From a virus, in the IMG/VR virus record IMGVR_UViG_3300043409_001128, positions 1 to 28,191 of that record: DNA of 28,191 nucleotides. One strand, written 5' to 3'. Positions 1 through 28,191 of the stretch are shown here, in pieces. The notes under the pieces were generated by a model. It was given only the letters and a program-made list of their open reading frames with translations. It was not told the DNA's origin and searched no databases. A program made the position numbers and the translations under genes. Every line of letters starts with the position of its first letter. The first letter of the stretch is position 1.

Positions 1-1
1 A

Positions 2-64
2 AAAAGAATTATAAAAAAAATTAAAGCAATAGAATGTTTGTTAGATATTGATTACTTAACTTAA
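2..64 (+). CDS. C-terminal end of an unidentified phage gene (partial)
   Basis: The frame is open from the window edge and ends ...AIECLLDIDYLT, then TAA, 12 nt before the next ATG. The spacing fits a compact phage operon on the + strand. Too little is present to assign a family. Confidence 0.4.
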   Translation, partial: KRIIKKIKAIECLLDIDYLT

Positions 65-75
65 AACTAAATAAA

Positions 76-303
76 ATGAATGAAATACTTGAAGCATATA
101 AAAATATGCAATTAAAGCCACTTTATAGGGAAATTTTAGCTGAAAAGCTGTTTATTAAAGAAGTAACCGTACATACACTACTTTCTAAAAACAGGTCGTT
201 TAAGACAGAACATTTACCAGTCGTGAAAGAGTTTACTAAAAAATTTATTCAACTTGAAAAAAAAGCGTTGAATTTAGTTGTAAAAGATTGTGAGGTTTTA
301 TAA
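76..303 (+). CDS. Small hypothetical phage protein, 75 aa
   Basis: A 75-residue, Lys/Leu-rich, mostly helical protein without Cys, signal peptide or membrane segment. Residues 17-45 (REILAEKLFIKEVTVHTLLS) could form a helix-turn-helix, so a small DNA-binding regulator is conceivable, but I do not recognise the family. The ATG follows an A-rich leader (AACTAAATAAA), typical of Bacteroidetes translation starts that lack Shine-Dalgarno pairing. It heads a tight cluster of three small + strand genes (76-739), and the next start follows its stop by 18 nt. Confidence 0.6.
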   Translation: MNEILEAYKNMQLKPLYREILAEKLFIKEVTVHTLLSKNRSFKTEHLPVVKEFTKKFIQLEKKALNLVVKDCEVL

Positions 304-321
304 TTAAAAAAAAACGAACTT

Positions 322-477
322 ATGGAATGCGAACACGAAAAATGCAAAAAAGAAGCAACGATTAAAAACCAACAATACCACCCCGACAAGTGGTTATGTA
401 CTTTTCATGCAAATAAAGAAAAAGTTGATGGAAGGCAAAAACGTAAATATTATAAAAATGAGAATACTAAAAATTGA
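322..477 (+). CDS. Small zinc-binding phage protein, 51 aa
   Basis: The 51-codon ORF starts MECEHEKCKKEA and contains C3-x4-C8 followed by C26-x2-H29 (WLCTFH), a four-ligand zinc-finger pattern, then a Lys/Arg-rich tail. Such tiny zinc proteins are common in early regions of Bacteroidetes phages; the role is unknown. It overlaps the next gene by 20 nt (its stop lies beyond the ATG at 458), which supports translational coupling and argues that both are real. No other start is in frame. Confidence 0.55.
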   Translation: MECEHEKCKKEATIKNQQYHPDKWLCTFHANKEKVDGRQKRKYYKNENTKN

Positions 478-739
478 TAGTTTACCAAACGCAAATCAAT
501 GGGTTGATAGAGACCGTATAATGCTACACGCTTGTTTTCAAATATTGCAAGATTGCGTTGAAAAAGAAAAAGTAGATACCCATTGCAATTATGAAGCACA
601 TAAAGATTTCGTAGACGAAGTGAGGTTGCTTTATAAGTGGTGGCTAAACCGTAAAAACGATGATAAGTTTGATAACGATGATGAAGATAACGAAATGCTT
701 AATCGTCTTATGAATATTCGTTTAGTACTATGGACGTAG
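458..739 (+). CDS. Conserved phage protein of the 'LYKWW' type, 93 aa
   Basis: Chosen start is the ATG at 458 (MRILKIDSLPNANQW); an upstream ATG at 407 would add 17 residues inside the preceding gene. The protein has an aromatic/acidic core (DRIMLHACFQILQDCVEKEK, then LLYKWWLNRK) followed by an Asp/Glu-rich stretch. I recall small phage proteins with the same order, a helix rich in Cys/Phe followed by a Tyr-x-Trp-Trp helix, in many tailed phages; no biochemical function is known to me. It is the last phage gene before the cassette array: its TAG ends 6 nt before the first attC-like half-site (TGCTAAC at 746). Confidence 0.65.
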   Translation: MRILKIDSLPNANQWVDRDRIMLHACFQILQDCVEKEKVDTHCNYEAHKDFVDEVRLLYKWWLNRKNDDKFDNDDEDNEMLNRLMNIRLVLWT

Positions 740-745
740 TATTAC

Positions 746-878
746 TGCTAACGTTAGACGGCTATACGATGGTTGGATTAAGTAAGCCGTAATTTTTCCG
801 ATTAACACAAATTATCCCGACACAAAAAATACTTTAAATTAAACAATTAACCCAACTATTGTATAACCGTTGTTAGCA
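746..878 (+). repeat. attC-like site 1
   Basis: Left half TGCTAAC, then arm GGCTATACGATGGTTGG; right arm CCCAACTATTGTATAACC, then GTTAGCA. The arms pair over about 25 bp with a few unpaired bases on the left side, as in attC hairpins; predicted crossover is G872^T873. It is nearly identical to site 8. It follows a phage gene rather than a cassette gene, so its own cassette body is missing. Confidence 0.75.
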
Positions 879-900
879 GTAGTTATAATACTAAATTAAA

Positions 901-1164
901 ATGGCATACACTCACGAACAATTAGAAAAATTAGGATTTAAAAAAGTTGAAGACAAAGAAACTGGAATTATTGATTTTGTAAATAAAGTTACAAGCAATG
1001 TTCATTTGGTTTTAAGCCCAATGTTAGAAGAATTATTTATTTGGGTTTTAGAAGATGGTGGCGATGAAGATTCAGATGGAACTAAAATAATTATTGATAC
1101 TTCTGATTTGGAAAAAGCAATAAAATTATGTGAAATGATTGTCGGTGTTGACGATGGTTTCTAA
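901..1164 (+). CDS. Cassette A: small acidic hypothetical protein, 87 aa
   Basis: An 87-residue acidic protein starting MAYTHEQLEKLGF, with GFKK.ED.ETGIIDF and a terminal Asp/Glu-rich region. It has no membrane segment or recognised domain; the alternating beta/alpha look recalls small immunity-like or anti-defence proteins, but that is only an impression. The ATG lies 28 nt after the cassette boundary, behind leader TTAGCAGTAGTTATAATAC, which the last cassette (4051 gene) shares almost exactly. The TAA lies 7 nt before the closing TGCTAAC. Cassette genes usually have no promoter of their own and depend on upstream transcription. Confidence 0.65.
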   Translation: MAYTHEQLEKLGFKKVEDKETGIIDFVNKVTSNVHLVLSPMLEELFIWVLEDGGDEDSDGTKIIIDTSDLEKAIKLCEMIVGVDDGF

Positions 1165-1171
1165 TAATTAC

Positions 1172-1305
1172 TGCTAACGTTTCGCAACTACACGTCTGTT
1201 GCGTAAAAGTACAAAACTATCTTTCAGTTTAACACGAAATTGAAAGGTACAAAACCAAAATTAAATTAATCACAATGTAGCAATAGCGTGTAGTTGCTGT
1301 TATAA
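1172..1305 (+). repeat. attC-like site 2
   Basis: Left arm GCAACTACACGTCTGTTGC pairs with right arm GCAATAGCGTGTAGTTGC; outer boxes are TGCTAAC and GTTATAA; predicted crossover is G1299^T1300. Stem pairing is nearly complete. The first 29 nt of the left arm recur exactly in site 7. Confidence 0.75.
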
Positions 1306-1315
1306 CTCGTTTTTT

Positions 1316-1555
1316 ATGAATATACCTGATTTTTCAAAACCATCAAAAGATTGTTTTTTAACAATTGATAAAAACGGAACAAAATTAAAAGTTGGAGATG
1401 TGCTATTTTCTAACTCAATACCATTAAGAGGAAGTAAACCGCAAAAAGAACAACTAAAACCTATTGAGAATTACGAAGGAAATCTAGTAATACCTCATTA
1501 CGGTAGCTTTTTAGTGAAACACTATGTTGAGTGTTACTGCGAGGTTTCTGTATAA
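1316..1555 (+). CDS. Cassette B: small hypothetical protein, 79 aa
   Basis: A 79-residue protein starting MNIPDFSKPSKDCFL. The segment IDKNGTKLKVGDVLFSN resembles a KOW/SH3-like beta-barrel opening ('G..L.VGD'), followed by a cluster of beta-strands ending CYCEVSV. Small 'KVGD' proteins are frequent in Bacteroidetes cassette-type loci, but no function is established to my knowledge. The ATG lies 16 nt after the cassette boundary at 1300, so the leader is very short. The TAA precedes the closing GGTTATAAC by a few bases. No signal peptide or transmembrane helix. Confidence 0.65.
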   Translation: MNIPDFSKPSKDCFLTIDKNGTKLKVGDVLFSNSIPLRGSKPQKEQLKPIENYEGNLVIPHYGSFLVKHYVECYCEVSV

Positions 1556-1559
1556 TTGG

Positions 1560-1639
1560 TTATAACGTATGGTGCTTTGCTTCAGTTGTGCCTAACCGCA
1601 AACTACTTTCGGCACAATTGAGCAAAACACTTGTTATGC
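1560..1639 (+). repeat. attC-like site 3 (short form)
   Basis: Only 80 bp. Left arm GGTGCTTTGCTTCAGTTGTGCC pairs with right arm GGCACAATTGAGCAAAACAC with single unpaired bases; outer boxes are TTATAAC and GTTATGC; predicted crossover is G1633^T1634. The loop between the arms is about 17 nt, much shorter than in the other sites. Confidence 0.8.
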
Positions 1640-1673
1640 GTTGTTGTTTTATAAATTAAAAAATCAAAGAAAT

Positions 1674-2051
1674 ATGATTATAGAAATTGGAAATAAACCA
1701 TTAAAAGAAATAGTATCGGAAGATTTACTTCAATTAGTAATTATAGAAGGATGTTGTCCTTTTATTGAATATGAAGGTAAAAAAATATGGAGCGAACCTG
1801 TAATTATAGAGTTTGACAATAAAATGTTTAGCGATACTCTTGTTTTAGATTATAATTCCATTAGACTTAAAGACAATGTTAAATCGGTAGATTTTACTTT
1901 TTATTTTGATTTTAAAAAATTTCAATACCATTATACACGTGATTATAAAAATAATCCAAATCAACAATCGAAAGGCAATAGATTGAAATTAGAAAGTCTT
2001 AAATTTTTAATATCGAAAGGTTATGACCTTCCGCTTTACAATAACGCATAA
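1674..2051 (+). CDS. Cassette C: hypothetical protein, 125 aa
   Basis: Start chosen at ATG 1674 (MIIEIGNKPLKEI), 40 nt inside the cassette and behind an A-rich leader; a TTG at 1641 would give 136 aa. The protein alternates short beta-strands with acidic turns (LVIIEGCCPFIEYEGKKIW, DFTFYFDFKKF) and ends DLPLYNNA. It looks like a compact cytoplasmic beta protein; no family is recognised. Its stop codon TAA (2049-2051) lies inside the closing half-site GCATAAC, so the recombination box itself ends the gene. Confidence 0.65.
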   Translation: MIIEIGNKPLKEIVSEDLLQLVIIEGCCPFIEYEGKKIWSEPVIIEFDNKMFSDTLVLDYNSIRLKDNVKSVDFTFYFDFKKFQYHYTRDYKNNPNQQSKGNRLKLESLKFLISKGYDLPLYNNA

Positions 2052-2235
2052 CGTTCTCCAGCTTGTTGCAGTTGCAAAGATTAATAACTAAACATTACAA
2101 AAATTATGGATAAAAAACTTGAAATATTAAATAAGTATATTGACTTCTCAAAAGATGGAGTTATAGAAAGAGAAGATGCTTTAAAAGCCATGCAAGAATA
2201 CGCCGACTTGCAATTGCAACAAACTGGTGTTAGTT
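2046..2235 (+). repeat. attC-like site 4 (long, carries an ORF start)
   Basis: Left arm CCAGCTTGTTGCAGTTGCAA pairs with right arm TTGCAATTGCAACAAACTGG; outer boxes are GCATAAC and GTTAGTT; predicted crossover is G2229^T2230. The 190-bp site contains the ATG at 2106 and about 40 codons that read through its right arm into the next cassette. Confidence 0.75.
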
Positions 2236-2453
2236 GCAGTTTTTATGAGATTAAAATTGATAAAGCAGATAGTGAAATTATAAATGAAAAACTTTTTGAA
2301 CCTAAAATACAAAAGTTTTTAGATAGTACTTCTGTTTGTTGTTATTTAAATTTTCCTAAAAATTGGGCAAATTGGGAGTTACCAAAAAGATTGCATAAAA
2401 AAGATTTGAAAATAATTTCATTTGATAAGACAAAAATACTTGTTGGATGGTAA
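2106..2453 (+). CDS. Cassette D: hypothetical protein whose N-terminus is encoded by the attC site, 115 aa
   Basis: Residues 1-41 (starting MDKKLEILNKYIDF, with EDALKAMQEYADLQLQQ) lie in attC-like site 4. The rest, from about VSCSFYEI to ILVGW, lies in the cassette that begins at 2230. The only ATG inside the cassette near the boundary is out of frame and closes after 11 codons, so translation must start in the attC site or at a non-ATG codon. The N-terminal helix 'EALKAMQEYA' resembles helices seen in many small Bacteroidetes phage proteins. The C-terminal part contains CCYLNFPKNWANWELPKR, of unknown family. The ORF could be a natural fusion created by recombination. Confidence 0.6.
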   Translation: MDKKLEILNKYIDFSKDGVIEREDALKAMQEYADLQLQQTGVSCSFYEIKIDKADSEIINEKLFEPKIQKFLDSTSVCCYLNFPKNWANWELPKRLHKKDLKIISFDKTKILVGW

Positions 2454-2459
2454 AATTGC

Positions 2460-2593
2460 CACTAACGTTCCTCGTGTTTATTTCAGTTGTGGGAAAACAC
2501 AAAATGAATTTTAATTAATTAGTAAAAATAACAAGTACAAAATGAACAATAAATTAAACCAAAAGCCACAATTGAATAAACACGATGTTAGCA
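2460..2593 (+). repeat. attC-like site 5 (carries an ORF start)
   Basis: Left arm CGTGTTTATTTCAGTTGTGG pairs with right arm CCACAATTGAATAAACACG with one unpaired T; outer boxes are CACTAAC and GTTAGCA; predicted crossover is G2587^T2588. The ATG at 2542 lies in its loop. Confidence 0.8.
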
Positions 2594-2790
2594 ACAGTAT
2601 TTTGACTTTTGATAATATCCATGAATTAGGATTTGAATACAATTATTTTGAAGGGTACTCATATTCACATCGACTCGGATATTCAATTAGTGTTTATGAT
2701 GTTAACACAATTTTATATAGGGGAGAAAAATACAGTATTAAAACTTTTTACGAATTTATAGATTTAGTAGATTCAACACAAAGTTATTAG
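2542..2790 (+). CDS. Cassette E: hypothetical protein starting inside attC, 82 aa
   Basis: The first 15 residues (MNNKLNQKPQLNKHD) come from attC-like site 5, and the cassette-encoded part starts at VSNSILTF. The body is aromatic-rich (FEYNYFEGYSYSHRLGYS) and ends DLVDSTQSY; no domain is recognised. No in-frame ATG occurs inside the cassette, so the start codon depends on the upstream attC. The TAG is followed 9 nt later by TGCTAAC of site 6. Confidence 0.6.
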   Translation: MNNKLNQKPQLNKHDVSNSILTFDNIHELGFEYNYFEGYSYSHRLGYSISVYDVNTILYRGEKYSIKTFYEFIDLVDSTQSY

Positions 2791-2798
2791 AATATTGT

Positions 2799-2930
2799 TG
2801 CTAACGGTTCTCGGCTTTGTTTAGTTGCCGAAAATATTAAACCAACTTTAAATTAAAAACTATTTATGAAAACACAAGAAAAACATAAAATTAAGCCTGA
2901 AACGGCAATTGAACAAAACCACTGTTATAC
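2799..2930 (+). repeat. attC-like site 6 (carries a leader ORF)
   Basis: Left arm CGGCTTTGTTTAGTTGCCG pairs with right arm CGGCAATTGAACAAAACCA; outer boxes are TGCTAAC and GTTATAC; predicted crossover is G2924^T2925. The short ORF 2866-2964 starts in its loop and crosses the crossover point. Confidence 0.75.
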
Positions 2931-2964
2931 GCAGTTTAAAAATACTTGTTATGTACAGAAGTAA
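2866..2964 (+). CDS. Leader ORF in attC, coupled to the methyltransferase, 32 aa
   Basis: The peptide starts MKTQEKHKIKPETAIEQN and continues HCYTQF; it is mostly encoded by attC-like site 6 and ends with TAA at 2962-2964. It overlaps the methyltransferase ATG (2951) by 14 nt in another frame. Ribosomes ending here could restart at 2951, so a role in translational coupling is possible. The peptide itself has no recognised domain; it may be a chance ORF produced by the repeat. Confidence 0.35.
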   Translation: MKTQEKHKIKPETAIEQNHCYTQFKNTCYVQK

Positions 2965-3598
2965 AATTGACTTATATAACGTAGATTGTTTGCCTTTTAT
3001 GAAGCAATGCAAGGATAAACAATTTGATTTAGCTATTGTTGACCCACCTTATGGGATAGGTATTGACGGACAAAAAGAAAGTATTTGTAAAAATCCTAAA
3101 CATAACAGAAAAGCACACGATTTTAAAGGATGGGATAATTCAATACCTACTGATGAATATTTTAGAGAACTTGAAAGAATTTCTAAAAATCAAATTGTTT
3201 GGGGTGCAAATTATTTTGTTGCCAATTTACAAAAAGGAACTAAAGGATGGATTGTATGGGATAAAGGACAACATGGCTTAACTATGAGTGATTGCGAACT
3301 TGCTTATAGTAGCTTTAATAAACCAACACGAATATTTACATTTAATCGCGGTTTAATAGCACAAAAAGGCGGAAGCATACACCCAACACAAAAACCTGTT
3401 GAACTTTATAGATATTTGCTAAATGAATATGCAGAAGAAGGCAACAAAATATTTGACAGCCATTTAGGAAGTGGAAGCATTGCGATTGCTTGTGATGATT
3501 TAGGATTTGATTTAACCGCTTGCGAAATTGATAAAGACTACTTTGAAAAGGCAAACAAAAGAATAGAAGCCTACAGAAGTCAAACAAGTATTTTTTAA
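2951..3598 (+). CDS. Cassette F: orphan DNA methyltransferase (N6-adenine or N4-cytosine type), 215 aa
   Basis: It transfers a methyl group from S-adenosylmethionine to an exocyclic amino group of DNA. Catalytic motif IV DPPYGIG is at residues 31-37. Then come HPTQKP (144-149, motif X region) and the SAM-binding motif I FDSHLGSGS (168-176), the order IV-X-I of beta-class enzymes. DPPY favours N6-adenine. At 215 aa it is short, leaving little target-recognition domain (about residues 40-135). The start at 2951 is chosen because the ORF further upstream relies on a TTG in the attC site. It is the only cassette gene here with a clear function, and no restriction endonuclease lies nearby. Protecting phage DNA from host restriction is the likely benefit (inference). 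Confidence 0.9.
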   Translation: MYRSKIDLYNVDCLPFMKQCKDKQFDLAIVDPPYGIGIDGQKESICKNPKHNRKAHDFKGWDNSIPTDEYFRELERISKNQIVWGANYFVANLQKGTKGWIVWDKGQHGLTMSDCELAYSSFNKPTRIFTFNRGLIAQKGGSIHPTQKPVELYRYLLNEYAEEGNKIFDSHLGSGSIAIACDDLGFDLTACEIDKDYFEKANKRIEAYRSQTSIF

Positions 3599-3602
3599 TT
3601 GC

Positions 3603-3738
3603 CTATAACGTTTCGCAACTACACGTCTGTTGCGTAGAATTAAGACCGATAATAACAAGTAAAAACTAATTTTAAAATTAAAAACTGATGTTTAAAAACA
3701 AAAAACAAAGTAGCAATAGCACAAAACCTGTGTTATGC
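3603..3738 (+). repeat. attC-like site 7 (mosaic, poorly paired centre)
   Basis: The left half (ACGTTTCGCAACTACACG, then TCTGTTGCGTA) is identical to site 2 over 29 nt, but the right half is GTAGCAATAGC then ACAAAACCTGTGTTATGC. The loop-proximal part (TCTGTTGC with GCAATAG) and the outer boxes still pair, while the 11-nt middle does not. Predicted crossover is G3732^T3733. It looks like a chimera of two attC types. Confidence 0.55.
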
Positions 3739-3888
3739 GAAGTGGCTTTACGAAAACGGCTTGAAAAAAATAGAGATGAAATTGAAAGTTGGCTAAATAA
3801 AGACTGCCCACTTGAATTGGTGTATATGCGAATTAGAATGCTAACGGCTCAAAATGAAAATATAATTTCTCAACTGAAAACGATTTAG
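3688..3888 (+). CDS. Cassette G: small helical hypothetical protein starting inside attC, 66 aa
   Basis: The first 15 residues (MFKNKKQSSNSTKPV) come from attC-like site 7, and the cassette begins at Leu16 (LCEVALRKRLEKNRDEI). The remaining 51 residues form a charged helical hairpin ending AQNENIISQLKTI. The ATG in the cassette's GTTATGCG start is out of frame and closes after 9 codons. So, as for the genes at 2106 and 2542, the start codon lies in the preceding attC. The segment 'VALRKRLEKNRDEIESWLNK' resembles small helical proteins of Bacteroidetes cassette regions; function unknown. Confidence 0.6.
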   Translation: MFKNKKQSSNSTKPVLCEVALRKRLEKNRDEIESWLNKDCPLELVYMRIRMLTAQNENIISQLKTI

Positions 3889-3895
3889 CCATTTT

Positions 3896-4029
3896 GCATA
3901 ACGTTTGACGGCTATACGATGGTTGGGATTAAGTAAGCCGTAATTTTTCCGATTAACACAAATTATCCCGACACAAAAAATACTTTAAATTAAACAATTA
4001 ACCCAACTATTGTATAACCGTTGTTAGCA
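3896..4029 (+). repeat. attC-like site 8, near-duplicate of site 1
   Basis: Same arms as site 1 (GGCTATACGATGGTTGG with CCCAACTATTGTATAACC); outer boxes are GCATAAC and GTTAGCA; predicted crossover is G4023^T4024. From 3901 to 4048 it matches 751-897 with about two differences (A/T in the first bases and one extra G). Confidence 0.75.
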
Positions 4030-4050
4030 GTAGTTATAATACTAAATTTT

Positions 4051-4245
4051 ATGTCGGAAATATTTACAGAATTAGCTAAAAAATTTGAAAGATGGATTTT
4101 ATTAGATAATAACGAAATAGTAAAAGATGAAAACAATAAAATCAAAGAATTTACAAGCATAGACGAAATGGAATATTACATAGACGTACATTATTATGAT
4201 GGTTGTTTTTTTAAATTCTTTAAATACTACGGAAGTTTCGATTAA
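4051..4245 (+). CDS. Cassette H: small hypothetical protein, 64 aa
   Basis: Start chosen at ATG 4051 (MSEIFTELAKKFERW), 27 nt after the cassette boundary. The leader is nearly identical to that of cassette A although the two proteins are unrelated. The protein is acidic with an aromatic C-terminus (YYIDVHYYDGCFFKFFKYYG). No domain is recognised. Its TAA (4243-4245) abuts the ATTACTGCTAAC repeat that ends the array. Confidence 0.6.
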   Translation: MSEIFTELAKKFERWILLDNNEIVKDENNKIKEFTSIDEMEYYIDVHYYDGCFFKFFKYYGSFD

Positions 4246-4256
4246 TTACTGCTAAC
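4245..4256 (+). repeat. Truncated attC half-site closing the array / 12-bp flanking direct repeat
   Basis: ATTACTGCTAAC here is identical to 741-752 at the other end of the array. It is the left box of a ninth attC for cassette H, but the following sequence (TATTCGCTAAAAACAAC) has no matching right arm before the next phage gene. The array therefore ends in half a site. Confidence 0.6.
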
Positions 4257-4304
4257 TATTCGCTAAAAACAACTAAAGTGGTAATTTATTAATAAAATAA
4301 GGTT

Positions 4305-4565
4305 ATGACGAATCAAATATTTTACAAATACGGTTTTGAGTATTTTGGCATTTTATACGCATGGAAAGATAAAAAGCTATACAAATTACCTTATTACAAA
4401 AATAAACGCTCATACACTTTAAAAGAAGTGCCTTTTTATAAATTTAAAACTACTTTAGTTTGTAATATTCAAAGAAGAAAACTAACTTTGAATAGAATTA
4501 AAAAAATGACTATCGAAATTAATTATAGTTTAGATACGATAGTTAAAGATCAATTACCTTTTTAA
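4305..4565 (+). CDS. Conserved Bacteroidetes phage protein, 86 aa
   Basis: An 86-residue basic protein starting MTNQIFYKYGFEYFGILYAWK, with DKKLYKLPYYKNKRSYTLKEV and ending LDTIVKDQLPF. The pattern 'YGxEYxGxxYxWxxKxLYxLP ... LKxL ... LPF' is one I recall from many flavobacterial phage and prophage small proteins; no function is known. It marks the return to phage sequence after the cassette array. It is preceded by an A/T-rich leader and followed by a short membrane protein in the same operon. Confidence 0.65.
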   Translation: MTNQIFYKYGFEYFGILYAWKDKKLYKLPYYKNKRSYTLKEVPFYKFKTTLVCNIQRRKLTLNRIKKMTIEINYSLDTIVKDQLPF

Positions 4566-4587
4566 TATTAACTTTAAATAAATAAAC

Positions 4588-4758
4588 ATGAAAAAATCAA
4601 ATGCATTACTAATTATTTTATTCGTTTCAATTGTGTGTTCTTTAATATACAAGTTTTTAGGTTCAGACTCAGTTAATAAATTGATACTTGAATTGCAAAT
4701 ACCGATTTATACAATAGGTTATTTTATTGTCAAGCAACTAGAAGAAAATAAAAAGTAA
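4588..4758 (+). CDS. Small membrane protein, 56 aa
   Basis: MKKSNALLIILFVSIVCSLI gives an N-terminal hydrophobic helix (about residues 6-22). A second hydrophobic segment follows (QIPIYTIGYFIVKQL, about 37-50), then a short charged tail EENKK. Two-helix proteins of this size in phages can be holins or superinfection-exclusion factors, but the sequence does not decide this. It is the last + strand gene: its TAA lies 8 nt before the bidirectional terminator. The start follows an A-rich leader (AATAAATAAAC). Confidence 0.55.
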   Translation: MKKSNALLIILFVSIVCSLIYKFLGSDSVNKLILELQIPIYTIGYFIVKQLEENKK

Positions 4759-4766
4759 TTAAATTA

Positions 4767-4793
4767 AAAAACCCCTAAATAATAGGGGTTTTT
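4767..4793. terminator. Bidirectional intrinsic terminator
   Basis: AAAAACCCCTA / TAGGGGTTTTT forms an 11-bp perfect hairpin with a 5-nt loop, with A-run and T-run flanks so that it works on both strands. It separates the + strand operon (ending 4758) from the long - strand operon; the last - strand gene ends within it at 4775. Confidence 0.85.
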
Positions 4794-5185
4794 CTTTTTA
4801 TAAAACTAATACCAACTAAAACTAAAAACATGATTATTAAAAGCCAAAATAAGCGATTTGCGACGCTATTTATTACTTCGGTGTAGTCTTTTACTTTTTC
4901 TGCCTCTTTTGCTTTTAAATCTACTTTTTTTACTATTGTGTCTTTTTTTACTATTGTTTCTTTAGAGTTGTTGTAAATAACTCTAGTATTGTAGATTGTG
5001 TCTTTACCAATTAAGATTGGTTTGTCTAAATTTACAGGTTCTAAAGTCCAACTATTAGAAAACTTAGTGGCGTTTAAAGTTGTGCCAGAACTACTATCTA
5101 TTTTTAAATCGGTTTCTTTTTTTGTCCTTGTAACGGTTGCACACCCTAAAAACAAAAAAGGGATTATTAATATTGCTTTTTTCAT
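4775..5185 (-). CDS. Probable unimolecular spanin (u-spanin) lipoprotein, 136 aa
   Basis: The N-terminus MKKAILIIPFLFLGC is a lipoprotein signal peptide with lipobox FLGC (Cys15) and Ala at +2, which fits sorting to the outer membrane. The C-terminus has a transmembrane helix (RLFWLLIIMFLVLVGISF, about 111-129) followed by KRK. The periplasmic middle is rich in Thr/Lys/Val strands. A protein with both an outer-membrane lipid anchor and a C-terminal inner-membrane helix matches the architecture of u-spanins such as T1 gp11, which fuse inner and outer membranes in the last step of lysis. The nearby amidase and holin-like genes fit. It overlaps the upstream gene by ATGA. The alternative is an unrelated membrane lipoprotein. 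Confidence 0.6.
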   Translation of the reverse strand: MKKAILIIPFLFLGCATVTRTKKETDLKIDSSSGTTLNATKFSNSWTLEPVNLDKPILIGKDTIYNTRVIYNNSKETIVKKDTIVKKVDLKAKEAEKVKDYTEVINSVANRLFWLLIIMFLVLVGISFIKRKTPII

Positions 5186-5298
5186 TTGTTAAATTTTAAT
5201 TTTAAAATATTTCTTAATACCTTGTTTACTGATTCTTTGCAAATTTCACGCTCGCAGTAGAACTTCTTTACTCTGTTAATTCTTTGTAATGCGCTCAT
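5182..5298 (-). CDS. Small basic hypothetical protein, 38 aa
   Basis: Start chosen at ATG 5298 (MSALQRINRVKKFYCEREI), 1 nt after the stop of the metallophosphoesterase; a longer version would overlap that gene. The 38 residues are strongly basic and helical, ending ILKLKFNK. The stop overlaps the spanin-like gene as ATGA (5182-5185), so the two are probably translationally coupled. Function unknown. Confidence 0.5.
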   Translation of the reverse strand: MSALQRINRVKKFYCEREICKESVNKVLRNILKLKFNK

Positions 5299-5299
5299 G

Positions 5300-6319
5300 T
5301 TAAACGATTTTATAATCAATAATACGAATGTTTTTAACCGTATAATCTCCGTTCTTATCTGTTTTAACGTGTGCAAATCCGTGATTGTATTTGTTAAATG
5401 GATTATATTCTGGCTCTAATCCAGACAAACAGCCCGTACTCCAACAAGTTGTAATTTTACCACCTAAACTTTTCTCTGTGTGTTCACTTGTAGTATGGTG
5501 GTGTCCAATTATACAACTTTCTTTAGCTTTTAAAAACAAACCTCTAGCAGGATTAACAGGTGGGGCAAATCCAGCAAACCATTCGTGCCCATGAAGAACT
5601 GGTAATTTACCTAAATACCCAATTTGCCTATCTTTAATTAAATTAACTCCAAACTCTCTAAATCTTAAAATTTGCTCAAGTTTGAAATCATCAATCCCCA
5701 ACAGTTCGGGTGCTTTTAGTCTCAAATAATCTTCCCAACGTTTCTCATGGTTTCCAATTTTAAAATAAATAGGACAATTAAAAGTATCTTTTAGCGTTTT
5801 TAAAAACTGTCTAGTAAGTTCTAATTCTCCAGCAAGATCACGCAATCTTCTATCTTTAATAAATCTACTTCCTTGATACATATCAATTGTATCGCCATTT
5901 AAATAAATTGCATTTACTCCATTTTCTAAACCGTAATTTAAGGCTATTTCTAACGCTTTATTGTCTTGATAAGGTATGTGAATATCTGACAATACTAATA
6001 CATTATTTTGTCCTTTAGGCACATTAAATACTTCGCTTTTTTCGTAGTCGCTTTGCGGTAATTCAAATTGTTTTTTCATAAAATTTTTTTTAGTTTGTTC
6101 GGTTCTTTTAAATTCTGTTATGTCTGTTGTTTTTGGAGTTTTGTTTATAAGTTCATTTCTGTAAAATCTTACCGACCCCCTTACGCTTTCTAAGTTTGTG
6201 AAGTCTAAAGGATTTTCTTTTAGTATTATTCTAGAAATAGCCATTGTAGAAGCGTTTGGATATTTCTTTAAAGCATTTAATACTATTTTACCTTTATAGG
6301 TTATTTTTTCGTTTTTCAT
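5300..6319 (-). CDS. Calcineurin-like metallophosphoesterase, 339 aa
   Basis: A hydrolase of phosphate esters with a two-metal centre. The motifs are in the canonical order: SDIH (111-114), NGDTID (141-146), GNHEKR (189-194), HGHE (243-246) and GHHH (272-275). Together these give the Asp, His and Asn ligands of this superfamily. Residues 1-60 form a separate helical domain that looks like a winged helix (KYPNASTMAISRIILKE...), suggesting nucleic-acid binding. Phage members may be nucleases or phosphatases; the substrate cannot be read from sequence. The -7-like box TATATTTG 22 nt upstream suggests its own host-type promoter. It sits between the amidase/tRNA-like region and the spanin-like gene. 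Confidence 0.85.
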   Translation of the reverse strand: MKNEKITYKGKIVLNALKKYPNASTMAISRIILKENPLDFTNLESVRGSVRFYRNELINKTPKTTDITEFKRTEQTKKNFMKKQFELPQSDYEKSEVFNVPKGQNNVLVLSDIHIPYQDNKALEIALNYGLENGVNAIYLNGDTIDMYQGSRFIKDRRLRDLAGELELTRQFLKTLKDTFNCPIYFKIGNHEKRWEDYLRLKAPELLGIDDFKLEQILRFREFGVNLIKDRQIGYLGKLPVLHGHEWFAGFAPPVNPARGLFLKAKESCIIGHHHTTSEHTEKSLGGKITTCWSTGCLSGLEPEYNPFNKYNHGFAHVKTDKNGDYTVKNIRIIDYKIV

Positions 6320-6341
6320 ATAAAATATTTTTTTAGTTTGT

Positions 6342-6349
6342 CAAATATA
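6342..6349 (-). promoter_or_regulatory. Bacteroidetes-type -7 promoter element TATATTTG
   Basis: Read on the - strand the sequence is TATATTTG, a perfect TAnnTTTG -7 box, with leader ACAAACTAAAAAAATATTTT before the ATG at 6319. No clear -33 TTTG lies about 19 nt upstream. The leader resembles that after the stronger promoter at 27956. Confidence 0.5.
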
Positions 6350-6409
6350 AAAAAATATTTTGTATATTAGCACTTTCATAATTAGTTTTTTTAGTTTGGT
6401 TGTTAAAAA

Positions 6410-6443
6410 GTCCGTATTATTTTGGTAGTACGGATTTTTTTTT
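6410..6443 (+). terminator. Intrinsic terminator (+ strand polarity, possibly bidirectional)
   Basis: GTCCGTA / TACGGAT stem with a 12-nt loop, followed by nine T residues. On the - strand it is followed by TTTTT. It lies between the tRNA-like element and the metallophosphoesterase. Confidence 0.65.
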
Positions 6444-6452
6444 GATTAAAAC

Positions 6453-6485
6453 AAAACCCCTTAACTATTTGCTAAGGGGGTTTTT
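6453..6485. terminator. Bidirectional intrinsic terminator
   Basis: AAAACCCCTTA and TAAGGGGGTTTTT form a stem of about 11 bp with one bulge; T-runs flank it on both strands. It lies just downstream of the tRNA-like element on the - strand and would end the transcript carrying fibres, holin candidates, amidase and that RNA. Confidence 0.75.
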
Positions 6486-6487
6486 AT

Positions 6488-6556
6488 TACAATATTAGGA
6501 CTCGAACCCAAATAAACAAAATTTAATTTGCTATGTTACCATTACATCATATTGTT
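6488..6556 (-). tRNA. tRNA-like gene, possibly degenerate; anticodon uncertain
   Basis: On the - strand, an acceptor arm AACAATA/TATTGTA (6 of 7 pairs) encloses a D-arm ATGT-AATGGTA-ACAT. Next is an anticodon arm around GCAAATTAAATTTTGT, then a T-arm TTGGG-TTCGAGT-CCTAA, which is near-consensus. The 69-nt length and D/T arms are tRNA-like. The anticodon stem, however, leaves a loop of 6 or 8 nt rather than 7, so the anticodon (AAA if read from TTAAATT) is not secure. No CCA is encoded. It may be a decayed phage tRNA or an attachment-site remnant. Confidence 0.5.
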
Positions 6557-6572
6557 ATATTTTCGTTTATAG

Positions 6573-6983
6573 CTAAATATTGCTATATATTTTTTTTGCG
6601 TCAAATGATGGACACGCTTTTTTAACGTTAGGGAAATCTTTATGACCTTGTATAATTGCTTTTGGGTAACGTTTACGCAACTCTTTCAATAGTTTTAAGA
6701 TACTTTCTTTTTGTTGTGGTGTTCTAGTGTCTTTTGGTTTATTACTTGCATCTACACCGCCCTTATAACTTATATGAACACTAACAGAATTAAACCCAAC
6801 TACTCCGTTTGTAACTTCACTTTCTTGCGCTAATTGTTCAATTGTTCCGTCTGCACTAATTAGATAATGGTAACCGACACTTTTCCAACCTAAGTTATTT
6901 TTCCAATAATCTTTAATTGCTTTTGTAGTTTGTGTTGCTGGTCCAGCTGTGCAATGTATTGCGATATATTTTACATCTCTCAT
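6573..6983 (-). CDS. N-acetylmuramoyl-L-alanine amidase (endolysin, T7 lysozyme type), 136 aa
   Basis: It cleaves the bond between N-acetylmuramic acid and L-alanine in peptidoglycan. Visible features of the Amidase_2 family are AIHCTAG with zinc ligand His10, WKSVGYHYLISADG (catalytic Tyr region), SVHISYKGG, QGHKDF with His114, and KKACPSFDA with catalytic Lys and zinc ligand Cys124. The length equals the single-domain T7 lysozyme type. There is no signal peptide, so release through a holin is expected. Upstream are two membrane-anchored proteins that could be holins, and downstream a probable spanin, which together form a lysis module. Confidence 0.92.
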   Translation of the reverse strand: MRDVKYIAIHCTAGPATQTTKAIKDYWKNNLGWKSVGYHYLISADGTIEQLAQESEVTNGVVGFNSVSVHISYKGGVDASNKPKDTRTPQQKESILKLLKELRKRYPKAIIQGHKDFPNVKKACPSFDAKKIYSNI

Positions 6984-6985
6984 TG

Positions 6986-7079
6986 TTCCTTAATTTCGTT
7001 AATAATTCCTTAATCCTTTCAATCTTCGCATTATACGTTATTATTTGATTTCGTTAATGCCTTTTTTTAATTCCTTAAT
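6986..7079 (-). repeat. Short interspersed direct repeats between amidase and coiled-coil gene
   Basis: In the 98-bp gap (given on the + strand), TTCCTTAAT occurs at 6986, 7006 and 7071, and ATTTCGTTAAT at 6993 and 7048. No convincing ORF fills the gap. The repeats could be a regulatory or decayed coding segment; nothing proves either. Confidence 0.5.
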
Positions 7080-7081
7080 AC

Positions 7082-7426
7082 TTAGTTTTCGCTTTTATAG
7101 GTTTCAAATTCTTTTTTTAACTTTATGTATTTAGTTTCCCAGGCTTTTAATTCTTTTCTAAGCTCTGTGTTTTCGTTTCTTAGTTGTAAAATTTCTTGTC
7201 TTAAAGCAAGTTGTTCTTCTCTGTATTGCTTTAAATCGTCTTTTAATTCGTCGTAACGTAGTTTTAAATCATTTACCCACGTGTCGTAAGTTGACTGCAT
7301 AGAGGTTAGGGCATCGCTTGTGCTTTTTGTTTCTTCTGCTTTTTTAATTTTCTTACCACCAAAAAAAGCGATAATACTCCCTAAAACTCCTACGATTGCT
7401 TGCCAATTTTCTTGTAATAAATTCAT
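7082..7426 (-). CDS. Membrane-anchored coiled-coil protein, holin or spanin-type candidate, 114 aa
   Basis: The N-terminus MNLLQENWQAIVGVLGSIIAFFGG contains one hydrophobic helix (about residues 9-24). A basic stop-transfer KKIKKA follows, then a long coiled coil (about 45-112) with leucine/charged heptads (LRQEILQLRNENTELRKELK). One N-terminal helix plus a coiled coil fits an inner-membrane phage lysis protein (holin-like or i-spanin-like). The position directly upstream of the endolysin supports a lysis role. It is not a typical multi-span holin, so the exact function is open. Confidence 0.6.
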   Translation of the reverse strand: MNLLQENWQAIVGVLGSIIAFFGGKKIKKAEETKSTSDALTSMQSTYDTWVNDLKLRYDELKDDLKQYREEQLALRQEILQLRNENTELRKELKAWETKYIKLKKEFETYKSEN

Positions 7427-7430
7427 GCGG

Positions 7431-7880
7431 TTAAATTTTTGTCAATGGATAAAATGGTTTTAAAATAATCAGTCCGATTAGTCGGCTGTATGCACTTATA
7501 AAATCAACTTGTAACGTGCGCATATCTTTTACATATTGTAAATCAAGTTCAAAAGATTCTTTTAGCCATCTGAAATAAGGACTGTTTTTTATCATAAGAT
7601 ATCCGTAATCGTGATTTCCTGCTGGCGCATCGTATTTGTAAATCGTGTCTATATCTTTGACAATTGTTGCTCCGTCGTATTTAAAATATGTAGGGTAATT
7701 TCTGAAAGCATCATACGCTTCTAACCAACGGCTAATGTCTTTTATTTCGAAATCATTTAACACCATGATTAAATGTTGTCTTTTTACGGCTAGTATTTCA
7801 CGTGGCTGTAAAAAAAACTTACTATTTGAATGTTTGTACAAATAAAAAGCGTATACCAAAATTAAAGCAATGTATATCAT
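7431..7880 (-). CDS. Hypothetical membrane-anchored protein, 149 aa
   Basis: MIYIALILVYAFYLYK is a short N-terminal membrane anchor. The soluble part contains KYDGATIVKDI and DAPAGNHDYGYLMIKN. This faintly recalls the 'DGATxP...HDYLY' arrangement of DUF1353-type phage proteins, but the match is too weak to assign. It ends LIILKPFYPLTKI, possibly a second hydrophobic segment. It lies 4 nt upstream of the coiled-coil gene and overlaps the preceding gene by 4 nt (ATGA type), so it is part of the tail-fibre/lysis operon. Confidence 0.55.
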   Translation of the reverse strand: MIYIALILVYAFYLYKHSNSKFFLQPREILAVKRQHLIMVLNDFEIKDISRWLEAYDAFRNYPTYFKYDGATIVKDIDTIYKYDAPAGNHDYGYLMIKNSPYFRWLKESFELDLQYVKDMRTLQVDFISAYSRLIGLIILKPFYPLTKI

Positions 7881-8320
7881 AATGTATTTGCGTATTTAAA
7901 AATTTCGTCTAATTGTGTACTGTTAATTCCAAACTCTAAAGCCATATTTATAAGTTTCGGGTTGTTTCTTTCCATTGTGTTTGCGGTATTCCATAAAGCA
8001 ATATACTCTTCACGCTCGGTGCTGTTTTCCATATAAGCAAAAGCAGTGTCTATTATACTAGGAAATATTCCGAAGTGAATTAACGCAAGTCTAAAGTTCA
8101 TGTTCGCAACTTCTTTAGGAACTTTTAAAGCGTTGTAATCTGCAACTTGTTGCGGTGTTGCGCCCTCTATCCATTGCGAACCGTTCCAAGTTGGTTTTAT
8201 GAACTCGCTGTTAGGCTCTACTTCTGTGAAAACCCAATCTTGCACAATATCGGGGTTATTTTCTATAAATTCAGAAGTATAAAAACCTCCGAAATCTTTG
8301 TTGTTAATTATTCGTACCAT
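7877..8320 (-). CDS. Tail-fibre-associated protein, 147 aa
   Basis: Start chosen at ATG 8320 (MVRIINNKDFGGFYT), 1 nt after the stop of the fibre gene; the 8-residue longer version overlaps that gene. The central segment KPTWNGSQWIEGATPQQVADYN has the 'W-NG-xWxEGAT-xxx' signature common at the ends of phage tail fibres and fibre-assembly proteins. The C-terminal half is helical (LALIHFGIFPSIIDTAF...). It may help attach or fold the fibres encoded just upstream. The adhesin-like role is inferred from motif and position. Confidence 0.55.
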   Translation of the reverse strand: MVRIINNKDFGGFYTSEFIENNPDIVQDWVFTEVEPNSEFIKPTWNGSQWIEGATPQQVADYNALKVPKEVANMNFRLALIHFGIFPSIIDTAFAYMENSTEREEYIALWNTANTMERNNPKLINMALEFGINSTQLDEIFKYANTL

Positions 8321-8321
8321 A

Positions 8322-8948
8322 TTATAAAACTTCTTCAAATTCAATCATTATAGTTGTGCTTAAAAGATTAATTGCAATGTTTCTATTATTCATAAACATC
8401 CTTATTTCATAACCTTTCGGAATTGTATAATTTGTAAATCCTGTGTCAAAAACATATAAAGAATTTGAAAAATTAGACACTCCTAGATAATTATGTATTA
8501 CAAAAGGTTGATTTGATAAAATAGTATTATTAACTAATGTCGTCCCACTTCCTAAATAAGTCCCACTGCTAAAAGCTAAATCAACCGTTCCGCTTCCTGT
8601 GTTAGAAAATCCTTTAAAAACTATAGACTTCAAACGACAATTAAAAGGGACTACCCAAGCAGGGGCTTGAACTAAAGCGCCTGAAAAATTGTTAGTTGGC
8701 GTTAGAGTAGCACTTGACACCAACAAACTAGGCATTCCATTTACTTGTGCGCCCCACCAGTTATTAGTAGCGGTATTTAAAGCTCCGTTAAATTCATAAG
8801 TATAATTTACAGTTCTTTTTGCAGTTCCTCCAACCGTAAAACTTCTGTTTGCGCTTAAGTCTTGCGTAGTACCGTTTATTGTAATAGTTCGTGTTTCTGG
8901 AACAACCCCCGTTAATTGACCTTTTTTTATTTTAATTGTACTTTCCAT
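8322..8948 (-). CDS. Probable tail fibre or receptor-binding protein, 208 aa
   Basis: The N-terminus ESTIKIKKGQLTGVVPETRT followed by NGTTQDLSANRSFTVGG is typical of phage fibre stems and baseplate-attachment segments. The remainder is beta-rich, Ser/Thr/Asn/Gly-rich and ends IMIEFEEVL. Such composition fits a trimeric beta-structured tip. It lies among three other fibre-like genes. Receptor specificity cannot be predicted. Confidence 0.6.
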   Translation of the reverse strand: MESTIKIKKGQLTGVVPETRTITINGTTQDLSANRSFTVGGTAKRTVNYTYEFNGALNTATNNWWGAQVNGMPSLLVSSATLTPTNNFSGALVQAPAWVVPFNCRLKSIVFKGFSNTGSGTVDLAFSSGTYLGSGTTLVNNTILSNQPFVIHNYLGVSNFSNSLYVFDTGFTNYTIPKGYEIRMFMNNRNIAINLLSTTIMIEFEEVL

Positions 8949-8963
8949 ATATTAGTTTAAGTA

Positions 8964-9485
8964 TTAAACTTGTGTATAGTAAACTGCTGTTATTCTCCAT
9001 ATACCTGATGTTGCAATTGGTGCTACTATCGTAGTTGCTGTGTTTGCAGTTGTTGTTTTTAAAGGCCTTACTAAATCTGTAAAGCCTCGTATTGGTGTGT
9101 TAGTTCCTATTGCTTGTGCAGTTTCAAATGTAAAAACGGGACTTCCTGTTATATTAGTAGTTGTTACTAATATTGGTGTCGCTGCTCCCGTTCTTGCCGC
9201 TGTTGCATAAATTTGTATTTGTAACGAAGTGATATATGTAAATAAACCCGCTCCAGCTGCTGGAATAGTAAGAGTTACCGCTGAACCCGCTGTTCCCGTA
9301 GCTGTTACTGTGTTTGTTCCAGCATCAAGTGTCGCTTGTACGGGAAATATACCTGCGTTTGTTACAGGATGTGATGGGACTGATGTTAATGAAACAGGAA
9401 CATTACTTTGGTCACTTGCTATAACAATTGGCTCACTATTAGCCATTGTTGATTGTCCGTTAGGATTTTTTGGTTGATATGCCAT
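8964..9485 (-). CDS. Virion structural / fibre protein, 173 aa
   Basis: MAYQPKNPNGQSTMANSEPI is followed by VIASDQSNVPVSL. The 'MANSxPVVIASDQSxVPV' signature recurs in structural proteins of many marine and Bacteroidetes phages. The rest is a Thr/Ala-rich beta protein (TATGTAGSAVTLTIPAAGAG) like a head decoration or tail-spike domain. It could be a decoration protein rather than a fibre; the position between two fibre-like genes favours the tail. Confidence 0.55.
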   Translation of the reverse strand: MAYQPKNPNGQSTMANSEPIVIASDQSNVPVSLTSVPSHPVTNAGIFPVQATLDAGTNTVTATGTAGSAVTLTIPAAGAGLFTYITSLQIQIYATAARTGAATPILVTTTNITGSPVFTFETAQAIGTNTPIRGFTDLVRPLKTTTANTATTIVAPIATSGIWRITAVYYTQV

Positions 9486-9496
9486 TGTGTATTATT

Positions 9497-10417
9497 TTAT
9501 GTTATTATCCAATTTGAATTATCGCTTATTAAATTTAAAGATACTCCAGAATTTAATGTTATACTTGTGCTACCGTCTGCATTTTGCCCCGAAGTAAAAA
9601 TAATTGTAATTATTCCTATTCCAGCATTTTTAATTGTGTACATATTTGTATTTCCAACTGCTGTTGGTTGTGTATAAGTGAAACTACTTGTTGCTATATA
9701 AACGTAATCGGTTGAAGGTGCTGCCGCTCCTGTTGTTGTAGTAGATATATTTATAATAGTTCTTGTTATTCCACCAATAACAACTAAATTACCACTTCCT
9801 AAAATACTACTTCCGTTAATCGTTTTAATATTTGTAGCACTTAATAAAGTATCTTGTTTTGAATTTAAGGCATCTTGCGTAGCTGTTGAAATTGGTTTGT
9901 TTAAATCGCTTGTATTATCTACATTTGATAAAGATATATCTGACTTAGTTAAAACAACATCCCCAAACATTGCATTTACACTACTTACACCACCACCTAC
10001 CCCAACACCTACACTAAAATTATAAACAACTATAATATTATCGTTTGCATCTAAAGTGTCCGTAATAGTCAATACATTTGTTGAAAGTGAATATTGTGAT
10101 GCATCTAATACTTGACCATTAACCGCAACAAAAACAACATTACTTGGTGTGTTTGTTAAAGTAAAACTTTGACTTGAAGTAAACGTGAATTTTTCTCTAA
10201 TTAAAGTTAAAGGTTCTGAACCCCCTCCACTCGAATTAACTACAGGATTTAACGGGTCGGTATTGTCAATAGTAATATTTGTACCCGCTACAACGCTTTC
10301 AAGTTTAGTAAGGTATAATTCAGTAGTATTAGCATTAGTTTTTTGTTGAGACGCCCTTAAAGTGTCCCCCGTTCCGTCATTTGCCGAAGCACCTACGTTT
10401 ATTATCTGTTGTGCCAT
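9497..10417 (-). CDS. Tail fibre / appendage protein, 306 aa
   Basis: The N-terminus INVGASANDGTGDTLR and QKTNANTTELYL matches the virion-attachment motif found in many phage fibres ('GxxxNDGTGDxLRxAxxKxNxNFxELY'). A middle segment, VVLTKSDISLSNVDNTSDLN with KPISTATQDALNSKQ, is the repeat-like stem motif of long tail fibres. The C-terminus is Thr/Ser-rich and beta-structured (ITIIFTSGQNADGSTSI). It overlaps the preceding connector gene by 16 nt. Function: adsorption, inferred from motifs. Confidence 0.75.
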   Translation of the reverse strand: MAQQIINVGASANDGTGDTLRASQQKTNANTTELYLTKLESVVAGTNITIDNTDPLNPVVNSSGGGSEPLTLIREKFTFTSSQSFTLTNTPSNVVFVAVNGQVLDASQYSLSTNVLTITDTLDANDNIIVVYNFSVGVGVGGGVSSVNAMFGDVVLTKSDISLSNVDNTSDLNKPISTATQDALNSKQDTLLSATNIKTINGSSILGSGNLVVIGGITRTIINISTTTTGAAAPSTDYVYIATSSFTYTQPTAVGNTNMYTIKNAGIGIITIIFTSGQNADGSTSITLNSGVSLNLISDNSNWIIT

Positions 10418-10929
10418 TCTCTGTCTATTTTTTGTTCACCTAAAAAACTGAAACTGTTATATTTTGGATAAGTTGGATTTACAATGTTATCTGCGTCGCT
10501 TTTCCACTCTGGAAAATTTTCTTTACACAAATATTTCTCTAATCTAGATAAATAAATATCCGATTTATGCTTATAATTCTGTACTAAGTTATCAATATCC
10601 GAACTTTCTACGCTTTGCCCGTTTTGAGGGGTCATCTTAAACACTCCACCGTTAGCAACTGTGAAAGAAGCAATCTTCAAATACTCAACGGCACTTTGTC
10701 TAATCAAAAAAGGATTGATATATTTTTCGTAAAGCGTTAAATATTTATCCGTTAAATTGTTATTATCAAAGTCTAAACATATTTTTTCGTATAAATCCTC
10801 CCCTAAAGTTTCAATTAAAACAGATAATTGCGCATCTTGAATGCAAAATTTATACTTATCTACGTCAATATTACCACCTAAAACGGTGTTTTCTGTAATT
10901 TCGTTATCTCTTAAAAGTAATATTTCCAT
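10402..10929 (-). CDS. Probable head-tail connector protein, 175 aa
   Basis: Directly downstream of the portal gene. A helical protein starting MEILLLRDNEITENTVLGGN; the core ETLGEDLYEKICLDFDNN is followed by LYEKYINPFLIRQSAVEYLK and a tail with WKSDADNIVNPTYPKYNSF. I recall this arrangement ('LG..LY..I...YL....PYL...A..E') from Bacteroidetes phage adaptor proteins of the gp6/DUF6712 type. Role in closing the capsid neck is inferred from family and position. Confidence 0.6.
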   Translation of the reverse strand: MEILLLRDNEITENTVLGGNIDVDKYKFCIQDAQLSVLIETLGEDLYEKICLDFDNNNLTDKYLTLYEKYINPFLIRQSAVEYLKIASFTVANGGVFKMTPQNGQSVESSDIDNLVQNYKHKSDIYLSRLEKYLCKENFPEWKSDADNIVNPTYPKYNSFSFLGEQKIDREWHNR

Positions 10930-10934
10930 AATAA

Positions 10935-12617
10935 CTAATTTTTATATCCTCTATTTGGCATATCAAAAGGCTTTTTAGCGCTTAAATCGTTACCGCTTTC
11001 GGGTATTCCTACCTTTTGACCCGTTAACTCTTTAATTTGTTTTATAATCCTTTGTGCCTCTTTGAAATTAATACTTTTGTTATCCCTTTTAAGATATACT
11101 TTTCTTATCCAATAGTGTTTACAGTTTGGACCGCCTTTATAACTGAAAATATCGTAAGTATTACTTCCATCTGGTCCAAATCCTGGATTTACACTTTTAG
11201 AAGCCGCTAAAACTATATCTTCTTTTCTGTAAACCTTTTGTGCGCCTATCATTTTTTGACAAAACTTTCTTTTAGGGTTTAAATTCCCCGCATACTCAAA
11301 TCTTACTTTAAAATAATCGTTATCTAGTTCGCTCTTAACATTTGGAAACGAACTCGGAATACTTGCGAGCTGTAAACCTACTTCGCTAAGCTCTACGCTT
11401 TCATTTGTATAGATTTCTTCATCTACTACGTCAAAATCATTGCTTAAATCCTCACCCGAAGCTATTAACGCATCTAAAACCTCATCTTCTTGCTCTTGTG
11501 CGCTTAATTTAGTTAATTCAGTAGTATTTGTAGTTGTATTTGTTTTAGATAGTGGTGTTAGCCTTAAATCTATCATAATACCAGCATCTATAAAAATTTC
11601 TTGCAAACAATCTGTAATAAATTCCTGCTCTGGCTCAATAACCTTAACCATTAACTCATTAAAAGCGCTTTCCATTTCTTGTGCGTTGTTTCCAAGTCCT
11701 CCTTCTTTCATAACTCCAAATATAATTGGACTTGTAACCTTATGTGATATAATTATCTTTTGCGTAGCTTCTTGACTTAAAAATTCGTATTGTTTGTGTG
11801 CATCAGATATTTGAATAGAATCGACTGTAATGCTATTTTCTTGGCTATTGTTCCAATTTACTAAAACACGCCCAGCATTAGAACTTCCTGTACCAAATCC
11901 TTTGAATTTATTCTCGATAATTCGTTTTACCTCGTCGCTTTCAGGCTCTCCGTTATTCATGTTAACTATATGACCAAAAGACAAACCGTTTTTAATATGA
12001 CTAAGACAATAGTTGGCTATTTCTTCCTCTAATTCAGCATAAGGTAAACCAGCCATGTAAATTGGGTCTGCAAAATAAGATTTTCCCGCCTGATAACGTG
12101 AAAAAACATAAATAGCGTTTTTGTCGCCTTTGCTTTTGAATTTAAAACTTGTTATTTCTACTGGTGGAAATTTACGAACGTTTGAAAAGTCACGTGAAAA
12201 CCAGTAGCTCTCAATTTCGCCCTTTTCATTCATTTTATTTGGCACAATGAAATTTTTAGCCACGTGTCTGGCTTTTAACAAATTACCACCATCATAAGCT
12301 AACTCTAAAGACGCCTCACCAAATAGGCAGTAGTCTTGAATAACTGAACGTAAATCATCTTTACTTAATTTAGTTAAAACAGATAAAAAAGCACTTGTTT
12401 TAGTATTTTTATCATTTGAGTCTAAACCTTTTCCGTAAATAAATTTTGCATAACTATCAATAATTGTCCTATTTGTTGGAGAACCGTTATATCTATCAAT
12501 TATGTACTGATAAAACGAATTATTTTCCCCGTTTAAAACCCATTTTTTAGAATTTACTTCTTTAATCTCTGGTCTTATATAGCTATTTAATTGTATAAGC
12601 GAAACTTGTTCTTTCAT
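10935..12617 (-). CDS. Portal protein, 560 aa
   Basis: It forms the dodecameric channel through which DNA is packaged. The length and the arrangement fit the portal family: N-terminal clip/wing helices (residues 1-130: YQYIIDRYNGSPTNRTIIDS, AKFIYGKGL), a beta/crown centre, and the stem helix near KVTSPIIFGVMKEGGLGNNAQEME. The 'ISHKVTSPxLxG' signature is characteristic of portals in Bacteroidetes phages. The extra C-terminus (about 440-560), with KYRKEDI-like and CKHYWIRKVYLKRD segments, may be a fused minor head domain. The 4-nt overlap with the 85-aa gene (ATGA) indicates coupling. It lies about 10 kb after the large terminase, an unusual place. Confidence 0.8.
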   Translation of the reverse strand: MKEQVSLIQLNSYIRPEIKEVNSKKWVLNGENNSFYQYIIDRYNGSPTNRTIIDSYAKFIYGKGLDSNDKNTKTSAFLSVLTKLSKDDLRSVIQDYCLFGEASLELAYDGGNLLKARHVAKNFIVPNKMNEKGEIESYWFSRDFSNVRKFPPVEITSFKFKSKGDKNAIYVFSRYQAGKSYFADPIYMAGLPYAELEEEIANYCLSHIKNGLSFGHIVNMNNGEPESDEVKRIIENKFKGFGTGSSNAGRVLVNWNNSQENSITVDSIQISDAHKQYEFLSQEATQKIIISHKVTSPIIFGVMKEGGLGNNAQEMESAFNELMVKVIEPEQEFITDCLQEIFIDAGIMIDLRLTPLSKTNTTTNTTELTKLSAQEQEDEVLDALIASGEDLSNDFDVVDEEIYTNESVELSEVGLQLASIPSSFPNVKSELDNDYFKVRFEYAGNLNPKRKFCQKMIGAQKVYRKEDIVLAASKSVNPGFGPDGSNTYDIFSYKGGPNCKHYWIRKVYLKRDNKSINFKEAQRIIKQIKELTGQKVGIPESGNDLSAKKPFDMPNRGYKN

Positions 12618-12871
12618 ATTACTTGGGCTTTTCCATTAAAAGATAATCTCCCTTGACTATCGTTTAAAGTTATTTCTAAATTTTTACCTGTTGTTAAATC
12701 GCTAATAATTGTAAAAACCATAGCGTCATCTACTATTTGCGCATCTACTAAAGTAAAAGTTATATTTCTACTTCGTAATTCATCATAAATTATTAATTCG
12801 CTACTTAAATCTAAATAACGAGGTATAATTTTAAAACTTTGCGGGCTTGTTGTAGCTTGTAAAATTGTCAT
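12614..12871 (-). CDS. Small hypothetical structural-module protein, 85 aa
   Basis: An 85-residue beta-rich protein starting MTILQATTSPQSFKIIPRYL and ending DSQGRLSFNGKAQVI. It resembles small phage proteins with one beta-sandwich ('F.LVDA..VDD...F.I..DLT.GK.LEITL'), perhaps a virion accessory component. It heads a new transcription unit: a terminator lies upstream, and the AATCGTTTA element sits 6 nt before its ATG. Overlaps portal by ATGA. Confidence 0.55.
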   Translation of the reverse strand: MTILQATTSPQSFKIIPRYLDLSSELIIYDELRSRNITFTLVDAQIVDDAMVFTIISDLTTGKNLEITLNDSQGRLSFNGKAQVI

Positions 12872-12877
12872 ACTTTA

Positions 12878-12905
12878 TAAACGATTAAAAAACATTTTGT
12901 ATCAA
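12878..12905 (-). promoter_or_regulatory. Candidate phage late promoter upstream of 85-aa/portal unit
   Basis: On the - strand: TTGATACA (12898-12905), 11 nt, AATCGTTTA (12878-12886), 6 nt, ATG (12871). The same two boxes with the same spacings occur before 15594, and the second box before 23130. Read as TTGATA-N16-CGTTTA it has sigma-factor geometry. Confidence 0.5.
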
Positions 12906-12937
12906 AAAACCCACCTATACGAATAAGTGGGTTTTTT
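12904..12937. terminator. Bidirectional intrinsic terminator after the probable tail tube gene
   Basis: AAAAAACCCAC / GTGGGTTTTTT forms an 11-bp stem with a 12-nt loop and T-runs on both strands. It lies just beyond the in-frame extension of the 178-aa gene and upstream of the candidate promoter at 12878. Confidence 0.8.
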
Positions 12938-12941
12938 ATTT

Positions 12942-12998
12942 TTATATTGCACCGCCTCCATCAGATGGCGGTGGATTTAATACTATTGGGTCTGGCAG
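12942..12998 (-). other. In-frame 18-codon extension behind UGA (suspected stop-codon readthrough)
   Basis: Directly after the TGA of the 178-aa gene the same frame runs 18 codons (LPDPIVLNPPPSDGGGAI), then TAA. The sequence is Pro/Gly-rich and reads like a natural C-terminus of Bacteroidetes phage structural proteins. The context UGA-C is known to be leaky. Inside it, ACCGCC/GGCGGT forms a hairpin 31 nt after the stop. A TTA-to-TGA point change in an originally longer gene is the alternative. Confidence 0.5.
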
Positions 12999-13535
12999 TC
13001 AATCTGCTACGTTTAAATCTGAAACTAAAGCCTCTAAAGCCGTCTTAGCTGTTGGACTTAAAAACGGTGCTTTCTTTGCGCTTTTTGATTGCAAGTTGAT
13101 AGTATATCCTGACATATCGCCACCAGCTGCGCCTGTTTGAGTTACAGAACTCGTAGCATCTAATCCGTTTTCGTATCCGATAACTTTAACGTTTCCGTTA
13201 TAGTCGTGTACAAACGCAACTACTGTACCATAAGACAATGCTTCTAATTGTATTTCGCTTTCTGCTCCTAATTTAGGGAAATTTAAAGCTAAAACCTGCA
13301 TAACCTCAGTAGTTCCGTTATCTACTGAAATAGTTCCCGTTTCTACTAAAGAATTATTCGCCCCGTTGGTTAATTCATAACGAAATACTTCATCTATTGC
13401 TGTTGGGATTGTATCGACTAATTTTCCCGTAACCGTCCAAGCTGTGTCTTTGTAAATCGCAAAATCTACTTTTTTTACACCGCCCATTTGATCCTTACAA
13501 GGTCGTAATCTTCCCTTTGTTATTTCACAAGCCAT
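12999..13535 (-). CDS. Probable major tail (tube) protein, 178 aa
   Basis: Located directly downstream of the major capsid gene. The N-terminus MACEITKGRLRPCKDQMGG is followed by alternating beta-strands. A C-terminal 'GGDMSGYTINLQSKSAKKAP' segment resembles the 'GDxNGYTLTFTGxE' end of tube proteins in flavobacterial phages. It would polymerise into the tail tube whose length is set by the tape measure. Decoration protein is an alternative. A terminator-like hairpin lies on each side (13549-13574 and 12904-12937), so it may be made from an abundant separate message. The TGA at 12999 may be read through (see 12942-12998). Confidence 0.6.
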   Translation of the reverse strand: MACEITKGRLRPCKDQMGGVKKVDFAIYKDTAWTVTGKLVDTIPTAIDEVFRYELTNGANNSLVETGTISVDNGTTEVMQVLALNFPKLGAESEIQLEALSYGTVVAFVHDYNGNVKVIGYENGLDATSSVTQTGAAGGDMSGYTINLQSKSAKKAPFLSPTAKTALEALVSDLNVAD

Positions 13536-13548
13536 ATATTAATGTTTT

Positions 13549-13574
13549 AAAAACCGCCCTAATTAAAGAGCGGT
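13549..13574 (-). terminator. Terminator-like hairpin between major capsid and tail tube genes
   Basis: On the - strand, ACCGCTCT-TTAATT-AGGGCGGT (8 pairs including a G-T) is followed by TTTT. Partial termination here would raise capsid protein mRNA relative to downstream genes (inference). Confidence 0.55.
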
Positions 13575-13584
13575 TATGTTAAAT

Positions 13585-14496
13585 TTATGCGATTGGTCTA
13601 GCCCAAACAATTTCCTCACCGTTGTAGTATTGAACCCCAGCGTTATAAACCATTTTACCACGAACTAATCCAGTTAATAAACCGATTTCGTCCTCATCTC
13701 TTAAAACTACCTCGTTATGGTCTGCTAATAAACCAGTACCGAAAATTAAGTTTTTAGGTTCAGCAATTACGATTGTATTGTCTGGTAAACCGTTAATTTC
13801 TTCAACTTGGTATTTTCCAAATTTCGGTAACGTGTTAGCGTCTCCGCCTAATCCGTTAACAATACCTTTGTTAATTAAGTAAAAACTATACGCTTGTGCT
13901 ACGTCTGGAGAAACACCCATTTTTAAATTTTTTCTTCTGATAGCTACAGGGACAGCGTTTAAAGCTTTTTTAATTTGCGCCTCTACGTTAGCCTCAGTAA
14001 CCACGTCTAAATCAACGTCAATAACGTCCGCATCCGATGCGAATAATTTTAAAAACCCGTCAAATTCATTTGCATTTGACTCGTCTCCGTTCCAAATATC
14101 AAAATCTAATTCCTCAGCAGTTTGCGCTAATTTTTCCATAAGGATTGCGTCCATAATATCCTTAGGCGCATTATCATTGTGCGCACTTGCCCCCATTGAC
14201 TCCTCTGACCATTGCGCTCTAAAATCTTCTTTACATACAGAAAAATCGTCTGCAAACTTTTTCGGTTCTAAAACTTTTTCTGACAAAATAATTGAACCCG
14301 CTGGAATATGCCCACAAGTATATTCTCTTTTACCTCCTGTTAATTCAATTTTTCTAAGGTTTAATTTGAAGTTTACATTTTCAAAAGTTGTAATAAAACC
14401 CTTTGCGATTGTGTCCGCTTCTTTAAAAGCCTGACCTACAATTACGCCCGCTTCTTTACCAGCGTAATTTGATGTTACCGTTACTGTTGTTGGCAT
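13585..14496 (-). CDS. Major capsid protein, 303 aa
   Basis: Lies directly after the protease gene, as in HK97-type head modules. A 303-residue protein starting MPTTVTVTSNYAGKEAG. The centre (LMEKLAQTAEELDFDIWNGDE, FDGFLKLFASD) and end (LVRGKMVYNAGVQYYNGEEI VW ARP, consecutive) have the look of HK97-fold E-loop/P-domain capsids: 'xxDxAIWNGD...FDGL' and a final 'aG.q.yngeeiVwarp' strand. About 7 hexamer/pentamer copies per asymmetric unit cannot be deduced. Confidence comes from position, size and motifs. Confidence 0.75.
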   Translation of the reverse strand: MPTTVTVTSNYAGKEAGVIVGQAFKEADTIAKGFITTFENVNFKLNLRKIELTGGKREYTCGHIPAGSIILSEKVLEPKKFADDFSVCKEDFRAQWSEESMGASAHNDNAPKDIMDAILMEKLAQTAEELDFDIWNGDESNANEFDGFLKLFASDADVIDVDLDVVTEANVEAQIKKALNAVPVAIRRKNLKMGVSPDVAQAYSFYLINKGIVNGLGGDANTLPKFGKYQVEEINGLPDNTIVIAEPKNLIFGTGLLADHNEVVLRDEDEIGLLTGLVRGKMVYNAGVQYYNGEEIVWARPIA

Positions 14497-14499
14497 AGT

Positions 14500-15594
14500 T
14501 TATTTATTTTTTACGTTATTAATTGCGAACATTAACCGTTCTTTTTTGTTTTTTGGAGCTTCTGCAGTTCCCGTTGGTGTTGACTTTGTTAAGAAAACCG
14601 TTTCTTTAGTTTCTTCTTTTGGCTGTGCTGTTAATTTAGCTTCTAAACTTGCAATCTTTTCGTTTTGGCTTTCAATCGCTTTTGTCAAAACACTAGACAA
14701 TTGATAAAAAACCTCATGCGTGCTTTTTTCACTTTTAACAGTTGAACCCGTTGGACTTGTTGGCTCTGACATTTCAGTAGGAACTTCTTCCTCTACTTTC
14801 ATTTCTTTTATTTCAGTAGCCTTAGAATCTACAACAACTAAAATCATTTCGTTTTCTAAAGTGTACTCGCCGTCTGGAATAGCCATCCTTTGGTCTTCTA
14901 CCATAGTGTAAACCTCAGCACCTTGCGTTAGTTCTTCCCCGTCAAACATAATAGTAACGTCGCCGTTTTTTGTCATCATTTTGCCGAGTTTGACCTCTTC
15001 TTTTTCTTCCTTAGGTTTAAACCCAAAGCTTAAAAGAACTTTCTCAAATTCTTCTTTAATATTCATATAATCACTTTTTAAATTTACTTTTTCTAAATCA
15101 AAGAACCCATCTATTGAAAAGCCGTTTTTTTGCTTAATCTTTTCATAAGTTTCTTTATCATGTGCTTTCATTACTGTAAACCATGTGCCTATCTTTTCAT
15201 TAATACCATACTTTACAGACTTATCATGTACTTCATCTTCTTTAATCCAATGCTCAACAAAAGTTACATTACTTAATTTTAAATTCTCGTCATGCTCTAA
15301 AGTTGAATTTTTTTGATACCCATTTCTTAAAAAGTTCTCCATTGCTAAACGAACGGTTTTTTCTGGAAATACAATGTTAAATTCTTTCCCGCCTTGATTT
15401 CTGTATATTGGCTTGTCTGGAATTAAAACGGCACCCAACAAAATCATTTTTTCCTCATCAATTACTTTTAATTCAACTTTTTGTTGTTTTGTTAAAGCAA
15501 TAAAATTAGACTCCATCGCTGGGGAATCTACTAAAGAAATTCCAAAAACTCCCTCTGTGTTATTATCCTTAAAAAATACTTTGTATGTTTCCAT
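14500..15594 (-). CDS. XkdF-like prohead protease, probably with fused scaffold, 364 aa
   Basis: A serine protease that matures the prohead. Residues 1-170 match the XkdF family: GISLVDSPAMESNFIAL, the His motif STLEHDENLKLSNVTFVEHW (His101) and KNGFSIDGFFDLE (Ser160). Residues 275-330 form a Ser/Glu/Lys-rich coiled coil (KAIESQNEKIASLEAKL), like the scaffolding domain often attached to such proteases. It precedes the major capsid gene by 3 nt and follows a candidate late promoter (15601-15628). Fused protease and scaffold functions are inferred. Confidence 0.8.
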   Translation of the reverse strand: METYKVFFKDNNTEGVFGISLVDSPAMESNFIALTKQQKVELKVIDEEKMILLGAVLIPDKPIYRNQGGKEFNIVFPEKTVRLAMENFLRNGYQKNSTLEHDENLKLSNVTFVEHWIKEDEVHDKSVKYGINEKIGTWFTVMKAHDKETYEKIKQKNGFSIDGFFDLEKVNLKSDYMNIKEEFEKVLLSFGFKPKEEKEEVKLGKMMTKNGDVTIMFDGEELTQGAEVYTMVEDQRMAIPDGEYTLENEMILVVVDSKATEIKEMKVEEEVPTEMSEPTSPTGSTVKSEKSTHEVFYQLSSVLTKAIESQNEKIASLEAKLTAQPKEETKETVFLTKSTPTGTAEAPKNKKERLMFAINNVKNK

Positions 15595-15600
15595 AACTTT

Positions 15601-15628
15601 TAAACGATTATATTTGTTAATGTATCAA
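15601..15628 (-). promoter_or_regulatory. Candidate phage late promoter upstream of protease/capsid unit
   Basis: On the - strand: TTGATACA (15621-15628), 11 nt, AATCGTTTA (15601-15609), 6 nt, ATG (15594). Both boxes and both spacings match the element at 12878-12905. It is in the short gap after the tape measure stop (15632). Confidence 0.5.
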
Positions 15629-15631
15629 TTT

Positions 15632-17449
15632 TTAGCCGAATGTAGCGTTATTAACTCTGTTTCTGTCTAGCGCTTGTTGGCTTGTTACTTCATTACCTAC
15701 TACAAAAGCCTGCACAGGTCTATTTTGTTGCTCTGAAATACTTTGTGCTAATTGGTTTGTCCCACTTTGCCCTACGATGTTAAATTGAGGTGCGGACATA
15801 GCACCACCACCACCACCTCCACTACTTGCAACGCTTGAAGCGTTACCACCTTTGGGGTCAACCGTAAGTATTTTTTTAATTTGTAAGGCACTAAACACAC
15901 CCGCTAAACCTGCTTGCACGTATGGATATGCAGGAAATAACGTAGTAATTGGTGATTTACTAGCGGTTGTAAAAGCGTTTTGAACTCCCTCAATTCCTGA
16001 CATAGTAGCCTGAGCAACTGCAAAACCTTTCGCTAAAACAGAACCCTCGCCAGCTATGCTTGCAATTTGCCCGAACGTATTCATTGCGTCGCCTACAATA
16101 GCTTTGTTCTTAAGTTTGTTTAGTTTCTTTTCGTTATTTACAGCTCTTTCTCTAATCTTTTGCGCCTCTGTTTCATTTATGTTTACATCGGCTAAAGCGT
16201 TTTCTAAATAAATTTTATTCATTGCTAGCCTTTCATCTAAGGTAAGTTGTTCATTAGCAAGGATTGCGTCTGATTTAGCGATATACGCATCTACTTCAGC
16301 CTGATTAAATCCTGCAATTCTTTCGGTTTCTGCGTCTAAGGCTTCTTGTGCTAGTTTGTCATTTTCCGCATTACGTTTATTTACATCCTCTTCAAATGCG
16401 TAAGCATCTTTTCTGATTTGCAATAATTTATCTTGAAATTCCTTTTCAGCTTTTAACCGCTCTTCATTTAACTTTTTAGCATCTTCATTACGTTTGGTTA
16501 ATGCGTCTTTATCTATTTGGTTAATAGATAATTGAAAACCCGCTTGTTGGTTTTTTAAATCTTGCAATTTACTTGCTGTTTCCGCCTCTACCTTGTCGCC
16601 CTCTGCCTTTGTTTTATCTTTATCAAAAATTAATTTTGCCGTCTTTTCAGATAATGTGTTAGTAATATTATCAATCTTATCCGACAACAAACCAACATCG
16701 CTACCCGTAATTTTATTATACGCTTTTAAAATTTGGTCGAACGCACCAGCAATAATTCTCACTGGTATAGTGGTTGCAGTAAGTAAAAATTTAGTTACGT
16801 CTTTAGCTAAATTATAATTTTTTAAAACTGCCTTTTCGCTTGCATCGTTTTGAATTTCTAACGCCTTTAAATACTTTTCAGTTTCTACAATTGTTTGCGC
16901 TGTTTTGGCTTTTTTTATTTCAAGAATTTCTCTTTCAGTTTTGCCTTGAAGTTTTAAAATGTTTTCAGTTTTGGAAATGTTGTCTAAATCTTTTTGAGAT
17001 AAATCAACCCTTTGTTTTGAAAGGTCGGTTTGTTTTTGCATCTCTACATTAGAGCCAGTTATAGCTTGCTCAATATCATCCCAATAAGCAACAAGCGCAC
17101 CAACTGCAACAACTAACAAACCTATACCGGTACTTGCAATCGCTAACTTTGCAGCCTTACCCATACCCGACCACGCTGTACTAAGTTTACCAAGCGAACC
17201 TCCGAACAACCCAGAAGCCTCGACCGCATCTTTAAAAGTCATAGCGACACCACCCGTCAAGTCATTAAGTAACCCCATTGCCCCTCCGTTTTCTAAAACC
17301 GCACTTGTCGAGTTTTGAAAGGAACGAGTAACAGAACGGTTATTACTATCGATATTTCCAAGTGTATTTTCTAACGCTTCAACTTTTTTCGTTGCGTTTT
17401 CAATACCCCTTGCGTTTACGTTTATATCTATGTTTTTCTCAATTGCCAT
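15632..17449 (-). CDS. Tail tape measure protein, 605 aa
   Basis: It sets tail length and helps DNA entry. It begins MAIEKNIDINVNARGIENAT with the N-terminal 'I.V.A.G...A..KV..L...L' typical of tape measures. A hydrophobic stretch follows (LAIASTGIGLLVVAVGALVA, about 82-105), then long helical coiled coils rich in Lys/Glu/Ala (KRNEDAKKLNEERLKAEKEF). The C-terminus is Gly/Ser/Gln-rich (SSGGGGGGAMSAPQ). At roughly 1.5 angstrom per residue it would specify a tail of about 90 nm (family rule, inference). The 49-aa gene upstream overlaps it by 22 nt. Confidence 0.85.
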   Translation of the reverse strand: MAIEKNIDINVNARGIENATKKVEALENTLGNIDSNNRSVTRSFQNSTSAVLENGGAMGLLNDLTGGVAMTFKDAVEASGLFGGSLGKLSTAWSGMGKAAKLAIASTGIGLLVVAVGALVAYWDDIEQAITGSNVEMQKQTDLSKQRVDLSQKDLDNISKTENILKLQGKTEREILEIKKAKTAQTIVETEKYLKALEIQNDASEKAVLKNYNLAKDVTKFLLTATTIPVRIIAGAFDQILKAYNKITGSDVGLLSDKIDNITNTLSEKTAKLIFDKDKTKAEGDKVEAETASKLQDLKNQQAGFQLSINQIDKDALTKRNEDAKKLNEERLKAEKEFQDKLLQIRKDAYAFEEDVNKRNAENDKLAQEALDAETERIAGFNQAEVDAYIAKSDAILANEQLTLDERLAMNKIYLENALADVNINETEAQKIRERAVNNEKKLNKLKNKAIVGDAMNTFGQIASIAGEGSVLAKGFAVAQATMSGIEGVQNAFTTASKSPITTLFPAYPYVQAGLAGVFSALQIKKILTVDPKGGNASSVASSGGGGGGAMSAPQFNIVGQSGTNQLAQSISEQQNRPVQAFVVGNEVTSQQALDRNRVNNATFG

Positions 17450-17577
17450 TGTCTTGCTAATTTTTTAAAGCTGTTTTTAAATCCTTTTGGTAATTCGTTT
17501 TTCCCTTTTGCTAGCTCAACTGTTTCACTAACATTTAGCCAATTTTCAGACCGCAATAGTATTATAATTTCTTTCAT
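17428..17577 (-). CDS. Small helical protein upstream of tape measure, 49 aa
   Basis: MKEIIILLRSENWLNVSETV is followed by ELAKGKNELPKGFKNSF and ends RQWQLRKT, stop TAG at 17428. It starts inside the stop of the 799-aa gene (TAATG) and ends 22 nt inside the tape measure gene in another frame, so it fits exactly between the two. Function unknown; a small tail-assembly cofactor is possible from position. Confidence 0.5.
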   Translation of the reverse strand: MKEIIILLRSENWLNVSETVELAKGKNELPKGFKNSFKKLARQWQLRKT

Positions 17578-19976
17578 TACACTTGTGTTATAGTTAAGTC
17601 AAAATTAACCCCGTTTATAATTACTCTCAAAATTCCGCTTCGTGTATCGTCAATGAAAGGTTGACGTGGGTTTTTGTTTACTTTAATTCTTAAAAAGTCG
17701 CTTTTACTTCCTCCGTTTTTATTTGAATTAAACCAGCTAACACCGTTGCCCGTATCTATTTTTACAACCGACCAACTAAAAGCAGTTGTAATTTTTAGCT
17801 CAAAATTTTCTTCTCCAGAACTACACACATAACTATCTAACGAAATACCGTTAGTAATGTAGCTATAAAGTGGCGAGTAAATTTCTGTTTGGTCAACTGT
17901 AATACTTTCGCTATCTACGGTAATTTCTGTACTATCTACTGTTAAAGGAAATTTATTATCTAACGGGTCGGATACTTGGCTAAAATCTGTAAACAATTCT
18001 AAGTTAGCCTGTCCGTTTGTTAAGTCCACATTTATACTACTGATTTTGTAGCGTTTATCTCTTACTATGAATTTATCGTTTATTTTTAGTTTTAATAAAA
18101 TAGAAATAGGTAGCTTACATTTTAAAACAATAGCCCTACATTTTTTATTAAATAAGTCCTCAATATAAGTTTTCCAAAAATTAAAATACAAACCTTTTTC
18201 TATTGGTGTGAAAAAATAAGAACTTATATCTGAGCCGAAATTTAAGCTATTTGTAATTTGGTCGGCTTTTAAATTATCTTCTGTCGCTGTATGAAAATAA
18301 GTACTTACTGCATTGCTAGGCTGTATGTAAGTTGTAGCACTTGTGTTTATTGTTCCGTTACGATAAAATAACAAAGGTGCTGTTTTAACAGGACTTAATT
18401 CTTTGTCAATAGCAAAACCAACTTGTAAGGCTGTTTCTGTTCCGCTTGTTTCTTGTGTTAACCTTTCGAATAACATATTTTCAAAAGGAACATCAATTTC
18501 CAAGTCATCGCCTTGTATGTTAAATAACGCTTTTAAATCGCCGTAACCTATTTTATTATTTTGAAAATATCTATCTCCTAAAATTGCCTCAGCTTTTTCA
18601 TATTTAAAAAATATCTTTTTCTTTACATCGGGACGCTTTATTTCAATATCTTCAATATTAACTAGATTAGTTATGTTATACGTTTTCCCTTTGCTATACC
18701 AATTGTCTAACGTGTCTAAATAAAAACTATTTAAGCTTGTTGGAATAATTACAAGGTTAAACATTTTAACAAGTCCGTTAATAAAGTCTAATACTTTAAT
18801 CTCTGGCATCTGTCCTGTTATATCTAGCGTAGCTGTTGAGCTTCTTGGGCTTGTATTGTCAATTGTATTTGTTTCTTCTACGGGATTTGGTAAAGGACTT
18901 GGCAACCCGTAAATAATTCTAGTAACATACAAAGAACTTAAATATTGAAAGTCTCCGTAAGCTATTATTTTGTATTGAAATTCTTGCTCGGTAGTAAGTC
19001 TTTGTGTGTCAGACCAACCTAACTCAACCCTACCAGTTCCCTCTTTTTCTGATACCTTAACCCCATTTTTATAAATCAATACCTTAAACTTAACGCTTTC
19101 AAACCCCGGCAGTGCCGCAACTGCAATTGAAGTGCTTCTTACTACAATTTCTGGGTTTAAATTTTGGTAAGGTATAAAAAAAACTTTGTCCGTATCTAAA
19201 TTTACAAAAGCCTCTACTTCGTTAAAATTACCATCATTCTGTATGTCTATTGTGCGCTCTTCTCCCCTTGCATTTAAAAAACCCTCATCTTTATGTAGCC
19301 ATAAAAACAAGTTATAAAATATTGAGCGGTCGAAAAAATCACGTGAAAAACTAATTCCGTAACGAGTTTCTATTGCTTCTATAATTCTCAAAACCCTTAA
19401 CGCTGGTTTAAATTCTCTGTAAGAAATTGTATTACTTGAATTTTCTAAGTCTCTATTCCCTCCAACTTGTAAACTCATTTCGTTAATTGCGTTTATCATT
19501 GGATAATACACATCGCCATTTGAAAGGTTGTCGGTTCTTAAAGCCGAAATAACATTCGTAGAGTTGTAATTATGATTGAATGACTCTAAACTACTAAGCG
19601 AACTTAGCTCGTCATCCCCAAACAAATCGCTAAGGTTAGTGAGGTTGCCGTAAAAAGTACACGCATAAGAGTAAGGTTGATTCATTTTAATTTTACAACT
19701 TTCCAATTGAACAACTCCGAACCTAAACGGCAAAGAATTAATTTCTATGTATGCCTCTACTCGAATGTTAGAGTTAAAAGTTCCGTCTACATCCGATTCA
19801 AACCAATACTCAAAAACCTTATTATTGTTTGGCGTACATGGAATACTAAAGCCCTGCGAAAAGTCTGTAAATAATTTGGATAAGTCGGAAACGTTTTTAA
19901 CAGATAAGTTTAAAGATACTTTTTCATCTTCAAACAAATCTATTAATACGCCTTTTATATAAAGTTTTAAATCCAT
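17577..19976 (-). CDS. Large virion (tail) structural protein, 799 aa
   Basis: A 799-residue beta-rich protein starting MDLKLYIKGVLIDLFEDEKV, with NVSDLSKLFTDFSQGFSIPC. The opening 'LFxDExVSLNxSVxNVxDxSKxxTDFSxxFxIPxTxNN' is characteristic of a conserved structural protein in Bacteroidetes siphophages, most likely part of the distal tail or baseplate. The last quarter has repeated 'LTVDSTEITVDSESITVDQT' strands and an Ig/BACON-like C-terminal domain (SWSVVKIDTGNGVSWFN, ILRVIINGVNFDLTIT). BACON-like domains in phage tails may bind mucin or carbohydrate (inference). The stop overlaps the next gene (TAATG). Confidence 0.7.
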   Translation of the reverse strand: MDLKLYIKGVLIDLFEDEKVSLNLSVKNVSDLSKLFTDFSQGFSIPCTPNNNKVFEYWFESDVDGTFNSNIRVEAYIEINSLPFRFGVVQLESCKIKMNQPYSYACTFYGNLTNLSDLFGDDELSSLSSLESFNHNYNSTNVISALRTDNLSNGDVYYPMINAINEMSLQVGGNRDLENSSNTISYREFKPALRVLRIIEAIETRYGISFSRDFFDRSIFYNLFLWLHKDEGFLNARGEERTIDIQNDGNFNEVEAFVNLDTDKVFFIPYQNLNPEIVVRSTSIAVAALPGFESVKFKVLIYKNGVKVSEKEGTGRVELGWSDTQRLTTEQEFQYKIIAYGDFQYLSSLYVTRIIYGLPSPLPNPVEETNTIDNTSPRSSTATLDITGQMPEIKVLDFINGLVKMFNLVIIPTSLNSFYLDTLDNWYSKGKTYNITNLVNIEDIEIKRPDVKKKIFFKYEKAEAILGDRYFQNNKIGYGDLKALFNIQGDDLEIDVPFENMLFERLTQETSGTETALQVGFAIDKELSPVKTAPLLFYRNGTINTSATTYIQPSNAVSTYFHTATEDNLKADQITNSLNFGSDISSYFFTPIEKGLYFNFWKTYIEDLFNKKCRAIVLKCKLPISILLKLKINDKFIVRDKRYKISSINVDLTNGQANLELFTDFSQVSDPLDNKFPLTVDSTEITVDSESITVDQTEIYSPLYSYITNGISLDSYVCSSGEENFELKITTAFSWSVVKIDTGNGVSWFNSNKNGGSKSDFLRIKVNKNPRQPFIDDTRSGILRVIINGVNFDLTITQV

Positions 19977-21436
19977 TAAATTATATTTATTTTATTATAG
20001 CTGTTTTCAAACTCGAATGTGTATTGAATTAACTTATCATTTATTCTAGTTTTGTAAGCTATATTTTTAGTTTTGATGTTTACGGGACGCACTACATTAT
20101 TTTCACGCAAATAGATTTTAGTACTCATTAAAAGCTCATCAAACAAATCGTTATAGTATTCCTTAATAAAATCTGTATTGCAAACTACACTTTCTTTACC
20201 GTTACTTAGATAACTTCTTTTGGTATGGTCTTTTAAATTATAGTTCCCGAAGTTAGTAATATTAGTATTGTAACTCTCGCTTTTAAATTCAGCAGTTTTT
20301 TTGCTTACTTTATTAAATGGTATTTGTTGAAAGAAACCGTACTTGTTTTTAAAGTAGCAGTAAATTATATTATACTTACACTCGCTTAACACGTTAAAAT
20401 TATGCGTTACTGTTTGGGCTCCGTAATTAAAAACAGCCGTAAAGTTTTCAGCTAATCCAATAAATGAATTTATATCTACATAACCCACGTATTGGTTGTT
20501 GATGTTTGTATCTAAACTAAAAGGCACGTTAACCCCGTTTATAATAATCGATTGCAAGCCATTAGTTGAAAAATACAAAGGGTAAGGTGCACCGTTGTAA
20601 ATATCGTGTGTTGTAATAGTACTTAAAACTTTCCTATCAAACAAAGGATTAAACAATTCCTCATGCAATCCATAACCATCAAACGCTATAAATTTCTGTT
20701 GCACTCTGTAAGTCTCAGCACCTTGAAAAGAAATGCCAGCATCTACATAACACCAAACACTATCGTTTGTACTACTTGTTGAGCCTACCAAATTGTTATT
20801 AGGATAATCAATAATACCGTTTTGTACGTAGTCGTTTAATATCTTGGATAATTCCAAACTAATAGTTGATTGCCCCGCCTGAATAATGCTTTTACTTAGC
20901 GTGAAAGTAGGTGTAGTTGGCACGTCTGTTACATCACCTGTGTAAATATAAATGTCTGCGTTTATACTATCGTAAGCAATAGTAGGGGACACTTGAAAGT
21001 AAAAAGGTGAACGACTTAAAATTTCCCTTGTCGGTCTGTCCTCTGTAGGTGGCACAAGTGGGAATGTATAATCTTCACGAAAAACACTCCACAAATCAAA
21101 ATCAATAGAGTCGAAAGACCCCCACATAAAAGTGTCAACAGTTGCGTTACTGCCTAAATAATAATTTACTACGTTGCCTATCCTTTCAGATTGAAACGGA
21201 ACGTTTGCCTCGTTAAATCTAAAATCAAAATAGTTTTTTATTTCTTGTGCGAATAAATCTGTATTAGCAAAATTATATTTTACTAAATTAAAATTAAACA
21301 TTGAATTATCTGTAGTAAATTCTATCCCCGTATTTAAATAAGTACCTTCTGAATTGCTGAATTTTATACTTCCAAATGCTATTCCACTTGACGGGGGCGT
21401 TACTTGTTTAGCTGTTATAATTATCTTTTGTGCCAT
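19976..21436 (-). CDS. Virion structural protein, 486 aa
   Basis: A beta-rich protein starting MAQKIIITAKQVTPPSSGIA; internal FAQEIKNYFDFRFNEANVPF and long runs of alternating strands; ends YTFEFENSYNKINII. No enzyme motif is visible. Its place between the gp10-like completion protein and the 799-aa tail protein, with 1-nt overlaps on both sides, indicates a tail component, perhaps a distal tail or baseplate protein. The 'KFSNSEGTYLNTG' strand repeats look like fibronectin/Ig-type folds. Confidence 0.6.
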   Translation of the reverse strand: MAQKIIITAKQVTPPSSGIAFGSIKFSNSEGTYLNTGIEFTTDNSMFNFNLVKYNFANTDLFAQEIKNYFDFRFNEANVPFQSERIGNVVNYYLGSNATVDTFMWGSFDSIDFDLWSVFREDYTFPLVPPTEDRPTREILSRSPFYFQVSPTIAYDSINADIYIYTGDVTDVPTTPTFTLSKSIIQAGQSTISLELSKILNDYVQNGIIDYPNNNLVGSTSSTNDSVWCYVDAGISFQGAETYRVQQKFIAFDGYGLHEELFNPLFDRKVLSTITTHDIYNGAPYPLYFSTNGLQSIIINGVNVPFSLDTNINNQYVGYVDINSFIGLAENFTAVFNYGAQTVTHNFNVLSECKYNIIYCYFKNKYGFFQQIPFNKVSKKTAEFKSESYNTNITNFGNYNLKDHTKRSYLSNGKESVVCNTDFIKEYYNDLFDELLMSTKIYLRENNVVRPVNIKTKNIAYKTRINDKLIQYTFEFENSYNKINII

Positions 21437-21942
21437 TATTTAATATTTAATGTATTTTGTAAAAACGTTTCTAAGTCTAAACCGTAAGCAATTAATATTT
21501 CTTCGGGTAATTTATCATAAGCCTTTGTGAATGGTTTAGTAAAAAACTCAGTCTTTCTTATACCGTTCTTTTGTACACTCTTTGCAATTGCATACTTAAT
21601 ACTATCACGGCTAACGAACTTACCATTTTCACGTGGTGCTAAACCTCTTTTAATAATCCATTTGTCAAACGCTTTAGGCGGTGGCATCTTTGACCCGAAA
21701 CTAAAACGGCTACCTCTTTGCTTTTGCGTACCGTTTACACCCTCGTCGATATAACTTAAATAATCCTCACCAACAAAAGACAATTGAAAGGAATTTTTAG
21801 ACACCTTAACTTCGTAACCTAAACTATTATAAAGCCTTTTTGAGGCGTTAATATTTCCTTTGGTTAAGTTTGTCCTAGATTGCTGAACTACATACTTACC
21901 AAAATCAACCAAAGTCTTATTTAGATTCTCTTTATTTAACAC
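21436..21942 (-). CDS. HK97 gp10-like head-tail/tail completion protein, 168 aa
   Basis: MLNKENLNKTLVDFGKYVV followed by basic helices and SKRLYNSLGYEVKVSKNSFQ; then the acidic/aromatic EDYLSYIDEGVNGTQ. The pattern 'L..Sl.y.v.v....f.l.f.g.dY..yid.GvnG' and the C-terminal IRKTEFFTKPFTKAYDKL are typical of the gp10-like neck/tail-completion family. Its role would be at the head-tail junction. It overlaps neighbours by 1 and 7 nt. Confidence 0.65.
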   Translation of the reverse strand: MLNKENLNKTLVDFGKYVVQQSRTNLTKGNINASKRLYNSLGYEVKVSKNSFQLSFVGEDYLSYIDEGVNGTQKQRGSRFSFGSKMPPPKAFDKWIIKRGLAPRENGKFVSRDSIKYAIAKSVQKNGIRKTEFFTKPFTKAYDKLPEEILIAYGLDLETFLQNTLNIK

Positions 21943-22388
21943 GTGCTAATATTGTTTGGTATTGCTAAGTCTATTGTAAACTGCCAGCCGTCTAAGACAT
22001 TTGCAAATTCAGCTGTAACTCTATCAATTACGGGATTATTAATTAATTGTATATCTTCATCATTTTGTTGCAATCTTAATTTAGTTATAAATCTATTACA
22101 TATTGCGTGAGTAGTGTTTAAAATATCTAGTTCGTTATCATTCTTATAAAACTTATCTAAGTTTTTTTTCTTACTATAATTCCTTATATCTAAAACATGA
22201 ATAGTCCAATTAAAAGTAACCATTCCTTGTGTAGCTTCAGATGAATTAACTAATAAATGAACTAAAACGTATGTATTCTTTTCGTTTATATCTATCTCAT
22301 TTACGGTGCCGTGAGTTATTACATTAACAAACTCGTCACTTTCAAAATGATTCTTAATAAATTCCGTAACCTTATAAAATTCTCTCAT
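21936..22388 (-). CDS. Probable tail terminator / minor tail protein, 150 aa
   Basis: MREFYKVTEFIKNHFESDEF is followed by VNVITHGTVNEIDINEKNTY and a beta core (MVTFNWTIHVLDIRNYSKKK). A helix 'L.N.L..THAIC.RFI.KL' follows, then a C-terminal beta strand GWQFTIDLAIPN. The ordering helix-beta-helix-beta fits the tail terminator family, which caps the tail tube. The position next to the gp10-like gene agrees. The family is assigned from pattern only. Confidence 0.55.
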   Translation of the reverse strand: MREFYKVTEFIKNHFESDEFVNVITHGTVNEIDINEKNTYVLVHLLVNSSEATQGMVTFNWTIHVLDIRNYSKKKNLDKFYKNDNELDILNTTHAICNRFITKLRLQQNDEDIQLINNPVIDRVTAEFANVLDGWQFTIDLAIPNNISTC

Positions 22389-22651
22389 TATCCTTGTCTT
22401 AATTTCATTTGTAGTTGCTCTTCGTTTGCCTTGTCGATTAAATATTCTAAGTGGTAAAGAAATTCATGGATTCCGAGCTTAACAACTTCTCCATATTTTG
22501 TTCTATCACCATTAGCGACCAAATCAATTGATTGATACCATCCCCATCGTTTACTGAAACTTCCTCCGAAGTCCTCTTCTGGTTCTTGTCCTCCTGTTGC
22601 GCTAGGGAAGAGTATCGTATATGTTTCAATAAGTCTTTGCTTAAATTCCAA
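22388..22651 (-). CDS. Downstream part of tail-assembly chaperone (-1 frameshift ORF), 87 codons
   Basis: The frame begins at the TTG inside the T9 run and continues EFKQRLIETYTILFP..., with RWGWYQSIDLVANGD and KLGIHEFLYHLEYLIDK. The 'GWYxxIxxLAxGDxxKxxEVxxLxLxExLxxLxxxxDK' signature belongs to the second part of tail-assembly chaperones in Bacteroidetes phages. It has no ATG and the SD-less TTG is in the slippery run, so it is best read as the end of a -1 frameshift product of the preceding gene (160 + 87 = 247 aa). It overlaps that gene's zero-frame end by 205 nt. Confidence 0.7.
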   Translation of the reverse strand: MEFKQRLIETYTILFPSATGGQEPEEDFGGSFSKRWGWYQSIDLVANGDRTKYGEVVKLGIHEFLYHLEYLIDKANEEQLQMKLRQG

Positions 22652-23130
22652 AAAAAAACCATTGAACCAAACAATGCAGAAACGGGTGCTTTTAACATTA
22701 TTTCTTTTCGTTCTGCTATCTCTTCATTATTGTATTCTTTTATCCTGTAGCTATTACCAACTCTTGCAGTAATCGGTCTATAAAATAAAGCCATTAAAGA
22801 CAATTCATCTTCTTTGAATGCTTCGATATCTAAATATTCCGACGTGGAAATATTATCTAAATTAGGAATAAAACCGTACTCAATTCCTTCAATCGTAAAT
22901 CTTTCGATATGTAATTTATCTTCTTGTAAAACATTTTGTATTTGTGCCGAAATAGATATAAATTCCTCTAGGGGCAACTTTTTAACATCGTTTATAGTTA
23001 GCCTACAAAATATTGAAATCATTGTTAAACGGACAAAGTCCTCACTTTGTTCTAGAGATACAAGTTTCTTAAAATCTAAGTATTGTTTTATACTTATTTC
23101 GTTTAGCGTTTCTGGTATAATAACTTTCAT
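22447..23130 (-). CDS. Tail-assembly chaperone, zero-frame product, 227 aa
   Basis: Residues 1-160 (MKVIIPETLNEISIKQYLDF...; LTMISIFCRLTINDVKKL) form the common N-terminal part. After GSMVFF the zero frame continues WNLSKDLLKHIRYSSLA for 67 residues of low-complexity, unconserved look. The -1 frame instead yields the conserved C-terminus (see 22388-22651). This resembles the lambda G/G-T pair, where a frameshift makes the longer tape-measure-binding form. The gene follows the large terminase and precedes tail genes, although the tape measure is four genes further on. The AATCGTTTA element is 6 nt before its ATG. Confidence 0.65.
   Translation of the reverse strand: MKVIIPETLNEISIKQYLDFKKLVSLEQSEDFVRLTMISIFCRLTINDVKKLPLEEFISISAQIQNVLQEDKLHIERFTIEGIEYGFIPNLDNISTSEYLDIEAFKEDELSLMALFYRPITARVGNSYRIKEYNNEEIAERKEIMLKAPVSALFGSMVFFWNLSKDLLKHIRYSSLAQQEDKNQKRTSEEVSVNDGDGINQLIWSLMVIEQNMEKLLSSESMNFFTT
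22650..22658 (-). promoter_or_regulatory. T9 slippery site for -1 ribosomal frameshifting
   Basis: On the - strand the mRNA reads G-GUU-UUU-UUU-UGG in frame 0, so U-UUU-UUU is an X-XXY-YYZ heptamer. A shift back by one base joins residue 160 of the upper ORF to LEFKQRLIE of the lower one. A one-base sequencing error in the homopolymer would give the same fusion. Confidence 0.6.
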
Positions 23131-23136
23131 ATAATA

Positions 23137-23164
23137 TAAACGATTTTATGTGATTTTGTAAACT
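23137..23164 (-). promoter_or_regulatory. Candidate phage late promoter upstream of tail chaperone (weak upstream box)
   Basis: AATCGTTTA (23137-23145) lies 6 nt before ATG 23130, like the elements at 12878 and 15601. At the expected 11-nt distance the upstream box is AGTTTACA, sharing only TACA and one other position with TTGATACA; it overlaps the large terminase end. Confidence 0.4.
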
Positions 23165-24534
23165 CCTTTATGCCCCATTAAATTCTTTTCTATTCCGTAA
23201 CAAGTTAAATCTATATGCTCATCATGTTTGGCATTTGGGAACGTTGCTATCTGTTCTAAGTAATGAGTATTCCAAGTACCCTGAACTAACTTAACACGAC
23301 CACCCTCAATGAACGGAGCCGACGCCCTAGCATTTTCAATCTTAGAACTATTAACAAAGTCGCTTTTAATCTCTGTAATGTTTAATCTTGTTTGCGATTG
23401 TATTAATTGCTTTATAGATTTACCTGAGGCTTTAGGTTCAACATAAATCATTCTTATTTCTACACCCAGCGAACTAATAAACTGGGGTATGAATTTTATA
23501 AGCTCTGGCATTTCTAAATATTTATCTATCGAAGTAAGTATGTAGTAATTATTATCGTGTTTCACTCCGACTTGTAAACCTGTTGGATCGTTCTTTGTGT
23601 CTTTAGTATAAGCACCATCAATAAATAAATCCCATTTCAACCCCTGAGGTAATGAATTTTTATTTACAATTTCAAACCATTCTTTGCGCCATTCCCCACC
23701 CTCTTCTGGTGATGGTGTTTGCATATACTGCCCTGCAAAGTTATATCTGTTTGCCTGTCTAATTTGTTCTAACTCATCAAAAGAATGTTTGTCTGGATAC
23801 AAAGGTTCGTTAAATTCATTTAAAGCGGGTAAACATAAATGATCCCATTCTTCACCGCTTCCGCCGTTCAATAAAAACCCACTTAAATCTTCCTCATGCA
23901 ATCTTTGCATAATTACAATAATAGGTGTTTCTCTATCGTTTACACGTGAGCGAATTGTCCCGTTATATCTTTCGTTAACTGCTTTTCTTTTAACCTCGCT
24001 TGAAGCGTCGTCTGGCTTTAAAGGGTCGTCAATTATAATAGCACCGCTAAAAAGTCTACTATCTGCTACACCAGCACCAAAACCAGTAATAGCACCACCC
24101 GAAGCAGTAGCATAAACACCCCCTCCTTGTTCGTTAAACCATTTCTTTTTCCCTTGCGCATCCTTTTTAAGTTTCATTTGCCAAAACTTTTGAAACGCAT
24201 CGCTTTCAATGTATTCTTTTGCTTGACTAGAATTATCAAGGGCTAAATCGTCTGAGTAAGAAAGATGTATAAATTTAGATTGCGGGTTGATAGCTAAACC
24301 GTAAGCGATAAAGTTTTTAACAGCTAGTTCGGTTTTACCATAACGTGGTGGAATGTTAATAATTAAACGTTTGCATTTACCGTTAATTACTTCCATTAAT
24401 TTATTAGCTATAATAACGAAGTGAGGCGCAACAATGAAGTTACGCCTAGTGTTTTCTTTGAATATGTATCTTGTAAAAAAAAGTAAATCCTTTTCACATA
24501 ATACTTTTAAAACTTTCTCTTCGTTAGTAAGCAT
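23146..24534 (-). CDS. Terminase large subunit, 462 aa
   Basis: The ATP-driven DNA packaging motor and nuclease. The Walker A motif IPPRYGKTE is at residues 61-69, the Walker B AIIIDDPL at about 165-172 with the catalytic acid in DDPLKPDD, and the coupling motif MQRLHEEDL at 209-217. The C-terminal RNase H-like nuclease starts at LFIDGAYT (Asp306), with further acids in IYVEPKASGKS and HDEHIDLTCYG. Order and size are those of the Terminase_6 family. It overlaps the small subunit by 11 nt. It acts on the prohead via the portal, which here lies about 10 kb downstream. Confidence 0.95.
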   Translation of the reverse strand: MLTNEEKVLKVLCEKDLLFFTRYIFKENTRRNFIVAPHFVIIANKLMEVINGKCKRLIINIPPRYGKTELAVKNFIAYGLAINPQSKFIHLSYSDDLALDNSSQAKEYIESDAFQKFWQMKLKKDAQGKKKWFNEQGGGVYATASGGAITGFGAGVADSRLFSGAIIIDDPLKPDDASSEVKRKAVNERYNGTIRSRVNDRETPIIVIMQRLHEEDLSGFLLNGGSGEEWDHLCLPALNEFNEPLYPDKHSFDELEQIRQANRYNFAGQYMQTPSPEEGGEWRKEWFEIVNKNSLPQGLKWDLFIDGAYTKDTKNDPTGLQVGVKHDNNYYILTSIDKYLEMPELIKFIPQFISSLGVEIRMIYVEPKASGKSIKQLIQSQTRLNITEIKSDFVNSSKIENARASAPFIEGGRVKLVQGTWNTHYLEQIATFPNAKHDEHIDLTCYGIEKNLMGHKGVYKIT

Positions 24535-24829
24535 TATCTAAAGTGTCCTTAATTCGTTTAATTTCTTCCTCGTCTAAATCTTTAGCCTCAATATTAAAAT
24601 TAGTTTGCTTAATTTCTTGAGGAGCTTTGCCGAATATATGCTCAGCAATAAATAACTGTCCTCTTTGGCTTTCTAATAGCGTATCTTTAACAAAAGCTAT
24701 CTTTGCCTCTTCATCCGTTTCTTTGTTGTGTAATTGCTTTAAAGCTGTTAAAAAGATGTTGTTTACTTTTTCTTCATCTGCTTTGGGAGGTCGCCCTTTT
24801 CCGTGTGTATTTCCTTTTTCAAACGCCAT
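24524..24829 (-). CDS. Probable terminase small subunit, 101 aa
   Basis: MAFEKGNTHGKGRPPKADEE is the 'GNxxGxGRPK' opening common in phage DNA-packaging small subunits, followed by helical KVNNIFLTALKQLHNKETDE and AEHIFGKAPQEIKQTN ('GKpkq'). It would recognise phage DNA and hand it to the large subunit. At 101 aa it is short, and no clear helix-turn-helix is visible. Position immediately before the large subunit, with overlap, is the main support. Confidence 0.7.
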   Translation of the reverse strand: MAFEKGNTHGKGRPPKADEEKVNNIFLTALKQLHNKETDEEAKIAFVKDTLLESQRGQLFIAEHIFGKAPQEIKQTNFNIEAKDLDEEEIKRIKDTLDNAY

Positions 24830-24831
24830 AG

Positions 24832-25023
24832 TTAATTTAAATATAACTTACCTATTAAAATATAATTATTAGGCATTAATTTATTAGTATGAATTTTTAA
24901 TCCTCTGCACTCTTTTTCTTTTAATGAATTATAAATATCAACTGAACACCATATTTCTAGTTTATAAATATTACCACCAATTGCTTTATAAGTTTCATTA
25001 AAGAGCTTTTCTATTTCTTCCAT
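24832..25023 (-). CDS. Small hypothetical protein, 63 aa
   Basis: MEEIEKLFNETYKAIGGNIY is followed by KLEIWCSVDIYNSLKEKECR and NYILIGKLYLN. It looks like a beta-alpha-beta fold with one Cys pair; no family is recognised. It ends 2 nt before the small terminase start and is preceded by a tiny ORF (25026-25094), so it is part of the packaging operon. Confidence 0.5.
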   Translation of the reverse strand: MEEIEKLFNETYKAIGGNIYKLEIWCSVDIYNSLKEKECRGLKIHTNKLMPNNYILIGKLYLN

Positions 25024-25025
25024 AG

Positions 25026-25094
25026 TTAAAAGTAATGTTTAAACAGTATTCTATAGTAATTAATTATAGCGTAAATATCTAATAAATCTCCCAT
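25026..25094 (-). CDS. Possible micro-ORF, 22 aa
   Basis: MGDLLDIYAIINYYRILFKH, then YF and TAA. It fits the gap between the 59-aa and 63-aa genes with its stop 2 nt before the next ATG. Hydrophobic/aromatic peptide. Could be a chance ORF; spacing is the only support. Confidence 0.3.
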   Translation of the reverse strand: MGDLLDIYAIINYYRILFKHYF

Positions 25095-25106
25095 GTTAAT
25101 CTACCG

Positions 25107-25286
25107 TTAAGCTTTTATAATTTCAAACTGAGTTTTATCTGTTTTATTTTCGCAAAAAAGAACAATTGTAAAAAACTGCGAATTAAAATTATGATGAATA
25201 TTTATACTAATCTTATTTTGCAAATCTGTATCTAATTCAAATTTTTCAGGTACTCTTACTACAAGTATATCTTTTTTAGGATTCAT
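25107..25286 (-). CDS. Small hypothetical protein, 59 aa
   Basis: MNPKKDILVVRVPEKFELDT is followed by NISINIHH-type strands, TIVLFCENKTD and a KTQFEIIKA end. It starts 11 nt inside the preceding zinc-protein gene (translational coupling) and is below the usual ORF cut-off. A compact beta protein; function unknown. Confidence 0.5.
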   Translation of the reverse strand: MNPKKDILVVRVPEKFELDTDLQNKISINIHHNFNSQFFTIVLFCENKTDKTQFEIIKA

Positions 25287-25620
25287 AACTATACAATTTA
25301 GTCAGCTTTTTAATCGTTGCGTTAATTACAGAAGAGCCACAAGCTGGGCAGTTTTCAATTTTGACTTTAAATGTCCTTTCAAAGATTTTAAATATAATAT
25401 CTATTTGTTCCGCTGTTAATAACTTTTGATTCTCACGTTCTAAAATAGATTTGAATTGTTCTTTCTCTTCCTCTGTCATTGGCGAGGGAGTATTGAAAGG
25501 GAATAATACATTGAGTAAATTCTTTCTTTTATTACAACCCTCGCAAGGCTCAATACCAATTGCTTTTGTTACGTTAGCTATCGTGTCGCCTAATCCTGTA
25601 TTTTTTCTTTTTCTTCCCAT
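25276..25620 (-). CDS. Zinc-binding phage protein, 114 aa
   Basis: Two Cys pairs are visible: EPCEGCNKRKN (about residues 25-30) and NCPACGSS (about 95-98), enough for one four-Cys zinc site. Between them lies a helical segment (TEEEKEQFKSILERENQKLL). The N-terminus MGRKRKNTGLGDTIANVTKA with 'GLGDTI..VTKAxGIxPCxGCxxRK' is a pattern I recall from Bacteroidetes phage proteins near terminases. Function unknown. It overlaps the sigma factor gene by 31 nt. Confidence 0.65.
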   Translation of the reverse strand: MGRKRKNTGLGDTIANVTKAIGIEPCEGCNKRKNLLNVLFPFNTPSPMTEEEKEQFKSILERENQKLLTAEQIDIIFKIFERTFKVKIENCPACGSSVINATIKKLTKLYSYES

Positions 25621-26045
25621 ATTATTTGTTTGAATTTATTTCTTACGTTTTGAATTATGTGGGTCGATATTCCTGTTTCCCTAGAGAATTTCCTCAATCC
25701 GTCTTTGTAAGAATAGTGCAAAATTATACGTTCGTAAGGCTTCATTCTTTTAAAAGCGTTTTGCCTTAACTCTTCGTAGTTTTGTTTGTTTATGTTTATT
25801 TGTTCTGATTCTAAATAAGGCTCTACTTTTTCAATATCGACCATAATAATATTTTTATCCTTTTTCTTTATATCTAAGAACATACTTCTTATGGTCATGT
25901 AAACATAAGTAGAGTTAATGTTTTCTTTATGGTAAAGTTTTATATACATATCCTGAACTAAGTCCTCAGCGTCTTCTTTGTTTTTTAAAAGACTAAACGC
26001 TAAGGCTACCCACTTACTATGATTTTTGTATAATTGCTCTACCAT
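25590..26045 (-). CDS. Phage RNA polymerase sigma factor (sigma-70 family, ECF-like), 151 aa
   Basis: Residues 5-60 match region 2 (LYKNHSKWVALAFSLLKNKEDAEDLVQDMYIKLY cut into two: LLKNKEDAEDLVQDMYIKLY shows the core-binding helix). Residues about 100-148 form a region-4 helix-turn-helix (RMKPYERIILHYSYKDGLR, FSRETGISTHIIQNVRNKFK). No region 3 or 1.1 is present, so it is of the short two-domain type. It could redirect host RNA polymerase to phage late promoters; the TTGATACA/AATCGTTTA elements are candidate targets. A TATATTTG box lies 5 nt upstream of its ATG. A role as a plain transcription activator is the alternative. Confidence 0.75.
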   Translation of the reverse strand: MVEQLYKNHSKWVALAFSLLKNKEDAEDLVQDMYIKLYHKENINSTYVYMTIRSMFLDIKKKDKNIIMVDIEKVEPYLESEQININKQNYEELRQNAFKRMKPYERIILHYSYKDGLRKFSRETGISTHIIQNVRNKFKQIIWEEKEKIQD

Positions 26046-26050
26046 GTTAG

Positions 26051-26058
26051 CAAATATA
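26051..26058 (-). promoter_or_regulatory. Bacteroidetes -7 element TATATTTG before the sigma factor gene
   Basis: A perfect TAnnTTTG box whose G is 6 nt from the ATG at 26045, so the transcript would start at or next to the start codon. No TTTG lies at the normal -33 distance (the nearest is 27 nt upstream), which weakens the call. Confidence 0.45.
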
Positions 26059-26074
26059 GTAAATTATTTTTTAA

Positions 26075-26557
26075 TTATGTTAAATCAAAGTAAAAATCTC
26101 TATTTTTATTTACAATAGCATTGTAAATGATTAAACTATCTTCACTTGATAAAAGATAATTAATCGCATCATCATCATATTTGTTTAAATAATAAATTTC
26201 ATTATCTTGATTAATCTTTTTTATTTTAACTTCTGGGCGTGGTGTGATTAAAGTTGGTGGTTTACCTATAGTATTAAGACCCCATACTATTGCGTTTTTA
26301 AAATCATTATCTTTTATCCAAAATGTAGAAACTCCACCTACACGCATGGTTGAAAAATCATAATAAGGTTGTTTAGATTTAAAAAAGAATGTACCGTTTT
26401 TTTCGTCTCCACTTGTGAAAATAACCTTATATTTTTCTTTGTTATTTAATATTAAATCGTTTTGTGATTTTGCACTTGTGTTTTGATTTGGAAATACGCA
26501 AGAGTATCGGTAAGGAAGATAACCTTTTTCTATTAAAATATCTGTAAAGTGTTTCAT
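26075..26557 (-). CDS. Hypothetical phage protein, 160 aa
   Basis: MKHFTDILIEKGYLPYRYSC is followed by basic and aromatic segments (FKSKQPYYDFSTMRVGG, FWIKDNDFKNAIVWGLN) and ends YDDDAINYLLSSEDSLIIYN...FDLT. A mixed alpha/beta protein without zinc or nucleotide motifs. I do not recognise the family with confidence; its place between small early genes and the sigma factor suggests an early or regulatory role. Confidence 0.55.
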   Translation of the reverse strand: MKHFTDILIEKGYLPYRYSCVFPNQNTSAKSQNDLILNNKEKYKVIFTSGDEKNGTFFFKSKQPYYDFSTMRVGGVSTFWIKDNDFKNAIVWGLNTIGKPPTLITPRPEVKIKKINQDNEIYYLNKYDDDAINYLLSSEDSLIIYNAIVNKNRDFYFDLT

Positions 26558-26561
26558 AATG

Positions 26562-26756
26562 TTATTTTTTTGGTTCTAAAAAATTAATAGTTCTTTTGTT
26601 GTCTTGAACTTTGTTGTAGTCTAACTCCACCTTACAACTACGAATAATAGCCGAAGCCGTAGCAGTGTATGTAGACAAATCCCTTTTGTCATTATCTGTT
26701 TTAGCTTCTTCATATTTTTTAATCAAATCTTTTCTTAGTTCTTCAATATTTTGCAT
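26562..26756 (-). CDS. Small helical hypothetical protein, 64 aa
   Basis: MQNIEELRKDLIKKYEEAKT is followed by STYTATASAIIRSCKVELDY and an end INFLEPKK. The 'A.a.a.i.s..Ve.dY.k.......FLe' pattern occurs in small Bacteroidetes phage proteins encoded upstream of terminase genes. Function unknown. It overlaps the preceding zinc gene by 22 nt. Confidence 0.55.
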   Translation of the reverse strand: MQNIEELRKDLIKKYEEAKTDNDKRDLSTYTATASAIIRSCKVELDYNKVQDNKRTINFLEPKK

Positions 26757-27079
26757 AGTCTTTTATTTTTTATAGTTTGTTTTTTTGCTTCTATTAGTTC
26801 GGGGAACTTTTTAATATCATTTGTTGTTAGTGTTGTACCTCTTTTTAGTTCAGCAATAACATAAGTATCAGATATTTCAAGTATATGCTTTTTTGCTTTT
26901 TGTAATGCGTATTTGTTGTATTTTTTTTGTCTTTCTTTGTATTTTGTTGGGTTTTCTGAATACTTCTTTCTTCTTCTTTCGTTTATGCAATCGTTGCATT
27001 CTCTTTGCATTCCGTCTGGTGCTCGTTTATCTTTTCCGAACGTTTTATTTTTTAGCTTGCAAGTTTTACATATTTTCAT
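26735..27079 (-). CDS. Zinc-ribbon protein (CxxC...CxxC), 114 aa
   Basis: Residues 4-7 CKTC and 28-31 CNDC enclose KNKTFGKDKRAPDGMQRE, the 'CKxCxxxKxxxxFxKxxxxxDGxxxxCxxC' ribbon found at the N-terminus of phage endonuclease VII-like and related proteins. Downstream are Lys-rich helices (RRKKYSENPTKYKERQKKYN). No HNH catalytic residues are visible, so nuclease activity is not supported; DNA binding is plausible. It overlaps the preceding gene by ATGA. Confidence 0.65.
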   Translation of the reverse strand: MKICKTCKLKNKTFGKDKRAPDGMQRECNDCINERRRKKYSENPTKYKERQKKYNKYALQKAKKHILEISDTYVIAELKRGTTLTTNDIKKFPELIEAKKQTIKNKRLCKILKN

Positions 27080-27642
27080 AATTTACTATTCACAAGTTGT
27101 TCAAACATTTCTGGATTTATTTTTTTTAGTTTCTGCCATTGATTAGGTGAAATGTTTTTAGCGGGGACATCCCAAAGAGGATGCCTTAATATTTTATTAG
27201 CTTTTAAAAAGTCGGCTACTTGTAAATTTTTTAATAGTGGGTCGTTTCTAAAAACTTTTACAACTACATCTTTTCTTTCGGCTGGTACGTGGTTTCTTAA
27301 AGTCTTTTCTTCTTCGTATATTTTTTGATAATTATTTATTTGTTCTTGCTTTTTATTCAGATACTCGTCAAAATACCTTTTTTCTTTCGTTTTAAACGCT
27401 TTATAGATATATTTGATTAATTCGTCCTTTTTAAAAACTTCTGCCTTTAAAAGCATGTTATATAAGTTATCTCTGTTGCAATTAATTTCGTTGGCAGTCG
27501 TTATATATTTTTTTGAGATGTTGCCTTTTATTTGCTTAACTCTCATTTCTGCGTAAAAATATCTTAAAGCTAGGTAAGGCGTACTTCTATTCTTTTCTGT
27601 TATATCTATTCCAAAAATAGTTTTTATTTCGTCTATTGTCAT
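27076..27642 (-). CDS. Hypothetical protein, helical, DNA-binding candidate, 188 aa
   Basis: MTIDEIKTIFGIDITEKNRS is followed by LALRYFYAEMRVKQIKGNIS and KKYITTANEINCNRDNLYNM, which has the look of a helix-turn-helix ('..ia..lg..r.t....l'). A long Lys/Glu coiled coil follows. The C-terminus (VADFLKANKILRHPLWDVPA, NQWQKLKKINPEMFEQL) has the look of a small globular domain. A replication or regulatory protein is possible; no enzyme motif is seen. The start is 2 nt from the end of the 27-aa membrane ORF. Confidence 0.5.
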   Translation of the reverse strand: MTIDEIKTIFGIDITEKNRSTPYLALRYFYAEMRVKQIKGNISKKYITTANEINCNRDNLYNMLLKAEVFKKDELIKYIYKAFKTKEKRYFDEYLNKKQEQINNYQKIYEEEKTLRNHVPAERKDVVVKVFRNDPLLKNLQVADFLKANKILRHPLWDVPAKNISPNQWQKLKKINPEMFEQLVNSKL

Positions 27643-27643
27643 T

Positions 27644-27727
27644 TTATAGGCAAATATAAGTTATTACTAAAGCGATGTAAGATAAAATCATTGTCGCTAT
27701 TCCTGTGTATATTAGTTTGTGTTTCAT
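27644..27727 (-). CDS. Tiny membrane protein, 27 aa
   Basis: MKHKLIYTGIATMILSYIAL then VITYICL. One transmembrane helix preceded by KHK. It starts within the stop of the 66-aa gene (ATGA) and ends 1 nt before the next ATG, so it fits precisely into the operon. Function unknown; single-helix phage membrane peptides may act in host takeover or lysis timing. Confidence 0.5.
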   Translation of the reverse strand: MKHKLIYTGIATMILSYIALVITYICL

Positions 27728-27924
27728 TTTTTAAATGTTTCTTTGTAGTATTGCTCACCACTTTTATATGGATTTTCATGTCCGTGATCATAAAAATCAT
27801 AAAGTTGTTGCTTTTCTTTTTCTTTAGCTTGGTTTATTTGTTCTAAATAAAAATCATTTTTACATAATGGAGTATTTTCTACCAACCATTCAACTGCTGT
27901 TAGTTTTTTTTCTGTGTTTTTCAT
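27724..27924 (-). CDS. Small conserved phage protein, 66 aa
   Basis: MKNTEKKLTAVEWLVENTPL is followed by LEQINQAKEKEKQQLYDFYD and HENPYKSGEQYYKETFKK. The order 'TAVEWL...I.qAKeMEk.q.i.....g......gEqYY.etF' is one I recall from many Bacteroidetes phage early proteins; no function is known. It is the first gene after the promoter at 27956, behind leader AACAACTAAAAAAATAAAA. Confidence 0.65.
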   Translation of the reverse strand: MKNTEKKLTAVEWLVENTPLCKNDFYLEQINQAKEKEKQQLYDFYDHGHENPYKSGEQYYKETFKK

Positions 27925-27955
27925 AATTTTATTTTTTTAGTTGTTATTTCTTTGA

Positions 27956-27985
27956 CAAATATACAAATAGTTTTTAATATACAAA
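27956..27985 (-). promoter_or_regulatory. Bacteroidetes-type promoter for the leftward operon
   Basis: On the - strand: TTTG (-33, 27982-27985), 18-nt spacer, TATATTTG (-7, 27956-27963), matching the Bacteroidetes consensus TTTG-N17-23-TAnnTTTG. It lies between the Cys-rich gene (stop 27999) and the 66-aa gene (start 27924). It probably drives the early part of the - strand genes using the host sigma factor. Confidence 0.75.
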
Positions 27986-27998
27986 GTTATTTTGTGTT

Positions 27999-28157
27999 TT
28001 ATTTTATACCATAATCAAAATAAGCTATTTTATCTTTATTTTTTAAGTAATTTTTTCTAACTTCTACCATGTCTTCTGTTTTGTATTTTTTGCAATCATT
28101 TTTTACGTCTGGAGTTTTGCACGTGTTAATACAGTGCTTACAATAGGTTTTGCTCAT
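27999..28157 (-). CDS. Cys-rich zinc-binding small protein, 52 aa
   Basis: MSKTYCKHCINTCKTPDVKN continues DCKKYKTED. Cys6-x2-Cys9-x3-Cys13 and Cys22 give a four-Cys zinc site resembling small phage zinc proteins. The tail is basic and ends YFDYGIK. Its start overlaps the stop of the preceding partial gene as ATGA. Function unknown. Confidence 0.6.
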   Translation of the reverse strand: MSKTYCKHCINTCKTPDVKNDCKKYKTEDMVEVRKNYLKNKDKIAYFDYGIK

Positions 28158-28191
28158 AATGGATAAATTTGTCCTTTAGTGTCTTGCAAAC
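28154..28191 (-). CDS. C-terminal end of an unidentified phage gene (partial)
   Basis: Frame open from the window edge, ending LQDTKGQIYPL and TGA, with ATGA overlap to the 52-aa gene. Too short to assign. Confidence 0.4.
   Translation of the reverse strand, partial: LQDTKGQIYPL

Follow-up and report, generated by a model that had tools for sequence, protein, structure and literature searches.

Organization of the array

The window, a stretch of 28,191 nucleotides from IMG/VR, belongs to a siphophage, with terminase, portal, tape measure and amidase genes present. Positions 741-4256 consist of eight one-gene units, each led by an attC-like hairpin site, and all eight ORFs lie on the + strand. 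The features are listed below, with bit scores from a covariance model (CM) whose 40 training sites, all related, include three that lie in the window:

746-878 (CM match 742-882), + strand: attC-like site 1; CM R1 104.6 bits, in training set; single-stranded DNA (ssDNA) fold z -2.5
746-752 and 872-878, + strand: boxes of site 1, left TGCTAAC and right GTTAGCA
753-1178, + strand: unit 1; hairpin body, ORF 901-1164 (87 aa), end box TGCTAAC
1172-1305 (CM match 1168-1309), + strand: attC-like site 2; 102.3 bits, in training set
1179-1566, + strand: unit 2; body, ORF 1316-1555 (79 aa), end box TTATAAC
1560-1639 (CM match 1556-1643), + strand: attC-like site 3, short loop; 53.3 bits, outside training set; ssDNA fold z -3.5
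1567-2052, + strand: unit 3; body, ORF 1674-2051 (125 aa), end box GCATAAC; end complementarity run 10
2046-2235 (CM match 2042-2239), + strand: attC-like site 4, long loop, containing the start of ORF 2106-2453; 68.3 bits, outside training set
2053-2466, + strand: unit 4; body, ORF 2106-2453, end box CACTAAC
2460-2593 (CM match 2456-2597), + strand: attC-like site 5; 89.8 bits, in training set; ssDNA fold z -3.6
2467-2805, + strand: unit 5; body, ORF 2542-2790 (82 aa; start codon within site), end box TGCTAAC
2799-2930 (CM match 2795-2934), + strand: attC-like site 6; 78.9 bits, outside training set
2806-3609, + strand: unit 6; body, DNA methyltransferase ORF 2954-3598 (Pfam N6_N4_Mtase 1.5e-16, PHROG 67 1.8e-42), end box CTATAAC
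3603-3738 (CM match 3599-3742), + strand: attC-like site 7, apparently chimeric, with arms from two body types; 67.2 bits, outside training set
3610-3902, + strand: unit 7; body, ORF 3688-3888 (66 aa; start codon within site), end box GCATAAC
3896-4029 (CM match 3892-4033), + strand: attC-like site 8; 94.4 bits, outside training set
3903-4256, + strand: unit 8; body, ORF 4051-4245 (64 aa), end box TGCTAAC; end complementarity run 10
4250-4300, + strand: terminal junction AAC|TATTCGCTAAAAAC, an attI-like array end; similar ends (AAC|TATTCG.. or TATTGG..) in viral arrays L005, L027 and L023

The array finishes with site 8 and a last unit closing with TGCTAAC at 4256, with no hairpin beyond. No recombinase gene was recognised among the ORFs of the 28-kb contig, which may be partial, and our own model found eight sites; the locus may be a CALIN (at least two attC sites, integrase absent nearby). 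The layout agrees with the sequence-only reading, which had described eight + strand ORFs alternating with attC-like repeats in a phage genome lacking an integrase. ORF 407-739, on the 5′ flank, had no family match in PHROGs or Pfam, and among the eight cassette ORFs these collections recognised the methyltransferase alone. Rfam yielded nothing at gathering thresholds, and no relatives of ORF 1674-2051 were found in the viral contigs searched. Cargo of the methyltransferase type probably serves anti-restriction or another accessory function.

CALINs in phages are already published. Qi et al. (2023) described 17, one of them in a Polaribacter phage, and IntI1 recombined five of the six phage sites tested (PMC9892861); the earlier impression that such reports are few thus needs correcting. 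Those clusters resemble the present one in carrying attC cassettes without an integrase, some with DNA methyltransferases, and Polaribacter is likewise a genus of the Flavobacteriaceae. Unlike here, the main text of that study does not mention Flavobacterium, nor does the study describe exchange of units at the left box, inverted ORFs or a host system (PMC9892861). The P12002L genome gave no match with the present covariance model.

Anatomy of the sites and unit ends

A covariance-model search for attC sites had been proposed as a check on the array. Ours returned exactly eight sites in the 28 kb, all on the + strand with E <= 6e-10, five of them outside the training set. With our own scanner, the well-phased sites of the window scored 19.9-22.1 and two mis-phased matches 14-15; the best score reached by 60 dinucleotide shuffles was 16.2. 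Across the 40 sites, stem covariation is 0.627 versus 0.168 when shuffled, 92.4% of cells are paired and double changes occur at 21 of 24 stem pairs; the stem is evidently kept by compensatory change. Sites 1, 3 and 5 have the negative ssDNA fold z values listed above; the arms of site 7 are unpaired in its lowest-energy fold. Scanner, covariation, covariance model and predicted folds all point to a hallmark of integrons, namely attC sites with R and L boxes that fold as single-strand hairpins.

Like canonical attC sites used by IntI, these sites have R and L boxes, AACG on the cut side, a covarying hairpin and complementary cassette ends (PMC2727003, PMC9668308). Unlike them, they have a conserved C.A mismatch, a 5/1-nt central spacer and a bulged base on the cut-side arm. 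Of 113 sites, 111 have a G directly 3′ of AAC, the mark of the side that is cut in canonical attC (PMC2727003).

The two ends of each unit are self-complementary, with perfect runs of 10, 8, 10, 6, 10, 6, 7 and 10 nt. The proposal that the first and last ~10 bases of a cassette are complementary is borne out by 97 matching positions out of 112, versus 68.8 with permuted partners (p=5e-5); the pair TTATGCGTTGTTG and CAATAACGCATAAC is located at 1634 and 2039-2052. Within the array, a 150-nt block at site 8 (3899-4048) matches 749-897 with 98.7% identity, and the match sets in precisely at the left box. The same cassettes had also been predicted to turn up elsewhere, and unit 1 does so in another virus (L198; 98.2% identity over 444 nt), where its neighbours are different. 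In L199 and L201 the unit 1 ORF is an ordinary phage gene without sites.

Exchange of single units among sister phages

Sister phages differ in ways that follow the units. Between lillamy9-1 and 9-7, a 444-bp unit is relocated from mid-array to the array end, beside the attI-like flank, where the terminal target site has TTATAAC as its sole sequence in common with the donor site. One unit distinguishes mumin6-1 from 6-3, and the differences in hemulen, sniff and morran are also single units. Over 15 phages, 80 of 108 breakpoints lie at the left box (within 12 nt; 3.9% expected) and only two at the right box, where the sequence-only reading had set its G^TT boundaries. Many of the 26 others are at TAACG boxes overlooked by our own scanner. 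The nominal p of 1e-87 overstates the case because breakpoints share ancestry.

In sister Baltic Flavobacterium phages, single units are thus evidently gained, lost and moved, nearly always at the AAC|G before the hairpin, which reads G^TT on the opposite strand. The mobile unit, as read from these genome comparisons, is a hairpin site body with the downstream ORF and an end box. Integrons cross over at the G^TT of the AACG-side box, and the corresponding positions are found here: left-box AAC|G at the phage breakpoints and AAC|T at the host attI-like junction. As a separate matter, arrangements that already exist are passed on when phages recombine by homology, which could have raised the number of breakpoints counted.

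Conserved linker hairpins could also be swapped by homologous or annealing recombination of the phages, with no site-specific recombinase involved. Sister phages do have long identical tracts in common, TAACG microhomology is present at all boxes and site 7 resembles a chimera of two bodies. We nevertheless regard such exchange as an unlikely origin of the pattern: the breakpoints favour one of two similarly conserved boxes, unit ends complement one another and not the neighbouring site, the lillamy unit moved to a terminal site having nothing beyond its box in common with the donor, and the same sites adjoin a recombinase in chromosomes.

Flavobacterium arrays, their recombinase and ORF polarity

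Related sites are present in 52 of 60 Flavobacterium genomes, where they form chromosomal arrays, in keeping with the initial view of these units as site-specific cassettes of a kind occurring in the hosts. None was found in three gammaproteobacteria carrying true IntI or in one deltaproteobacterial MAG. A tyrosine recombinase of ~345 aa often adjoins the chromosomal arrays and, at most loci read, an attI-like AAC|T[TA]GTATATA with a hairpin lies ~100 bp past its stop codon. Judged on this conserved sequence, the hosts would possess the attI beside the recombinase that characterizes integrons. Genomes with the recombinase subfamily have more sites than those without (median 16 vs 4, p=0.0015), although some site-bearing genomes without the queried subfamily have up to 37 (G080).

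The IntI additional domain is treated as defining and necessary for integrons. This ~32-aa insert is missing from all 13 recombinases aligned with four true IntI, and the array recombinase therefore falls outside IntI; the TIGR02249 cut-off was exceeded in none of 15 Flavobacterium-group genomes. With NF040815, the XerA-type 'site-specific tyrosine recombinase/integron integrase', three of the five array recombinases examined reach or approach the cut-off of 220 (228.5, 220.9 and 218.6). Membership of NF040815 implies no cassette system, whereas the Flavobacterium gene adjoins an array and an attI-like site. The best phage matches of the recombinase are only 41% identical, and its predicted structure (pTM 0.56), which matches both XerA and IntI, added nothing decisive. 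As in Treponema-type sedentary chromosomal integrons (PMC3607928), the recombinase is transcribed toward attI with the cassettes downstream in the same direction; unlike the Treponema integrase, which is an IntI, it is without the additional domain and carries a further domain at its N-terminus.

ORF polarity relative to the site divides viral from bacterial units. In a census that relied on our own scanner, and in which a single sequence pattern had picked out most of the loci of both kinds, viral units have one orientation in 66 of 67 cases and bacterial units the reverse, canonical one in 62 of 66. The ORF is thus upstream of its own attC, as in integrons, in bacterial arrays but in just 1/67 viral units, and the phage ORFs are inverted compared with canonical attC cassettes. 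An orientation in which host cassette ORFs face the recombinase as in the phages was ruled out by the same census.

The proposal of a classical integron array accordingly finds no support in ORF polarity or in the host recombinase. A rival reading is an ordinary CALIN, with classical cassettes (ORF then attC, cut at the G^TT that follows this attC) taken from a host IntI integron, and site anatomy, end complementarity and the earlier phage reports (PMC9892861) would fit. It is very improbable, since the left-box position of the breakpoints has already largely refuted it, the hairpin co-travels with the downstream ORF, the cut side and the ORFs have the inverse of the expected orientation to each other and no IntI exceeded the cut-off in the 15 genomes. 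Phage sites do sit 5′ of each ORF, often containing the start codon (in the window, those of the ORFs at 2106, 2542 and 3688), as regulatory leader hairpins or terminators would if shuffling were incidental. That explanation is scarcely credible, given that in bacterial arrays the same sites are 3′ of the ORF, complementarity joins both gene ends and hosts have an attI-like junction.

We consider it likely that the block is a Flavobacterium integron-like cassette array carried by a siphophage, its units probably moved by a putative host recombinase and kept by phages as a distinct, mirror-oriented pool. The hairpin would fold as single-stranded DNA and be cut by the host recombinase at its AAC box; the unit would exit as a circle with its two end boxes paired and re-enter either at a different box or at the attI-like site that ends the array. 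The viral operon would be transcribed toward the attI-like end, so that only inverted-ORF cassettes would be expressed there, which may account for the mirror polarity. The site would then become a 5′ leader in viruses, with the start codon inside it in several units.

More broadly, we lean towards a widespread Flavobacterium integron lineage whose recombinase lacks the IntI domain, with viruses keeping a separate mirror-oriented pool, suited to their own transcription and swapped singly in virulent phages. No description of such Flavobacterium integrons was found in the literature covered, which leaves out most subscription journals and preprints, and the novelty is therefore provisional. If correct, integron-style gene capture extends beyond enzymes with the IntI additional domain, and virulent phages have a site-specific route for swapping accessory genes such as methyltransferases. 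Mirror polarity makes it testable whether there is one viral-bacterial exchange pool or pools separated by transcription direction, and isolated phage-host pairs exist for experiments (LMO6 and LMO9 with Baltic phages). The body of site 2 precedes a different gene in sniff phage L002 (88% identical) and is found in Flavobacterium chromosomes L178 and L179 (83-88%), while that of site 5 is found in hemulen phage L001 and Flavobacterium genome L180 (82-83%).

The array and its hairpin sites

The IMG/VR record, a linear sequence of 28,191 bases that the window spans entirely, carries phage genes for terminase, portal, tape measure and amidase, and may represent a partial contig. Positions 741–4256 hold eight hairpin sites and eight ORFs, the latter all on the + strand. 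Read on the ORF strand, each site comprises a left box (..YAAC), a G, usually 5 nt, a left arm, a loop, a right arm, usually 1 nt and a right box (GTTR...), and the start codons of units 4, 5 and 7 lie within the hairpin site. A covariance model search with R1, a model built from 40 related sites, gave exactly eight matches in the window, all on the + strand (E ≤ 6e-10); three of these sites belonged to the training set and the other five lay outside it. With a simple scanner, well-phased sites in the window reached scores of 19.9–22.1, compared with at most 16.2 in 60 shuffles; two further matches were weaker and mis-phased.

Across the 40 sites, which are both phage and chromosomal, 92.4% of stem cells are paired versus 67.3% when shuffled, and stem covariation is 0.627 versus 0.168 in shuffled and at most 0.131 in slid controls, with 21 of 24 stem pairs changed on both sides. 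Folding as single-stranded DNA gives the expected stem in six of seven window sites (z −1.6 to −3.6). Site 7 (3603–3738) folds without it, apparently because its arms derive from different body types; it seems to be a chimera, with the left arm of the site-2 body type and the right arm of another.

Chromosomal arrays and cassette polarity

A DNA pattern search detected the same sites in Flavobacterium chromosomes. Of 60 Flavobacterium genomes, 52 contain R1 sites, with as many as 54 in a single genome; a few other Bacteroidota also have them, and none was found in three gammaproteobacteria with a true IntI or in one deltaproteobacterial MAG. Comparison of these genomes establishes the host association, most viral and bacterial loci having been sampled with one same narrow pattern. 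The chromosomal arrays adjoin a tyrosine recombinase of ~345 aa (sometimes ~580 aa), and ~100 bp past its stop lies a conserved AAC|T[TA]GTATATA-hairpin-CACCCA, whose AAC belongs to the last cassette as its end box. Because Draconibacterium (Bacteroidales; G025:C65) has a weak site of this type (3933–4074, +) next to a recombinase of the same kind (4923–5732, −), the system may extend beyond Flavobacteriia.

With the AACG strand as reference and the longest ORF of each unit scored, the ORF is sense in 23/23 units of the Baltic phages, 3/3 scanner-called window units and 40/41 other viral units, and antisense in 62/66 bacterial units. Polarity in the bacterial arrays is therefore that of canonical integrons: the recombinase, the attI-like site and the cassettes all point the same way, a layout shared with the Treponema integron (PMC3607928). 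By the same comparison, the viral cassettes are established as mirror images of the bacterial ones. Viral arrays finish in attI-like flanks of their own that recur across contigs: AAC|TATTCG.. in the window and viral loci L005 and L027, with one change in L023, and AAC|TACAATATTACATG in the Baltic phages. The array ends of L008, L025, L021, L005, L023 and L027 show several attI-like flanks, unlike the host attI-like site; recurring flanks include AAC|TATTCG.. and AAC|TACAA(C/T)ATTACAT...

Unit ends and crossover position

The central point of the sequence-only reading, that unit ends are complementary, is borne out: 97 of 112 end positions in the window are complementary versus 68.8 when permuted (p=5e-5), each unit start (from GTT) pairing with its own end (..AAC) in runs of 6–10 nt. 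Across 85 distinct phage and host units, a start is complementary to the end of its own unit over a median of 9 nt, compared with 4 nt for the neighbouring box of its site. This is the pattern expected of circular cassettes, and it is silent on which box is cut.

The crossover position emerges from close relatives, Baltic Flavobacterium phages (Lillamyvirus, Muminvirus, Hattifnattvirus) reported to be virulent (PMC7077304), with 10–11 sites in each of three Lillamyvirus loci. Hemulen, sniff and morran show single-unit differences, one unit distinguishes mumin6-1 from 6-3, and between lillamy9-1 and 9-7 a 444-bp unit is relocated from mid-array to the array end, where TTATAAC and TACAATATTACATG flank it. 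All of these differences have their junctions within the left box, ATAAC|G, and the mobile unit consists of the body, its downstream ORF and its end box. The 108 distinct breakpoints in 15 phages are not independent events, so that nominal p-values are not literal; 80 of them are no more than 12 nt from a left or terminal box (expected 3.9%) and two are at a right box. Many of the other 26 coincide with TAACG boxes that the scanner did not detect. A 150-nt block common to window sites 1 and 8 starts exactly at TAAC, and a 98% identical copy of unit 1 lies in another virus, where neither neighbour is the same. Of 113 distinct sites, 111 have a G directly after AAC, a feature reported by Bouvier et al. 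for the cut box in canonical attC (PMC2727003). Unit gain, loss and movement, and the position of the crossover, are thus established by comparison.

A few phage breakpoints (mumin6-3 about 6646–6651, filifjonk about 4153–4160) fall at the right box of a single short-loop site type, which may therefore recombine differently.

The array recombinase and a proposed mechanism

The array recombinase retains the catalytic residues. In alignment it lacks the ~32-residue insert of four IntI controls; published work regards the additional domain of IntI as required for recombination in integrons (PMC9668308). Three of five array recombinases tested match NF040815 at or near its cut-off, and scores against TIGR02249 are 178–222 bits, below the cut-off of 265. 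A tree of 31 proteins, a small sampling in which long branches meet, separates Xer (100/100) from a group in which the array type lies alongside IntI and other recombinases of Bacteroidota; IntI forms its own clade and the array type is not monophyletic. The subfamily is present in 32 of 61 Flavobacterium genomes, and the median site count is 16 with it versus 4 without (p=0.0015), although several genomes without it still carry arrays.

Residues 1–60 form an extra N-terminal domain that matches no Pfam family and is predicted to be alpha/beta; in the 580-aa variant the N-terminal part is much longer. Plasmids of Klebsiella, Aeromonas and Acinetobacter (H106–H125) carry recombinases that share ~50% identity with the array recombinase, and one of these enzymes is annotated TnpF.

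We propose that a host recombinase of this family would cut units out of folded single strands as circles, which it would then reinsert at left boxes or terminal sites. Phages, with an operon running toward the terminal site, would retain only those units in which the ORF has the opposite orientation to that in bacterial units, and the site would therefore become a leader. Here we infer the recombinase identity, the single-strand substrate, the circles and the transcription argument.

Integrase-less attC clusters (CALINs) in phages have already been published, including a Polaribacter phage with methyltransferases, and IntI1 was active on 5/6 phage CALIN sites tested (PMC9892861). IntegronFinder 2.0 reported complete Bacteroidetes integrons only as rare finds, e.g. 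Salinibacter (PMC9024848). In the literature searched, with partial coverage, no description turned up of either this Flavobacterium system or viral cassettes in mirror orientation.

Relatives of the unit 1 ORF (window 901–1164) are ordinary phage genes without any site in two other viral contigs, L199 (3001–3261) and L201 (3001–3255), at 90% and 72% amino-acid identity, an indication that genes of phages can be turned into cassettes. In a third, L200 (about 2943–3280), unit 1 has the left half of its hairpin body truncated, as if at an array start.
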